64,000 nucleotides of DNA from Nakamurella sp. A5-74 (GTDB lineage: Bacteria; Actinomycetota; Actinomycetes; Mycobacteriales; Nakamurellaceae). The stretch covers positions 2,666,001 to 2,730,000 of the forward strand of contig NZ_CP159218.1 of assembly GCF_040438885.1 (NCBI RefSeq), written 5' to 3'. Below, piece by piece: positions 1 through 64,000 of the stretch (positions are counted from its first letter, which is position 1; each line of letters opens with the position of its first letter). Both the position numbers and the translations under genes were made by a program. Below the pieces are notes generated by a model that was not told the DNA's origin, did no database searches, and was given only the letters and a program-made list of their open reading frames with translations.

Positions 1-85
1 GACAAGGATCACTCCTGCCACGAACACCTGATGGGCCACCGTCCACGACCGAACTTCCCGTACCAGGTGGTGCCCGCTCTTACCG

Positions 86-106
86 GGACCGGAACTCACC
101 CGGTCC
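86..106 (-). terminator. Hairpin after the ABC permease gene
   Basis: Inverted repeat GGACCGG / CCGGTCC with a 7-base loop, about 30 bases past the stop of the minus-strand permease gene. It has no T-tract, which is usual for terminators in high-GC actinomycetes. The position fits the end of the three-gene export operon. The stem is short, so confidence is moderate. Confidence 0.4.
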
Positions 107-134
107 TGACTGCCCACGGGGCCAAGGTGAACTC

Positions 135-1364
135 TCACGCCGGAAGCGAAAAATCGCAGCGGGCAAATCGATCCGTCAGGGCTGCCGCGTCAGCCGGTGA
201 GAGCGGCGGTGCTTGGCCGTACCAGAACGCCAACCAGGTGGCGCTGAGCTGATCCAACTGCTCTCCATACGAATCCGGCGGTCCGACATCGCCGCGCAAA
301 GCTGCGCAGCCTACCGGAACGAACAGCGTCTGGACGAGGTACTCGACGGTGTAGCGACCCCCGGTGATGCTGGTGTCGAAGATGTCCAGCGGCAGCACTC
401 CTCGCCGCGGCGGCGTGGTGTAGGTACGGCTTTGGGCTTCGATCCGCTCCGGCACGATGGCGCCGTAGCCGCGCTGCTGCGCCAGCACCATCAGCCTGTT
501 GATGATCTCCGGCATTCCGGGCGCCTGACGTGCATTCTCCGGATAGATGCATAGCACCGGTTTCCCACCGGAGCAGTCGGTGGGGGGTCGCGGATCGGCG
601 AGCAATCGCTGCCCAGGCCCCAACAACGGCAGCGCCAGAAGTGCAAGCACGGTGATGATCCCCACCGCGAGACGGCGCACCGCCCAGCTGCCCCGCAGCA
701 CCGCAGGTCCCAGGACCAACACAGCGCCCACCCCGATGAAGACGCCGAGCTGCGTACTCGCGTAGGCAGGGTTGAGTACCCATCCGATCCGGCTTACGCT
801 CGAAGCGCCGAAGCTCAACAGGTGGAAGCTGCCACGGCCCGCTGCTTCGCCGATGAACTGCACACCCACGAAACCGATGACGATGGCGGCGACGGCCGCC
901 GGCGCAGGTGGCGCCACCGTACCGAGGAAACAACCAACACCTGCGGCCCAGAGCAGGCCCGCCAGCTGGATGACGATGGCGAGCACGACCGAGCTCCATC
1001 CCGCGCTCGGGGCCGTGACGTGGCCGACCACCAACCCGACGATCATCGTCCCACCGTGCACCCCGGCCACCGGCAGCGCAGACCAGGCCGCGATCCGCGG
1101 CAGGATCCTGCTACCGCGACCCGCGGTTCGCTGTAGATGACCCACACCGGCCCGGTTGGCCCGGGCAGCGTCGACCGCCGCCGCACCCATCACGAAGGGG
1201 AGCAGATAGAACATGCTCAGCCCGAACCATTCGACGGTCCAGAAGCCCTCCCCAAGCCACGGGGAACTGCGCAGCAGACTGACCGCAATGCCGAAAGCCA
1301 GCGCCGGGAACAGGAGCCACGGGCCGACGAGGGTGCGGAACGCGAAGCGCATACTGCGCGTCAT
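135..1364 (-). CDS. ABC transporter membrane subunit with C-terminal extracytoplasmic domain
   Basis: A 409-residue integral membrane protein. About seven hydrophobic segments lie in the first 250 residues. They are followed by a roughly 150-residue hydrophilic tail that starts with a close Cys pair (DCSGGKPVLC) and is probably outside the membrane. The start overlaps the stop of the upstream ABC ATPase gene by 4 bp (ATGA), so the two products are very likely the two halves of one ABC-2-type transporter. The substrate cannot be read from the sequence. The co-transcribed secreted protein suggests a role in export, in cell-envelope work or in self-protection. I do not recognise a named family for the permease. 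Confidence 0.75.
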   Translation of the reverse strand: MTRSMRFAFRTLVGPWLLFPALAFGIAVSLLRSSPWLGEGFWTVEWFGLSMFYLLPFVMGAAAVDAARANRAGVGHLQRTAGRGSRILPRIAAWSALPVAGVHGGTMIVGLVVGHVTAPSAGWSSVVLAIVIQLAGLLWAAGVGCFLGTVAPPAPAAVAAIVIGFVGVQFIGEAAGRGSFHLLSFGASSVSRIGWVLNPAYASTQLGVFIGVGAVLVLGPAVLRGSWAVRRLAVGIITVLALLALPLLGPGQRLLADPRPPTDCSGGKPVLCIYPENARQAPGMPEIINRLMVLAQQRGYGAIVPERIEAQSRTYTTPPRRGVLPLDIFDTSITGGRYTVEYLVQTLFVPVGCAALRGDVGPPDSYGEQLDQLSATWLAFWYGQAPPLSPADAAALTDRFARCDFSLPA

Positions 1365-2080
1365 CCCGATTCTCCCATCAGCCGAGTGATCGCGGTTTCC
1401 ACAGTGTCATCCGAAGCTCCGGACCCCTCCAGCGCCGAAACCGGACCCTGATGGATCAGGCGGCCGTCACGGAGCACAACAACGGTGCTGTCGGTCTGTC
1501 GTTGCAGGTCTTCGATGAGATGGGTCGAAACGACAACCGCTCGGTCCAGCGCCATTCGGGCGATCACTGCGCGCAGCTGGACGCGCTGTGCCGGGTCCAG
1601 CCCGCTGGAGGGTTCGTCCAGGAGGACGAACTCGGGCGAATGGATGATGGTCGCCGCGATCGCCACCCGCCGCTGGGTTCCGCCGGAAAGCTTGCCGATC
1701 CGCTGCGGCAGCCGATCGGTCAGATTGGTCAGGTCTGCTACCCGCTCGATCGCGGTGTTGCGATCCTCTCGCGGCACTCGGTGCAACCACGCAGCGTGGT
1801 ACAGGTAATCACCGATGTTGCTGAGCGCCGGCAACAGCGGATCCTGCGGAAGGTAACCGATTCTCGCCCGACGATCGGAAGTCGTCCAATTAAGGCTTCC
1901 TGCACTCGGAGCGTCGTCGCCCGCCAAAAGCCGGAACAATGTGGATTTCCCGGCACCGTTCCTGCCGATCAAAAAGGTGAGTCCGGTTTCGATGACGAGG
2001 TTGATCGGACCGAGGGTGAAACCGCGCCGGTAATGCCTTTCGACGCCCGTCAACTCCACCCTCGGATCCGTCGGCGGCAT
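1361..2080 (-). CDS. ABC transporter ATP-binding protein
   Basis: A 239-residue ABC ATPase with all the expected motifs: Walker A GRNGAGKST (about 39-47), Q-loop Gln at about 79, signature LSGGT (131-135), Walker B FVLLDEP (151-157) and switch His at about 187. The ATG at 2080 was chosen because it forms a TGATG overlap with the stop of the upstream secreted-protein gene. The open frame continues further upstream, but that stretch lies inside the neighbour. It is the energising subunit for the permease encoded just downstream. Its length and the single nucleotide-binding domain fit the drug/peptide/lantibiotic-exporter type of ATPase. Confidence 0.9.
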   Translation of the reverse strand: MPPTDPRVELTGVERHYRRGFTLGPINLVIETGLTFLIGRNGAGKSTLFRLLAGDDAPSAGSLNWTTSDRRARIGYLPQDPLLPALSNIGDYLYHAAWLHRVPREDRNTAIERVADLTNLTDRLPQRIGKLSGGTQRRVAIAATIIHSPEFVLLDEPSSGLDPAQRVQLRAVIARMALDRAVVVSTHLIEDLQRQTDSTVVVLRDGRLIHQGPVSALEGSGASDDTVETAITRLMGESG

Positions 2081-2589
2081 CAGTACTGGGTGCCTGCGGT
2101 GAGGGTTTGGCCGGAGCAGGGATCGGTCCTGAGCGGAATGTCCAGGCACGTCCTCATGGCACCGCGAGCGTAGTCGGCCACGTCGTCGACACCCGTACTG
2201 GACTTGGCCGAGAGCCAGGCTCCGGTACGGTTGTCGTGCGGGCTTTCAGCTCTGTCCTGGACGTAGTACTGCTGAGTGCACGACAGGAAGGAAGGTGCAA
2301 TGCACGAACCGGAATTGACCAAGGTGGCCTGTGTGATGTAAACCCGGTGATTGTCAGCATTCGATAGCTTGACCCATCCGTCGTCAAAAGCCCGAGTGCC
2401 AGCACTGCTGTCTGCCACTCGGAAGCGGCCGTAACTATACCCTGTACTTCCGTAGCCCGACACCGTCAGCGGGTTTGCCCGGGAGTTCCATTCTATGAAC
2501 TCGCCCTTGGCGAATGCTTGTGGCGCGCTGACCACCGAGAATGCTACGACCACTGCCGCCAACGCGGCCGCTTTGTTCCACAGTTTCAC
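2080..2589 (-). CDS. Small secreted protein, function unknown
   Basis: A 169-residue protein starting at GTG 2589, which has an AAGGGGA ribosome site a few bases upstream; the open frame reaches further but lacks such a site. A typical Sec signal peptide occupies the N-terminus (KLWNKAAALAAVVVAFSVVS, then APQAFAKG), with likely cleavage after AFA. The mature part of about 140 residues has four cysteines in two pairs, compatible with disulfides outside the cell. No catalytic motif is visible and I do not recognise the family. It is the first gene of an operon with an ABC ATPase and permease, to which it is translationally coupled. Confidence 0.7.
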   Translation of the reverse strand: MKLWNKAAALAAVVVAFSVVSAPQAFAKGEFIEWNSRANPLTVSGYGSTGYSYGRFRVADSSAGTRAFDDGWVKLSNADNHRVYITQATLVNSGSCIAPSFLSCTQQYYVQDRAESPHDNRTGAWLSAKSSTGVDDVADYARGAMRTCLDIPLRTDPCSGQTLTAGTQY

Positions 2590-2677
2590 TGGGGTCCCCT
2601 TTGCATACCCCCCCCCGATAGGGAGCCTGCCGGCGACGGTACCACCACCCGAGGTCTCGCCTATGCATGCAATAGGC

Positions 2678-2693
2678 TGTGACAAACATCACA
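2678..2693. promoter_or_regulatory. CRP/GlxR-type operator (TGTGA-N6-TCACA)
   Basis: A perfect 5-5 palindrome, TGTGACAAACATCACA, matches the binding consensus of the CRP/FNR family, including actinobacterial CRP and GlxR. It lies 85 bp upstream of the GTG of the secreted-protein gene and 40 bp from the DUF2550 gene's end, so its target is almost certainly the secreted protein-ABC operon. Activation or repression cannot be told because the promoter elements are not clear. Confidence 0.6.
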
Positions 2694-2732
2694 TCGAACG
2701 GCTGGTTGGTCCCAGGTAGCGGGGCCAGCACG

Positions 2733-3176
2733 TCAGGGGTCGGCGCGCTGCCGGGTGGTGGGTGCCGACTCGATCCAGGACGACAGTCCGGTGAGGGCGA
2801 TCTCGTCGATCGCCAGCTGGGCGACGGACGATGTGCCACTGCTGCAGTCGATCACGACGGAGTCCGGCGGCAGCAGGTCGCACTCCACTCCGATCGGGGC
2901 CCGGCTCTCCCCCAGTGAGATGGTGGCCCGATCGAGCCTGCGGGCAGCACCGAGCATCAGCGAGAAGGAGCGGTAGAACAGCAGCTCGTCGCCGGCGTAC
3001 TTGGCCTGGCCGAAGGACCAGCCGGAGCCGTGGGCGGGAGCATCGGTGGTCCGATCCCGCCAGCAGATGTCGATTGCGCCGCTGCGGACGAGCAGCATCC
3101 GGCGCGCGGTGAGCCAGACGATCGACGCTACGATCGCAACCAGCAGCCCCAACCCGATCCACTCCAGGAGAGGCAT
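2733..3176 (-). CDS. DUF2550 membrane-anchored protein
   Basis: A 147-residue protein with one N-terminal membrane helix (LGLLVAIVASIVWLTARRML) and a soluble domain carrying the pattern seen in DUF2550 proteins (GWSFGQAKYAGDELLFYRSF, then R-D-R and GESR). In actinobacteria this family regularly follows atpC, as here, with 45 bp between the genes. The function is unknown. A role linked to the ATP synthase is suggested only by gene order. It is the last gene of the atp cluster on this strand. Confidence 0.85.
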   Translation of the reverse strand: MPLLEWIGLGLLVAIVASIVWLTARRMLLVRSGAIDICWRDRTTDAPAHGSGWSFGQAKYAGDELLFYRSFSLMLGAARRLDRATISLGESRAPIGVECDLLPPDSVVIDCSSGTSSVAQLAIDEIALTGLSSWIESAPTTRQRADP

Positions 3177-3221
3177 ACCGACTCGATCCGTTCCAGACCC
3201 TCGTCCGCTGTCCTGTTCCGG

Positions 3222-3614
3222 TCAGACGCTCTGGCCGGCGGCGAGCAGGCGGGCGCGCGCACGGCGCAACGTCTCGCGCTGCTCGTCGGAGTCGTCGCCG
3301 GCGCGGACCGCTTCGTCGTAGGCGGTGCGTGCAGCGGCGATGTCGATCTCGTCAGCCAGCTCGGCGCCCTCGGCGAGGATCGACACCTTCTGCTTGGTGA
3401 CGGACAGGAATCCGCCGTGCACCGCGACGTTCAGCTCGGTGCCGTCGGCCTCGACGATGCGGGCGGCGAAACCCTCCTGCAGCTGGGCCAACAGCGGAGC
3501 ATGCCCAGGCAGCACGCCGATGTCACCGTCCGTGGTACGTGCGACGACCATCCGGGCGGGACCCGACCAGATCCGACGCTCGACCGCCACCAGTTCGACC
3601 TGCATCTCCGCCAC
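3222..3614 (-). CDS. atpC: ATP synthase epsilon subunit
   Basis: A 130-residue epsilon subunit of the F1 central stalk. It couples rotation to catalysis and can inhibit ATP hydrolysis. The N-terminal beta-sandwich is clear (AEMQVELVAVERRIWSGPAR, GDIGVLPGHAPLLAQL). It is followed by the helical tail with DEIDIAAARTAYDEA. GTG 3614 was chosen because a GGAG site lies 7 bases upstream and it matches the usual family start; an ATG 15 bases upstream is an alternative. It lies about 200 bp after atpD, a larger gap than elsewhere in the operon. Confidence 0.95.
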   Translation of the reverse strand: MAEMQVELVAVERRIWSGPARMVVARTTDGDIGVLPGHAPLLAQLQEGFAARIVEADGTELNVAVHGGFLSVTKQKVSILAEGAELADEIDIAAARTAYDEAVRAGDDSDEQRETLRRARARLLAAGQSV

Positions 3615-3817
3615 GTGTTCACTCCGCACTCGTCGATTGAGGCTGTTCGGGGATCAACTACCCCGCACGCTCAGTGTAGGCCTCGTCGCGGAGACCTCGG
3701 GATCCTGCACAGTGCACCTACAAGACTGCACCGCCGTCCGCCGCCGCGACTGCGACGGTGGACGGCGGGTGCGGGGCGCCGGCCGGGAAGACTCCCGGAC
3801 CGGCCGACCCCTGGTGC

Positions 3818-5266
<1,449 letters not shown>

Positions 5267-6211
5267 TCAGTCCTCTTCGGTGTTCGCAGCTGCGAGAGCG
5301 TCGGCGCCGCCGATGATCTCGGTGAGTTCCTGGGTGATCTGGGCCTGCCGCGCCTGGTTCATCTGACGGGACAGCGTCTTGACGATCTCGTTGGCGTTGT
5401 CGGTGGCCGACTTGCACGCCTGACGACGGGCCGCGGACTCGCTGGCCGCCGAGTCCAGCAGCGCCGAATAGATGCGGGTGGTGACGTACTTCGGCAGCAA
5501 CGCATCCAGCAGCGCTTCCGAGCTCGGCTCGAACTCGTACGAGGGCAGTGGACCGTGATCCTTGCCGCCCTCGGCCTCTTCCGCTGCCTCGATGTACTCG
5601 ATCTCCAGCGGGGCGAGCCGACGGGCCTGCGGTTCCTGGGTCAACATCGAGACGAACTTGGTGTTCACCAGGTGGATCTCGTCGACGCCCTGTTCGCCGT
5701 CCTCGGTCTCGCCGTCACTGCCGACCAGGAACGAGGGCAGCAGCGAATCCGCAGCCCGCTCGGCGTCGGCATACGTCGGCCGCTCGGAAAAGCCGCTCCA
5801 GGCATCGGCGACGGCCCGCTGCCGGAAGGTGAAGTAGCCCATGCCCTTACGACCGATGACGTAGAGCACCGGCTGCTTGCCCTGCTCCCGCAGCAGTGAG
5901 GCGAGCTCCTCGGCGGTGCGGATCGCGTTGGCGTTGTACCCGCCGCAGAGCCCACGGTCGGAGGTGACCAGCAGGATCGCGGCACGCTTGGGTTCCGGCC
6001 GCTCCACCAGCAACGGGTGGTCGAGGCTCGACACCGCGGCCAGCGCACCGAGCACGTCGGTGATCTGTTCTGCATACGGGGCCGATGCCGCAACTGCTGC
6101 CTGGGCCCTGGCGATCCGGGAGGTCGCGATCAGTTCCTGCGCCTTGGTGATCTTCTGGGTGGATCTGACGCTCTTGACGCGCTGTTTGAGCACGCGTGCC
6201 TGTGCGGCCAC
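5267..6211 (-). CDS. atpG: ATP synthase gamma subunit
   Basis: A 314-residue rotor shaft of F1. Both terminal helices of the coiled coil are conserved: N-terminal [19 protein letters not shown] and C-terminal [20 protein letters not shown]. The central Rossmann-like part has the [16 protein letters not shown] signature. An acidic insert (about residues 170-210, with several Glu/Asp) is longer than in enterobacteria but typical of actinobacterial gamma subunits. It sits between atpA (45 bp gap) and atpD (3 bp gap). Confidence 0.97.
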
Positions 6212-6255
6212 GGGTCACCTCCCTCCATCTCGTCGATCACTCACTTGCCGGTGCG

Positions 6256-7908
6256 TCACTTGCGCGGCGCGGCCTTGGCCTTGCGGACCTGGAGCTTCTC
6301 CTGGCCCACTTCGCTCTCGTCCATCGCGTCGGCCTGCTTCTCGTTGCCGAGCAGCGTCGTGCCCTCCGACGTGGTGAACGAGGAGCCGAACTCCTCGTAG
6401 TACTTCGTCAGCGTCGCAGTGGTGTCGTCGCCGAGCTGCCCGGACTCGCGGATCGTCGCCAGCGGGGAGTTGTCCACGTGCCGCAGATACTCGAGGAACT
6501 CCTTCTCGAACCGACGGACGTCCTCCAGCGGCAGGGCGTCCAGGCGCCCGGTGGTACCGGTCCACACCGAGACGACCTGCTCCTCCATCGGGAACGGGGC
6601 GAACTGCGGCTGCTTGAGCAGCTCGACGAGTCGCGAACCACGGGCCAGCGCCCGCTTCGAGGCCGGGTCCAGGTCCGAGCCGAAGGCGGCGAAGGACTCG
6701 AGCTCGCGGTAGGCCGACAGGTCGAGGCGCAACGTGCCGGAGACCGACCGCATCGCCTTGGTCTGCGCGGCGCCACCGACACGGGACACCGAGATGCCGA
6801 CGTTGATGGCCGGCCGCACACCCGAGTTGAACAAGTCCGACTCCAGGAAGCACTGGCCGTCGGTGATGGAGATGACGTTCGTCGGGATGTACGCCGACAC
6901 GTCGTTGGCCTTGGTCTCGATGATCGGCAGACCCGTCATCGAACCAGCGCCCAGCTCGTCGTTGAGCTTGGCGCACCGCTCGAGCAGCCGGGAGTGCAGG
7001 TAGAAGACGTCGCCCGGGTAGGCCTCGCGGCCCGGCGGGCGGCGCAGCAGCAGCGAGATGGCGCGGTAGGCCTCCGCCTGCTTGGTCAGGTCGTCGAAGA
7101 CGATCAGGACGTGCTTGCCCTGGTACATCCAGTGCTGCCCGATGGCCGAACCGGTGTACGGGGCCAGCCACTTGAAGCCTGCCGAGTCGGACGCGGGAGC
7201 TGCCACGATCGTCGTGTACTCCAGCGCGCCGGACTCCTCCAGCGAGGCGCGCACACCCGCGATGGTGGAGCCCTTCTGACCGATCGCGACGTAGATGCAG
7301 CGCACCTGCTTGGCCGGGTCACCGGAGGCCCAGTTGGCCTTCTGGTTGATGATCGTGTCGACGCAGACGGCAGTCTTGCCGGTCTTGCGGTCACCGATGA
7401 TCAGCTGGCGCTGGCCGCGGCCGATCGGCGTCATGGCGTCGATGGCCTTGATGCCGGTGGCCAGCGACTCGCGGACCTCCTTGCGCTGTACGACGGACGC
7501 TGCCTGCAACTCGAGCGGACGCTGCTCCTCGGCGGCGATGTCGCCCAAGCCGTCGATCGGCTGACCGAGCGGGTTCACCACGCGACCGAGGAAGGCCTCG
7601 CCGACGGGTACCGACAACACCTCGCCGGTTCGCTTGACCTGCTGACCCTCGGCCAGGCTGGCGGAGTCACCCAGGATGACGGCGCCGATCGAGCGCGCTT
7701 CCAGGTTCAGTGCCACGCCGAGGATGCCGTCCTCGAACTGCAGCAGCTCGTTGGCCATCGCCGACGGCAGGCCCTCGACGCTGGCGATCCCGTCACCGGT
7801 GGTGGCGATGATCCCGACCTCTTCGCGAGTCACCTCGGGCGAATAGTCGGAGACGTAGCTCTCGATCGCGGAGCGGATCTCGTCGGTGGAGATCGTCAAC
7901 TCGGTCAT
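6256..7908 (-). CDS. atpA: ATP synthase alpha subunit
   Basis: A 550-residue non-catalytic nucleotide-binding F1 subunit. P-loop GDRKTGKT is at about 172-179, and the family signature around [14 protein letters not shown] is present. The N-terminal [16 protein letters not shown] contacts the delta subunit. The C-terminus carries about 35 extra residues ([20 protein letters not shown]...), which resembles the regulatory C-terminal extension known from mycobacterial alpha subunits. That similarity is by position and charge only. Confidence 0.97.
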
Positions 7909-8020
7909 CGCGTTCCCTCATCTGTCGGTGTTGCTGTGCACTGCGTGTCCATGGTCTGCGTTTCGGTGCTCCGGCCGCGAGCCGTCAGCGGCTCCTGGGC
8001 GGATACTGCTGTGCTGCTGC

Positions 8021-8839
8021 TCATCCGAGGGAGCGTCCCAGCGCGGCGAGGCGGCCGGCGGCGGAGCCGTCGATCACTTCCTCGCCGACCTTGATCCGCA
8101 TGCCGCCCAACAGGGCAGGGTCCACCTCGATGTGCACGGCGACCGGCCGGCCGTAGAGCCGCTGCAGCGCCGCGGACAACCGCTGCTGCTGCGAGGAGTC
8201 CAGCGATGCCGCTGCAGTCACGTCGGCGACCAGCTCGTTGCGACGCTCGGCTGCCTGGTCGACGAGGTCACGGATGCGGTGGGAGAAGGACCGTCCGTTC
8301 ACCTCGCCGGCCGAGGAGTTCAGCAGTGCGACCGTCAGCCGGTCGGCGCGGCCGTCGAGCAGCCGGGTCACCAGAGCCACCCTGGCCTGCGGATCGCCGG
8401 CCGGATCATCCAGGAGCACGGAGAGCTGGGGCGATCCCTCCACGATGCGGCCGAAGCGGAACAGCTCGTCCTCGACCCGGTCGAGACGGTCCTGGCGTTC
8501 TGCGGACAGGAACAGCGCGGTGCGGCCCAGTCGTTGGATCGCCTCCCGCAGGTCGGCGCCGGAGGCCCACGGACGTCGCACGGCGTCGTCGAGCAGCTCG
8601 ACGACCTGATCGGAGACCTTGCCGTCGAAGAGCCGGTGCACCATGCGGGCACGCCCGTCGAGTTCGGTGCTGGACTCCGTCAGCGTGCGCCGGAGCACCG
8701 GGTTGGCGATGAGCACGCCGGCCACCCCGAGCAGCTCGTCGCCGAGCTTCTCCAGCTCGTCCACCGATGCCGACGTCGTCTCGGAGACGAGTCGGTCATT
8801 CAGTGCCGAGAGGGCTTCGCGGCTGGAGATGTGCTGCAT
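8021..8839 (-). CDS. atpH: ATP synthase delta subunit
   Basis: A 272-residue peripheral-stalk subunit (OSCP homologue). It is longer than the roughly 180 residues of most bacteria, as is common in actinobacteria, where the N-terminal part is duplicated or extended. The C-terminal domain has the expected pattern (VEIDPALLGGMRIKVGEEVI), with GSAAGRLAALGRSL at the end. Its start forms a TGATG overlap with the atpF stop, so translation is coupled. Confidence 0.95.
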   Translation of the reverse strand: MQHISSREALSALNDRLVSETTSASVDELEKLGDELLGVAGVLIANPVLRRTLTESSTELDGRARMVHRLFDGKVSDQVVELLDDAVRRPWASGADLREAIQRLGRTALFLSAERQDRLDRVEDELFRFGRIVEGSPQLSVLLDDPAGDPQARVALVTRLLDGRADRLTVALLNSSAGEVNGRSFSHRIRDLVDQAAERRNELVADVTAAASLDSSQQQRLSAALQRLYGRPVAVHIEVDPALLGGMRIKVGEEVIDGSAAGRLAALGRSLG

Positions 8840-9429
8840 CAGCTCTCCAGATCGGCGAGGAACCGCTCGACGGTCCGGCGGCGCAGGGCGTCGTCCTCGA
8901 GTGATTCGCCCACGACCTTGCCGGCCAGCTGGACGGACATCCTGCCGAGGTCGCCGCGGAGCTCTGCGACGATCTGGGCGCGCTGGCTGTCGAGCTGCGA
9001 GCGACCGGCGGAGGAGATCCGCTCGGACTCCTGTTTCGCCTGGGCCAGGATGTCGTCCTTGATGGCCTGCGCCTGGGAGCGCGCGTCCTCGCGGATCTTC
9101 GCGGCTTCCTCACGGGCACCGGAGAGCTGCTGCTGGTACTTCTCCAGCGCCGCCTTGGCCTCGAGCTGGGCCGACTCCGCCTTGGCGATACCGCCCTCGA
9201 TGGCCTCGGTGCGATCGGCGTAGGCCTTCTCGAACATCGGCCAGGCGAACTTGCGCAGCACGAGGATCAGGACCGCGAATGCGACCGCCGCGATGAGGAC
9301 CTCGGCGATCGGCAGACCGATGGGGTTCGTCGGCTTCACGGCGCACTGCGCCAGGACCTGCTCAGGCGTCAGACCCGTGATGCTGGTCCCCGGCGCGCAA
9401 CCTTCGGCGACGTAACTGATGACGCTCAT
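8839..9429 (-). CDS. atpF: ATP synthase b subunit
   Basis: A 196-residue b subunit of the peripheral stalk. A periplasmic N-terminus of about 40 residues with two Cys is followed by one membrane helix (LPIAEVLIAAVAFAVLILVL). A long charged helix then forms the stator coiled coil (YADRTEAIEGGIAKAESAQL onward), ending in VERFLADLES. It anchors F1 to the membrane sector. The extended N-terminus with Cys is unusual for b subunits, and its start could be a little further in. Confidence 0.95.
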   Translation of the reverse strand: MSVISYVAEGCAPGTSITGLTPEQVLAQCAVKPTNPIGLPIAEVLIAAVAFAVLILVLRKFAWPMFEKAYADRTEAIEGGIAKAESAQLEAKAALEKYQQQLSGAREEAAKIREDARSQAQAIKDDILAQAKQESERISSAGRSQLDSQRAQIVAELRGDLGRMSVQLAGKVVGESLEDDALRRRTVERFLADLES

Positions 9430-9475
9430 CTACCTGCACCCTTCGATGTGTGCACTGCTGATGGGAAGGGGTGAG

Positions 9476-9841
<366 letters not shown>

Positions 9842-10666
9842 TCAGTGCGAGTCCGCCAGCGAACCCTCGAGGTAGATCGCGGTCAGCAGGGTGAAGACGT
9901 AGGCCTGCAACGCGCAGACCAGCAGCTCGAAGAACACCAGGCCGATGCTGGCGATGCCGGGCAGGATCGCGATCGCGTAGTTGATACCGCCGGACTCGAG
10001 CTGGAAGATCAGGCCGGTCGCCGCCACGGCGACCAGCATGTGGCCGGCGAACATGTTCGCGAAAAGTCGGACGGCCTGGGTGAACGGCCGCAGGATGATG
10101 TTCGACAGGAACTCGATCGGGATGAGCAGCGCGTGCATGGCGATCGGTACACCGGGGATGATCGTCTGCAACCTGAGGTAACCACCGAGACCGTGCTTCT
10201 TGATGCCGACGACGTTGTAGATCACCCACACCAGCAGCGCGAGGAACACCGGGATCGCGAAGTGCGAGGTCACCGGGAGCTGGGCCACCGGAATGAGTTC
10301 CCACAGGTTCATCACCAGGATGAAGGAGAACATCGTGGTCAGGAAGCCTGCCCACTTGCGGCCTTCCTTGCCGCCGAGCACCTCGATCGCGATGCCGTTG
10401 CGGACGAAGCCGTAGATCGATTCGCCGAGGTACTGGAGCTTCGTCGGCCGGACAGCAGCCTTGCGGGCGCTGGCCACGAAGAAGGCGATGATCAGGATGC
10501 TGCCCAGGATGAGCAGCACCATCGCCTTCACCGAGGCGATGACGGTGCCGTCACCCAGGCGGTCGAAGAAGAATGAGTGTTCGACGGTGGGGGCATGGAA
10601 GCCCTCATCACCCTCTGCAGCGGCAGCCATGATCATGGCTTCCTGAGCTGACAGGAGCGGAATCAC
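9842..10666 (-). CDS. atpB: ATP synthase a subunit
   Basis: A 274-residue proton-channel subunit with five to six membrane helices. The essential Arg lies in the RPFTQAVRLFANMFAGHML segment. The helix NLWELIPVAQLP and the C-terminal Gln/Tyr helix (ALQAYVFTLLTAIYLEGSLA) are as expected. GTG 10666 was chosen because it overlaps the atpZ stop as GTGA and follows AAGGGAGA. The longer open frame upstream runs inside the neighbour and has no membrane character. Confidence 0.96.
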   Translation of the reverse strand: MIPLLSAQEAMIMAAAAEGDEGFHAPTVEHSFFFDRLGDGTVIASVKAMVLLILGSILIIAFFVASARKAAVRPTKLQYLGESIYGFVRNGIAIEVLGGKEGRKWAGFLTTMFSFILVMNLWELIPVAQLPVTSHFAIPVFLALLVWVIYNVVGIKKHGLGGYLRLQTIIPGVPIAMHALLIPIEFLSNIILRPFTQAVRLFANMFAGHMLVAVAATGLIFQLESGGINYAIAILPGIASIGLVFFELLVCALQAYVFTLLTAIYLEGSLADSH

Positions 10667-10974
10667 TCGGTCTCCCTTCGGGTGCTGGCCGGAGGCGGCC
10701 CGGTCGTTGGGTCGGTCGGTCGAGTCACCGCGGGTTCGCTGTGGATCACTCGCGCGATCACTGCATAGATCCCGAGGACCATTCCGACGATCACTCCGAC
10801 CGGGAGGGCCCACTTCGTGCCCCACCACTGGTCCAGGAGCCAACCGATCCCACCCCACACGGCGAATCCGCCGAGCATGGTCGAGACGACAGCCCACCCT
10901 TCGTCAGCACCTTTTCGGTCCTTGACGCGGGCCGGATCGGGGATGATTCCCGGTCTCCGTGGCCTGCTCTTCAT
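10663..10974 (-). CDS. AtpZ/AtpI-type ATP synthase accessory protein
   Basis: A 103-residue protein with a basic N-terminus and two membrane helices (WAVVSTMLGGFAVWGGIGWL and WALPVGVIVGMVLGIYAVIA). This is the layout of the AtpZ/AtpI family, thought to help c-ring assembly or magnesium uptake. It is directly before atpB with a 4-bp overlap. The ATG at 10974 has no good ribosome site; a TTG at 11046 is possible. Confidence 0.8.
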   Translation of the reverse strand: MKSRPRRPGIIPDPARVKDRKGADEGWAVVSTMLGGFAVWGGIGWLLDQWWGTKWALPVGVIVGMVLGIYAVIARVIHSEPAVTRPTDPTTGPPPASTRRETE

Positions 10975-11090
10975 GGCAGTTGAGAATGTATCAGCCCGCG
11001 CGCTCCCGCTCGAACCGGGGCGGAGCGAAGTTCTACGAATCGTCAAAGATGAATGTCACAGCTGCTCGGGCGTGTTGCCGTGTACCGGGG

Positions 11091-11618
11091 TCAGCTCGGA
11101 TCGACGTAGAAGATCTTGGTCGTCCACACGTACCGCATGTGCGCACCCAGCCAGGCGAACACACCGATGGCCACCGAGCCCGCCATCCACTTCGTGTCGA
11201 CACCGCCGTCCCGCGGGATCATCACCAGCACCACGCCGAGCGCGATCACCTTGCCGAGGTAGCTGACGAGCGCCGCCTTCATCACGTTCTTGGGGTTCTT
11301 CGCACCGACCCGGGCGATGATCACCGTCGAGACGGTGAAGAAGCCGCCGACGATCGCCGATCCGATGGCCACGCCGAGGATCCCGCGGCCACCGCTGACC
11401 AGGCCGGCAACGATGCCCTCGAGCACTGCGAACCCGGCGAGTACCGCCCAGCAGATCCGCAGATGACCGAGTGACCACACTCCCCCGCTGGCCGAGCGTC
11501 GTGCGGCCTTCTCGACGGCGGCCAGATTCAGCGGCGGGAGGGGTGGCAACGCAGCGGCGGGGATGTCGGTGCCCTTCGGTCGGGAGGTCGGGGGATCGAA
11601 CGGTCGGCGGTCGGTCAT
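11091..11618 (-). CDS. AtpI-like membrane protein
   Basis: A 175-residue protein with four predicted membrane helices (ICWAVLAGFAVLEGIVAGLV; GILGVAIGSAIVGGFFTVST; ALVSYLGKVIALGVVLVMIP; WMAGSVAIGVFAWLGAHMRY) and a conserved-looking C-terminal Tyr-Val motif. It has the size and gene position of the ATP synthase protein I family in actinobacteria (after wecA, before atpB). The ATG overlaps the wecA stop as ATGA. The proline-rich N-terminus of about 45 residues is probably cytoplasmic and disordered. Confidence 0.7.
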   Translation of the reverse strand: MTDRRPFDPPTSRPKGTDIPAAALPPLPPLNLAAVEKAARRSASGGVWSLGHLRICWAVLAGFAVLEGIVAGLVSGGRGILGVAIGSAIVGGFFTVSTVIIARVGAKNPKNVMKAALVSYLGKVIALGVVLVMIPRDGGVDTKWMAGSVAIGVFAWLGAHMRYVWTTKIFYVDPS

Positions 11619-12784
11619 GCCGTCACCCCGGCGCGGCGTTCGCTGAGCCGACGGGCCCTGATCCGCGGCCAGACCGAGGCCGTCGAGGCGACGAGCAGGC
11701 CGATCACGGTGGGCACCAGGGCCCATTGCCAGGTCATGAACGCCAGCGAGACGGCACTGCCGCCCAGCACGGCGGCCCACAGGTAGAACACCAGCACCGC
11801 TTGTCGGTGGGTGTGGCCGATGTTCAGCATCCGGTGGTGCAGGTGCTGCTTGTCGGCGGTGAAGGGGTGCTTGCCCTTGCGGGTCCTGCGGACGACCGCC
11901 ATCAGGAAGTCGAGCATCGGGATGAAGACGACGGCCAGCATGACGATCAGCGGCGCGAGCAGCGCAATCGTCGAACGGGGGCCGAACGTCGAATAGTCGA
12001 GTTTGCCGCTGGTGCTGATGACGGCGGCGGACATTGCCAGGCCGATGAACATCGAGCCGGAGTCCCCCATGAAGATCCTGGCCGGATAGAAGTTGTGCGG
12101 CAGGAATCCCAGACAGGCCCCGAACAGCGCCGCGGCGATCAACGGTGACTGGGTGGCCTCGGGGTTGAGCGAGTCGCCGTACTGGTGGATGGAGAAGACG
12201 AACATCCCGACCGTGGAGATCAGCGCGACACCGGCCAGCAGGCCGTCCAACCCGTCGATGAAGTTCATCGCATTGGTGAGCACAACGGTGATCAGCACCG
12301 TGACGAGCAGCCCCTGCGTCTGGTCGAGGCTGACGGCGGTGCCGAACCCGCCACCGTCGCTCGATCCGCCGATCGGCAACCAGATCTGCGTCCACTGCAC
12401 CCCGAAGAAGACGAGCACCCCGGCAGCCAGGATCTGGCCGGCGAGTTTGGTGAGCGAGTCCAGGTCGAACCGGTCGTCCAGCACGCCGACGAAGCAGATC
12501 ACGGCGCCGGCGACCAGCACGCCCACGATCTCGGTGTTGTTGCCGAACGCCTGCCGCAGTTCCGGCAGCTGGTAGGCCACCGCGAACGCTGCCGCAACGC
12601 CGATGAAGACCGCGACGCCGCCCATCCGTGGGGTCGGGAGCTGGTGCACGTCCCGGTCCCGGATCGCGGTCACCGCGCCCAGTCTCCGAGCAACCACCCG
12701 CACCACCCCGGTGACGAGGTACGTCACCAGTGCGGACGTCGCGACCACGAGCAGATACTCGCGCACCGGGATGAGGGACAGCAC
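11615..12784 (-). CDS. wecA: WecA/MraY-family polyprenyl-phosphate sugar-phosphate transferase
   Basis: A 389-residue, about 11-helix membrane enzyme. It carries the family's hallmark loops: TPRMGGVAVF near the N-terminus, VGVLDDRFDLD with the Asp-Asp pair, NAMNFIDGLDGL, GDSGSMFIGL and a final HLHHR(M) motif. By family it moves a GlcNAc-1-phosphate-type group from a UDP sugar to decaprenyl phosphate, starting arabinogalactan or other wall-polymer linkage units. A wecA-type gene before atp is usual in actinobacteria. The start is uncertain: GTG 12784 (no good ribosome site) or GTG 12766. A 17-bp repeat array lies immediately upstream. Confidence 0.9.
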   Translation of the reverse strand: MLSLIPVREYLLVVATSALVTYLVTGVVRVVARRLGAVTAIRDRDVHQLPTPRMGGVAVFIGVAAAFAVAYQLPELRQAFGNNTEIVGVLVAGAVICFVGVLDDRFDLDSLTKLAGQILAAGVLVFFGVQWTQIWLPIGGSSDGGGFGTAVSLDQTQGLLVTVLITVVLTNAMNFIDGLDGLLAGVALISTVGMFVFSIHQYGDSLNPEATQSPLIAAALFGACLGFLPHNFYPARIFMGDSGSMFIGLAMSAAVISTSGKLDYSTFGPRSTIALLAPLIVMLAVVFIPMLDFLMAVVRRTRKGKHPFTADKQHLHHRMLNIGHTHRQAVLVFYLWAAVLGGSAVSLAFMTWQWALVPTVIGLLVASTASVWPRIRARRLSERRAGVTA

Positions 12785-12800
12785 CTGGCCAGGGTAGTCG

Positions 12801-12902
12801 CGCCGGGCGCTGTCCCTCGCCGGGCGCTGTCCCTCGCCGGGCGCTGTCCCTCGCCGGGTGCTGTCCCTCGCCGGGTGCTGTCCCTGGCCGGGTGCTGTCC
12901 CT
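12801..12902. repeat. Array of six 17-bp tandem repeats
   Basis: Six head-to-tail 17-bp units. The first three read CGCCGGGCGCTGTCCCT, the next two change one C to T, and the last has GG at its start. The array lies 17-118 bp upstream of the wecA-like gene, outside any supported gene. Seventeen is not a multiple of three, which argues against a coding role. The 5' end of wecA (about 12766-12795) carries the same sequence on the opposite strand, so array and gene start form inverted copies. Confidence 0.9.
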
Positions 12903-13228
12903 GGCATCCCGCCGTGTTCGGCGCCGCGCCCGTTCAGCAGTCCCCGGGCCCCCGGGCAACGAACCCCACTCGGCAGGACGAACTCGTCTCGCAGGTGCGA
13001 CGGACGAGAGCGGAACCGACGGATGAGCGAACTCGTCCCAGCCGATGAACCACCCAGGAGATGCCCTGGCACATCAGGGATCCACGCCGGATCCGCAGCC
13101 GAGACCATCTCCCAGGGGGTCCCCCACGCCGGGGAACGGGCCCGGATCGCATGCCGCGATCCGGGCCCGCATACGTTCATCGGTCGGTGCCTCGTCCCCG
13201 CGCTCGTCCGCCACTGCAGGAGTTCCCC
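12903..13228. other. Gene-free divergent region with a strong hairpin
   Basis: Between the repeat array and the plus-strand gene at 13229 I see no coding sequence that can be supported. The main feature is a perfect 14-bp inverted repeat at 13137-13150 / 13156-13169 (CGGGCCCGGATCGC) with a 5-base loop. It lies about 60 bp upstream of the next start codon. No T-tract follows. It could be a leader hairpin of the plus-strand gene or a leftover terminator. Confidence 0.6.
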
Positions 13229-13807
13229 ATGACGATTCCTTCCCGGCCGCGCGGCCAGTTCGGCCCGTTCGGGCAGCAGGCCCCACCGCCCTGGGATCCT
13301 CGAGGCTTCAGCGGACCGGTCGGCGGTCCCCCCGGCGGGCAGCACCCGGGAGGCCCCGGCGGTCCGATGATCCACGGGCCAGGGCCGTATCTGCCGGGAC
13401 CTCAGCAGTCCGGGTATCCGGGCGGACCATCCGGCCCGCCCGGCGCACACCCGGCCGCGCCGAAGACCGGGCACTGGGTGCTCGTGCTCCGGATCGCCGC
13501 CCTCGTTCTGGTCGCCCTGGGTCTCTCGATCCCCTTCGACTCCAGCTGCGACTGGGCTGCTCGCACCACCTGGGCGATCTTCGCGATCGTGGCAGCGGTC
13601 GCGCAGTTGCTCTCCTCGACCGGCGGCTCGTTCGGCTGGGACGTCCGGCGCTCGTGGCTGATCGGCGCAGTGGCCACCGGTGCGCTCACCCTGCACTGGC
13701 TGCTGATCGCACTGCCGAACGTGGGCTCCAACGCGGGGTTCTGCCTGACCTTCGGAACTGCAGCGGCGATCGGCGGGATGCTGTTGGCCCCCGGGCGGCG
13801 TTGGTGA
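13229..13807 (+). CDS. Pro/Gly-rich membrane protein, unknown function
   Basis: A 192-residue protein. The first about 85 residues are rich in Pro, Gly and Gln (QQAPPPWDPRG, GGPPGGQHPGGPGGP) and probably unfolded in the cytoplasm. Three to four membrane helices follow (WVLVLRIAALVLVALGLSIP; WAIFAIVAAVAQLLSS; RSWLIGAVATGALTLHWLLI; FCLTFGTAAAIGGMLL). ATG 13229 has AGGAG seven bases upstream. It overlaps the next gene by GTGA, so the two form an operon. I do not recognise the family. Confidence 0.7.
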   Translation: MTIPSRPRGQFGPFGQQAPPPWDPRGFSGPVGGPPGGQHPGGPGGPMIHGPGPYLPGPQQSGYPGGPSGPPGAHPAAPKTGHWVLVLRIAALVLVALGLSIPFDSSCDWAARTTWAIFAIVAAVAQLLSSTGGSFGWDVRRSWLIGAVATGALTLHWLLIALPNVGSNAGFCLTFGTAAAIGGMLLAPGRRW

Positions 13808-14334
13808 TCGACCCGACGCTCCGGCGCCGACTGCTGCCGGCGGGGGCGCTCGCGCTGCTGGCGCTCGGCCTGCCTTGGACGACCGCCTCCTTCGTCCCCG
13901 GCTACTACTCACCGGGGTTCTGCACCACCACCTACGACGCCGACGGGTACGGCTCGATGTACTGCAGCACCGGGTTCATCGGCGCCGGCTACAACAATCC
14001 GGCCAGCCCGGGCTTCACCATCGACGTCCGGGTCTACGCAGCACTGATGCTGATCGCGGCCATCTGGGGCCTGCGCCGCCGGTCACCCGTCCTGCTGGGT
14101 ATCGCACTCACCGCCGGCGCGGCAGCACTGGTGCGCAACCCGGGAAGTCAAGCAGGACAGCTGGTCTGGGCCGGAGCACTGGTGCTGGCCGGTGTCGAGC
14201 TGGTCGATGCCGGGTTGCTCCGAACGCGGTCACAAGCGTGGCTCAGCCGTCGGCGTCGACAGCTCCCGCCACCTCGCGGATCGCGTCCAGCGGCACCGCA
14301 CCCTCGCGCAGCACCCGGGGCAGCGCACCGGTGA
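13804..14334 (+). CDS. Membrane protein, unknown function
   Basis: A 176-residue protein with an N-terminal membrane helix, an extracytoplasmic loop rich in Tyr, Gly and Cys (GYYSPGFCTTTYDADGYGSM...YCSTGF) and two or three further helices. GTG 13804 overlaps the upstream stop as GTGA. Its last about 90 bases overlap the 3' end of the convergent sua5 gene. The basic tail (SRRRRQLPPPRGSRPAAPHP) encoded there may be a read-on past the original end. The loop composition suggests a surface-exposed sensor or anchor, but this is only inference. Confidence 0.6.
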   Translation: MIDPTLRRRLLPAGALALLALGLPWTTASFVPGYYSPGFCTTTYDADGYGSMYCSTGFIGAGYNNPASPGFTIDVRVYAALMLIAAIWGLRRRSPVLLGIALTAGAAALVRNPGSQAGQLVWAGALVLAGVELVDAGLLRTRSQAWLSRRRRQLPPPRGSRPAAPHPRAAPGAAHR

Positions 14335-14890
14335 GATCGACGATCGTGGAGGCGACACCCTGCGCGGCGGGACCACCGTCGAGGTAGACGGGGACATCGT
14401 TGCCCAGCTGGTCGTGCGCTTCCTGCGCCGTCTGGGCAGCGGGTGATCCGCTGCGGTTGGCACTGCTGACAGCCATCGGGCCGACCATCCGCAACAGGTC
14501 GAGGGTGACGGGGTGCAACGGCATCCGCAGCATCACGGTGCCTGCGGTGTCGCCGAGGTTCCACCGCAGCGACGGTGCGTGCTCGACGACCAACGACAAT
14601 CCACCCGGCCAGAACGCCTCCACCAGGCGTCGACCGACTGCCGACAGGTCCGTGACGAGACCGTCGACGGTCGACCAGCTGCCGATCAGCACCGGCACCG
14701 GCATGTCGGGACCACGCCCCTTGGTCGCCAGCAGCAGGTTCACCGCTTCGCTGTCGAAGGCATCGGCGCCGAGCCCGTACACGGTGTCGGTGGGCACCAC
14801 CACCAGCTCGCTGCGGCGAGCGGCGGCCGCAGCAGCGTCCAGGCCCTCCCGTCGCTCGGCGGGATCGGCGCAGTCGTAGATCGTCGTCAC
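14243..14890 (-). CDS. Threonylcarbamoyl-AMP synthase (Sua5/YrdC family)
   Basis: A 215-residue Sua5/YrdC/YwlC-family enzyme. By family it makes threonylcarbamoyl-AMP from threonine, bicarbonate and ATP for the t6A37 tRNA modification. Visible motifs are VVPTDTVYGLGADAFD, the LLATKGRGPDMPVPVLI strand (family KxR type), LVVEHAPSLRWNLGDTAGTVMLRMP and SSANRSGSPAAQTAQE. GTG 14890 gives the usual short N-terminus. In actinobacteria sua5 normally follows prmC; here it is about 5 kb away, with the namZ and HNH genes in between. Confidence 0.93.
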   Translation of the reverse strand: MTTIYDCADPAERREGLDAAAAAARRSELVVVPTDTVYGLGADAFDSEAVNLLLATKGRGPDMPVPVLIGSWSTVDGLVTDLSAVGRRLVEAFWPGGLSLVVEHAPSLRWNLGDTAGTVMLRMPLHPVTLDLLRMVGPMAVSSANRSGSPAAQTAQEAHDQLGNDVPVYLDGGPAAQGVASTIVDLTGALPRVLREGAVPLDAIREVAGAVDADG

Positions 14891-15078
14891 GCTGGACAGT
14901 CTGTCACCAGACCCGGCCGACCGTGGCGCGACCGACCCGCCCTCGCCGACGTCGGTGGAGGTCGAGGGTCCCTGGCCGTCGCCATTGTGTGACCCGCCAC
15001 TGGTAGGTAAGTTCCCTCTTGAACAGCGCCCGCGTGAATTCTTCACCTCCCCACCGTCGGGGAGAGAAACGAGGACAG

Positions 15079-16425
15079 ATGTCCGGAGTCGACCGTCGTT
15101 CCTTTCTCCGCGCCGCAGGGCTCTCCGCGGCCGCAGTACCGCTGCTCCCTGCAGCCGCTGCGCTCGCGGACGACAGCCGCACCGCCGGCGACGACCTCGC
15201 GGGTCGGGACCACGGCCACGGCGGACGCCGCGGGGTGATCACGGGCGCCGATGTGTTGGCCGCCGACCAGTTCCGTGCACTGAAGGGGCGCAAGGTCGGC
15301 ATCGTCACCAACCCCACCGGCGTCACCGCTTCCCTCGTCAGCATCGTCGACGCGATGTACGCCTCGGGCAACGTGGACGTGGTCGGGGTGTTCGGACCCG
15401 AGCACGGCTTCCGCGGCACCGCCCAGGCCGGCGAGGCCGAGGAGACCTACGTCGACGAGCGCACCGGCATCACCGTCTACGACGCCTACGGCGCGAACGC
15501 CGACAAGATGACGTCGCTGTTCGCCACGTCGGGCGCCGACACGATCATCTTCGACATCCAGGATGCCGGGGCGCGTTTCTACACCTACATCTGGACCATG
15601 TACACGGCGATGCGCGCTGCGCTGCGGACCGGCGCGAGGTTCGTCGTCCTGGACCGTCCCAACCCGACCGGCGGGATCGCCCGTGGCCCGATGATGACGG
15701 CGGCATTCACCTCGGGGGTCGGCGCCGAGAACATCGTCCAGGCCCACGGTCTGACCGTCGGTGAACTCGCCCGCTATCTGAACTCCGAGATCCTGCCGTC
15801 GGACGAGAACGGCAAGAAGCACGCCTCGATCACCGTCGTGGAGATGAAGAACTACTCACCCGACATGAAGTTCGCCGACACCGGGCTGCAGTGGGTGCCG
15901 CCGAGCCCGAACGTGCCGACGCCGGACACCGCGCTGCTCTATCCGGGCACCGGCATGTTCGAAGGTGTTCTCTACTCGGAGGGTCGCGGCACCACCCGCC
16001 CGTTCGAGATCATCGGAGCGCCGAGCGTCGATCACCGCTGGGCTGCTGCACTGGCCGCCCGCACAGTGCCGGGCGTGCAGTTCCGCGAGGCCTACTTCAC
16101 CCCGACGTTCAACAAGTTCGTCGGTGAGGTCTGCGGCGGTGTGCAGGTCCACATCACCGACCGGAACGCACTCGATCCGATCCGGGTCGCGGTCGAGATG
16201 TTGGTGGCCGCCAAGGCCCTCTACCCCACGTTCGCGTGGCGGTACGACAGCTACGACCCAGTTCGTCCGTACTGGACCGACAAGCTGACCGGGTCCACCC
16301 GTCTGCGAGAGCAGATTTCCGGTGGAGCCTCGGTCGAGACGGTGTTGGGCGCCTGGAAGAACGAGCTCGCTGCCTTCGACCGGACGCGCCGTCAGTACTT
16401 CATCTACCGCGGTTCGCGTGGCTGA
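15079..16425 (+). CDS. namZ: Exo-beta-N-acetylmuramidase NamZ-like (DUF1343)
   Basis: A 448-residue exported protein. A Tat signal (DRRSFLRAAGLSAAAVPLLP) precedes a DUF1343 domain with KVGIVTNPTGV, VVGVFGPEHGFRG, FDIQDAGARFYTY, VLDRPNPTGG and FEGVLYSEGRGTTRPFE. The characterised DUF1343 member, Bacillus NamZ (YbbC), removes terminal MurNAc from peptidoglycan chains, and this function is inferred by family. ATG 15079 was chosen because it starts the Tat signal and has GAGG upstream. It is followed after 13 bp by a serine beta-lactamase-fold gene, as in the Bacillus recycling operon. Confidence 0.85.
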   Translation: MSGVDRRSFLRAAGLSAAAVPLLPAAAALADDSRTAGDDLAGRDHGHGGRRGVITGADVLAADQFRALKGRKVGIVTNPTGVTASLVSIVDAMYASGNVDVVGVFGPEHGFRGTAQAGEAEETYVDERTGITVYDAYGANADKMTSLFATSGADTIIFDIQDAGARFYTYIWTMYTAMRAALRTGARFVVLDRPNPTGGIARGPMMTAAFTSGVGAENIVQAHGLTVGELARYLNSEILPSDENGKKHASITVVEMKNYSPDMKFADTGLQWVPPSPNVPTPDTALLYPGTGMFEGVLYSEGRGTTRPFEIIGAPSVDHRWAAALAARTVPGVQFREAYFTPTFNKFVGEVCGGVQVHITDRNALDPIRVAVEMLVAAKALYPTFAWRYDSYDPVRPYWTDKLTGSTRLREQISGGASVETVLGAWKNELAAFDRTRRQYFIYRGSRG

Positions 16426-16438
16426 GCGGGGTCGGCAG

Positions 16439-17758
16439 ATGAACGAGGCGAGCACGGCCCGATCGGTCGACCGGCGCGCCGCGCTGCGGTGGGGCTTCGC
16501 CGGAGCGGCGGCGGCGGGCCTGACGATGGTCGGACTGGGGACGGCGACAGCGGAGGCAGGCGGAGTGGACAACACGACCGGACGCGGCGGCCCGGGCCAC
16601 GGCGGTCCGGAGCGCGACGAACGGTTACGGCCGGGTTCACCGCGATCGGTGGGTCTGGATCCGGCGGTCATCGCTGCGGCACTGGCCAAGGTGCGAACGT
16701 ACGAGGTTCCGCGGCCGGATGGCACCCTGCTGCTCCCGGGCGCGGTCGGGCTCTATGCCCACCACGCCCGCATCGTGGGGACCGACGTCAGCGGTTTCGC
16801 CCGGCTCTACCTGGATGCGACCCAGCAGCTGCCGCCACCGGAGCGGATCCCGATGCGTCGGTCGACCATCTTCGACCTGGCGTCGCTGTCCAAGTTGTTC
16901 ACCTCGATCGTCGCCGTCCAGCAGATCGAAGCCGGCCGGTTGGACCTGTCGGCCACCGTCGCCAGCTACCTGCCTGCCTTCGCGGCGAACGGCAAGCAGG
17001 ACGTCACTGTGGAGATGCTGCTGACGCACACCTCCGGGTTCACTTCCTGGCTACCGCTCTACTCGAAGTACCCCGACGTGGCTGCGCGATTCCAGGCGGT
17101 GCTGGACGCCCCGTTGGCGAACCCGGCCGGCAGCACGTATCTGTACAGCGACCTGAACATGATCAGCACGCAGCTGGTGCTGCAGCATCTCACCGGCCGG
17201 ACGCTGGATGTGCTGGTGCACGAGGGCATCACCCGGCCGCTCGGCATGCGGGACACGATGTACAACCCGCCGGCCCGCCTGCGGCACCGGATCGCGGCGA
17301 CCGAGTTCCAGGCCGTGTCTGCCCGCGGGTTGGTGTGGGGCGAGGTGCACGACGAGAACGCCTGGAGCCTGGGTGGGGTGGCAGGTCATGCAGGGGTGTT
17401 CTCCACGGCGGACGACCTCGCGGTCCTGGCGCAGACCCTGATCAACGGTGGTCGCTACGGCCGGGCCCGGATCCTCGACGAGGCAGGGGTGGCGCTGCTG
17501 GCCACCGATCGGAACCAGGAGTTCCCCTCTCATGCGCATGGTCTCGGCTTCGAGATCGACCAACCGGCCTACATGGGCCGGCTGTCCGGGCCGAACACCG
17601 TGGGCCACACCGGATACACCGGCACGACCATCACCATCGACCTGGCGCAGCGTTCGTTCGCGATCTTCCTCAGCAACCGGGTGCATCCGTCCCGCAACAA
17701 CGGCAGCATCCAGGCGGTGCGCGCCGAGTTCGCCTCCGGGCTGGCCGACGCGCGCTGA
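16439..17758 (+). CDS. Serine hydrolase of the beta-lactamase/AmiE type
   Basis: A 439-residue exported class-C beta-lactamase-fold protein. A Tat-like N-terminus (DRRAALRWGFAGAAAAGLTM) is followed by the active-site SLSK (Ser149, Lys152), the YSDLN motif (236-240) and a GHTGYTG third motif. No penicillinase features are visible. In Bacillus subtilis the gene next to namZ is amiE (ybbE), which has this fold and acts as a muramoyl-alanine amidase. The same gene pairing here favours a peptidoglycan-recycling amidase over a beta-lactamase. An esterase or D-aminopeptidase cannot be excluded. Confidence 0.8.
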   Translation: MNEASTARSVDRRAALRWGFAGAAAAGLTMVGLGTATAEAGGVDNTTGRGGPGHGGPERDERLRPGSPRSVGLDPAVIAAALAKVRTYEVPRPDGTLLLPGAVGLYAHHARIVGTDVSGFARLYLDATQQLPPPERIPMRRSTIFDLASLSKLFTSIVAVQQIEAGRLDLSATVASYLPAFAANGKQDVTVEMLLTHTSGFTSWLPLYSKYPDVAARFQAVLDAPLANPAGSTYLYSDLNMISTQLVLQHLTGRTLDVLVHEGITRPLGMRDTMYNPPARLRHRIAATEFQAVSARGLVWGEVHDENAWSLGGVAGHAGVFSTADDLAVLAQTLINGGRYGRARILDEAGVALLATDRNQEFPSHAHGLGFEIDQPAYMGRLSGPNTVGHTGYTGTTITIDLAQRSFAIFLSNRVHPSRNNGSIQAVRAEFASGLADAR

Positions 17759-17847
17759 CGCATTTGCCCTGTGGCGTCGCCCCCCGAGGTTGATCGAGCA
17801 AACGCAGGGAGTCGAGATCCAGTGCCCACGTTGCGCCGCGCGACCGT

Positions 17848-19191
17848 TCACGTCCGCAGGGGTGTGGGCGCGGTGCGTTGGCGGGGTAGTCGTCGGGTGC
17901 TGGTCGGGTCGGGCCTGTCGGCGGGTCTGGGCCGCCGCGCGGGTCGGTAGGAGCGGGGTCTGCGGTCCCAGATGACCTGTCCGGCAGTGACTTCGCCGTT
18001 CAGTTCGTCGCGGTGGACGATGGTGTGGTGGGCCGGGCAGAGCAGGGCGGCGTTGTCGAGGTCGGTGGGTCCGCCGTCGATCCAGTGGACGAGGTGGTGC
18101 GCGTCGCACCACTGGGCGGGGATGTCGCAGCCGGGGAATGTGCAGTGCCGATCGCGTGTCCAGAGGACGCGTTTCTGGGTGAGGGTGAACAGGCGCTGTT
18201 CCTTGCCGCAGTCCAGGACGGCGCCGTCGGCGCCGAGGACTGTGGGGATGATGCCGGCGTCGCAGGCGAGTTTGCGGGCGGTGTCGGGGGCCAGGAGGGT
18301 GCCGTCGGCGATGGTTCCGGCGCAGGTGCCGGCGCCGGTTCGTTGCTGCAGGTCGTCGAGGTTCATGGTGACGTTGACGGTCGCGGTCACGGCTGCGGTG
18401 ACGCCTTGGCCTTGGGCGAGGACGGAGCGGCGAAAAGCTTCGATGAGGGCCTCACCACGCCGCCGGTCGGTGGGTCGGACGTCCCGCTCGCCGGCGGCAG
18501 CATCCGGTCGCGGTGCTGCGAGGGTTTGGATGGCTGCTTCGAGGATGCTGAGGCCTTCGTTGTCGACGACAAGTCGGTATTCGTGCAGCCCGGTGGACGT
18601 TTCGGTCGGCGATGAGAGGGAGATGTGTCGGCGGCAGCGGTCCTGGAAGTCGGCGAACTCGTCAGGCTTGCCGTGGTGGGCGAGGATCCATTGCCGCAGT
18701 TCTCTCACGCCGCGGGGTCCGTACTCAGCGCCGTGGTTGACGAGTTGCTTCAGAACGAAGGGGTGCGCGTCGGGCAGCAGCTGGGGGGCGAGTTTGTCGT
18801 ACTCGCCCTGCACCACCACTGCGGTGGGCAGGTCGAGATCGGCGGTGCGGATGGAGTCGGCGATCTCGGCGAGTTCCGGTCGGCGCAGGATGTGGGCGGC
18901 TTTGGCGACGGTGGTCGCTTCGCGGCGGGAGTGCCAGCCGTGCTCCGCGATCCAGCCGCGGGTCGAGGCGGACTGGGACGCTTCCACCACACCGCGGGTC
19001 TCGGCGTCCGCAGTGACGATCACACTGGCAGCACCGGCCAGTGCACGGAGTTCGGCGAGCTCGCCGAGGAACTCGCCCAACTCACCGGTGGGGCACTGAA
19101 AGACACTGGTGTGCAGAGTTTTCAGCCGGGCAGTCAGCACGGCGATGTGGTCGCGGGTGTCCGCGACACTCGCTCCACAGGTGCTGTTCAT
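17848..19191 (-). CDS. DUF222 / HNH endonuclease protein (13E12 type)
   Basis: A 447-residue protein of the DUF222-HNH family that is multicopy in many actinobacteria (13E12 repeat proteins of mycobacteria). A helical N-terminal DUF222 region covers about residues 1-300. The C-terminal HNH nuclease follows with a zinc-type frame: HCTFPGCDIP...CDAHHLVHW...NAALLCPAHH. It ends in a basic, proline-rich tail. The family is thought to be mobile or domesticated; its role is not established. It sits between the namZ pair and a repeat-filled spacer, inside an otherwise conserved gene block. Confidence 0.88.
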   Translation of the reverse strand: MNSTCGASVADTRDHIAVLTARLKTLHTSVFQCPTGELGEFLGELAELRALAGAASVIVTADAETRGVVEASQSASTRGWIAEHGWHSRREATTVAKAAHILRRPELAEIADSIRTADLDLPTAVVVQGEYDKLAPQLLPDAHPFVLKQLVNHGAEYGPRGVRELRQWILAHHGKPDEFADFQDRCRRHISLSSPTETSTGLHEYRLVVDNEGLSILEAAIQTLAAPRPDAAAGERDVRPTDRRRGEALIEAFRRSVLAQGQGVTAAVTATVNVTMNLDDLQQRTGAGTCAGTIADGTLLAPDTARKLACDAGIIPTVLGADGAVLDCGKEQRLFTLTQKRVLWTRDRHCTFPGCDIPAQWCDAHHLVHWIDGGPTDLDNAALLCPAHHTIVHRDELNGEVTAGQVIWDRRPRSYRPARRPRPADRPDPTSTRRLPRQRTAPTPLRT

Positions 19192-19198
19192 AGGGCCA

Positions 19199-19225
19199 AC
19201 GCTACTCAACAGGTCCGACAGTCAA
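19199..19225 (-). promoter_or_regulatory. Possible promoter for a leaderless DUF222/HNH transcript
   Basis: On the minus strand, TTGACT is followed after 15 bases by TAGCGT (TANNNT type). The ATG lies 7 bases after the -10 box. There is no ribosome site before the ATG, so a leaderless message is plausible. The spacer is short, so confidence is modest. Confidence 0.4.
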
Positions 19226-20014
19226 GGTACTGAAAGGGGCTGTGGAAGAGCAGGTCTGGTCTCGATCAGGTCACGATCAGGGGGTCGGCACCGGTCGAGA
19301 GGCATCGGAATCATTACCCTCAAGATGATCGCACAGGGTCTCGTCAGAGTCGTTCCTTCCCAACTCAATTCGTTCATTGTGGGCCCACCACGTCGCCGCG
19401 CGATGCAGGGTCCACCTTGCTCGACCAGCGAGGACTTGACAGCGATGGGGGGGTCCAGTCGCTCCCTGTCCTGAGCGGCGAAGGAGTCGGAACATGGTGC
19501 GGCAGCATGACCGGGACCCGTCGATGACCCGACGGGGTCTCGACGCGCTCGTTCCTCGCTTGCTCGACCAGCGAGGACTTGACAGCGATGGGGGGATCCA
19601 GTCGCTCCCTGTCCTGAGCGACGAAGGAGTCGGAACATGGTGCGGCAGCACGACCGGGACCCGTCGATGACCCGACGGGGTCTCGACGCGCTCGTTCCTC
19701 GCTTGCTCGACCAGCGTCACATCATCATGGTCGAGTGCCACGCTCCTCCGTCGTTGGCGCGGTGCCCGTCTGGATTCGTCAACCGGGGCCGCGGATGATG
19801 GCGGCGCGCACTCCTGTGCAGCGCCGGACGTGCGAGTGAGCCTGCGAACCGACGCGTCCGGCATGTCCGGCGCGATCTCGACTCGCTCGTCCCTCGCTTG
19901 CTCGATCACCGCCGAACCGGCGGGGCGTGACCTCGCCGGGGTCATCCACCGACCTGTCCCGAAAGCTCGACTCCTGCGTCGCTCGTCGGCATCGGACTCG
20001 GGAGCTGCCGAGGC
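19226..20014. other. Gene-free spacer filled with repeats
   Basis: About 790 bp between the HNH gene and prmC with no supportable gene on either strand. It holds two tandem copies of a 143-bp unit and a partial third. Near 19788-19850 it holds a sequence related to the palindromic element at 63190-63294. Phrases such as CTCGACGCGCTCGTTCCTCG recur. It looks like an accumulation site for non-coding repeats. Confidence 0.75.
19417..19719. repeat. Tandem 143-bp direct repeat, two copies plus a partial third
   Basis: Copy 1 at 19417-19559 and copy 2 at 19560-19702 are nearly identical, with only a few substitutions. A third copy starts at 19703 (TTGCTCGACCAGCG) and breaks off after about 15 bases. 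The unit is not open in a way that suggests a protein repeat. Recent tandem duplication in non-coding DNA is the simplest reading. Confidence 0.9.
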
Positions 20015-20908
20015 TCAGAACGGCCGGGAGTGGTCGATCCCCAGCGACACCCGTTGCGCCGTCACGAATCTCGGCCGCCCTGCGAGGTCTGTATGGTCCT
20101 GCACGTCGGCCAGTACCCGGCGCTGCTGCAGGATCGACGGCACGCTCGCCCTCTGGGTGTCATCGTGCTCGATGCCCAGCAGGCCACCGGTACGGAGCAG
20201 CCCCGCGGCGATCGGTACCAGCACCCGGATGACGTCGAGTCCGTCTGCACCCCCGAACACCGCAACGGCCGGATCGTGCTGGGAGACCTCGGGTTCGACC
20301 GGGGTGGCGTTGGGAACGTAGGGCGGGTTGCTGAGCACCAGGTCGGCCTGTCCAGCCAGGTCATAGGTCACCCGCTCATCGGCGATGTCGCCACCGCGCA
20401 GGTCGATCGGCGTCCCCCCGCGTTCGAGGTGCCGCTCCAGATTGCGTCTGGCCCAGGCCAGGGCGTTCGGATCCCGTTCCACCGCCACCACTCTCGCGTC
20501 CGGGCGGGCAGCGGAGACGGCGAGCGCAATGGCCCCGCTCCCCGAGCACAGATCGACCACCAGCGGCGCGGAGACGTCCTTCACCGCGCGGAGTGCCCAG
20601 TCGACGAGCAGTTCGGTCTCCGGCCGCGGGATGAAGACCCCCGGCCCGACCTGGATCGTCGCCAGACCCAGCTGCACCTCACCGATGATGTGCTGCAACG
20701 GGATCCGCTGCGCACGCCGAGCGATCACCGTCCGGTAGTGCTCCACCCATTCCGGCTCCACGAGCGGCTGCAGACCGAGCCTGGTCCGCCCCACGCCGAG
20801 GATCCAGGCCGCCAGCTCTTCGGCGTCCACCTGCGGAGTGGGCACGCCAGCCGCCTCGAGTTCCTGCGCGGCCTGCCTGATCACCACCCGCAGCGGTTGG
20901 CGCTTCAT
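20015..20908 (-). CDS. prmC: Peptide chain release factor N5-glutamine methyltransferase
   Basis: A 297-residue PrmC/HemK enzyme. It methylates the Gln of the GGQ motif in release factors using SAM. The N-terminal helical domain is followed by the SAM site [15 protein letters not shown] and the catalytic NPPY motif (LSNPPYVPN). Its ATG overlaps the prfA stop (ATGA), so enzyme and substrate are co-translated, the usual arrangement. sua5 would normally come next but is displaced by about 5 kb. Confidence 0.97.
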
Positions 20909-22011
20909 GAAGATCCTCCTGCTGCGAGCGCGAGCCGTTCGGCCCGATCTGCGGACGCGAGCGCGTCCAGCGCAGGATCCAGATCGCCGTCCAGCACCGC
21001 GTCCAGGTTGTAGGCCTTGAAGCCCACCCGATGGTCGGCGAACCGGTTCTCGCCGAAGTTGTACGTCCGCACCCGCTCACTGCGGTCGACGGTGCGCACC
21101 TGGGAGCGGCGGGACTCGGCCTCGGCCGACGCCGCCTGCTCACGAGCTGCCACCAGCAACCGGGAGCGCAGGATGCGCATTGCCTGTTCCTTGTTCTGCA
21201 GCTGGGACTTCTCGTTCTGACAGCTCGCCACGATGCCGGTCGGCAGGTGGGTGATCCGGACGGCCGAGTCTGTCGTGTTCACCGACTGGCCGCCCGGGCC
21301 GGACGAGCGGAACACGTCGATCCGCAGATCAGCGGGCAGCACGTCCACCTCGACGTCCTCGGCCTCGGGGGCCACGAACACGCCGACCGCCGACGTGTGG
21401 ACGCGGCCCTGGGACTCCGTCACCGGCACCCGCTGGACCCGATGCACGCCGCCCTCGAACTTCAGCCTGGCCCACACGCCGTCGGCCGGCGCCGGGTTGC
21501 CCGGTGCCTTCACCGCGACCGTGACGGAGGTGTAGCCGCCCAGATCGGAGTCGGCCGCCGAGAGGATCTCGGTCTTCCAGCCACGTCGCTCGGCGTACCG
21601 CAGGTACATCCGCAGCAGATCGCCGGCGAACAGGGCCGACTCGTCGCCGCCCTCCCCCGCTTTGACCTCGAGGATCACGTCCTTGGCATCGTCCGGGTCA
21701 CGCGGAGCGAGCAGTTCGGCGAGCGCCGATTCGAGCTGCACGATCCGGACGGTCAGTTCGGCAGCCTCGGCGGCGAACGTCGCGTCCTCGGACGCGAGTT
21801 CTTGCGCGGCACCGAGATCGCCGCGGACCGTCTCCAGTTCGGTGGCGGCGCGCACGATGGGCGTCAGCTCCGCGTACCGCCGACCCAGCGTGCGGGCCAA
21901 CGCCTGGTCGGCGTGCACCGCCGACTCCGACAGGCGCAGCTCCAGCTCCCGGTACTCACCGACCAGCTCGGGCACGCCGGTCACGGCGGGGGTGGTGTTG
22001 GTGGTGCTCAC
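20905..22011 (-). CDS. prfA: Peptide chain release factor 1
   Basis: A 368-residue class I release factor recognising UAA and UAG. The peptidyl-tRNA hydrolysis motif is in [20 protein letters not shown]. The codon-recognition loop is close to the PAT type ([20 protein letters not shown] follows the GGQ region). Other markers are [20 protein letters not shown] and the C-terminal [16 protein letters not shown]. It is preceded by a strong terminator hairpin, so it probably has its own promoter or depends on read-through from rpmE. Confidence 0.97.
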
Positions 22012-22070
22012 AGACTCGCTCGTCTCTCACTGCAGGGCGGCCACCGGGGATGGTGGTCGGAAACGCGAAA

Positions 22071-22114
22071 CGGCGCCCACCCGGGTCATCGAGATGATGA
22101 GCGGGTGGGCGCCG
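22071..22114 (-). terminator. Terminator between rpmE and prfA
   Basis: A perfect 13-bp stem, CGGCGCCCACCCG / CGGGTGGGCGCCG, with an 18-base loop, starts about 10 bases past the rpmE stop. It lies 60 bp before the prfA start. It likely trims most rpmE transcripts, giving more L31 than RF1. It has no T-tract. Confidence 0.75.
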
Positions 22115-22124
22115 TGCCGAGGAA

Positions 22125-22337
22125 CTAGCGGGTGCGCTTGCCGTACCGCTGCTCGAAGCGGGCGACGCGGCCGCCGGTGTCGAGGATCTTCTGCTTGCCC
22201 GTGTAGAACGGGTGGCACTGGGAGCAGACCTCGACGGTGATCTGACCGCGGGTCTCGGTGCTCTTGGTGGTGAAGGAGTTGCCGCAACCACAGTTCACGG
22301 TGGTGTCGGTGTACTCCGGGTGGATACCGGTCTTCAT
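22125..22337 (-). CDS. rpmE: Ribosomal protein L31 (zinc-binding form)
   Basis: A 70-residue large-subunit protein. It has the CxC...CxxC zinc ligands (NCGCGNSF and [10 protein letters not shown]), which mark the zinc-binding (C+) form. The C-terminal YGKRTR basic tail is typical. ATG 22337 follows an AAGGGA site and is the normal family start. Confidence 0.97.
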
Positions 22338-22543
22338 CTGTGCTGGTTCCCTTCTCAGTGGCCGCCGGGTCGATCCAGGTGCGGGATGCACGGGAGTCGG
22401 GAACCGGAGCCGGGTGTACCGGACCATTCTGCCAGATCGGAGGGGTCTCGCCGGACCACGGCGGGGACCACAGGACGACGAAGAGCTGCGCTCCGCCCCA
22501 CGATCCGGGGGGACCCGTCCGCTGACTCCGCCTACAACACCGA

Positions 22544-23011
22544 TCACGGCCGGGTATTCCCGGCCTGGTCAGCGAGGGGTCGCGCTGCCACCGGGTCCGG
22601 AATCGTGACGACGAGCGCACCGGGTGGCCGTGGCCGGCCGATCCTGGCACCGATCCAGATCCCGATCTGCGTCATGAGGGCCTGGAAGCCGTACTTGCGC
22701 CGCAGCGCTGTCAGGACGTCGGTGACTCTGGCATCGTCACCGATCGCTGCGTGAGCCTCGATCGGCTCACCCACCGGTTCCCCGCGCATGCTGCACGGTT
22801 GGACGAGCACCCGGCCGTTGTTGCGGATCCGCTTGACCTTGCCCGAGGTCGGGTTGGTCCAGACCCACAGATCGCCGTCCAGCTCGACCGCCCAGACCGC
22901 CGTCGGAACGGCAACCCCGGACTTGCGGAACGTGGTCAGCAGGACGAACCGGGAACCGGCCAACACCGCAAGCGGTGCCGGCCGGTCCGTGGCCGAGTTC
23001 CCGGAGATCAC
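22544..23011 (-). CDS. PPOX-class, probably F420- or flavin-dependent oxidoreductase
   Basis: A 155-residue split-barrel protein of the pyridoxamine-phosphate-oxidase-like fold. Visible motifs are [39 protein letters not shown] and [18 protein letters not shown], the pattern of the actinobacterial PPOX/F420 family (Rv2061c-like). The cofactor and substrate cannot be fixed from the sequence. GTG 23011 overlaps the rho stop as GTGA, so it is translated with rho. Confidence 0.8.
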
Positions 23012-25383
23012 TCCTGGCCGGGGGTGTTCTTGGCGACCTGCATGAGGAACTCGATGTTGGTGCGAGTCTTGCGCAACCGATCGAGCACCAGTTCCAGGCT
23101 CTGCTGGGTGTCCAGCGCGCCGAGCACCTTGCGGAGTTTCACCACGACGGCGAGCTCGTCCGGGCTCATCAACAGGTCTTCCTTGCGGGTGGAGGACTGG
23201 TTGAGGTCGATGGCCGGGAAGATCCGCTTGTCCGACAGGCGACGGTCCAGCTTGAGCGCGGCGTTGCCGGTGCCCTGGAACTCCTCGAAGATCACCGTGT
23301 CACCGGCCGAACCGGTCTCCACCAGGGTGGAGGCGAAGATGGTCAGCGAACCGCCGTTCTCGATGTTCCGTGCCGCGCCGAGGAAGCGCTTCGGCGGGAA
23401 CAGTGCGGTCGAGTCGACGCCACCGGACAGGATCCGGCCGGACGCCGGGGCAGCCAGGTTGTAGGCCCGGCCCAGGCGGGTGATCGAGTCGAGCAGCACG
23501 ACGACGTCGCGGCCCATCTCGACCAGTCGCTTGGCCCGCTCGATCGCCAGTTCGGCGACCATCGTGTGGTCGGCCGGCGGCCGGTCGAAGGTCGAGGCTA
23601 TGACCTCACCCTTCACCGAGCGCTGCATGTCGGTGACCTCTTCGGGACGCTCGTCCACCAGCACCACCATCAGGTGGCACTCCGGGTTGTTGGTCGCGAT
23701 CGCGTTGGCGATGGCCTGCATCACCATGGTCTTGCCGGCCTTGGGCGGCGCGACGATCAGGGCGCGCTGGCCCTTGCCGACGGGCATCACCAGGTCGATC
23801 ACCCGGGTCGTCAACAGGTGCGGTTCGGTCTCGAGGCGGAGTCGCTCGTTGGGGTAGAGCGGGGTGAGCTTGGTGAACTCGGGACGGTTCTTCGCAGCTT
23901 CCGCATCGAGGCCGTTGACCGTGTCGATCCGGACCAGCGCGTTGAACTTCTGACGCTGCTGCGACTCGCCCTCGCGGGGAGCGCGGACGGCACCGACGAG
24001 ATGGTCGCCGCGGCGCAGCCCGTGCTTGCGGACCTGGCTGAGCGAGACGTACACGTCGTTCGGACCGGACAGGTAGCCGGACGTCCGCACGAAGGCGTAG
24101 GAGTCGAGCACGTCGACGATGCCGGCCACCGGCAACAGGACGTCGTCCTCGCGGATCTCGGTGTCCGGATCGCCGCCGAGCCGATCCGTGCGGGCATTCC
24201 CGCGACGGTTGCGGGTGCTGCGATCGCGGTCGCGGTACCGGCTGCGCCGGCCACCGCGATCGTCGTCCTCGTCCTGCGAGGAGTTCTGGTCGTTACGGGT
24301 GTTCTGCCGGTTCTGGTTGTCGCGCTGACGATCCTGGCGGTCGCCGCGGTCCTGACGATCACCATCGCCCTGCTCGCTCTGGCCGTTCTGGCTGCCGGTG
24401 CTCTGGCCGTTCTGGTTGGCGGTGTTCTGATTGGCGGTGTTCTGGTTGGCAGTGTTCTGGTTGGCAGTGTTCTGGTTGCCACCACCCTGGCCGTCCCGGT
24501 CGCGATCGCGGCGGTTGCGGCGGTTGCGCCGACTGCTGCGCTCGCCCTGGTCGCCGTCCTGACGGTCTGATCCCCGCTCGGTCTGCTGATCGGACTGACG
24601 GGCGTTGTCCGCACGATCACCGCCGCCGGACTGACGATCGGTGTTCGTCGACTCCGTGTCGGCAAGTCCTGCGGCGTTCGCGTCGGAGGTTCCGGCGCGC
24701 TCGCGACGGCTGGACCGCGGGTCCTGGTCTTCGGTCTGCGTCGTGCGCGTCGAACGGTCGTCGGCCGAGCGGTCGTCGGTCGAACGGGCGTCGGTCGAAC
24801 GGGCGTCGGCCGAGCGGTTGCCATCGCCGGCGGTGAGCCGGTCGGTGTCGAAGAGCGTCGCGGACGCGGCGTCGGTGGCGGTCGGGGCGCCTGCCGCGCG
24901 GCCGGCGCGACGACGGGAGCGGGGCTGCTCATCGTCCCCAGCCGCGGTGTCGGCAGACGGTGCCGTTCGTGCAGACGGCGCAGTGCCGTCGGACGAAGCC
25001 GAGACGCTCGACGGCGCAGTGCCGTTGGACGGAGCCGAAGCGTTCGACGGCGCACTGCTGCCGGACGAAGCAGTTCCGCCGGACGAAGTTGCGGGGGTGG
25101 TCGATGCTGCGGACCCTGCCGGGGTGGCGGGGTCTGCGGGTGCGGCGCGGCGGGATCCGGCGCGCGTCGCCACCGCGGGTTGGGAGCCGCCCTGGTGTGC
25201 GCTGATCGCGGCGATCAGATCGCCCTTGCGCAGACCGGAAACTCCCTTGATGCCCATGGAGGAGGCCATGGCCTTGAGGTCGGGCAGCACCATGCCGGAA
25301 AGTCCGCCGGAGGAACGCGATGCGTTCCCCGGGGCCTTCTGACCGCGCGTGGTGGTGTCCAACAGCTCCGTGGTGTCGCTCAC
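23008..25383 (-). CDS. rho: Transcription termination factor Rho with long disordered insert
   Basis: A 791-residue Rho, almost twice the E. coli length. The N-terminal Rho_N helices (about 30-65) are followed by some 300 residues of low-complexity Arg/Asp/Asn/Gln/Ser sequence, including a run of five-residue NTANQ repeats. The cold-shock-like RNA-binding domain comes next (AGIVDVLDSYAFVRTSGYLS), then the ATPase with P-loop APPKAGKT, DERPEEVTDM and LLDSITRLGRAYN. Such inserts are known in actinobacterial Rho and change RNA binding. GTG 25383 has AAGGAA upstream. Confidence 0.97.
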   Translation of the reverse strand: MSDTTELLDTTTRGQKAPGNASRSSGGLSGMVLPDLKAMASSMGIKGVSGLRKGDLIAAISAHQGGSQPAVATRAGSRRAAPADPATPAGSAASTTPATSSGGTASSGSSAPSNASAPSNGTAPSSVSASSDGTAPSARTAPSADTAAGDDEQPRSRRRAGRAAGAPTATDAASATLFDTDRLTAGDGNRSADARSTDARSTDDRSADDRSTRTTQTEDQDPRSSRRERAGTSDANAAGLADTESTNTDRQSGGGDRADNARQSDQQTERGSDRQDGDQGERSSRRNRRNRRDRDRDGQGGGNQNTANQNTANQNTANQNTANQNGQSTGSQNGQSEQGDGDRQDRGDRQDRQRDNQNRQNTRNDQNSSQDEDDDRGGRRSRYRDRDRSTRNRRGNARTDRLGGDPDTEIREDDVLLPVAGIVDVLDSYAFVRTSGYLSGPNDVYVSLSQVRKHGLRRGDHLVGAVRAPREGESQQRQKFNALVRIDTVNGLDAEAAKNRPEFTKLTPLYPNERLRLETEPHLLTTRVIDLVMPVGKGQRALIVAPPKAGKTMVMQAIANAIATNNPECHLMVVLVDERPEEVTDMQRSVKGEVIASTFDRPPADHTMVAELAIERAKRLVEMGRDVVVLLDSITRLGRAYNLAAPASGRILSGGVDSTALFPPKRFLGAARNIENGGSLTIFASTLVETGSAGDTVIFEEFQGTGNAALKLDRRLSDKRIFPAIDLNQSSTRKEDLLMSPDELAVVVKLRKVLGALDTQQSLELVLDRLRKTRTNIEFLMQVAKNTPGQE

Positions 25384-25763
25384 GAAGTTCCTTCCTGTCC
25401 GGTCGCGATGCGATCCGGTGCGGGACGTCGCCGACCGTCTGGCCGGCGGGAACGGATCACACCCATGGCAGGGTGCGTCCGACTGAGGTGATGCTGATCC
25501 GGATGCGTCCGACGGGCCCGTTCCATGCACCCCGAATGGGGCTCATCGGAACTGTGAAGGGTGACGGGAACTTTGCGGTGTCCATGACACGGACACGCTG
25601 TCCCCCGCGAACTGGACCCACATCTCCCGGAACGACCGTAATGGTGGGGTCCGAGTGAGATGTGCGGAACCTGCAACCGCAGGTCCGCTGATCTCCTCCA
25701 GCCTAACCCTGCGGCTGACGCGCGGCAAACACGGCGCGCCACAGATCACCATCCGGCTGTTCC
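25384..25763 (-). other. rho leader and thrB-rho spacer
   Basis: A 380-bp gap with no supportable gene. On the thrB side is a hairpin, described separately. Nearer rho, TGCGTCCGAC occurs twice exactly 30 bp apart (25474-25483 and 25504-25513), and GTGTCC / GGACAC forms a small hairpin near 25580. A long leader fits the known autoregulation of rho by attenuation in other bacteria, but the promoter is not clear. Confidence 0.5.
25664..25688 (-). terminator. Terminator after thrB
   Basis: Hairpin of about ten pairs: GCGGAACCTGC and GCAGGTCCGC with a 4-base AACC loop and one bulged A. It lies about 75 bp past the thrB stop and separates the lysA-hom-thr operon from rho. Confidence 0.65.
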
Positions 25764-26729
25764 TCAGGCCTGCGCGCCGGGTCCGACGACGAGCCCGCGG
25801 GTGTCGACAGCGAGCGTCTCCGCCTCGAAACCGTCGACCTGCCACGCGTCGCGGTCGAAGTCTCGCCGGGAGCGCGGGTCGAGCAGGACCAACACCGACG
25901 GCCCCGCGCCCGAGACGGTCGCCGCGAACCCGGCATCCCGCAGGCGCAGCACCAGGTCCGCCGTCGGCCGCATCGCCGATGCCCGGTACCGCTGGTGCAG
26001 CCAGTCGTGGGTGGCCTCGAACAACAACTCGGGAGCTTGGCCGAGGGCGTACATCAACAGCGCAGAGGTCCGACTGTTCAAGGCGGCGTCGCGATGCGGA
26101 ACCGTGTCCGGCAACAAGGTCCTGGCCATCTCGGTCGACGCACCGCGATCCGCCGAGAACAGCAGCACGCTCACCTCCGGGTGGATGACGGGGCGCACCA
26201 CCCTGGTCCGACCCGATTCCTCGATCCACGACAGCGTGAACCCGCCGAGCACCGCCGGCGCAGCATTGTCCGGATGACCCTCGATGCCCGCCGCGATGTC
26301 GAGCAGGTCGCCGTCCGACATCCGCATCGACCCGTCGGGCACCAGAGCCCGGCCGACTGCCAGCCCGGCCACGATCGCCGCGGCCGACGAGCCCTGCCCG
26401 CCCCCGTGCGGGATCACGTTGTGGCACAACAGTTCCAGATCGGCGAGCGGCTCGTCGAGGGCTGCCAGGGCGCGCTGTGCGCTGCGGTGCACCAGATTGT
26501 CGGCCGACCGCGGCACGGTCGATGCGCCGCAGCCCTGCACCTCGATCCGGACTCCGGAGTCGGATCGTCTGCCCCACACGACATCGCGCTTGTCCAGTGC
26601 GAGTCCGAGGCTGTCGTACCCGGGCCCGAGGTTGGCCGAGGTCGCCGGCACGCTGACGGCGACCCAGCCCTCCCCCGGTCCGGCCATCGATCCCGGCGTG
26701 GGCGCGGGCAGGGGTGCCGGCAGGGTCAT
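25764..26729 (-). CDS. thrB: Homoserine kinase
   Basis: A 321-residue GHMP kinase that phosphorylates homoserine for threonine synthesis. The ATP loop [20 protein letters not shown] is clear. An N-terminal [20 protein letters not shown] and a C-terminal [15 protein letters not shown] complete the three GHMP motifs. It overlaps thrC by 4 bp and is last in the five-gene operon. Confidence 0.96.
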
Positions 26730-27820
26730 GCCAGTCCCAGTGCTCCGGCGACGGCTTCCACCGACACCGGGAGGACTTCCGGCGCCCCCATCGTCATCAG
26801 GGCGGTGTCGGGATCCTTGAGCCCGTTGCCGGTGACGGTGCAGACGATCCGCGATCCGCGGGGCAACCGGCCGTCCTCGGCGGTCTTGAGCAGCCCGGCC
26901 ACGGACGCGGCCGACGCCGGTTCGACGAACACCCCGGTCGAGGTGGCCAGCAGCCGGTAGGCGGCCAGGATCTGTTCGTCGGTGACCGAGTCGATGAGCC
27001 CGCCGGAGCTGTCCCTGGCGTCGATCGCACCACCCCAGGACGCGGGATCACCGATCCGGATCGCGGTGGCGATCGTGTCCGGGTCCTTGACGGGGTGCCC
27101 GAGCACCAGGGGCGCAGCTCCCGCGGCCTGGAAGCCGAAGATCCGCGGGAGCACGCTGCTGGTGCCGTCCTCGTGGTATTCGGTGTAGCCCTTCCAGTAG
27201 GCCGTGATGTTGCCCGCGTTGCCGACCGGCAGGCAGTGGATGTCCGGCGCATCGCCGAGCACGTCGCAGATCTCGAACGACGCCGTCTTCTGGCCCTCGA
27301 TCCGCGCGGGGTTGACGGAGTTCACCAGTTCGATGCCCTCGGTGGAGACGACCGTCTTGCGGGCCAGCTCCAGGCAGTCGTCGAAGTTGCCCTCGATCTG
27401 GAGGATCTGCGCGCCGTATGCGACGGCCTGGGCGAGCTTGCCCTGGGCGATCCGGCCGGTCGGGATCAGCACGGCAGCAGTCAGGCCTGCCCTGGCTGCG
27501 TAGGCCGCCGCCGATGCGGAGGTGTTGCCCGTCGACGCGCACAGCACCGCCCGCGCGCCGGACGCCTTCGCCGCGGTCACCGCGACCGTCATGCCGCGGT
27601 CCTTGAACGAGCCGGTCGGGTTGGCACCCTCGACCTTGAGCCAGACCTCGCCGCCAACGAGCTGGGACAGCGCCGGTGCGGGCAGCAACGGCGTCCCGCC
27701 CTCGAACAAAGTCACGATCTCGGTGCCCTCGGGCAGCGGGATGCGGCTGCGGTACGCCTCGATCAGTCCCGGCCAGCGCTGGTGCACCGGGCTGGTGGTC
27801 TGCTGGTTCTCATCGCTCAC
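26726..27820 (-). CDS. thrC: Threonine synthase
   Basis: A 364-residue PLP enzyme that turns O-phosphohomoserine into threonine. The PLP Lys is in [15 protein letters not shown]. The cofactor phosphate loop is [14 protein letters not shown], and [20 protein letters not shown] is conserved. The short actinobacterial/plant-II-type architecture lacks the long N-terminal domain of E. coli ThrC. It overlaps hom and thrB by 4 bp on each side. Confidence 0.96.
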
Positions 27821-29142
27821 GACAGCTCTCCCGTCACTCTCATCACCGAGGTCACCGCGCGCACGCCCGGGAGCTCCGATACGCTGCGCACGGTCTCGGC
27901 CAGGTCGGCGTCCCTGGCCTCGTGGCTGACGATCACCAGGAAAGCGCCGTCGCCGGCGCCCTCCTGGCGGACCGTGGCGATGGAGACGCCCCTGGCGGCG
28001 AACTCGGTGGCGACAGCGGCGAGCACTCCCGCGCGATCCTCGACGTCCAGATTGACGTGGTACCGCGTCGGGACGTCACCCATCGAGCGGATCGGCAGGT
28101 CGGCGTAGGAGGATTCGCGGGGACCATGTCCACCGGCGATCCTGTTGCGCGCCACCGCGACCAGGTCGCCCAGGATGGCGGAGGCGGTCGGCGAACCCCC
28201 GGCCCCGGGCCCGGAGAACATCAATCGGCCGGCCGATTCTGCCTCGACGTACACGGCGTTGTACGCCCCGTCGACTCCCGCCAACGGGTGCCCGCTCGGC
28301 AGCATCACCGGATGCACCCTGGCCGAGACGCTCTCCCCTTCGTCGGTGACCACCCGTTCGCAGATCGCCAGCAACTTGATGACGCACCCGATCCTGGCGG
28401 CCGCCAGCACGTCGGCGGCCGTGACGGACGACATGCCCTCGCGGTGCACATCGCTGACTGCCACCCGGGTGTGGAAGCAGATCGAGGCAAGGATCGCGGC
28501 CTTGGCAGCCGCGTCGAAGCCCTCGACGTCGGCAGTCGGATCCGCCTCGGCGTATCCGAGCCGGGTCGCCTCCTTCAGCGCGAGGTCGTAGCTGTCGCCG
28601 CCGGCCGTCATCGACCACAGGATGTAGTTGGTGGTGCCGTTGACGATCCCCATCACCCGCGAGATCCGGTCCCCGGCCAGCGATTCACGCAACGGCCGGA
28701 TCAGCGGGATCGCCCCCGCGACCGCTGCTTCGTAGTAGAGGTCGGTACCGGCGGCGTCCGCCGCCTCGTACAGCGCGGGACCCTCCTGAGCCAGCAGCGC
28801 CTTGTTGGCGGTCACCACTCCCGCACCGCGCTGGAGCGCGGTGAGCAACAGTTCCCTGGCGGGCTCGATCCCGCCCATCACCTCGACGATCACGTCCAGA
28901 TCCGGTCGCCCGACGAGCGCAGCCGCGTCCGTGGTGATCAGCTCAGCCGGCAGGTTCGGGTGCTTGGCCGGGTCGCGGACGGCGATCGCCGCCAGCTCCA
29001 GACGGCCACCGACCTTGCTGGCCAGCTCCGCGCTCTGCTCCTGCAGCAGCCGGATCACCTGTGATCCGACGACCCCGGCGCCCAGCAGACCCACCCGCAC
29101 GACGCGCTCGGAACCGGCCGCCGGGCCGGTCACCCCGGTCAC
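27817..29142 (-). CDS. hom: Homoserine dehydrogenase
   Basis: A 441-residue enzyme that reduces aspartate semialdehyde to homoserine. The Rossmann loop [14 protein letters not shown] is followed by the catalytic domain ([46 protein letters not shown]). A C-terminal ACT domain ([20 protein letters not shown] onward) suggests feedback inhibition by threonine, as in corynebacteria. It sits between a small membrane-protein gene and thrC, each with a 4-bp overlap. Confidence 0.97.
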
Positions 29143-29360
29143 CGTCGGGTGGTGGAGCGGAAGACCCGGAAGGAGACCACCAGCAGTGCCAGCACCACGA
29201 CGACGGCGGCGATCGCGATCGTGGTCCGCAGCCAGTCGGGCATGGCCGGCTTGATCAGCACCACGACGATCAGCACTGCAGCCAAGGCGAGCAGCACGGT
29301 GCCGGGCACCAGCGAGGGCTGACGGTTCTTTCCCGGTCGGGCCGGGGTGGGGTCGGTCAC
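29139..29360 (-). CDS. Small two-helix membrane protein
   Basis: A 73-residue protein with two membrane helices ([19 protein letters not shown] and [20 protein letters not shown]) and a basic tail (RVFRSTTRR). It is embedded between lysA and hom with overlaps on both sides, so it is certainly translated with them. The family is not recognised. It could be a small helper of amino-acid transport or simply a conserved passenger. Confidence 0.7.
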
Positions 29361-30766
29361 CAGTTCTCCAGTCGCATCAGGTCGTCGTCGGTCTCCCGAC
29401 GCAGCATCACCCGGTCCGTGCCGTCGGTCACCGTGACCACGGCCGGACGCGGAAGTCGGTTGTAGTTGCTGGACATCGCGTAGCAGTAGGCGCCGGTGGC
29501 GGCCACCGCCAGCAGATCGCCGGGGGCGAGGTCCGCAGGAAGGTAGCAGTCGCGGACGACGATGTCGCCGCTCTCGCAGTGCTTGCCCACCACCCGCGAC
29601 AAGGCCGGCGGCGCCTCGGACGTGCGCGAGGCGAGCACGACCGTGTACTCCGCGTCGTACAGCGCCGTCCGGATGTTGTCGCTCATCCCGCCGTCGACGG
29701 AGACGTAGCGCCGCACCAGTCCACCGTCCAGCTCGACGTCCTTGATCGTGCCGACCTCGTACAGGGTGAGCGTGCCGGGCCCGGCGATCGCGCGGCCCGG
29801 CTCGACGGCGATCCGCGGCACCGGTACCCCGGCTCGCTGCGCCTCACTGGTGACGATCTCGATCAGCGACTTGGCCATCTCGTCCGGGGCGGGCGGGTCG
29901 TCCCCGGCGACATAGGCGATGCCCAACCCGCCGCCGAGGTCAAGCGTGGTGAGCGTGCCCGCCAGCTGCGGATGCTGCGCCAGGACCTCGGCCATCAGGG
30001 CGACCACCCGGTGCGCCGCGACCTCGAAGCCCGACGGGTCGAAGATCTGCGAACCGATGTGGCTGTGCAGTCCGACCAGGGCGAGCGCGTCGCCGGCGGC
30101 CACCACGCGACGGGCGGCTTCGGCTGCGGCACCATTGGCCAGTGAGAAGCCGAACTTCTGGTCCTCGTGGGCGGTCGCGATGAACTCGTGGGTGTGCGCC
30201 TCGACGCCGACCGTCACCCGGATCATCACCGCTGCCGTGGTGTCGTGGGCCTCGGCGATCGCTGCCAGCCGAGCGATCTCCTCGAACGAGTCGAGCACGA
30301 CGATGCCGATCCCGGCCTCGACCGCCGCGGTCAACTCGGCCTCGGACTTGTTCGAGCCGTGGAGTGCGATCCGTTCTGCTGGGAATCCGGCGCGCAGCGC
30401 CAGCACCAACTCGCCGCCGGAGCAGACGTCCAGCGAGAGTCCCTCCTCCGCCAGCCAGCGGACGACCTGACCGGACAGGAACGCCTTTCCGGCGTAGTGC
30501 ACGTCGTCCGCGTGGCCGTAGGCGTCGGCGAAGTCCTGGCAGCGGGACCGGAAATCTGCCTCGTCGGTGACGAACAGCGGTGTCCCGTGCCTCATCGCCA
30601 GGTCGCGCACGTCCAGGCCGGCCACCGCGAGGGCGCCCGAATCGGACCGACGAGCGCCGCGGGAGAAGATCCGGGGGTCGATCGCGTTCAGGTCGGCCGG
30701 CTCCCGCAGGTGGGTGTGCGGCGTCGCAACGTCCGCGTGCCGGGGCCCCGCCGGATGCGCCCTCAT
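29357..30766 (-). CDS. lysA: Diaminopimelate decarboxylase
   Basis: A 469-residue PLP enzyme that makes lysine from meso-diaminopimelate. The PLP Lys is in [10 protein letters not shown], the glycine-rich phosphate-binding strand is [10 protein letters not shown], and [13 protein letters not shown] holds the catalytic Cys from the partner subunit. ATG 30766 was taken as it begins the typical N-terminus ([10 protein letters not shown]); the frame is open further. It heads the operon lysA-X-hom-thrC-thrB, joining lysine and threonine synthesis. Confidence 0.96.
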
Positions 30767-31068
30767 TCCAGGACTCCCTCGAACCGCACGCTGCGCCACT
30801 TCCTCTACCGGTACTCGGGTCCAGGCTGCCGGCCGGGACTCAGACGGGGCCGCGCGATCGGCTCCCGACATCCATTGTCTCAGCCCGGACCGGAGGCACC
30901 CACCGGCGGTCCCCGCGCCGGGCGCCCCGACGGGTGCGCTCTCGCGCCCGTCTACCGTCCGGTGTGTCCCATCCGGCGCCCGTACACTCGCTGAGGCTCC
31001 CCCGGGAGCCGCGACCGCACGATCTGGGCGGCGCCCCCCGCACCTGACGACGAGGTTCGAAGAACAAG
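30767..31068. other. Divergent spacer between lysA and the DUF3105 gene
   Basis: No supportable gene. On the plus strand a possible -10 box TACACT lies at 30983-30988. A small hairpin follows at 30995-31010 (GGCTCCC / GGGAGCC, 2-base loop), near the expected 5' end of the transcript. No lysine riboswitch pattern is seen on the lysA side. Confidence 0.4.
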
Positions 31069-32118
31069 ATGATGGCCAGTGGCTCCAGCAACAGACGTCC
31101 GGCTTCCCCGAAGTTGCCCTCCACCGGGGCTCGCCAGAGCCTCCCGTGGATGACGATCGCCGCGGTGGCCGTGGTCGTCCTGCTGGCCGGTGGCATCACC
31201 TGGGTGATCGTCGACAAGTCCAGTGCGAAGAGTTCAGCGTCGGAGAAGCTGCAGGCCTGGGTGCCGACCGCCGACAACCGTGACCCGTCGACCAAGATCC
31301 CCGGGATCTACGTCGGCGCGCGGACCGACGAGGGCGCCGGCAAGGCCTACGCCTACGGCAAGTACGTCGCTGCGATCCACGTGACCTCCGACCAGCGCGT
31401 CGCCTACGACCGGTTCCCGCCCGTCGGTGGACCGCACGACCAGCAGTGGGCCGACTGCCAGGGCGTCGTCTACGACAAGCCCGTCCGCGACGAGAACATG
31501 GTTCACACGCTGGAGCACGGGGCGGTCTGGATCGCCTACAACCCGGAGACCGTCACCGGCGCCGAGCTGGACACGCTGAAGGCCTACGTCACCGGCCAGA
31601 ACTACATCACCCTGACGCCGTACACCGGCCTCAAGGCCAACATCTCGCTGCAGGGCTGGGCGCATCAGCTGCAGGTCGCCTCCGCCTCGGACGAGCGGAT
31701 CGCCCAGTTCATCACCGCGCTCCGGCAGAACCAGTACGTCTACCCGGAGACCGGCGCGCGCTGCGACTCCCCCGGCTGGGACTCGGCGAACCCGTACCCC
31801 CTCGACACTTCACCGCGGACCAGCGCGGACGTCCAGATGGACGGCAAGGGCGCTGCCGCCGCGACTGACGAGGCCGGGGTCGGCGCGTCCGACTCCTCGG
31901 GCGCAGAGTCCTCTGGTGCGGCGTCGTCGGGTGCAGCGTCCTCCGGTGCAGAGTCCTCCGGTGCAGCGTCGTCGGGTGCAGCGTCCTCCGGTGCAGAGTC
32001 GTCCGGTGCAGCGTCCTCCGGTGCACAGTCGTCCGGCGCGGAATCCTCCAGTACCGAATCCTCCAGCGCGCCGTCGTCCGGCGCTGCGTCGTCGTCGGCG
32101 GCACCGTCGAGTCGATGA
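31069..32118 (+). CDS. DUF3105 membrane-anchored protein with Ser/Gly/Ala repeat tail
   Basis: A 349-residue protein. One membrane helix ([20 protein letters not shown], about 27-46) anchors an extracytoplasmic DUF3105 domain with [34 protein letters not shown] and [15 protein letters not shown]; these conserved His and Cys look suited to bind metal. The last about 80 residues are [10 protein letters not shown] repeats (31893-32075), probably unfolded. The stop overlaps the next start as ATGA, and the pairing with a DUF305 gene is known in actinobacteria. The function is not established. Confidence 0.85.
31893..32075 (+). repeat. In-gene 15-base repeats coding SSGA units
   Basis: About a dozen 15-base units of the type GCGTCCTCCGGTGCA / GAGTCGTCCGGTGCA code for (A/E)SSGA. 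Third positions vary between TCC and TCG, so part of the array is old. Slippage or recombination could change the copy number without breaking the frame, because 15 is a multiple of three. Confidence 0.85.
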
Positions 32119-32861
32119 GTCAGCAGCCCGACATCGACGACGAGTCGGCCGCACCTGCTGCGCCGCCGACCGATCGTCGACGGATCGTGGTGATCGGGGC
32201 GCTGTTCTCGGTGGCGCTGTTGGCCCTGGGTTTTCTGGTGGGCTACGCCCTGAACTCCGGCGACGACCTCGCCGTGGCCGTTCCGGCGAACGATTCGATC
32301 GAGGCCGGGTTCCTGCGCGACATGATCACCCACCACGACCAGGCCGTGGTGATGGCGCACGAAGCCGAGACCCACTCGAGGGATCCGGAGATCCAGCGCA
32401 TGGCGTACGACCTGGTGACGACGCAGCAGGGTCAGATCGGCACCATGAGCGGCTGGCTGATGCTGTGGCAGCTGCCGCAGCAGGTCTACAGCCCCCGGAT
32501 GGCCTGGATGGGCAACGACATGGCCGGCCACGGCATGGGCGGGATGGGATCAGTCACGACGACCAACGGGTCGTCGACCGGGCAGTCGGCGGACGGCGCT
32601 CTGATGCCTGGGATGGCCACCGACGCGCAGATGGACCAGCTCAGCACACTGCGCGGCAGCGCCTCCGACGTGCTGTTCCTCCAGCTGATGATCCGGCACC
32701 ACCAGGGCGGTTCGGCGATGATGCGGTACGCCGAGACCCACGCGAGCAATCCGATCGTCTCCAACTTCGCCGGTCAGATGGCCAACACCCAGGACGGAGA
32801 GGTCGCCGTCATGACGCAGATGCTGCAGGCCCGCGGCGCGCAGCCGCTCCCCGCTCCCTGA
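32115..32861 (+). CDS. DUF305 protein
   Basis: A 248-residue protein with an N-terminal membrane helix or uncleaved signal (VVIGALFSVALLALGFLVGY) and a DUF305 four-helix domain containing both HH motifs: FLRDMITHHDQAVVMAHEAE and LQLMIRHHQGGSAMMRYAE. The middle is Met/Gly/His-rich (MGNDMAGHGMGGMG), as in copper-binding relatives. DUF305 proteins have a ferritin-like bundle with His/Met ligands; metal binding outside the cell is a fair inference. It is translationally coupled to the DUF3105 gene. Confidence 0.88.
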   Translation: MSQQPDIDDESAAPAAPPTDRRRIVVIGALFSVALLALGFLVGYALNSGDDLAVAVPANDSIEAGFLRDMITHHDQAVVMAHEAETHSRDPEIQRMAYDLVTTQQGQIGTMSGWLMLWQLPQQVYSPRMAWMGNDMAGHGMGGMGSVTTTNGSSTGQSADGALMPGMATDAQMDQLSTLRGSASDVLFLQLMIRHHQGGSAMMRYAETHASNPIVSNFAGQMANTQDGEVAVMTQMLQARGAQPLPAP

Positions 32862-32925
32862 GCACCGCACGCAGCAGATCAAGGGGCGAGTTCTCCACCG
32901 ACGATGCGGTAGTCTTGTTCTCGCC

Positions 32926-32998
32926 GCCTCCGTAGCTCAGGGGATAGAGCACCGCCCTCCGGAGGCGGGGGTCGCAGGTTCAAATCCTGCCGGGGGCA
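32926..32998 (+). tRNA. tRNA-Arg (anticodon CCG)
   Basis: 73 bases fold as a full cloverleaf. The acceptor GCCTCCG pairs with CGGGGGC and the D stem is GCTC/GAGC. The anticodon stem CCGCC/GGCGG holds loop CTCCGGA, anticodon CCG (reads CGG, Arg). The T arm is GCAGG-TTCAAAT-CCTGC and the discriminator is A. CCA is not fully encoded. A TAGTCT box 10 bases upstream could be its -10 element. Confidence 0.95.
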
Positions 32999-33012
32999 CA
33001 GATCTTCCGCAT

Positions 33013-33046
33013 CAGGGCCGGTACCGATCAGTCGGTACCGGCCCTG
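33013..33046 (+). terminator. Terminator after tRNA-Arg
   Basis: A perfect 15-bp stem, CAGGGCCGGTACCGA with its complement, and a 4-base TCAG loop, 14 bases past the tRNA. It is a very stable hairpin without a T-tract, typical of actinomycete terminators. Confidence 0.85.
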
Positions 33047-33142
33047 ACCCGTGGGGGTACCAGTGCCGAGGTCCGATGGCCGTTGCCACCCAACGCCTTC
33101 CACAGTGATCACACCGGCGGCGATGGGTCCGTCCATCAAGTG

Positions 33143-33215
33143 ACCAGGAAATGGCCCTCGACCCGAGTTCCAGCAGGTGCACCTGCCGGAATGACGATCG
33201 AGGGTCACTTCCTCG
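33143..33215. terminator. Two-way hairpin before the MaoC gene end
   Basis: An imperfect long inverted repeat (AGGAAATGGCCCTCGA against TCGAGGGTCACTTCCT, 14 of 16 pairs) encloses a short palindrome GCAGGTGCACCTGC. It lies right after the stop of the minus-strand MaoC-like gene and faces the tRNA transcript. It probably ends transcription from the MaoC side. Confidence 0.6.
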
Positions 33216-33686
33216 TCAGTGCCCCATCGCATCGCTACGCCGGGTCGAGAACAAGCCCGTGAACGTCAGCCGGAGCACTTCGTCCGCCGGATCGCCACCA
33301 CGCAGGGCTCGGCCGGTCATCTCGATCAGCCCGAGGGTCGGGCGCTTCGCAGACACCCTGGCGGACAACACGTCCGCGGTGAAGTGCAGCTCGTCGCCGG
33401 CGAACACCGGGCGCGGCCAGGCGATCTCCCGCCCACCGGGTGATCCCTGGGACGTCGATCCGGCCAGCACCTCGTCCGCCCAGGCGCGCATCCACAACGA
33501 CGCCGTGAACCAGCCGCTGGCGCACAGTCCACCGAGCAACGAGTTCTTCGCCGCGACCGGGTCGGTGTGGAACGGTTGCGGATCGAACCGGTGGGCGAAG
33601 GCCAGCATCTCGTCGTGATCGACGACGGTGCTGCCCAGTGCCAGCGCCTCGCCCACGACGAAGTCTTCGTAGCTGCGTGTGCTCAT
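33216..33686 (-). CDS. MaoC-like enoyl-CoA hydratase / dehydratase
   Basis: A 156-residue hot-dog-fold protein. It has the R-hydratase layout: YEDFVVGEALALGSTVVDHD, FAHRFDPQPFHTDPVAAKNS with the catalytic Asp and His, and GLCASGWFTASLWMR. Its likely role is hydration of an enoyl-CoA. ATG 33686 gives the family's usual start. It lies 38 bp downstream of the P450 gene on the same strand, so the two may be co-transcribed. Confidence 0.85.
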   Translation of the reverse strand: MSTRSYEDFVVGEALALGSTVVDHDEMLAFAHRFDPQPFHTDPVAAKNSLLGGLCASGWFTASLWMRAWADEVLAGSTSQGSPGGREIAWPRPVFAGDELHFTADVLSARVSAKRPTLGLIEMTGRALRGGDPADEVLRLTFTGLFSTRRSDAMGH

Positions 33687-33724
33687 GGAACCGATCGTGC
33701 ACCCTGGCCGGGAGCGCCCGCGAC

Positions 33725-35098
33725 TCAGCCCAACAACACCGGCAGTTCCTCGACGCCGTAGACGATCGACGTCTGGCGGTAGCTCAGCTGGTCCGGCCGC
33801 TTGGCCAGGGTCAGGTTCGGGAACCGGCGGACCAGCCGCGGATAGGCGATCCGGAGCTCCATCTTGCCGAGCTCCGCGCCCACACACCGGTGGACGCCGT
33901 AGCCGAACGCCAGGTGCTTGGTCGGCTCCCTGCGCGGATCGAAACTGTCCAGGTCGCCGTCGGCCATCGCCTGGTCGCGATCGGCCGCCGACAGCGAGAC
34001 CATCACCATGTCGCCCTTGCTGATCGGCACGCCGGCGACCTCGGTGTCCTCTCGGGCGAACCGCGGGAACGCGACCTGGACGACCGCCAGATACCGCAGC
34101 AGCTCTTCGACGAACGGGCCGATCGCTGCGTCGTCGTCCCGGATGAGATCCCGGGTGTCCTTGTCCTGCAACAGGACCAGGCCACCCAGCGCGATCATGC
34201 TCGCCGTGGTCTCGAATCCGCCCACCAGGATCCCGTCGGCCAGACCTGCGAGCTCCTCGTCGGAGATCGAATCGCCGTGCTCGCGGATGATCATGCCCAG
34301 CAGGCCGTCACCGGGGTTCTTGCGTTCCCGGGCGACGACCCCCATCAGATAGTCGAGCGAATCGGAGATGGCGCCCAGCGAGGCGCCCGCGCCCGCGAAC
34401 AGATCGAACCGGGCCACCGACAGGCTCTGGAACGCCTCGCGGTCGGCGTACGGCACCCCCAGCAGCTCGCAGATGGCCAGCGACGGGATCGGCAACGAGA
34501 ACAGCTCGCACAGGTCGACCGGTTTGCCGGTGCGCTTCGCCTCGGCCTCCATCGCGTCCAGTTGCGCATCGACGATCTCCTCGAGCCGCGGGATCAGCCT
34601 GTTCAGCCGGCGCATGGTGAACTCGGGGGTCAGGATCTTGCGCAGCCGGGTGTGATCCGGCGCGTCGGCCATGCCGAGACCGCCGGGGTCCTTCTCCCCC
34701 ACATCGCCACCGATCGCCGCGAGCAGTGCCGGGTCCGCACTGATGTTGGTGAAGTCGTTGGAGAAGGTGGTCGCGTCGGCGAGCACGGTCTTGGCCGCCT
34801 CGTACCCCGTCACCAGGTGGATCGTGACGCCGCCGAAGGGCACCGGCAGCTTGCTCACCGGCGCCTCGGTGATCAACTTCCGTAATTCGGGCAACGGATC
34901 CAGACCGTCCCGGCGCAGCGGCATGGTGACCGAGGCCGGCAGCAGCGACAGCGCCGACCTGCCTCGCTTCTGCTGGAAGGCGAGTGCCCGCTTGGCCACC
35001 GCGCCGATCAGGCGGGACTTGGCCGCGGTGCCGACCTTCCGGACACCGGCCCAGCCGCGCGTCGCGAGCCCACGGATCTGCTGCACTGCTGAAGACAC
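33725..35098 (-). CDS. Cytochrome P450
   Basis: A 457-residue soluble bacterial P450. The haem-binding loop is FGYGVHRCVGAELGKME with the axial Cys. The I-helix is LVGGFETTASMIAL, with the oxygen-activating acid/Thr pair, and the K-helix has the ExxR-type FVEELLRYLAV. The N-terminal about 50 residues are basic and longer than in CYP105-type enzymes. GTG 35098 has a strong GAGGAGGAG site. No ferredoxin or reductase gene is adjacent. The substrate is unknown. Confidence 0.95.
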   Translation of the reverse strand: MSSAVQQIRGLATRGWAGVRKVGTAAKSRLIGAVAKRALAFQQKRGRSALSLLPASVTMPLRRDGLDPLPELRKLITEAPVSKLPVPFGGVTIHLVTGYEAAKTVLADATTFSNDFTNISADPALLAAIGGDVGEKDPGGLGMADAPDHTRLRKILTPEFTMRRLNRLIPRLEEIVDAQLDAMEAEAKRTGKPVDLCELFSLPIPSLAICELLGVPYADREAFQSLSVARFDLFAGAGASLGAISDSLDYLMGVVARERKNPGDGLLGMIIREHGDSISDEELAGLADGILVGGFETTASMIALGGLVLLQDKDTRDLIRDDDAAIGPFVEELLRYLAVVQVAFPRFAREDTEVAGVPISKGDMVMVSLSAADRDQAMADGDLDSFDPRREPTKHLAFGYGVHRCVGAELGKMELRIAYPRLVRRFPNLTLAKRPDQLSYRQTSIVYGVEELPVLLG

Positions 35099-35187
35099 TG
35101 CGCTCCTCCTCGATCCCCCCGAACCACCTCAAACCTACCGAGCCGGGCAGACCGCACCGCACCGACCGTGGGTGTTTCACTGGTCCG

Positions 35188-35817
35188 GTGACGCAGCAGG
35201 CCGTCGAAGTGGCGCTGAACCTGATCGGCTTGATCGCCTTCGCGCTGTCCGGTGCGCTGATGGCGGTGCGCAAGGACATGGATGTCATCGGCATGGTCGT
35301 CCTCGCGGCGATCACCGCCCTCGGGGGCGGCGTCATCCGGGACGTCCTGCTGGGCGACACGCCGCCGGTGGCACTGCGCACCACGTGGTGGCTGGTCGTC
35401 CCGCTCGCGGCCGCAGCGCTGACGTTCTTCTTCCATCCCGTGGTGGCGCGGCTGCGGCGAGCGGTGCTGGTGTTCGACGCCATCGGGCTGGGTGTCTTCT
35501 GCGCTGCGGCGACGACGAAGGGGATCGCGGCCGGTCTCGGACCGCTGGGCGCTGTGGTGATCGGGATCGTCACCGGAGTCGGGGGCGGCATCCTGCGCGA
35601 CGTGCTCGCCGGCGAGATCCCGTCGGTGCTCAGGCGGGACACCCAGCTGTACGCGGTCGCTGCCCTGACCGGGTGTGTGTTCGTCGCGGTCGCGCACGAG
35701 CTGGGACAGGACGGCCTCTGGGTGCAGTTCGTCGCGGCCGCCGGGATCTGCGCACTCCGGCTCGCAGCACTCTGGCGCGGGTGGGGTGCGCCGGCACCGG
35801 GACGCCGGATCAGCTGA
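35188..35817 (+). CDS. TRIC-type cation channel / UPF0126 membrane protein
   Basis: A 209-residue protein with seven membrane helices built from a duplicated unit. Each half has the family motif: ALGGGVIRDVLLGDTPP and GVGGGILRDVLAGEIPSVLR. This is the pattern of bacterial TRIC homologues (YicG/UPF0126), which form trimeric potassium-permeable channels in structural studies. GTG 35188 gives the standard start. It is divergent from the P450 gene with only 90 bp between them. Confidence 0.9.
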   Translation: MTQQAVEVALNLIGLIAFALSGALMAVRKDMDVIGMVVLAAITALGGGVIRDVLLGDTPPVALRTTWWLVVPLAAAALTFFFHPVVARLRRAVLVFDAIGLGVFCAAATTKGIAAGLGPLGAVVIGIVTGVGGGILRDVLAGEIPSVLRRDTQLYAVAALTGCVFVAVAHELGQDGLWVQFVAAAGICALRLAALWRGWGAPAPGRRIS

Positions 35818-35849
35818 CCGGAGCCCGGAAGCGCGTGCATGATGGGCGG

Positions 35850-37075
35850 ATGACGGAGAGCACGGCTGCGGCGCGGTCGACGGACACCAGCACGGCGCTC
35901 GACGCGGTGGCGCTCGACGCGGACGTCACCGCACTCTCGGCTGCCGAAGGCCGCTGGGCAGACACCTCACTGGCCCAGCGGGCCGATCTGCTCGACGAGG
36001 TGCACGCGACGATCGCAGCGGCCGCCGAGCAGTGGGTGCAGACCGCCACCACGATCAAGGGCCTGGAAGCACGGTCGCCCCTGGTCGGAGAGGAGTGGAT
36101 GTCCGGGCCCTACGCGATGTTGACCGCGACCACCGAGCTCGCCGCATCGCTCCGGGCGCTCGATCAGCAACGCAGCCCGCTGGAGCGAGCCTCGTTCGGC
36201 CGCACTGCCGGGGACCGGGTGACGGTCGGGGTGCTGCCCATCGGTCTGTCAGATCGATTGCTGCTCAACGGTTTCCGGGCAGATGTCTGGATGCGGCCGG
36301 GGCCACCGAGAGCGCCGTCCGCGACGCGGCAGGATCGGCTGCCCGCGACATCGGAGGTCCCGGCGGCGTCGGGCTGGTGCTCCGCGCCGGCAACATCACC
36401 TCCATCCCGCCGTTGGACGTGCTCACCGAACTGTTCGAGCACCAACGTGTCGTCATCCTCAAGCTGAATCCGGTGATGGACGCCATGCTGGAGCCGTACC
36501 GGCACGCGTTCGCCCCGCTGATCGACCTGGCGGTGCTGAGGATCGTCATCGGCGGTGCTGACGTCGGCAGCCATCTGGCCCACCACCCGCGGGTCAGCCA
36601 CGTGCACATCACCGGGAGCGCCCGCACCCACGATGTCGTGGTGTTCGGCACCGGAGCGGACGGTGTGCGCCGGAAGGCTGCCGGAGATCCGTTGCTGGAC
36701 AAGCCGATCGCCAGTTGGAAATGCCCGGCAGCGGTCGCGAATTCCTCGACGCGGCCGCCCGGCACGCGAACTCATCACTCACCGGCACTCTCGGCGCAAC
36801 ATCATCTGTGACCCGAAGACTCTGCGCGGCCTCGGTTCCGGGTTCGAAGAAGCCCTGCAGGAGCTGCGCTACGGGACGATCGGCGTGAACGCGTGGACCG
36901 GCTTCGGCTTCCTCACCACCCGGGCTCCCCCTGGGGTGCGTTCCCAGGCCACACGATCACCGACGTGCAGAGCGGGATCGGCAGCGTGCACAACACCCTG
37001 CTGCTGCAGGACCCGGAACGTACCATCGTCCGCGGGCCGTTCCGACCCTTCCCGAGATCCCTTGCCGGCCGGAAG
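35850..37075 (+). pseudogene. Broken aldehyde dehydrogenase
   Basis: Reading all three frames gives a decayed aldehyde dehydrogenase. It runs from ATG 35850 (MTESTAAARST...) to about 36298 in one frame. It continues to about 36708 in a second (VGLVLRAGNITSIPPLDVL, VLRIVIGGADVGSHL, VHITGSARTHDVVVFG). It then passes through short pieces in other frames (GREFLDAAARHANSSLTGTL; EEALQELRYGTIGVNAWTGF; WGAFPGHTITDVQSGIG). The part with the catalytic Cys, expected after DPLLDKPI, is missing. At least four frameshifts plus an internal deletion rule out function. Confidence 0.85.
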
Positions 37076-37738
37076 GTCTCCCTGTTGGCAGCGCTGGCAA
37101 CCGGGGCGTACCAGGTCACCTTCATGCACGCTATTGACCGGCTCGGCGCAGCACTGGGCACGTCGATTGCGCTGGGAGTAGCGCCGTTCGCCACCGGGCT
37201 GTGCGCTTGATGGTGGACGGGAGAACGCCTGACCGGCGGATGGATCTGCGCGACCGTTGCCGCGGCTCTCGACTGCGTTCTTCTCCTCGACTCATGGGGC
37301 ACCGCTCCCCCACCGTCGACCGGCATCCTGATCGCGGTGGTGTCTGGAACCTGTTACGGCGTCTACACCGTGGCAGCGAAACGATTCCTCACTGCCAGCG
37401 CACCCGCACTGCCCACCACTGCGCTCACCCTGCTGATCGCAGGAGTCGCGCTGTCACCGCTGGTGTTCATGCACACCGAAAATCTGGCAGATTCCTACTC
37501 GCTGCTGCTGATCGCCTGGACGGGCATCGCAGGAACCACCGCCGCGTACACGGCGTTCATATACGGCCTGCGCCGCACCAGCGCACCGACCGCCGGGATG
37601 CTGAGCCTGGCCGAACCCCTCGTGGCCGCGGTCCTCGGAATCGTCGTCCTGGACGAGCACCTCTCACCAGCGAGCCCAATGGGGCTGCACCACGCAGGTT
37701 TCAGGGTCACAGTGGTGTCCAAGTCCGCCGGCGGGTGA
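37076..37738 (+). pseudogene. Truncated and frameshifted EamA-type transporter
   Basis: Directly after the FRPFPRSLAG stretch of the aldehyde dehydrogenase remnant, the sequence becomes a drug/metabolite transporter: ATGAYQVTFMHAIDRLGAAL..., then GWICATVAAALDCVLLLDSW in another frame, then VSGTCYGVYTVAAKRF through IAGTTAAYTAFIYGLRRTSA and EPLVAAVLGIVVLDEHLSP in a third. The first helices are missing and the end looks altered. The two remnants are fused with no spacer, so a deletion probably joined them. Confidence 0.75.
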
Positions 37739-37919
37739 GCACTGCTCAAGCCTGACCCTCGAGGTCTGCGCCTAGATCGTGCCCCTGCCGGTGAACGAGG
37801 AGGCGTGATGGCTGCTGGGATGCCGTGCCCCGCTGTGCGGTGAGCACTGAACCATGAGGGCGCTGCGGTTCCTCCTCCGGACGATGATCAGGTACCGGTC
37901 GAGGCGAGGAGGAGCGGGA

Positions 37920-38855
37920 TGCTGTTTCTGGGTGATGACTGGGCTGAGGCCCACCATGATGTCGAGGTGCCGAGCGAGCAGGGCAACGTGCTGGCGCGCC
38001 GCCGGCTGCCGGAGGGGGTTGGCCGGGTTGGCGCAGCTGCACGCGCTGATCGCCGATCACCTCGGTGAGGACGACGAACCAGGCTCGGTGTTGGTCGGGA
38101 TCGAAAGCGATCGCGGCCCATGGGTGCAGGCACTGATCGCGACCGGGTATCTGGTGTACGCGCTGAACCCGTTGCAGGTAGCGCGGTATCGAGAACGGCA
38201 CGTCACCTCCGGCGCGAAGAGCGACCCGGGTGATGCGCACGTCCTTGCTGAGGTCGTCCGCACCGACCGCGCCCATCACCGGCCGGTGGCCGGTGACAGT
38301 GAACAGGCCGCGGTCATCAAGACCCTGGCCCGGGCACATCAGAGCATGATCTGGATACGGCAACGACAGAGCAACCAGCTGCGCTCGACGCTGCGGGAGT
38401 TCCATCCGGCCGCGCTGCTCGCGGTCGGCGACGACCTGGCCGGCCGGGACGCCCTCGCTGTGCCAACCCGGCCTCGGTGTCATCCTCGGAGGCCGGGTGC
38501 TTGCCGAGTTCGGCGACGCGGAAGGCCGCTACACCGACGCGAAGGCCGCCGGAACTACGCCGGAACCAGCCCGATCACCAAAGCCTCCGGCCGCAGACGA
38601 GTCGTGCTTGCCCGCTACGCCCGCAACCGCCGCCTCGGTGACGCCCTGCACCAACAGGCCTTCGCAGCGCTCACCGCCTCACCCGGCGCCCGAGCGTTCT
38701 ATGACCACCACCGAGCCCGCGGCGCCACCCACCACCAAGCCCTCCGTGCCCTGGCCAACCGACTCGTCGGCATCCTCGACGGCTGCCTCCGGCACCACAC
38801 CACCTACCACGAGACGATCGCCTGGGCCCACCACCAAACCGCCACCGCCGCTTGA
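37920..38855 (+). pseudogene. Decayed IS110-family transposase
   Basis: IS110 (DEDD-type) transposase remnant. The start MLFLGDDWAEAHHDVEV is in one frame. The shift comes at about 38025. IADHLGEDDEPGSVLVGIES...VYALNPLQVARYRERHVTSG and AKSDPGDAHVLAEVVRTDRA follow. A block after LLAVGDDLAGRDALAV is lost. The C-terminal NYAGTSPITKASGRRRVVLA, QQAFAALTASPGARAFYDHH and ALRALANRLVGILDGCL remain. One frameshift and an internal deletion make it inactive. No clear ends can be marked. Confidence 0.85.
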
Positions 38856-39117
38856 CACCTTCCAGCCCTGGGATACCTAGGCGGATGCGCACTGCTGATC
38901 GCCGGCCTGACGGCCACATCCCTACCCGACCTACTCCGCCTGCGTCCGAGACCTGCGCTCACCCGACCAAACTCACCCAATGACGTTCCGGCATGTCGGC
39001 ACTCCACCGGGAAAGAGACGATCGCATTCAGGTCGTCGTCGGCTCGATTTTGCGAATCATCGGCGCTGAAAGGGATTAAACGAACTATCGGGACAGGTTC
39101 CGGGATCTGCTTACCGG

Positions 39118-39619
39118 TCAATCCGACCGGGAGGCGGACTTTGATGGGCACGAATCATCCGGTGGCGCCAGCCACCGCGGGATGATCACCCAGATGGCCA
39201 GCATGGCCGCGACGAACAGACCAGTGAGCACGCCGACGAGCGGTCCGTTGAGAACGACGTCGATGATGGGCGGACGGACGCGGCCAAGGCGAGCCCATGG
39301 AAGCTGACCTCGCCGGCCAGGATCTGGCTCGGGGCCAGCTCACCCGACCGGTCGCGCCGCTGTACTTCTGCCGCGCCTGGGTCAGGCCGGGTTGGCGGAA
39401 TCAGATGTCGGCCGATGGTTCTGCTGGCGACGAGGGTCGAGGCCATCGCCGCGGCGAGCAGGGCGGTCAGGTAGGCGCCGAATCGCTTCCGCCGAGGCGG
39501 TCGAAGCCCGGCAGGAACGCGATGACGAGTAACGCAGCGAACAGGACACAGATGCCGGCTGTAATGGGTGCCGGTGCAGTTGGGGGTAGGTGCGGGCCGG
39601 GCTGTGCAGCGGCCCGCAT
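39118..39619 (-). pseudogene. Frameshifted small membrane protein
   Basis: On the minus strand, ATG 39619 opens MRAAAQPGPHL... with a membrane helix (PITAGICVLFAALLVIAFLP). After a shift near 39478 a second helix segment follows (GAYLTALLAAAMASTLVASR). After another shift near 39270 comes IIDVVLNGPLVGVLTGLFVA through IWVIIPRWLAP, with the stop at 39118. The three pieces together look like one three-helix protein of about 165 residues. The family is not recognised. The two shifts could also be assembly errors, but the neighbourhood is full of decayed genes. Confidence 0.5.
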
Positions 39620-39644
39620 ATTCACACCGGACACTTACCTACCT

Positions 39645-39688
39645 TCCGCTTGGCCTCGCCTAACAAGATGCTGTTATGCTGATAACAG
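39645..39688 (+). promoter_or_regulatory. Promoter with overlapping palindromic operator
   Basis: TTGGCC, then 16 bases, then TGTTAT resembles a -35/-10 pair. The -10 lies inside a perfect 7-bp inverted repeat CTGTTAT-GCTG-ATAACAG (39671-39688), similar in layout to MarR- and PadR-type operators. The 5' end of the message would be just before the GGAAGG ribosome site of the gene at 39705. Binding there would block the promoter. No regulator gene is adjacent. Confidence 0.55.
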
Positions 39689-39704
39689 CTTGCATGGAAG
39701 GGGC

Positions 39705-39911
39705 ATGTCGATGAAGTCACGATGGGTGCAGAACACTGTGCGGTATGCGCAGAGCCCGCAGGGCCGCCGCACGATAGAACAGGTCATCAACCGGGTGCGG
39801 GCGTTCACCCGGCGTTCTGGTCGAGGCGGGCAGCTGCTGGGGAAGTTGGATACGCCAGCTACCCGGCAACGCCTCGAGCAGCTGCTCCGCGGCCGCAGCC
39901 GGCGGTGGTGA
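39705..39911 (+). CDS. Small basic protein, unknown function
   Basis: A 68-residue, strongly basic protein (WVQNTVRYAQSPQGRRTIEQ; RAFTRRSGRGG; final LLRGRSRRW), predicted mostly helical, without a membrane segment. ATG 39705 has a GGAAGG site; ATG 39711 is the alternative. It overlaps the next gene as TGATG. It is first in the stress/metal cluster behind the palindromic operator. The charge suggests nucleic-acid or membrane-surface binding, but nothing more can be said. Confidence 0.65.
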   Translation: MSMKSRWVQNTVRYAQSPQGRRTIEQVINRVRAFTRRSGRGGQLLGKLDTPATRQRLEQLLRGRSRRW

Positions 39912-40576
39912 TGCCACCTAGGTTCGGCGCCGGCGCCGAACCTGGGTGGGAAGGCGACGAGGAGCCTGCCGACACTGAAAATCAGGCTTCTTCATGTTGG
40001 CTGCTGGTGACGGTGAGCCTGACCGCCGGGCAGGCGTCGCTGCGGGTGCACGTATGGCGCAAGTTGCGGTCGCTGGGTTCGGTCTACCTGCAATCCTCGG
40101 TGTGCTTGCTCCCGGACCGCCCGGACACGATGCGCGCGGTGCGTCGGCTGCTGGATCGCGTTCACGGCGACGGCGGATCTGGGCGGCTGCTGCGGATCAA
40201 CTTGCCGGATGAGGACGAAGCCCAGGACATCCGGGAAGAGTTCAACTCGGCCCGCGATGGCGAGTACGCCGAGGTCCTGGAGCGGCTGCCGACATTGGCG
40301 CAGGAGATCACGATGGAACGCGGCCGCGGCCGGGCCACCTACGCCGAGGTAGAAGAATCCGAAGCGGATCTGGCGCGGTTTCACACCTGGCTGGGCAAGA
40401 TCGCCCGGCGAGACTACTTCGCCGCCCCCGGCGGCGAGGCCGCCCGGGCGGCGGTGGCCGCCGTCGGCGAGCAGCTGGCCGCCTTCGAGGAGGAAGCCCT
40501 CAACGCCGAAGCCCCACCCGGCCGCCCCCTTCGTGCCGTACCCCACCAACGGACCCGCCGCACCGCCGACGGGTAG
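39911..40576 (+). CDS. ChrB N-terminal-domain-like protein
   Basis: A 221-residue protein. Residues about 28-130 match the N-terminal domain of chromate-resistance protein ChrB: CWLLVTVSLTAGQASLRVHV, WRKLRSLGSVYLQSSVCLLP, DRPDTMRAVRRLLDRVHGDG and RDGEYAEVLERL. The C-terminal rhodanese/ChrB domain is absent; instead there are about 80 helical residues ending in a basic tail. ChrB acts as a chromate-responsive regulator in other bacteria, where it accompanies the chromate pump ChrA, which is not seen here. Its start overlaps the upstream stop (TGATG). Confidence 0.75.
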   Translation: MPPRFGAGAEPGWEGDEEPADTENQASSCWLLVTVSLTAGQASLRVHVWRKLRSLGSVYLQSSVCLLPDRPDTMRAVRRLLDRVHGDGGSGRLLRINLPDEDEAQDIREEFNSARDGEYAEVLERLPTLAQEITMERGRGRATYAEVEESEADLARFHTWLGKIARRDYFAAPGGEAARAAVAAVGEQLAAFEEEALNAEAPPGRPLRAVPHQRTRRTADG

Positions 40577-40665
40577 CGGCCGCGGTCTGCGCTGACCTGG
40601 AAGCGATACCGACGCATCCGTCCCCGGCAGCCCGGTCGCGGAGGCGTACCTCAACCGAGGGAGAG

Positions 40666-41121
40666 ATGACCATGTGGTGGCAGATCCTGATCGGCATCGC
40701 CGGTGGGCTGCTGGTGCTCTGGCTGGGCCTGCTGATCCTGCTCTGGCGGGTGCAACGACACCAACCCAACAAGGCGGGCATGCGGGAGGCGTTGCGGCTG
40801 ATCCCCGACGTGATCCGGCTCCTGCGCCGCTTGGCGAAAGACCCTGCGCTGCCGCGCGGCGTACGGATACGGCTGGTGCTGCTGCTGGGGTATCTGCTGA
40901 TGCCTATCGACCTGGTTCCCGATTTCATCCCGGTGCTGGGCTACGCCGACGACGCGATCATTGTCGCTCTCGCGCTGCGCTCGGTGACCCGCCGCGCCGG
41001 TCCGCAGGCGCTGGATCGGCACTGGCCGGGTAGCCCGGATGGGCTGCGGGTGGTGAAACAACTGGCCGGACTGCCATCTACGCCGGCCGCCGGACCGCCC
41101 ATCGAACCCGACCACCACTAA
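40666..41121 (+). CDS. DUF1232 (YkvA-type) membrane protein
   Basis: A 151-residue protein. A membrane helix at the N-terminus (WWQILIGIAGGLLVLWLGLL) is followed by a DUF1232 domain: IRLVLLLGYLLMPIDLVPDF, then IPVLGYADDAIIVALALR. The PIDLVPDFIPVLGYADD core is the family hallmark. The function is unknown; members are often linked with stress response genes. It is 89 bp downstream of the ChrB-like gene, with a GGGAGAG ribosome site. Confidence 0.88.
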   Translation: MTMWWQILIGIAGGLLVLWLGLLILLWRVQRHQPNKAGMREALRLIPDVIRLLRRLAKDPALPRGVRIRLVLLLGYLLMPIDLVPDFIPVLGYADDAIIVALALRSVTRRAGPQALDRHWPGSPDGLRVVKQLAGLPSTPAAGPPIEPDHH

Positions 41122-41136
41122 CCCCAGGAGACTCGC

Positions 41137-41850
41137 GTGGGTACCGATCCGCTGGACGAAGAACTCAGCCATCGCCGCACTGCCAAAGGCCAGAGGCTGC
41201 TGCCGCCTGCAGCCGGCGTTGTTGTTGCCATCGCCGTGTACGCGGTGCTGCCCGGGTCGGTCCTGTTCGCGCCGCGCTTCGTCATCCCCGCCATCGAGGC
41301 AGCGCTGCTGATCGCCCTCCTGGCCACCAGCCGGACCCGGATGACCCGCGGGAGCCGGTGGTCGCGGGCGGCGTCGGTGTGCCTGGCGTGCCTGGTGATT
41401 CTCGCGAACCTGATCTCGCTGGGCTTGCTCGTCGCGACACTGGCCAGCCACAGCGCACCCCCCGGTGGCCTGCTCGTGGCCGCGATGCAGGTCTGGCTCA
41501 CCAATGTCATCGGCTTCGGATTGCTGTTCTGGGAACTGGACCGCGGCGGCCCCGTCGCCCGCCGCAAAATGCGTCGCGACGAACTACCGCCGGCAGACTG
41601 GCGGTTCTCCCAGGACGAGAACGACGACGCGGTCATCGAGGTCGCGGTCAACTCGAGCGGCAAATCCGGCTGGATACCGACGTTTCTGGACTACCTGTAT
41701 CTGTCCTTGACCAACTCCAGCGCCTTCAGCCCCACCGACACGATGCCCCTCACCCCCCGGGCGAAAATACTGATGGGGATCGAGGCGACTGCAGCCCTCG
41801 TGACATCGCTGCTGGTCATCGCACGCGCCGTCGGATCCCTCGGTCAGTGA
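41137..41850 (+). CDS. Integral membrane protein with pore-like C-terminal motif
   Basis: A 237-residue protein with four or five membrane helices. The best conserved-looking part is the C-terminal DYLYLSLTNSSAFSPTDTMP, then LTPRAKILMG and a last helix. It recalls the re-entrant loop region of channel-like and DUF1345 proteins, but the match is weak. A soluble stretch (ELPPADWRFSQDENDDAVIE) separates the halves. GTG 41137 has a clear CAGGAG site. It lies 15 bp after the DUF1232 gene, surely in one operon. Confidence 0.65.
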   Translation: MGTDPLDEELSHRRTAKGQRLLPPAAGVVVAIAVYAVLPGSVLFAPRFVIPAIEAALLIALLATSRTRMTRGSRWSRAASVCLACLVILANLISLGLLVATLASHSAPPGGLLVAAMQVWLTNVIGFGLLFWELDRGGPVARRKMRRDELPPADWRFSQDENDDAVIEVAVNSSGKSGWIPTFLDYLYLSLTNSSAFSPTDTMPLTPRAKILMGIEATAALVTSLLVIARAVGSLGQ

Positions 41851-41921
41851 CAAGCGACGCAGATCAACCGGGGTGTGGCCGCCCACCAACGCACGCACGT
41901 CACGCTCACTTGCCCGACTAG

Positions 41922-41939
41922 TTAGGATTGCCTAGGCTA
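41922..41939 (+). promoter_or_regulatory. Possible DtxR/MntR-type operator before the ZIP gene
   Basis: TTAGGATTGCCTAGGCTA lies about 30 bp before the ZIP start. It shares the TTAGG...CTA layout of iron/manganese boxes bound by DtxR-family repressors, but the symmetry is imperfect. A metal-responsive promoter for a metal importer would make sense. The match is by eye only. Confidence 0.4.
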
Positions 41940-41966
41940 TCTGCGACGGAGCAGGAAGGTGGCCAA

Positions 41967-42806
41967 ATGGGTCCAGGTCAGATAACGGTCCTCGGCGCGA
42001 TCGCCGGATTCACCATCCTCTTGGGACTGCCCCTGGGTCGGTTGCGCTCGGTCGCGCCGCGGACCCGACTGGCGCTCAACGGCGCAGCCATCGGCATCCT
42101 GGTCTTCCTTCTGTGGGACGTCCTCAGCGCCGGCATCGCACCCGTCGAAGCCGCCCTGGAAGCCGCCAACGACGATCACGCCGGCTGGGGCACCTTCATC
42201 GGTTACGCCGCACTACTCGTCGCCGGCCTCGCGCTCGGATTGATCGCGCTCGCCGGTTACGAACAGTGGATCTCCGGCCGCCGCCCCAGCCTCGGCCCCG
42301 GCGCGGTAGCCACCGCAGAACTGACCAGTCGAGGACGGCTGATCGTCACCAGCGGACAGCAGCTGGCCCTCCTGATCGCGATCGGCATCGGCGTCCACAA
42401 CTTCGCCGAAGGCCTGGCCATCGGCCAATCAGCGGCCGGCGGCGCGACCGACCTCGCGCTGCTGCTGGTCATCGGCTTCGCCGCGCACAACGCCACCGAG
42501 GGGTTCGGCATCGTCGGACCCACCGCCGGCGAGCCCATCCGACCCAGCTGGAAGCTGCTGCTGATGCTCGGCATCATCGGCGGCGGACCCACCTTCCTCG
42601 GAACTCTCATCGGGCAGTCCTACGTCAGCGACACCCTGAACATCGCCTTCCTCGCCACCGCCGCAGGATCGATCCTGTATGTGATCTTGCAACTCGCCGT
42701 CGTCGCAGCCCGAGCCGCCAAACCCATCCTGCTCAGCACGGCATTGCTGGGCGGCTTCATTCTCGGGCTCGGCACCGATTTCCTCCTCGACGTCGCCGGC
42801 GGATAA
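41967..42806 (+). CDS. ZIP-family metal transporter
   Basis: A 279-residue protein with eight membrane helices. The metal-site helices carry the ZIP signatures IGVHNFAEGLAIGQS and GFAAHNATEGFGIVGP. By family it imports Zn2+ or other divalent metals. ATG 41967 with an AGGAAGG site was preferred to an upstream start at 41928. A gap of 116 bp from the preceding gene and the DtxR-like box suggest it has its own promoter. A typical intracellular His loop is missing. Confidence 0.92.
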   Translation: MGPGQITVLGAIAGFTILLGLPLGRLRSVAPRTRLALNGAAIGILVFLLWDVLSAGIAPVEAALEAANDDHAGWGTFIGYAALLVAGLALGLIALAGYEQWISGRRPSLGPGAVATAELTSRGRLIVTSGQQLALLIAIGIGVHNFAEGLAIGQSAAGGATDLALLLVIGFAAHNATEGFGIVGPTAGEPIRPSWKLLLMLGIIGGGPTFLGTLIGQSYVSDTLNIAFLATAAGSILYVILQLAVVAARAAKPILLSTALLGGFILGLGTDFLLDVAGG

Positions 42807-43070
42807 CGCCCTACCCGCCGCGGGGCTCGCTCACCCACTCGCCGGCGATTCGATCTTGCTGAAGACACCCGGTGGGGTCACGAGCCAAGGAGAGCCTTCC
42901 AACCGACCGGCCCGGCACTTCCGATGCTTGAATCAGCGTCCCAGGTTTCCTGGGATGATTCACAGGATCGTCCGTCACCGGTAGCGGGTGCCACTGCCGG
43001 ACACGGGTCGACAGGTCTGAGTCGTTCACTGGCCGGCCCTGCTCGGAGGTGTGTTCAGCACCGCTGGTTG
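42807..43070. other. Convergent spacer with IS-end-like palindrome
   Basis: No supportable gene. At 42939-42955 is the palindrome TCCCAGG-TTT-CCTGGGA. The stretch 42929-42953 also resembles the outer end of the IS3 element at 46724 (GCGTCCCAGGTTTCCTG against GCGCCCCAGGTTTCCTG). It may act as a terminator between the two convergent genes, or be a leftover insertion-sequence end. Confidence 0.5.
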
Positions 43071-44123
43071 TCAGGAGTACAGGATTCGTTGCCAGGTCAG
43101 TACGGCAGGGTTGTGTTTGTCGATGGTTACTTTCAGCCATTCGTCGGCGTCGGTGGATCCTTCGATGGTGACCCGGTGCAGGTTGCTGACGGGCGTGGTC
43201 AGTTGGTAGAACGGCAGCCACTTGGATCCTGCCGCGAGTGGGGTGTCCTGGCGGAAGACGTGGCTGTCGCCGTTGAACAGGTATACCGGTCCTCGGAAGT
43301 TTCGGCTTTCCTGCGCGATGGCGGCGACTACGGGTGTGAAGGCGAAGTAGTCGGCGTAGGTGGGTGCCGGAACGGTGGCGTCGAACATGTCGGCTTGGGT
43401 GAGAAGTACCACTGCCCGGTTGTGGTCGCGGCGGGCTGCGGCGAAGGTGTCGCGGATCAGCTGGATGTCGGCGGCGGTGCGGCCCAGGACTTCGGCGCTT
43501 TGTTCCGGGGTGGGTGCGGTCAGGCCGAGGCCGGTCCAGGGAGCGAGGCTGTTGTTGCTGCCGACCAGGTGGACGGCGGCGAAGGCGACGTCGCCCCGCT
43601 GGTAGCTGACGTTTTCTGGGTAGCCGTGGGCGACTTGGGAAGTGACGCGGATCGGGTGCTGTCCCAGGGTGCGGCCGGGCCTGGGGAAGAAGTCTTGTCG
43701 GACGGCGGCGAGTCGTTCCAGCGGGTTGTAGGCGCCGTTGTTGGTGCGGTGACAGTCGGTCCATTCGTTGTCGCCCGGGGTGTAGACGAGAGGGTTGCGG
43801 AAGGTGTCGAACTCTGACCTGACCTTGCCGTAGTAGGCGTCGTCGCAGGTGGACGAGCCGTTCTTGATGTCGCCGAGGTGGTCGACGAGTTGCACCTGCC
43901 GGTCGGCGTTGATCTGCGCAATCCGTTCCGGGAACTCCCTGATCTGCGTGGCGCCGTAGGGGATGTCGCCGATGACCGCGAATGTGAACGCTGGATCGGG
44001 ATGACCGCCCTTGGTGTGGTCACCGGAGGAGGGGGCGATGGGGCTGGCTGCAGCTACTCCGCCCAGGCTTGCGAGCAACAGCTCGGCGGCCAGCGCAACC
44101 ATCACGATGCGGCCTGATTTCAT
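43071..44123 (-). CDS. Secreted metallophosphatase
   Basis: A 350-residue exported calcineurin-like phosphoesterase. A Sec signal peptide (RIVMVALAAELLLASLGGVA) is followed by the metal-site blocks FAVIGDIPYG, QLVDHLGDIKNG, YTPGDNEWTDCHR and YLFNGDSHVF. The GDIPYG-GDNEWTDC order resembles purple-acid-type phosphatases of actinobacteria. ATG 44123 has AAGGAG ahead. It is the last gene of a three-gene operon, 32 bp after the unknown gene. The substrate is unknown. Confidence 0.88.
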   Translation of the reverse strand: MKSGRIVMVALAAELLLASLGGVAAASPIAPSSGDHTKGGHPDPAFTFAVIGDIPYGATQIREFPERIAQINADRQVQLVDHLGDIKNGSSTCDDAYYGKVRSEFDTFRNPLVYTPGDNEWTDCHRTNNGAYNPLERLAAVRQDFFPRPGRTLGQHPIRVTSQVAHGYPENVSYQRGDVAFAAVHLVGSNNSLAPWTGLGLTAPTPEQSAEVLGRTAADIQLIRDTFAAARRDHNRAVVLLTQADMFDATVPAPTYADYFAFTPVVAAIAQESRNFRGPVYLFNGDSHVFRQDTPLAAGSKWLPFYQLTTPVSNLHRVTIEGSTDADEWLKVTIDKHNPAVLTWQRILYS

Positions 44124-44155
44124 GACACTCCTTAATCGAGAGGGTTGGTGCTGCG

Positions 44156-44827
44156 TCAGTTGTGGTTGGCGCAGCACGGAGTCGGTTTCGGTGTTTCGAA
44201 GGGGACCCAGGTGTCGCCGACCGCCGGCTGGACATGCAGGACCAGCCGGCCGGAGTTCCAGCGGGGGCGCAGAAAATCGCGGGTGACCAGCAGTGAACCG
44301 GGTGCCGGGTCGCCGCCACCGAGTACTTCGATGCGGTCTATCGCGGTGCTCAGCACATCAGCGACAGTGACTGTGCCGGTGAGTTTGTCGCTGCCGGGAA
44401 ACCGCACCACCCGGCCGCTGCTGCGGTCATGGTGGGCGGCAGCGGCCTGCTCTGCGGAGCCCTGCAGGGCCGGCAGTCCGATCCCGGATCCGCCGGTCCA
44501 GATCGCTCCGGTGGTGGTTCCCGCGGTGTTGAGTAGGGATGAGAGCAGTTCGACCACACCGGCAGCGTCAGCGGTCGGCGACATCGAGAGGGACAGGGAG
44601 ACGTGCGGAATTTCGTCCACCTGCGCCCGGTGGGTGGCCGCGGTGCCGACGTGAACCCCTTCCTGGCGCAGCGCATGGATCGCGCGGGCCAGGAAGTGCT
44701 CGGCCGCTGCTTCACCGGGCAGTCCACCGTCAATTCCCACGATCTGCTCGAACGGGGTCGGGCGTCGTGCGTCGACGGTGTCGATGGTGCCGGTCACGGC
44801 GGTATTGGTCATGACGGTGCTGGTCAT
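44156..44827 (-). CDS. Protein of unknown family in the PHP operon
   Basis: A 223-residue soluble protein without signal peptide or membrane segments. Notable stretches are TPFEQIVGIDGGLPGEAAAE, HRAQVDEIPHVSLSLSMSPT, TGGSGIGLPALQGSAEQAAA and a C-terminal FETPKPTPCCANHN. The Cys-Cys...His end and scattered His residues could bind a metal. I do not recognise the family. ATG 44827 overlaps the stop of the PHP gene (ATGA), so the two are produced together. Confidence 0.7.
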   Translation of the reverse strand: MTSTVMTNTAVTGTIDTVDARRPTPFEQIVGIDGGLPGEAAAEHFLARAIHALRQEGVHVGTAATHRAQVDEIPHVSLSLSMSPTADAAGVVELLSSLLNTAGTTTGAIWTGGSGIGLPALQGSAEQAAAAHHDRSSGRVVRFPGSDKLTGTVTVADVLSTAIDRIEVLGGGDPAPGSLLVTRDFLRPRWNSGRLVLHVQPAVGDTWVPFETPKPTPCCANHN

Positions 44828-46542
44828 TTGTTGTTGGGCAGCACCCACATGGGGTTGGTGTAGAACCACAGGTCATTCCATGGGTCGGCGTCGCCGACAA
44901 CGTCCATCTTCGGGCCTGCGGGATCCACTGCGGCGCCCATCAAGCCGGGAGCCAACCGCTTTCCATCAGAACCGCGGAGCCGCACGTAGAAGCCGTCATC
45001 GAGGCGACCCAGCGGGTAGGTCAGCACGATGGTGCGGCTCTGGCCGCTGACGTCGTAGGACTTCACGACGCGGGTGTGCGGGGCGGCGAGGGTGTCCCGG
45101 TCGTCGACCTGGCCGGTGACCGCGCCGCGGATCACGTCGACCTGGGCCAGACTGGGCAGGAACTCCGACCAGTTCGGCAGCCGTGCCGGGGTGATCCGGA
45201 TCTGCAGGGTGACCGGGGTGCCGCGGCGGGCGTGCAGCACCCCGCCGAGGGGTACTTCATCGTGGCCGGCGCGGAGCCGGACGTCCAGCGCGTCGACGAG
45301 TCCGCCGTGATCCACCCACACTCGGCCGGCTCGCAGGCCCTGCATGACGGCGGCGTAGGAGAAGCCGTCGGAGCCGACGTGGGTGCGGCTGTAGTAGCCG
45401 GGCCAGAAATCGCCGTTGGCCAGCTGCGGTGCGGTGATGTGTACGGGGTCGTTGTAGTAGCCGTTGGTGGTGAAATCGCTGCCGGGTCCGCGCTGGGAGG
45501 TGTCGGACCAGACCTGGTGGCTGTCGGAGTTCGCGCTGATCCACCACGGTTTGCCCTCGGCGAGCAGGCTGTCCCACAAGCCGCCGACGGTGGCGGTCAT
45601 CCAGTCGAAACCGCCGAAGGTGCGGTAACTCTCCAGGGGGTAGCCGGGGAAGCTGGCCGCCGGATCGGGGCTGTTGTCGTAGAAGCCGCGGCCCGAGCCC
45701 GGGCCGTACGGCTTCGGGATGCCGGCGGCCTGGTGACCGGGTGCGCCTTCCATTCCGACGGCGATCTTCGGGGCGGCGTCGCGCCAGCCGCGGATCTCGT
45801 GCGGCGAGTCGATGCCCTTGCGGGCCGGGTGGTTGGCGAACATCAGGGCATCCGAGACCCGCCGCGAGGCCACGGAGTCGGACAGGAAATGCAGGCCGGC
45901 CACCGCCAAGGCCTCGTTGGCCGCGGTGTTCGCGGTCGCTGACTTGACTGCCCCGTCGTAGCCGTTCTCGAACGCCTTGAGGACGGACACCTCATTGCGG
46001 CCCGGGTGGACGAACACGGTGCCGTGCTCGGCGGCCGGAATGTTCCACTCCAAACCCTGGAACACCAGGGTGTCGGCCACGTCGCGGCGGGCCGCGACGA
46101 TGTCCGGGTTGACCTTCTCCACGCCGATCTTGGCGTGCTGGATGGTGCCGTGGTCGGTGATCACCATCCAGTCCAGGCCGTAGGCATTGGCGTGGCGGAC
46201 CTGGTCGATGACCCGGTACAGCCCGTCCGGGGAGAATTGGGTGTGGATGTGGTGATCCCCGGCCAGCCACTGGTAGCCGCCGCGAGGCACCTTCACCGGT
46301 TGACCGGCCGGGGTGGTCGCGGCGGCCGTTCCCGGACCGGCGATCACCGCGGCCGCCGCGCCGGCGCCCAGCACACCGGCCGCTCGGAAGAAACGCCTCC
46401 GCCCGAGATCGTTGGGTGCCAGGTCGCTGTCCTGAATGCTCAGGTCGACCGCGGGGCTGAGCACTGCTGGCTCGCCCCCATCGTGTCGATGGCCGTCGGT
46501 GTGGGAATGTTCGTGGACGTGACCGCCGTGACTGTGCTGCAT
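44824..46542 (-). CDS. Tat-exported PHP-domain phosphoesterase with His-rich N-terminus
   Basis: A 572-residue protein. It begins with a His-rich stretch (MQHSHGGHVHEHSHTDGHRH, about 1-20). A Tat motif follows (LGRRRFFRAAGVLGAGAAAA, about 47-66). The PHP domain has its metal ligands: GDHHIHTQFSPDGLY, MVITDHGTIQHAK, FQGLEWNIPAAEHGTVFVHP, ALMFANHPARKG and ISANSDSHQVW. A C-terminal beta-rich part follows. A His-rich segment before a Tat signal is unusual. It may load metal before folded export. The exact substrate is unknown. Confidence 0.85.
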   Translation of the reverse strand: MQHSHGGHVHEHSHTDGHRHDGGEPAVLSPAVDLSIQDSDLAPNDLGRRRFFRAAGVLGAGAAAAVIAGPGTAAATTPAGQPVKVPRGGYQWLAGDHHIHTQFSPDGLYRVIDQVRHANAYGLDWMVITDHGTIQHAKIGVEKVNPDIVAARRDVADTLVFQGLEWNIPAAEHGTVFVHPGRNEVSVLKAFENGYDGAVKSATANTAANEALAVAGLHFLSDSVASRRVSDALMFANHPARKGIDSPHEIRGWRDAAPKIAVGMEGAPGHQAAGIPKPYGPGSGRGFYDNSPDPAASFPGYPLESYRTFGGFDWMTATVGGLWDSLLAEGKPWWISANSDSHQVWSDTSQRGPGSDFTTNGYYNDPVHITAPQLANGDFWPGYYSRTHVGSDGFSYAAVMQGLRAGRVWVDHGGLVDALDVRLRAGHDEVPLGGVLHARRGTPVTLQIRITPARLPNWSEFLPSLAQVDVIRGAVTGQVDDRDTLAAPHTRVVKSYDVSGQSRTIVLTYPLGRLDDGFYVRLRGSDGKRLAPGLMGAAVDPAGPKMDVVGDADPWNDLWFYTNPMWVLPNNK

Positions 46543-46767
46543 GCCGACCTCACAAGTGTGGACGTTGGTGGCGAAAGTTGTTGCCCCAGCAGAGCATCAG
46601 CAGGTGAACCCGGGGTGGACGATGTGCGAACATCCAGCCTCCGCGCCCGGGCCATATCGACGCGCGGAGTTCATCCGCGCCAGGCAGCCTGGGGATGCCG
46701 CACCGCCCACGGTCGGCACATCCTGAAGCGCCCCAGGTTTCCTGCCGCATCCTTGTGAGTTGGAAGG

Positions 46768-47088
46768 ATGAGCAGCATGCCGAAGAAGATCGATCCGGAG
46801 CTCCGTACTCGTGCGGTGCGGCTGGTCACTGAGCACCGCGGGCAGTACGCGTCGCTGACGGCCGCGTCAGCGGCTGTGGCGAAGCAGTTGGGCGTCGGGC
46901 AGGAGTCCGTCCGACGGTGGGTGGTGCAGACCGATGTCGATGCCGGTGGCCGGGACGGTGTCACGACCCAGGAGTTGGAAGAGATCCGGAAGCTCAAGGC
47001 CGAGAACAGGCAGCTGCGTGAGGACGTGGCGATCCTGAAAGCGGCGACAACTTTCTTCGCGGGGGAACTCGACCCCCGCACCCGTTGA
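46768..47088 (+). CDS. IS3-family transposase OrfA
   Basis: A 106-residue HTH protein: PKKIDPELRTRAVRLVTEHR, AKQLGVGQESVRRWVVQTDV, then a leucine-zipper-like LEEIRKLKAENRQLREDVAI and LKAATTFFAGELD. The frame of orfB overlaps the end in the -1 register, as usual in IS3, where a fusion transposase arises by frameshifting. A classical A-rich slippery site is not obvious; CTGAAAG at about 47035 is the nearest. Confidence 0.93.
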   Translation: MSSMPKKIDPELRTRAVRLVTEHRGQYASLTAASAAVAKQLGVGQESVRRWVVQTDVDAGGRDGVTTQELEEIRKLKAENRQLREDVAILKAATTFFAGELDPRTR

Positions 47089-48051
47089 TCATGGGGTTCA
47101 TCGATTCCTTGCGCAGCGAGGGTCAGGCGGTCGGGTCGATCTGCCGGGTACTGCGCGAGCAGGGCTGCCAGGTCGCCGCGCGAACCTACCGGGCTTGGCG
47201 GGACGGCCGGCCGGCGGCCAGGGTGATCAGCGATGCGTACGGCGTGGACGCGGTGCGGTCCGCGGCCTGGACCGTCGACAGCCAGGGTCGACGGCAGCTG
47301 ACCCCGGAGGGGTTGTACGGGCGACGGAAAATGACTGCGCTGCTGCGCCGCACAGTCGATGATGATGTCAGTGCCGGGGCGGTGGATCGGGCGATGAAAT
47401 TGTTGAGCCTCAACGGGGTTCGACGGGACAAGGGTGTCCGGACGACGATCCCGGCGAAGGATGGAAAGCATGCCTGTGACCTGCTGGACCGGGACTTCAC
47501 CGCGCCGGCCCCGACCCGGGTGTGGGTCACCGACTTCACCTACGTGCGGACCTGGGCGGGATGGGTGTACGTGGCGTTCATCATGGACGTCTTCGCCCAA
47601 CGGATCGTGGCCTGGCACGCCGCCACCTCGAAGGAGACCGAGCTGGTCATGATCCCGCTGCGGATGGCGTGTGGGAAAGCGGCCGGCAGGGCCACCCCGC
47701 AGTCCCCGGCACCCTGGTCCACCACTTCGACGCCGGGTCGCAGTACACGTCGGTGCTGCTGACCGATCACCTGGCGTTGGAGGGCACATCGCCGTCGATC
47801 GGATCTGTGGGCGACGCCTACGACAACGCGCTGATGGAGTCGATCAACGGCCTGTACAAGGCCGAGTGCGCACGGACCACCGTGTTCCACGCCGCCCGTA
47901 CAAAAGCATCGCGGACGTCGAGTACGCCACCGCGTGCTGGGTCGACTGGTACAACAATCGGCGCTTGCATGGCACGCTGGGAAACGTCCCACCTGTCGAG
48001 TACGAGCAAGCCCACTACGCGGCCCTCAACAGAGAGCCGCAACCCGTATGA
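47085..48051 (+). pseudogene. IS3-family transposase OrfB, frameshifted
   Basis: An OrfB integrase-type transposase split over three frames. The first part runs to about 47680 (HTH21-like GLYGRRKMTALLRR, first catalytic Asp in RVWVTDFTYVR). The second is about 47690-47898 (LVHHFDAGSQYTSVLLTDHL with the second Asp, NALMESINGLYKAE with the catalytic Glu). The third ends in DWYNNRRLHGTLGNVPPVEY. Two single-base shifts separate them. The catalytic DDE triad is present but cannot be made as one protein. Confidence 0.88.
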
Positions 48052-48160
48052 GAGCGGCACGGAACCTGGGGCGCTTCAACACGATGATCCGTCACCATCA
48101 CCACCCCCACCGGACACCGCTACACCACCACACCACCGGAAGCACTCGGACTACCCGCGA

Positions 48161-49126
48161 TCACCCTGCGGCAGTGACGGAGTTCGTCCGCCGCCGCCGT
48201 ACCCGACCGATCGCCACTCCGGTCAGCGCCACGGCGCCGCCGATGATCGCCCAGATCGTGGGCACCTCGCCGAGCACCAGCAACGAAGCGAGCACCACGA
48301 TCGCGGGCACAGCCAGGGTCGAGGAAGTGAGCACACCGGCGTCCGATCGCTGCAGGGCATAGGCCCACAGGCTGAAGGCGATCGCTGTCGGGAACACCCC
48401 CAGGTAGATGAGCGACAGGACCGGCGTCGTCCCGGCGGCGCTCCATTCCCGGATCAAGGAGGGGAGCCAACCGAGCAGGGCGAGCGCCCCGATCCCGCAG
48501 CCGACCCAGGTCGCAGTGAGGGCGTCGACGGTCTTCAGCGCGACCTTCTGGGTCAGCACCCCGGCCGCATACAGCACCGCGGTGACGAGCCCCAGCAGAA
48601 TCCCGAAACCGTCGCTGTGGCCGCCGGATCCACCGAACGCGATCAACACGACGCCGATGAAGGCGATCCCGATCCCCACCAGGAGCTGCCGCGGAAAGCC
48701 CTCCCGCAGAAAGACTCCGGCCCCGACGGCGACCAGGATCGGAGCCACGTTGACGAGCATGGCGGCCGTCCCCGCGTCGAGATGCCGCTCCGCGGCGTTG
48801 AGCAACACGTTGTAGCCGGCGAACCACAGCAGCCCGTAGGCGGCCACCATCCCGAGGGCCCTGCCCTGCGGCAGGGGCCGGCGTGCGCGGACGGCGAAAA
48901 CAGCAAGCACCAGACCACCGACCAACATTCGTCCCAGCGCCAGCGGACCCGGTGAGAACGACGTCCCGATCCCCCGGATCGCCACGAACGCTGACGCCCA
49001 CATCAGCAGCACGGCGACGACGGCCGCAGCCGGCTTCCACTCTCTGGGCGCCGGCTCGGCATCGGTGATGCCGGCTGCAGTGGTCGTCGTGCCGTCGTTG
49101 GAGTGCGAGGCCGGGATCTCGGTCAT
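48161..49126 (-). CDS. EamA-family (DMT) exporter
   Basis: A 321-residue protein with ten membrane helices in two EamA repeats (AVVAVLLMWASAFVAIRGIG; AAMLVNVAPILVAVGAGVFL in the first; YLGVFPTAIAFSLWAYALQR and LASLLVLGEVPTIWAIIGGA in the second). It probably exports a metabolite or amino acid. It is divergent from a LysR gene across 91 bp that holds a palindromic operator, so the LysR protein is its likely regulator. It ends 80 bp from the IS3 element. Confidence 0.9.
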   Translation of the reverse strand: MTEIPASHSNDGTTTTAAGITDAEPAPREWKPAAAVVAVLLMWASAFVAIRGIGTSFSPGPLALGRMLVGGLVLAVFAVRARRPLPQGRALGMVAAYGLLWFAGYNVLLNAAERHLDAGTAAMLVNVAPILVAVGAGVFLREGFPRQLLVGIGIAFIGVVLIAFGGSGGHSDGFGILLGLVTAVLYAAGVLTQKVALKTVDALTATWVGCGIGALALLGWLPSLIREWSAAGTTPVLSLIYLGVFPTAIAFSLWAYALQRSDAGVLTSSTLAVPAIVVLASLLVLGEVPTIWAIIGGAVALTGVAIGRVRRRRTNSVTAAG

Positions 49127-49179
49127 GACGGGAATGCTCCCGCGCCGGTCTGTTCAGCACAAGCGAGCCTTTCTCAATG

Positions 49180-49202
49180 ACTGTTCAGCACTGCTGAACA
49201 GT
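49180..49202. promoter_or_regulatory. LysR-type operator in the EamA/LysR intergenic region
   Basis: A perfect 11-bp inverted repeat around one central C: ACTGTTCAGCA and TGCTGAACAGT. An extra half-site CTGTTCAGCAC lies at 49150-49160 toward the EamA gene. This main-site plus half-site layout is typical of LysR-type regulators. The palindrome covers the presumed -35 of the lysR promoter, which suggests autorepression. Confidence 0.75.
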
Positions 49203-49205
49203 GGC

Positions 49206-49211
49206 TAGGCT
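49206..49211 (+). promoter_or_regulatory. -10 box of a leaderless lysR transcript
   Basis: TAGGCT is followed after six bases by the ATG of the LysR gene, and no ribosome site precedes the ATG. The spacing fits a leaderless message, common in actinomycetes. Confidence 0.5.
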
Positions 49212-49217
49212 GCAGTC

Positions 49218-50114
49218 ATGCTCGACACCCACCGTCTGCGCGTCTTCCGAGCCGTGGTCGCCGCCGGCTCCGTCGGCGGGGCGGCAACGGCACTGGGATA
49301 CACCCCCTCCGCGGTCAGCCAGCACCTCACCGCCCTGCAGAAGCAGACGGGGCTCACGCTGGTGGAACGCAGCGGACGCGGGATCGTGACCACCGCGATC
49401 GGTCGGCGCTTCGCCGAGGAATCCGATCGGGTGCTCCGCGAACTCACCGGTCTGCAATCGGTGGCCGATGATCTGCGGGCCGGCCGGGTCGGCCGGTTGA
49501 CGTTGCGGTACATCGCCTCCGCCGGCACTGCCTGGGTGCCTCCCGTGGTCGCCACCCTTGCCCGGGAGTTCCCCGATCTGCGGCTGAGTCTGCGACTGGT
49601 CGAGCTCGCACAGGACCATCCGACGGAACCCGACCTGGAGGTCTTCGTCGAGGATCCCGCCCTGCCTGCCGCAGCCGAGAGCCGGACATCGCCGGCGATC
49701 GAACTCGTCGACGAGCCCTACCGGGTGGTGGTCCATCGCACGCACCCGTTCGCACTTCGGGACCGGGTGCCGCTCACCGAACTGCAGCACGAGGACTGGG
49801 TGGACAACGACGTGGTCAGGGGACCCTGCCGGACGATCGTGCTGAACGCTTGTGCCGCAGCAGGTTTCGCCCCCGACTTCCGACTCGAGGCACACGACTA
49901 CCCCTCGGCGATCGCCTTCGTTGCTGCCGGGGTCGGCATCACGGTGCTTCCCGATCTGGGCTGCCGGTCGCTCCCGGCAGACGTGGTGGCGATCCCGCTG
50001 CAGGATCCATCGCCACGTCGTCGGGTGATGCTCTCCGTCCGACCCGCGGTCGTGGACCATCCCGCCGTCCGGCGAGCAAGGGAACTGCTGGTCCAGCAGG
50101 CACACCGGGACTGA
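49218..50114 (+). CDS. LysR-family transcriptional regulator
   Basis: A 298-residue regulator. The N-terminal winged helix has LRVFRAVVAAGSVGGAATAL and GYTPSAVSQHLTALQKQTGL, followed by the type-2 periplasmic-binding-like effector domain. It is divergent from the EamA exporter across a strong operator and most likely controls it in response to the exported compound. ATG 49218 is the only sensible start. Confidence 0.93.
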   Translation: MLDTHRLRVFRAVVAAGSVGGAATALGYTPSAVSQHLTALQKQTGLTLVERSGRGIVTTAIGRRFAEESDRVLRELTGLQSVADDLRAGRVGRLTLRYIASAGTAWVPPVVATLAREFPDLRLSLRLVELAQDHPTEPDLEVFVEDPALPAAAESRTSPAIELVDEPYRVVVHRTHPFALRDRVPLTELQHEDWVDNDVVRGPCRTIVLNACAAAGFAPDFRLEAHDYPSAIAFVAAGVGITVLPDLGCRSLPADVVAIPLQDPSPRRRVMLSVRPAVVDHPAVRRARELLVQQAHRD

Positions 50115-50118
50115 GTGT

Positions 50119-50132
50119 GCGTCGCGCGACGC
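50119..50132. terminator. Two-way terminator between lysR and hisI
   Basis: A perfect 14-base palindrome GCGTCGCGCGACGC, framed by CTGAG and CTCAG, lies between the convergent stops of the LysR and hisI genes. It can serve both strands. Confidence 0.55.
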
Positions 50133-50133
50133 C

Positions 50134-50484
50134 TCAGATTGCGGTCGCCCGTGAGGAACTCGCGCCCGGAACCACCCGGCCGTCGAAACACGTACGGGTC
50201 CCGGTGTGGCACGCAGCGCCCGACTGGTCGACCAGCAGCAGCAGCGTGTCGCCGTCGCAGTCGTGCCTGAGTTCCACCACCCGTTGGGTGTTCCCGGAGG
50301 TCTCCCCCTTCACCCAGTACTCGCCGCGGGAGCGCGACCAGTAGGTGGCCCGACCGGTGGCCAGCGTCCGTTCCAGCGCTGTGCGATCCATCCAGGCCAC
50401 CATCAGTACCTCGTGCGAGTCGTACTGCTGGACGACCACACAGATGAGCCCCGAATCGTTCCAGCGCAGGAGGTCCGGAATCAT
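50134..50484 (-). CDS. hisI: Phosphoribosyl-AMP cyclohydrolase
   Basis: A 116-residue enzyme of step 3 in histidine synthesis. It has the family motifs [59 protein letters not shown] and GTRTCFDG with the zinc Cys residues. ATG 50484 has a strong GAGGAG site; a GTG at 50511 is also open. It follows hisF closely, and the two are surely co-transcribed. The HisE part is absent. Confidence 0.96.
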
Positions 50485-50513
50485 GACGTGCTCCTCGTTC
50501 GACGGTGCCACGA

Positions 50514-51314
50514 TCAGCTCCCCACAGCCCCGGCGGTGGTACCACTCGCCCGCACCACGTGCCCGTCGGCCGCCAGCGCGGCTTTCACCTCGGCGATCCG
50601 GAAGGTACCGAAGTGGAAGACGGAGGCGGCCAGCACCGCGTCCGCTCCGGCTCTGACCGCCTCCGGGAAGTGGTCGAGGGTGCCGGCCCCGCCGGAGGCG
50701 ACGATGGGGACGTCCACCACCGCGCGGACCGCCTGCAGCATCAGCACATCGAACCCGGCCTTCGTACCGTCAGCATCCATGCTGGTGAGCAGGATCTCCC
50801 CGGCACCCATCTGCGCTCCCCGTCGAGCCCAGTCCACCGCATCGATGCCGGTCCCCCGACGGCCACCGTGGGTGGTCACCTCGAAGCCGGACGGGCAGCC
50901 CTCCTCGCTCGTCCGCCGGGCGTCGACGGCGAGCACCACGCACTGCGAACCGAACCTGTCGGCGGCTTCACGGAGGAAGTCCGGCCTGGCGACGGCCGCA
51001 GAGTTCACCGAGACCTTGTCCGCCCCGGCCCGCAACAACGCATTGATGTCGTGGGTGCTGCGGACCCCGCCGCCGACAGTCAGGGGGATGAACACCTGCT
51101 CGGCCGTCCGGGTGATCATCTCGTACGCGCTGGCGCGATTGTCACTGGTCGCGGTGATGTCGAGGAAGCAGAGCTCGTCCGCGCCCTCGGCGTCGTACAC
51201 CCGAGCCATCTCCACCGGGTCGCCGGCATCCTTGAGGTCCAGGAACTGCACCCCCTTGACCACCCGCCCGTCCGCCACGTCCAGACAGGGAATCACCCGC
51301 ACCGCAACGCTCAT
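50514..51314 (-). CDS. hisF: Imidazole glycerol phosphate synthase cyclase subunit
   Basis: A 266-residue (beta/alpha)8 barrel. The catalytic Asp11 is in [20 protein letters not shown] and the second Asp in [16 protein letters not shown]. Phosphate sites are in [12 protein letters not shown] and [14 protein letters not shown]. It closes the imidazole ring with ammonia from HisH, whose gene is not in the window. Downstream is hisI. Confidence 0.97.
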
Positions 51315-51527
51315 GGCCCCCAGCCTACGGTCCGGTTCCCGCCGACACCGATCTCTTGCGGCTCCCGGCGACGGCGTACCCTCGGTCCCGGCGCGCAGGA
51401 ACGCCGGACGTCCGCTCGAAGAGGCCTCCCCCGGGAGCTCGCAGCCTCCCTGTCACTCCCCCGAACTTCAGGACCGACCCTCCTTTCGGCCCACCCCGCG
51501 GACACGGGCTGACGAAAGGAGGCCGTC

Positions 51528-52742
51528 ATGGCCAGTTCTCTCCCCGATTCCCCCTCTCTCGAGAAGCTTCGCGGGCTTTCCCGCGCACTGCAAGGTGCCT
51601 GGCGGCGAGACGACCCGGACGCCCTGCAGCGCCTCGCGCGACTGCATCCCCGTCCCGATATCGCTGTGGCGCAGAACTTTCCGCTCGCCGCCGCCCAGCT
51701 GGTCGTCGCCCGGAGCTACGGGTTCACCGGCTGGCCGGCGCTGCGCGGCTACCTGGACCAGGTGGTCGTCCTCGGCCGCACCGCGCCCGACGACGACCGT
51801 CCGACGGACGACATTGCGCGGTTCTGCGCGCTCGCCTGCCTGCGCTACGACCGGCTCGACGCCCCGCCCCGGTGGGCGGCCGCGCGGGACCTGCTGCGCA
51901 CCACACCCGATCTGCCCGAGCGGTCGATCCACGCCGCTGCCGCGGCCGGGGACGTACCCGCCGTGCGAGGGGCCCTGGCCTCCGGAGTCCCGGTTGACCA
52001 GCTCGGCGGTTCGATGCGCTGGACCCCGCTGATGTCGCTGACCTACGCGCGCATCGATGTCGGAAACGCCCAGGCCACCGCGACCGTGCTGCTCGACGCA
52101 GGCGCTGATGTCGACGCGGGGATCCTCTGGGGCGGTCTCGCGACCCCGTTCACCGTCCTGACCGGTGTCTTCGGTGAGGGCGAGATGGGCGCCGGGCGGC
52201 AACCCGCGCACCCGCAGTGGCGGGAGCTGGCGGCGGTGCTGCTGAGCCGTGGCGCGGAACCGAACGATGCCCAGACGCTGTACAACCGGATGTTCCGGCG
52301 GGGCACCGAACACCTCGAGCTGCTGTTCGCACACGGACTCGGGACCGGCGACGGTGGGCCCTGGCGTCGCAGGCTCGGTGCGGCCACCGAGTCGATCGCC
52401 GAAATGATGCACCGCCAGGTCGATTGGGCGCTGGACCACCGGATGACGGATCGGCTGGACCTGTTGGCGCAGCACGGATTCGGGCCAGGGTCCGCCGGGA
52501 TCGACGCCGACATCGTCCAGCGCGGGGCCGTCGTGCAAGACGGCGCCACCGCACTTCACGAGGCTGCCTGGGACGGTGACCTCGAGCGGATCGTCGAGCT
52601 GCTCGAGTCCGGCGCCGACCCGAGTGTCCAAGATGCGGAACATCACACCACCGCACGCGAATGGGCGGAGTTCGCCTTCCAGGACGCGGCTGCCTCCCTG
52701 CTGCGCGAGTGGGAGGAGAATCCGCCGCCACGGGAGCGGTGA
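51528..52742 (+). CDS. Ankyrin-repeat protein
   Basis: A 404-residue protein with ankyrin repeats at about 130-190 (IHAAAAAGDVPAVRGALASG; LMSLTYARIDVGNAQATATV...LLDAGADVDAG) and again at the end (ALHEAAWDGDLERIVELLES...GADPSVQDAEHHT). The N-terminal about 100 residues, with QLVVARSYGFTGWPALRGYL, are as in many actinobacterial ankyrin proteins. There is no signal peptide or enzymatic domain. ATG 51528 has a strong AAAGGAGG site. The role is unknown; likely protein binding. Confidence 0.88.
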   Translation: MASSLPDSPSLEKLRGLSRALQGAWRRDDPDALQRLARLHPRPDIAVAQNFPLAAAQLVVARSYGFTGWPALRGYLDQVVVLGRTAPDDDRPTDDIARFCALACLRYDRLDAPPRWAAARDLLRTTPDLPERSIHAAAAAGDVPAVRGALASGVPVDQLGGSMRWTPLMSLTYARIDVGNAQATATVLLDAGADVDAGILWGGLATPFTVLTGVFGEGEMGAGRQPAHPQWRELAAVLLSRGAEPNDAQTLYNRMFRRGTEHLELLFAHGLGTGDGGPWRRRLGAATESIAEMMHRQVDWALDHRMTDRLDLLAQHGFGPGSAGIDADIVQRGAVVQDGATALHEAAWDGDLERIVELLESGADPSVQDAEHHTTAREWAEFAFQDAAASLLREWEENPPPRER

Positions 52743-52872
52743 GCCATCGGGTGTCGGAGCCTGGTGCGGCTGTTGCTGAGTCCGGCCCGTCGTGGTCGTG
52801 GTCGACAATGGGCAGACGTCGTGGCCGGGAGGTCTTCCCTTCCGGAGCGCGTACCCGACCCCCAGGAGAGCC

Positions 52873-53766
52873 GTGAGCACGCCATCGCCCGACACCGCCC
52901 CGCCGGCCGAGCTGGTGCTCCGGTTCGCCTGCGCCGACCGGGCCGGCATCGTGCACGCCGTCACCGGCTTCCTGCTCGCGCAGGGCTGCACCGTCACCCA
53001 GAGCCAGCAGTACGGCGATCCGGACAGCGGACGGTTCTTCATGCGGGTGCAGTTCCGCGCAGACCCGCGGCAGCCATCGGGCACCGTGACCCAGGAGTCG
53101 GTCACCCGGCAGTTCACCTCGGTCGCCGAGCAGTTCGGTATGACCTGGCATCTCTCCGACCAGAGCCGCCGCCAGCGAATCCTGCTGATGGCCGGCACCG
53201 AGGGCCACTGTCTCAACGACCTGCTGTTCCGCTGGGACAGCGGCGCACTGCCGGTCGACATCCTGGGCGTGGTCTCCAACCACACCGCGCTGGCGCGGAT
53301 GGTCGACAGCTATCGGCTGCCCTTCCACCATCTGCCGGTGATGCCGGCCGGCAAGCGCGAGGCCGAACGGCAGCTGCTGGCCCTCGTCGAGCAGCACCGG
53401 ATCGATCTGGTCGTCCTGGCCCGCTACATGCAGATTCTGTCGCCCGGCCTGTGCGCCGCGCTGAGCGGACGGGCGATCAACATCCATCATTCGATCCTGC
53501 CGAGTTTCAAGGGCGCCAAGCCTTATCACCAGGCGCACCGACGGGGCGTCAAGATCATCGGCGCGACGGCCCACTACGTCACCACCGACCTGGACGAAGG
53601 ACCGATCATCGAGCAGGACATCGCCCGCATCGACCATGCGCTCACCCCTGCGCAGGTGGTCGCGCTCGGCCGGGATGTCGAGGCCCATGTACTCGCGCGC
53701 GCCGTCCGTTGGCACACCGAGGAGCGGGTGCTGCTCAACGGCACCACCACCGTCGTCTTCCGCTGA
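52873..53766 (+). CDS. purU: Formyltetrahydrofolate deformylase
   Basis: A 297-residue enzyme that releases formate from 10-formyl-THF, giving formate for PurT and balancing one-carbon pools. An N-terminal ACT domain (LVLRFACADRAGIVHAVTGF) precedes the formyltransferase fold with INIHHSILPSFKGAKPYHQA and IGATAHYVTTDLDEGPIIEQ. The latter contains the catalytic Asp. GTG 52873 has CAGGAG upstream. It is convergent with the cyclase-fold gene across 8 bp. Confidence 0.96.
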   Translation: MSTPSPDTAPPAELVLRFACADRAGIVHAVTGFLLAQGCTVTQSQQYGDPDSGRFFMRVQFRADPRQPSGTVTQESVTRQFTSVAEQFGMTWHLSDQSRRQRILLMAGTEGHCLNDLLFRWDSGALPVDILGVVSNHTALARMVDSYRLPFHHLPVMPAGKREAERQLLALVEQHRIDLVVLARYMQILSPGLCAALSGRAINIHHSILPSFKGAKPYHQAHRRGVKIIGATAHYVTTDLDEGPIIEQDIARIDHALTPAQVVALGRDVEAHVLARAVRWHTEERVLLNGTTTVVFR

Positions 53767-53774
53767 CGCGCGGC

Positions 53775-54743
53775 TCAGCGAGCCCCGTCCCACCACTGCA
53801 GCAGCCGGGTCCCGAACAACGTCAGCCACGGTGACGGCTCGCCCACCGGGACGTCGATGTCGAGCCAGACCCGACCAGGCAGCCGGAACTGCTGCAGCCA
53901 CCTTCCCGCGACGTCGCGCTGCGATCGGATCACCTCGATCGCTCTCGTCATCCGCGCGTCGGGAGTCGTCCCGTCGTACAGGGCGGCAGCGCGGAAATGG
54001 TCAGCAGCGTTCAGCACGCTGTAGCGGTGACGCCACGGGTATCCGAACTCGGAGACGAACCCGCCCACCGGCTCCCCCGTCGACTCCCGGTGCAGCAGGC
54101 TGCGGTGCAACAGGTACTCCGCACCGCGATGCCGGGACGCACGCAACTCCGGCGCCCCACCGACAGCGATCTCGTACCACAGCATCCCTTTCAGGGCGTT
54201 CAGGGTGGAGTGGAACGAAGACCGGGTCGAGCCCTCCAACCACTCGCAGTTCCACCCACCGTCCGGCAACTGGTGGGCCGGGAACCATCCGGCGAGCTCA
54301 GCCACGTCGGCACCGAGCCAGACACCGTTCGCCAGCGTCTTGGCGTTGATGCAGACATCCACCTCGCCGCCCCAGTAGGGCAGATCGTCGTACTCCCACC
54401 GGGCGCTGCGCGCCAACAGCTGTGCCGTCCCCGTCAACGGCGCGGCGTCCATCCCGAACTCCCGGAGGGTGGTGAGCGTCCAGGTCGTCGCCGTCCACGG
54501 CTGACCGGACCGCGCTTCGGGCCCGTCGAATTCGAACCCGGCCGGGAAGTACGCCCCGCCGGCCCAGCGGCCGTCCGGATCCTGGTGCGCGAGCAGCGCG
54601 GCACCCATACCGTCCGTGGGAATGCGGGCCCGGGTGCGCTCGTACTCCTCTGCGGGCGCACCCATCAGGTCCCGCTCGACCTGCCACCGCAGCGCAGGGT
54701 CGGTGTCGATCATCCAGTCGAGCAGCGCAGCATCGATGGCCAT
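53775..54743 (-). CDS. Terpene-cyclase-fold (squalene/prenyl-type repeat) protein, unknown function
   Basis: A 322-residue soluble protein with several QW-like repeats of the alpha/alpha barrel of squalene cyclases and prenyltransferases: HQDPDGRWAGGAYFP, HQLPDGGWNCEWLEGS and QRDVAGRWLQQFRLPG. The DxDD motif of real cyclases is not present. The N-terminus MAIDAALLDWMIDTDPALRW, then QVERDLMGAP, is common in actinobacterial proteins of this kind. It lies 40 bp after hisA on the same strand. A scaffold or an unknown enzyme is possible. Confidence 0.75.
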   Translation of the reverse strand: MAIDAALLDWMIDTDPALRWQVERDLMGAPAEEYERTRARIPTDGMGAALLAHQDPDGRWAGGAYFPAGFEFDGPEARSGQPWTATTWTLTTLREFGMDAAPLTGTAQLLARSARWEYDDLPYWGGEVDVCINAKTLANGVWLGADVAELAGWFPAHQLPDGGWNCEWLEGSTRSSFHSTLNALKGMLWYEIAVGGAPELRASRHRGAEYLLHRSLLHRESTGEPVGGFVSEFGYPWRHRYSVLNAADHFRAAALYDGTTPDARMTRAIEVIRSQRDVAGRWLQQFRLPGRVWLDIDVPVGEPSPWLTLFGTRLLQWWDGAR

Positions 54744-54783
54744 GCCGAGACCGTAACTCCGGCCGGCGGCGATCCGCAGCGGT

Positions 54784-55557
54784 TCAGTGCACCTCGGCCA
54801 CGGCGGCCAGCGCCTCCGGCAGGGTGAAGTTGCCGGCGTACAGCGCCTTGCCGACGATGGAGCCCTCGACACCGATACCGGCGAGCGCCGCGAGCGCCCG
54901 CAGGTCGTCCAACGACGACACGCCACCGGAAGCGACCACCGGGGCATCGGTCACCGCGCAGACCTGGTGCAGCAGTTCGATGTTCGGGCCGCGCAGGGTC
55001 CCGTCCTTGGTCACGTCCGTGACGACGTACCGCGAGCACCCCTGCGCGTCGAGTCGGGCCAGCACCTCCCAGAGGTCGCCCCCGTCCTGCGTCCACCCGC
55101 GGGCGGCCAGGGTGCTGCCGCGGACGTCCAGTCCGACCGCAACCCGATCGCCGTACCGGGCGATCGCCGAGGCGCACCACTCCGGGTCCTCGAGCGCCGC
55201 GGTCCCGATGTTCACCCGCCGACAGCCGGTGGCCAGCGCCGCCTCGAGGGACTCGTCATCCCGGATGCCGCCGGACAGTTCCACCATCACGTCCAGCGTG
55301 CCCACCACCTCCGCGAGCAGCGCGGCGTTGTTCCCCCGGCCGAAGGCTGCGTCGAGGTCGACCAGATGAACCCATTCGGCACCGTCGTGCTGCCAGGCGA
55401 GCGCGGCGTCCAGCGGGGCACCGTAGGTGGTCTCGGTCCCCGCCCTGCCCTGCACGAGGCGGACAGCCTGCCCGTCGGCGACATCGACGGCCGGGAGCAG
55501 CTCGAAGGTCGGCGGTACAGCGGTCGGATCGGGAGTGGTCTGCTGTTCGCTGGTCAC
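54784..55557 (-). CDS. hisA: Phosphoribosyl isomerase (HisA, PriA type)
   Basis: A 257-residue (beta/alpha)8 isomerase. The first catalytic Asp is in [18 protein letters not shown] and the second in [39 protein letters not shown] resembles the PriA form, which in actinobacteria also does the TrpF reaction. Whether this one is bifunctional depends on whether a trpF exists elsewhere. The start is GTG 55557 or TTG 55566; neither has a good ribosome site. Confidence 0.93.
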
Positions 55558-55629
55558 GGTCGCCAAGCCTAGCCAGCGGATGCTGCACTGCCGGCCCCAC
55601 CTCGGGCCGACCGCAGCGCGACTCGGCGG

Positions 55630-57129
55630 TCAGCACGCCCGATGGGTGATCCGCCCACCCACGCAGGTCAGCAACACCCGCATCGAGGCAAGTTCCGCCG
55701 GATCGATGGCCAGCGGGTCCCGCGTCACCAGCACCACATCGCCGGCGTCGCCCACCTCGGGCCGCAGTCGACCACCGGTGGACGCGGCCAAGGCCTGGGC
55801 CGCGGTGAGCGCCTGTTCACCGTGCCAGGCCGGTCGGCCGGCATCAGTGCGGGTCACGGCGGCACTGATCGCCCGCCACGGGTCGAGCGCGGACACCGGA
55901 GCGTCGGAGCCCAGCTCGAGCACCGCACCGGCATCCAGCAGTGCGCGATAGGCGAAGGCGTCCGAGGTCCGACCGGCCCACTGCACGTCCGCGACGTCCC
56001 GATCCTCGACGGCGTGCGCCGGTTGGACGCCGGCAGTGACCCCCAGCGCAGCGAACCGACCCCGGTCGGCGGGTTCGACGAGTTGGGCGTGTTCGATCCG
56101 TCCACCGACACCCGCCTGCTGGAAACAGTCGAGGGCCAACGTGTTGGCCCGGTCCCCGATCGCGTGCACGGCGAACGAGATGCCCTGTGCCGCAGCGATC
56201 CGGATGGTGGCCGTCAGCTCGGCCACGTCCTGGGTGAGCATGCCGTGATCGGTGGTGCCCGGGTAGGCGTCGTGACACAGTGCCGTCCGGGAGTTGAGCG
56301 ATCCGTCGATGAGCACCTTGCACGGGCCGACCGTCACCAGTCCGTCGGTACCCGGGAGCGGGTCACCGGTGCGCTGCCCGGCGGCGAGCGCGTCCTCCAG
56401 CAGCGGCCGGAAGATGGCCGCGTCCACCCGGACCGGGAGGCCATCGGGCGCCAGCGCGGCCCGACGCGTCCACTCGAGATGCGTGTCGACGAACTCGTAG
56501 TCCCGGATCCGGGTGACGCCGCGTGTGGCCGCCGCGTGCAGGGCTTCCAGTGCCCACCCGTCGAGCGTCCGCTGTGAGGGCTGCGGCAGGGCTGCCACCG
56601 CCCGGAAGCAGTCGTCCTCCTTGAGCAGGCCGGTCGGATGGCCGGCGAACCCCACCAGCTCCAGCGCCGACGGCGAGAGCCAGATCGAGTGCAGATCCTG
56701 CGAGATCGCCGCGACCGGAACCCCCGGCAGCGCCGCGTCCCAGTGCGCGGCGGCGGGGATCTCGCTCCACAACGCATCCCGGAATCCGAAGCCGCTCAGC
56801 AGCTCTGCCCGCTCTTCCGCGGAACGAGCGGCCTGTGCTGCCGTCATCACAGCCACGACGTCAGCGGCTGACGTCGTCGCACTGAGGTCCACCCGCCGGC
56901 GGGCGATCGCCCACTGCGTGAAATGGACGTGACCGTCCTGCAACCCCGGCAACAGCACGCCACCGTCGCCCTCGACGACCACGATGTCGCCGCCGGCAGT
57001 GGTGCCGCCGGCGGCCACACCAGCCACCTCGCCGGGGTCGATCGCCACGATGACGCCCCCCTCGATCCGGACGTCGTGGGTCTCGGGTGAACCGGCGAAT
57101 CGCACCCTTCGGATCAGCATGTGCACCAC
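55630..57129 (-). CDS. Amidohydrolase (YtcJ-like)
   Basis: A 499-residue metal-dependent hydrolase of the amidohydrolase superfamily. The HxH metal site is in LLPGLQDGHVHFTQWAIARR. More sites are FAVHAIGDRANTLALDCFQQ, GRIEHAQLVEPADRGRFAAL and LGSDAPVSALDPWRAI. The pattern fits the YtcJ-like group. The substrate is unknown. It is 72 bp upstream of hisA and 18 bp after the methyltransferase gene. Confidence 0.9.
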   Translation of the reverse strand: MVHMLIRRVRFAGSPETHDVRIEGGVIVAIDPGEVAGVAAGGTTAGGDIVVVEGDGGVLLPGLQDGHVHFTQWAIARRRVDLSATTSAADVVAVMTAAQAARSAEERAELLSGFGFRDALWSEIPAAAHWDAALPGVPVAAISQDLHSIWLSPSALELVGFAGHPTGLLKEDDCFRAVAALPQPSQRTLDGWALEALHAAATRGVTRIRDYEFVDTHLEWTRRAALAPDGLPVRVDAAIFRPLLEDALAAGQRTGDPLPGTDGLVTVGPCKVLIDGSLNSRTALCHDAYPGTTDHGMLTQDVAELTATIRIAAAQGISFAVHAIGDRANTLALDCFQQAGVGGRIEHAQLVEPADRGRFAALGVTAGVQPAHAVEDRDVADVQWAGRTSDAFAYRALLDAGAVLELGSDAPVSALDPWRAISAAVTRTDAGRPAWHGEQALTAAQALAASTGGRLRPEVGDAGDVVLVTRDPLAIDPAELASMRVLLTCVGGRITHRAC

Positions 57130-57147
57130 CGTAGGACCTGGCCGTGA

Positions 57148-58356
57148 TCAGCCCGAACGCGGCCCGCGTACCGCCCGACACCAGTAGGCGACCTGGCCCC
57201 TCCCGACTCTCGCCAACACGAGCGTGGCCACCTCGGACGTGCTGCCGCTCAGGGCCTTGCGGAACCGACGGCGGAACTGATCGGGATCGATGCCGGTACC
57301 GCGCTGCTTGATCTCCAGCGTCCCGACGCCGGTGGCGCGGATCCACCCGGCAATCGTCTTCTCGTTCACCGCGCCGGTCTCCAGCACCTCGAAGGCCCGC
57401 ACACCGTCCGGGACGACGCCCCCGGTGACGTAGGCCAGATGACCGTCCAGCAGTCGCAGTCCGTGCCGGGATGCCCAGTGCCGCACCAGGTGTGCGCGCA
57501 CCACAGCGGCATCCGGGTCGATCAGGTATCGACCGACCGCGCCCGCGACGGTGTGCTCGCCGCCGTCGCCGTCGGCATCGGTGATCTGCCAGTGGGCACC
57601 GTCCGAGCCGAGCACGGTGGCACGTCGGCGGATGCCGTCGACTGCGAACCGCTGCGGCCAGAGCACCGACTCCCGAGCGCCGCCGTCGAGCGAGACGATC
57701 TCCACCTCGCCGGGACGAGCCAGGCCGTCGTAGTCGATCCCCGGCGGCAACCGCAGCACGACGCGTTCCTCGTGGTGGACGTCGTCGAGTTCGGCCACCG
57801 ACGGGATGGTGTCGAGGCCGGTGATGCGACGCGACGACCCGGCCGCCCGGCGAGCCGGGTCGGCGTACAGCACGCAGCCGCGGGACACCCTGCTCCTGGC
57901 ATCGGCACGCACCACCTGCAGACCGGTGTTGTGTTCGGCCATCCGCAACCGGACGGCGTCCAGATCCGAGCCCAGGACGGTCGTGTCCGGCGCGAGCTGG
58001 TGCAGCGCAGCCAGATCGGTGCCGATCGAACAGGTCAGGTCGTGGACTCCCAGTCCGGCGCCGAGCAGCCGCCGCGCCCGGTGCAGCGCCACCGGCCACG
58101 GGCTGGCCTGTTGCAGCGCCTCGTCCGTGAACAACCAGTCGGCGGCTCGCTCGGGCAGCTTGGTCAGGGCACGTCGACGCAATCGGATGGTCTCGACGAC
58201 GGCGGCAGCGTGCGTCCCGGCGACCGCGCGCACCCTGGGAAGATCCGCCAGCAGCGTTCCGTCGGCCAGCGCGAGTGTCTCGGCCACCCCGAGGGAGTGC
58301 GACCCGTTCCGGGACAGCAGGAAATCCAGATCGGGGCCGGAGAACCCGTATGCCAC
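57148..58356 (-). CDS. SAM methyltransferase with THUMP-like domain
   Basis: A 402-residue protein. The central Rossmann part has the SAM loop VHDLTCSIGTDLAALHQ and VLYADPARRAAGSSRRI. C-terminal residues about 310-400 resemble the THUMP-like/PG_1098 ferredoxin-like domain (FEVLETGAVNEKTIAGWIRA, TLEIKQRGTGIDPDQFRRRF). It has the architecture of putative RNA methyltransferases; the target is unknown. It lies 8 bp from the downstream ABC ATPase end. Confidence 0.85.
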   Translation of the reverse strand: MAYGFSGPDLDFLLSRNGSHSLGVAETLALADGTLLADLPRVRAVAGTHAAAVVETIRLRRRALTKLPERAADWLFTDEALQQASPWPVALHRARRLLGAGLGVHDLTCSIGTDLAALHQLAPDTTVLGSDLDAVRLRMAEHNTGLQVVRADARSRVSRGCVLYADPARRAAGSSRRITGLDTIPSVAELDDVHHEERVVLRLPPGIDYDGLARPGEVEIVSLDGGARESVLWPQRFAVDGIRRRATVLGSDGAHWQITDADGDGGEHTVAGAVGRYLIDPDAAVVRAHLVRHWASRHGLRLLDGHLAYVTGGVVPDGVRAFEVLETGAVNEKTIAGWIRATGVGTLEIKQRGTGIDPDQFRRRFRKALSGSTSEVATLVLARVGRGQVAYWCRAVRGPRSG

Positions 58357-58364
58357 AACAGGTG

Positions 58365-59204
58365 TCAGCTTCGGGCGTGGGCGAAGAACCGGCCGTCCCT
58401 GGACTGCAGCTCCAGATCCGTCCCGAAGGTGTCGGCGAGGTTCTGCTCGGTGAGTGTCGCTGCCATCGGTCCGGCTGCGACCACCGCTCCGTCCCGCAGC
58501 AGCAGGACATGGGTGAAGCCGACGGGAATCTCCTCGACGTGGTGCGTCACCAGCACCGTGGCGGGCGATGCCGGATCGTCGGCGAGCAGCGACAGGCGCT
58601 TCAGCAGGTCCTCCCGGCCACCGAGGTCGAGACCCGCAGCCGGCTCGTCCAACAGCAGCAGTTCGGGATCGGTCATCAGGGCCCGCGCGGCCAGCACCCG
58701 CTTGCGTTCGCCCTCCGAGAGCGTGCCGTAGGAGCGGTCGGCGAGGCCGGTGACACCCATCGCCGCCAGCAGTTCACCCGCCCGTCCGAAGTCGAGCTCG
58801 TCGTAGCGTTCCCGCCAGCGCCCCAGGACGCCGTAACCGGCCGAGACGACCACGTCGATGACCTTCTCCGCAGCGGGCACCCGCGCAGCGAGTGCTGCGG
58901 ACGACAGCCCGATGAACGGCCGGATCTCGCTGACAGCGACCGCGCCGAGGCGCTGACCGAGCACGTGGGCCCGGCCGGAAGTGGGGTGCAGTTGCGCCGC
59001 AGCGATCTGCACGAGCGTTGTCTTGCCTGCTCCGTTGGGGCCGAGGACGACCCAGCGTTCGTCGGCGCGCACATCCCACCGCACGGCGTCGAGCAGGACG
59101 GCCGGTCCCCTACGGACCGTCACATCGAACAGATGGACGACCGAATCGGGAGCGGGCACGATCGACAGCGCTGGGGATTCGGTCACGCCCCCATTGTTCC
59201 GCAT
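58365..59204 (-). CDS. ABC transporter ATP-binding protein, orphan
   Basis: A 279-residue ABC ATPase with Walker A GPNGAGKTT (about 55-63), signature LSEGERKRV, Walker B ELLLLDEPAAGLD and switch His in LVTHHVEEIPVGFTH. No membrane subunit lies nearby. It resembles the YlmA/ModF-like group of stand-alone ATPases. ATG 59204 or GTG 59186 may be the start. The frame is open far upstream through glgX and guaB1 but not coding there. Confidence 0.9.
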   Translation of the reverse strand: MRNNGGVTESPALSIVPAPDSVVHLFDVTVRRGPAVLLDAVRWDVRADERWVVLGPNGAGKTTLVQIAAAQLHPTSGRAHVLGQRLGAVAVSEIRPFIGLSSAALAARVPAAEKVIDVVVSAGYGVLGRWRERYDELDFGRAGELLAAMGVTGLADRSYGTLSEGERKRVLAARALMTDPELLLLDEPAAGLDLGGREDLLKRLSLLADDPASPATVLVTHHVEEIPVGFTHVLLLRDGAVVAAGPMAATLTEQNLADTFGTDLELQSRDGRFFAHARS

Positions 59205-59345
59205 TGCGTTGTGGCGCTCCGATCGCCCCGCCGGGCGGCGGAGTTCGGTGGAAGTTCGGTGGGAGTTCGATCGGCGGGCAGCGGAGAGGGACGTCGGCAC
59301 CGCCCTGGTGCCGACAGGCAGCAGCGATCGTGAAGAATCGGCCGG

Positions 59346-61505
59346 ATGCGCCCAGAACTCGGATCCGGTCCCGAGCGCCCCGCGCGTCCGTACGGCTACG
59401 CGCCGCAGTCGAACTCGCTGTTCCCGGGCCGGCCGGATCCACTGGGTGCAACGGTCACCCCCACCGGTACGAACTTCTCGGTGGTGGCCGACGGGCTCAC
59501 CTCGGCGGAGGGCTCCGGCATCCAGTTGTGTCTCATCGACGCGGACGGCGGCGAGCGGCGCTGGGACATCCGCGATGTGACCCGCGGTCGGTGGCACGCC
59601 TTCGTGCCAGGGGTGCGGGCCGGTCAGCGGTACGGCTACCGGGTGGCGGCCCACGACGCGTCCAAGCTGCTGCTGGACCCCTATGCCCGCCGGGTCCACA
59701 GCACCGAGTACGACCTGATCGCGGCGAACACCCGCGGCGCGGACACGGCGGGCGCGGCGCCGCTGGGAATCGTCACCGAGCCGATCCGGTCGCACAGCGA
59801 GCCGCCGAGGGTGCCGTGGGAGCACACGGTGATCTACGAGGCGCACGTCCGCGGTCTGACCGCACTGCACCCCGAGATCCCCGCCGAACTCCGGGGCACC
59901 TTCGCCGGCGTCGCCCACCCTGCGGTGATCGCCCACCTGCGCGGGCTGGGGGTGACGACGCTCGAACTGTTGCCGGTGCACGCCATCGCGTCCGAGCCCG
60001 GCCTGGTCGCGACCGGTCGCCGCAACTACTGGGGGTACTCGACGCTGTCGTTCTTCGCGCCCCATCCGGGATATGCCAGCGCCCCCGGCCGCGAGCTCGC
60101 CGAGTTCGTCCAGATGGTCGACTCGCTGCACGACGCGGGGATCGAGGTGGTCCTGGACGTGGTCTACAACCACACCTGCGAGGGCGGTCCGGAGGCGCCG
60201 ATCTGGTTGTCCTTCAGGGGTCTGGCTCCGCAGACGTACTACCTGCCCGACGGATCCGACCTGACCGGCTGCGGCAACACGCTGCAGGTCGGCTCGCTGG
60301 CGTCGGTGCGGATGGTCACCGACTCGCTGCGCTACTGGGCGCAGGAGCTGGGCGTCGACGGCTTCCGCTTCGACCTGGCGCCGGTACTCGGACGCCCGGA
60401 CGGCGGCGGCTTCGACGCCCGCGGCGCCCTGCTCACCGCCATCGCCACCGATCCGGTGCTCTCGCAGTGCAAGCTCATCGCCGAGCCGTGGGATGCCACC
60501 GGCGACGGGTATGCCGCCGGTCGGTTCGGCCTCGACTGGGCGGAGTGGAACGATGCGTTCCGGGACGACGTCCGCGACTTCTGGCGCGGGCACGGTCGGG
60601 TGACGGATCTGGCCTTCCGGTTGACCGGCTCCCAGGACAGATTCGGTGACGGGCGTCGGCCGTCCGCCTCGGTCAACTTCGTCACCGCGCACGACGGCTT
60701 CACCCTCCGGGACCTGGTGTCCTACAGCGGGAAGCACAACCAGGCGAACGGCGAACAGAACCGCGACGGTACCGACAACAACCGCTCGGACAACCACGGC
60801 ACCGAAGGCCCGACCGACGATGCGGTGATCAGCGAGTTGCGGCGGCGGCAGGCGCGCAACCTTGCCGCCACCCTGCTGCTGTCGACCGGGACGCCGATGG
60901 TCAGCATGGGCGACGAGCTGTGGCGCACCCAGGGCGGCAACAACAATGCCTACTGTCAGGACAATCCGACGAGCTGGCTGGCCTGGCCGGGTGCGGACCT
61001 GTCCGGCTCCGACGGCAGTGCGCCGGATGTGGCCGAACACGGTGCAGCGCAGGAGATGCTGGCGTTCTTCCGGCGGGTGCTCGACGTCCGGCTGCGCGCC
61101 TCGGCGCTGCACCAGGGTGAGTTCTTCGTCGGCGAGAGCCAGCCGGGCCATGACGGTCATCCGGATCTGGTGTGGTTCGCCGAGCAGGGCCGACCGATGA
61201 CCGAGGACGACTGGAACTCCCCGGACCGCCGGACACTGACCATGTGGGTCAACGGCAGCGCGGTCACCGGCCACGGCCCGCACGGCGAGCTGACCGCAGA
61301 CGATTCCTGGCTGCTCGTGCTGCACGCCGGTGCGGACGAGACCGAGCTGACGTTGCCGGCCGGTGGCTACGCAACGGTCTACCACCCGACCCTCGACACC
61401 TCTACCGGCACAGGCCGGCCTGAGGACCTCCGCCCGCTCTCGGCCGGCGTCGACATCACGGTGCCCGGTCGGACGGTCCTGCTGCTGCGCGCCGAACGGC
61501 CCTGA
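59346..61505 (+). CDS. glgX: Glycogen debranching enzyme
   Basis: A 719-residue GH13 isoamylase-type enzyme that removes the short branches left by glycogen phosphorylase. An N-terminal CBM48 precedes the catalytic barrel: VVLDVVYNHTCEGG, VDGFRFDLAPVLGR with the nucleophile Asp, KLIAEPWDATGDGY with the general acid and NFVTAHDGFTLRDLVSYS. Its length is usual. A gene for glycogen phosphorylase lies 1.8 kb away on the other strand, so both steps of glycogen breakdown are in this corner. Confidence 0.97.
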   Translation: MRPELGSGPERPARPYGYAPQSNSLFPGRPDPLGATVTPTGTNFSVVADGLTSAEGSGIQLCLIDADGGERRWDIRDVTRGRWHAFVPGVRAGQRYGYRVAAHDASKLLLDPYARRVHSTEYDLIAANTRGADTAGAAPLGIVTEPIRSHSEPPRVPWEHTVIYEAHVRGLTALHPEIPAELRGTFAGVAHPAVIAHLRGLGVTTLELLPVHAIASEPGLVATGRRNYWGYSTLSFFAPHPGYASAPGRELAEFVQMVDSLHDAGIEVVLDVVYNHTCEGGPEAPIWLSFRGLAPQTYYLPDGSDLTGCGNTLQVGSLASVRMVTDSLRYWAQELGVDGFRFDLAPVLGRPDGGGFDARGALLTAIATDPVLSQCKLIAEPWDATGDGYAAGRFGLDWAEWNDAFRDDVRDFWRGHGRVTDLAFRLTGSQDRFGDGRRPSASVNFVTAHDGFTLRDLVSYSGKHNQANGEQNRDGTDNNRSDNHGTEGPTDDAVISELRRRQARNLAATLLLSTGTPMVSMGDELWRTQGGNNNAYCQDNPTSWLAWPGADLSGSDGSAPDVAEHGAAQEMLAFFRRVLDVRLRASALHQGEFFVGESQPGHDGHPDLVWFAEQGRPMTEDDWNSPDRRTLTMWVNGSAVTGHGPHGELTADDSWLLVLHAGADETELTLPAGGYATVYHPTLDTSTGTGRPEDLRPLSAGVDITVPGRTVLLLRAERP

Positions 61506-63044
<1,539 letters not shown>

Positions 63045-63189
63045 CGCTGAACTGACGGGTTCTCGACGAGCGTGTAGAGATGCCGTTGTGACTAAAGGGT
63101 CTCGTCTCCTCCGTCGCTCGACCACCGAAACTCTCTCTGCGAGGGACGACGGCCTGAGATCCCGATCCTGGATCCTGGTAGTGCGGGGC

Positions 63190-63294
63190 CGCGGATGAGG
63201 GCGACGCGCAGCCCTCTGCAGCGATGGATGGGCCGGCGAGCGCAGCGAGCCGGCACATCCGAGTGAAGCCTGCGGAGCGGCGCCCTCATCCGCG
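63190..63294. repeat. 105-bp palindromic non-coding element
   Basis: A perfect 14-bp inverted repeat CGCGGATGAGGGCG (63190-63203 and complement 63281-63294) encloses about 77 bases, which hold an inner palindrome with GCCGGC arms. Part of it matches the spacer at 19788-19850. The layout is that of a REP/MITE-type dispersed element. It lies between guaB1 and the phosphorylase gene, and may act as a terminator for both. Confidence 0.65.
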
Positions 63295-63323
63295 ATACCG
63301 CGTCATGGGCCTCCCCCTCGACC

Positions 63324-64000
63324 TCAGGCGGTGGTGACGAGCCCCATCTCGGCGACCGAGGCGAGCCCGGCGTGCTGGGGGACGATGCGGACGGTGTAGC
63401 CGACCGGACCCGAGCGGTCCAGGTGGACGTCGGCCTGGAAGCGGTGGCCGTCCCCGTTGCCGATGAACTCCATGTCGACGAGCTCCGTCTCCGACAGCAC
63501 CTCCTGCGAGTCGACGCGCCCGACGACTGCCTGCACGAGCACGTCCTCCGGCTGCAGACCACCGAGATCGAGGTAGGCGCGCACCGTCATGACGTTGCCG
63601 AGCGAGGGCTCCTGGTCGATCCCGGACGCATCGACGTTGACCACCCGGACCTGCGGCCAGGCAGCGCGGACCGAGTCCTTCCAGTGCGCAAAAGCCTTGG
63701 CCTGCGGGAGATCCGAGTTCAACGCCCGCGCTGCGGCACTCGCCGGACCGTAGTAGCCGTTGACGTAGTCGCGGACCATCCTGGTGGCCTGGACCCGCGG
63801 CCCGAGGTAGGACAGGGTGTGCCGGATCATCTCGACCCAGCCGTCCGGACGCGCCTCGGGGCCGCGTTCGTAGAACAGCGGCGCGACCTTCTGCTCCAGC
63901 AACTCGTACAGCGCCGTCGCCTCCAGATCGTCGCGGCGGGTGTCGTCCTCGACGTTCGCACTCGGGATGGTCCAGCCGTCGCGGCCGTCGTAGAGCTCGT
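63324..64000 (-). CDS. glgP: Alpha-glucan phosphorylase, C-terminal part (runs off the window)
   Basis: About 225 C-terminal residues of a larger protein whose start lies beyond the right edge. The part DGRDGWTIPSANVEDDTRRD, then DLEATALYELLEQKVAPLFY, and GWVEMIRHTLSYLGPRVQATRMVRDYVNGYY match the ends of actinobacterial alpha-glucan phosphorylases (GlgP, Rv1328 type). It releases glucose-1-phosphate from glycogen and works with GlgX. The catalytic PLP part is outside. Confidence 0.9.
   Translation of the reverse strand, partial: ELYDGRDGWTIPSANVEDDTRRDDLEATALYELLEQKVAPLFYERGPEARPDGWVEMIRHTLSYLGPRVQATRMVRDYVNGYYGPASAAARALNSDLPQAKAFAHWKDSVRAAWPQVRVVNVDASGIDQEPSLGNVMTVRAYLDLGGLQPEDVLVQAVVGRVDSQEVLSETELVDMEFIGNGDGHRFQADVHLDRSGPVGYTVRIVPQHAGLASVAEMGLVTTA

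Follow-up and report, generated by a model that had tools for sequence, protein, structure and literature searches.

A conserved PHP-domain protein and its coupled partner in actinomycetes: a candidate phosphate-controlled maturation-and-export unit

We know of few exported metalloenzymes for which the acquisition of metal before export is understood. The DNA analysed here, a stretch of 64,000 nucleotides from Nakamurella sp. A5-74 (the window), poses this question in a particular form: what would a small protein with a Cys/His tail, here named U, contribute to a predicted exported phosphoesterase of the PHP type whose own N-terminus is rich in histidine? The reading favoured, to which roughly even chances are given, is that the PHP protein and U form a Pho-controlled maturation-and-export unit in which U loads or proofreads the metal of the exported enzyme before its passage through the Tat system.

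Extent of the conserved unit

The window holds three open reading frames on the minus strand, placed as the initial annotation had described them. The gene of the PHP-domain protein (44824..46542, minus strand), recognized from the ORF list and Pfam, encodes 572 residues from an ATG start, and the 223-residue U gene (44156..44827, minus strand) begins at its own ATG, which overlaps the PHP stop codon (ATGA). The third gene, M (43071..44123, minus strand), follows U in the same orientation and encodes a Sec-type metallophosphatase of 350 residues; the ATG at 44123, with AAGGAG directly 5' of it, is a better start than the GTG further upstream at which the mechanical ORF begins, and the Metallophos domain scores 23.1 bits against the Pfam cut-off of 21.5.

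These three genes had been read as one phosphate- or nucleotide-scavenging system. M does lie just 32 bases 3' of U, and two other genomes carry M about 13 kb from a PHP-U pair. However, M was found in 0 of 39 relatives' loci searched on both strands and in 0 of 80 named loci searched on the same strand only, and of the 36 class genomes that carry M, a U-linked PHP gene is present in just three: G097, G289 and the genome of the window. M adjoins the pair in the window alone; these neighbourhood counts largely rule it out as a third component, and the three-gene version is very improbable. The conserved unit is two genes, PHP and U, and lies upstream of M.

The 39 loci were fetched from searches of the genus and class, and U was recognized at E ≤ 1e-4 in 38 of them (all except L074). 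It occurs in one of 16 other genomes of the window's genus and, in the samples of class and phylum, in 36 of 394 (the window's own included) and 10 of 396 genomes; the window's genome has two copies, the second adjoining a PHP protein 80% identical to the first. PHP adjoins U in 26 of the 38 U-bearing loci, with overlapping starts in 21 of the 26, and is absent from the other 12. A first contig scan with the window's U as query returned no relative; with the pattern PFExPxPTPC, 211 relatives were found and 80 were kept as named loci, and because this pattern selects for the C-terminal tail, tail conservation was not counted on that set. Here PHP stands beside U in 77 of 80 loci, and the translational coupling described initially recurs as a 4-base overlap in 74 of the 77; the remaining three are L159 and L186, in which the nearest start codon of U lies at a distance of 1.2 and 3.2 kb, and L120, where the junction reads TGATG. 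The loci without PHP are those of Amycolatopsis acidicola (L130), L151, whose contig ends at U, and L170, from which PHP seems to have been deleted recently.

Across 90 neighbourhoods (the 80 named loci and 10 more), U and PHP form the two largest gene clusters, and among the 25 clusters listed each of the others is limited to at most 5 of the 23 marked non-Streptomyces loci. The pair is found together in Streptomyces and nine further named genera of actinomycetes, and also in single genomes of the Nanopelagicales and of another class; in the last, PHP (48% identical) bears a His-rich leader and overlaps a U that ends CGKDH.

The PHP protein and its His-rich leader

The PHP domain (PF02811) is recognized at 32.9 bits, above the Pfam cut-off of 26.4, and the best NCBIfam match is to the CehA/McbA family (NF038032) at 70.8 bits, under the family cut-off of 80. 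All 55 PHP proteins that were aligned keep residues H98, H100, H131, E165, H173, H238, D340 and H342; we take the conserved His, Asp and Glu residues to be the metal ligands of the PHP superfamily. The protein is laid out as a His-rich leader (residues 1-22; 46477..46542, minus strand), a conserved pre-signal segment, a twin-arginine signal, the PHP domain and a C-terminal domain of the CehA/McbA type. Eight histidines fall within the leader, RRRFF follows it, and the twin arginine precedes a hydrophobic stretch (RRRFFRAAGVLGAG). RR is also present in 76 of 76 leaders read from named relatives, and the PHP protein is a predicted Tat substrate. Because the leader precedes the twin arginines, Tat topology implies that it would be lost when the signal peptide is cleaved and would act only before export.

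Such a leader could have been an artefact of a start codon called too far upstream. At starts chosen by their ribosome-binding sites, all 26 other U-linked PHP proteins from the family and class samples have a His-bearing leader (4-15 His), as do all 76 named relatives whose start was read, for which the start selection favoured a His-rich start alongside a ribosome-binding site; the His-rich start is accordingly regarded as genuine. The leader was surveyed in 55 PHP genes, comprising 54 class matches and the congener L037, with L073 counted among those that have U, which two further searches show there although the E-value limit of this survey missed it. U accompanies 27 of them, 26 with leaders bearing His only and L073 with both Cys and His. 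The 28 genes without U comprise eight from one genus with leaders beginning MCH, L105 with a Cys- and His-bearing leader, and 19 lacking a His leader, among which L100, whose leader is masked by Ns, was counted. Thus, U adjoins 26 of 26 genes with a His-only leader, 1 of 10 with a Cys and His leader and 0 of 19 with no His leader. The importance first attached to the leader is borne out by its conservation in U-linked proteins and its absence from 19 of the 28 U-less genes.

The eight MCH genes, with Cys at position 2, come from genomes that have no U anywhere, and in a PHP tree built without the leader they form one clade within a U-bearing group. Retention of a His leader in these genes shows that PHP proteins of this kind can do without U; the leader cysteine may substitute in cis for the tail of U, permitting its loss in this genus. 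An independent-pairs test of leader against U found two pairs in agreement, none against and one tie (p 0.5), and with only three pairs the leader-U pattern rests on few independent changes. The small number of changes on the tree, together with the genus that retains its leader without U, is what might be expected were the two functionally unlinked, the leader serving as the enzyme's own metal store and U being kept by operon inheritance. This explanation is hard to credit, given that adjacency is maintained across genera with otherwise different neighbours and in another class, and that PHP-free copies of U lack the tail.

Family and C-terminal tail of U

U gave no match at E ≤ 1 to any Pfam or NCBIfam model and none to PDB sequences, in keeping with its first description as a protein of no known family. 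It ends in CCANHN in the window, the tail region (TPCCANHN before the stop codon; 44156..44179, minus strand) containing a Cys-Cys-X-X-His arrangement. A Cys/His tail is present in 26 of 27 PHP-linked copies of U, that of the window included, the exception being a shortened U beside PHP (L069), and in 0 of 12 PHP-free copies. Ten of these 12 belong to a single genus, none of its ten genomes giving a PHP match at 1e-30, and the other two are second copies in genomes that hold a pair elsewhere. The missing tail in all 12 ties the tail to PHP. L170 runs counter to this rule, as it keeps a CCADH tail though its PHP gene is gone; the PHP-free U of L130 ends CRAGH. Wide occurrence of U without its partners had been named initially as evidence against a joint system, and U does occur without PHP in 12 of the 38 loci; that those same copies lack the tail fits the reading favoured here and does not count against it.

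The maximal hydropathy of a 15-residue segment at the start is 0.64 for U, 1.99 for PHP and 2.45 for M, in a test that discriminates poorly (0 of 76 PHP leaders reach 2.0). The lack of a hydrophobic stretch at its start and the way its tail tracks PHP are indirect evidence for the probable metal-handling role in the cytoplasm that had been suggested for U. Absence of a signal of its own would also suit a subunit that binds the folded PHP protein and is co-exported with it through Tat, the tail then providing an extracellular metal site, structural or catalytic. A 1:1 complex of this kind would fit the obligate pairing and the translational coupling, yet such a role leaves unexplained why U should be paired with a leader expected to be cut before the complex works outside, and eight PHP genes manage without U. 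Co-export of U is therefore judged improbable.

A predicted structure of U, made from a 55-sequence alignment, has a mean pLDDT of 88.4 and a pTM of 0.81, with the first 25 residues and the tail uncertain. Foldseek returned no match to this model at E ≤ 0.001. In a VIA search, TiaS occupied the first six rows at Z 9.8 to 8.9, followed by ACT-type domains at 8.3. The best TiaS match (5xob; Z 9.8) aligned 105 residues of the model, within positions 26-134, at an rmsd of 2.8 and 13% identity, unrelated rows reaching 8.3; Z values of 7 to 8 are common between unrelated folds. A TCKD-like fold is at most a tentative assignment for this N-terminal domain. The C-terminal half alone gave a best Foldseek E of 2.3, and 0 of 74 chains at Z ≥ 2 with VIA. 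For that half, relatives emerged from profiles. Searched against the genomes of the phylum sample, the U profile found two GIDDTD proteins, L206 and L207 (E 2.6e-10 and 5.6e-13 per genome), which themselves match the TiaS model at 8.8e-7 and 1.2e-5 and that of methanogenesis marker 11 at 3.2e-5 and 9.6e-9, all far under the cut-offs. By profile-profile comparison, 84 columns of the C-terminal part of U match the GIDDTD proteins with a probability of 96.4% (E 1.1e-9), or 91.0% with another U alignment. U itself matched neither NF040849 (TiaS) nor the NCBIfam model of methanogenesis marker 11, and at the GIDDTD position it reads GIDGG, without DDTD. The N-terminal structure and the C-terminal profile lead to a single family, with the halves in matching order, and these two partial lines suggest that U is a degenerate relative of the TiaS/GIDDTD proteins that has lost DDTD.

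Relatives of this type include enzymes, and U could act on its own in the cytoplasm as an enzyme or sensor of the PHP pathway, for example with the PHP product as its substrate or with metal or phosphate as its signal, the tail serving that activity and pairing reflecting co-regulation. PHP-free copies, in one genus and elsewhere, are compatible with such autonomy; however, the family's DDTD motif is absent from U, and loss of the tail in the 12 PHP-free copies ties it to PHP. An independent role is considered unlikely.

Phosphate control, proposed mechanism and precedents

GTTCACC-like repeats were noticed upstream of PHP before a PHO motif was chosen, the form of the motif being taken from outside: two GTTCACC units 11 nt apart, the published PHO box (PMC7244524). 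The direct repeat GTCCACC-N4-GTTCACC (46599..46620, minus strand), 78 nt 5' of the PHP start, agrees with the consensus at 13 of 14 positions, and 0 of 200 shuffles were as good. At a threshold of at least 11 of 14 positions, repeats occur on the gene strand of 21 of 93 U-linked upstream regions and on the opposite strand of 5, in 0 of 11 U-less paralogs and in 0 of 8 MCH genes. They precede 13 of 16 non-Streptomyces genes of the class sample, 3 of 11 in named non-Streptomyces loci and 5 of 66 in Streptomyces-like ones; of 883 background upstreams taken from these loci, 31 reach the threshold. The phosphate link envisaged initially is upheld at this level, and the PHP protein is probably made when phosphate is scarce; the shortage of strong repeats in the named non-Streptomyces and Streptomyces-like loci counts against it. 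A zinc (Zur) link was set aside: two Zur-like patterns were unmatched in the upstreams scanned, and none of the 39 loci holds a relative of the neighbouring Zip-like transporter.

Aligned upstreams of Streptomyces type, 59 in number, contain a different conserved block at about the place of the PHO repeat. In 24 Streptomyces loci a gene of secreted type is transcribed divergently from PHP, 213-271 nt off in 23; the protein taken to represent it carries Exo_endo_phos2 and Jacalin domains. Identity of the Streptomyces pair with SCO1906 was considered and dropped: SCO1906 presumably lies near the SUF genes, and in Streptomyces sp. CCM_MD2014 these are 4.7 Mb from the pair. SCO6052, another candidate, received no mention in the literature searched. 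SCO1906 is described as a Tat-dependent protein of phosphate starvation (PMC2267785, PMC2367054).

Under the favoured maturation-and-export reading, phosphate limitation would switch the operon on through a PhoP/RegX3-type regulator acting at the PHO-box-like repeats. The PHP protein would fold in the cytoplasm, where its leader may hold metal ions or report metal status; U, remaining cytoplasmic, would bind the precursor, and its Cys/His tail would deliver, remove or check the metal. The metallated enzyme would then be exported via Tat and, judging from its fold and regulation, would hydrolyse an organic phosphate ester outside the cell. Chaperones for Tat substrates and for metals are familiar classes, and to our knowledge neither the PHP-U arrangement nor the U family has been described; among the best-ranked results of a literature search, whose scope took in few subscription papers, no paper concerned the pair. 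If correct, this reading would provide a function for a family without a Pfam or NCBIfam model and reveal an unrecognised phosphate-scavenging enzyme. With the pair widespread in actinomycetes, including Streptomyces, simple mutants of a cleavable His tag and its specific partner would make metal choice and export proofreading testable.

Among known systems, the CehA/McbA metallohydrolases share with the PHP protein a PHP domain followed by a C-terminal extension, but their model has neither the His-rich leader nor the U partner. PhoD and PhoX are Tat-exported phosphatases of the Pho regulon, exported folded, metal-dependent and phosphate-controlled, as is proposed for the PHP protein; their folds differ from that of the PHP protein, and we know of no dedicated partner with a Cys/His tail for either. 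It is a tentative further step, and a doubtful one, to regard U as the founder of an undescribed class of Tat maturation factors, a degenerate TiaS-type protein that has come to load or proofread metal, its Cys/His tail acting together with a His tag that the client would discard with its signal peptide. Tat chaperones of the TorD type are cytoplasmic partners encoded beside a cofactor-bearing Tat substrate (PMC8428690); U differs in lacking any Pfam or NCBIfam match and in its Cys/His tail, and its client in bearing a His leader. SlyD, a nickel-binding chaperone with a metal-binding His-rich end, also binds Tat signals (PMC11198818), but is a general prolyl isomerase chaperone with no sequence match to U. 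In the cutFOG operon of Rhodobacter capsulatus, the Tat-exported metalloenzyme CutO is encoded with its metal chaperone CutG (PMC9973294); that system handles copper, CutG has a Tat signal of its own, and no search indicated relatedness. By analogy, SlyD, the TorD-type chaperones and CutO/CutG offer precedents for separate parts of the mechanism proposed for PHP and U.

Mobile and metal-transport genes around PHP, U and M

An insertion element lies at window 46724-48078, 180 bases upstream of the start of PHP, the exported PHP-domain protein with a His-rich leader; it carries two overlapping transposase-type open reading frames between inverted ends of 25 nt that are 92% complementary. A second copy, 90% identical, was located approximately 15 kb from the second pair of this genome formed by PHP and U, its partner with the C-terminal Cys/His tail. 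On the far side of M, the metallophosphatase gene downstream of U, an 18-nt copy of the element's end (94%) was found at window 42935-42952, such that PHP, U and M are flanked on both sides by insertion-element ends; this short copy could be either a remnant of transposition or a chance match. Elsewhere, two genomes belonging to a single genus (L112 and L113) carry M at a distance of approximately 13 kb from the PHP-U pair.

Convergent with M is a candidate Zip-type metal transporter gene (window 41928-42806), with a Pfam score of 32.0 bits, below the cut-off of 35.1; no such transporter was found near the PHP-U pair in the 39 other loci searched. Separately, a palindrome-like element, GATGTTCGCACATC, was observed further upstream of PHP (window ~46640-46660), and a CATGTTCGCATG-like one is similarly placed in L120, L126, L147 and L148.

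Variation in U and in the PHP leader

Eight PHP genes of a single genus (L084-L091) begin with MCH, the His leader having gained a Cys, and U has disappeared from their genomes, as if the Cys ligand had been relocated into the PHP leader. In another genus (L055, L057-L060 and L062-L066), U is present with neither PHP nor the Cys/His tail. A convergent gene follows this PHP-free U at several of these loci; both of the two tested encode LytR-CpsA-Psr proteins. A short PHP-linked U of 145 residues (L067, 8426-8863) lacks most of the N-terminal domain and retains the C-terminal part and tail.

Comparison with TiaS-like proteins

The U profile matched two actinomycete proteins (L206, 7495-8283; L207, 3892-4701) of the TiaS-like GIDDTD type, which U distantly resembles. 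In L206, the GIDDTD gene overlaps that of a lipoprotein-like exported protein, the two thereby forming a coupled pair, as do PHP and U.
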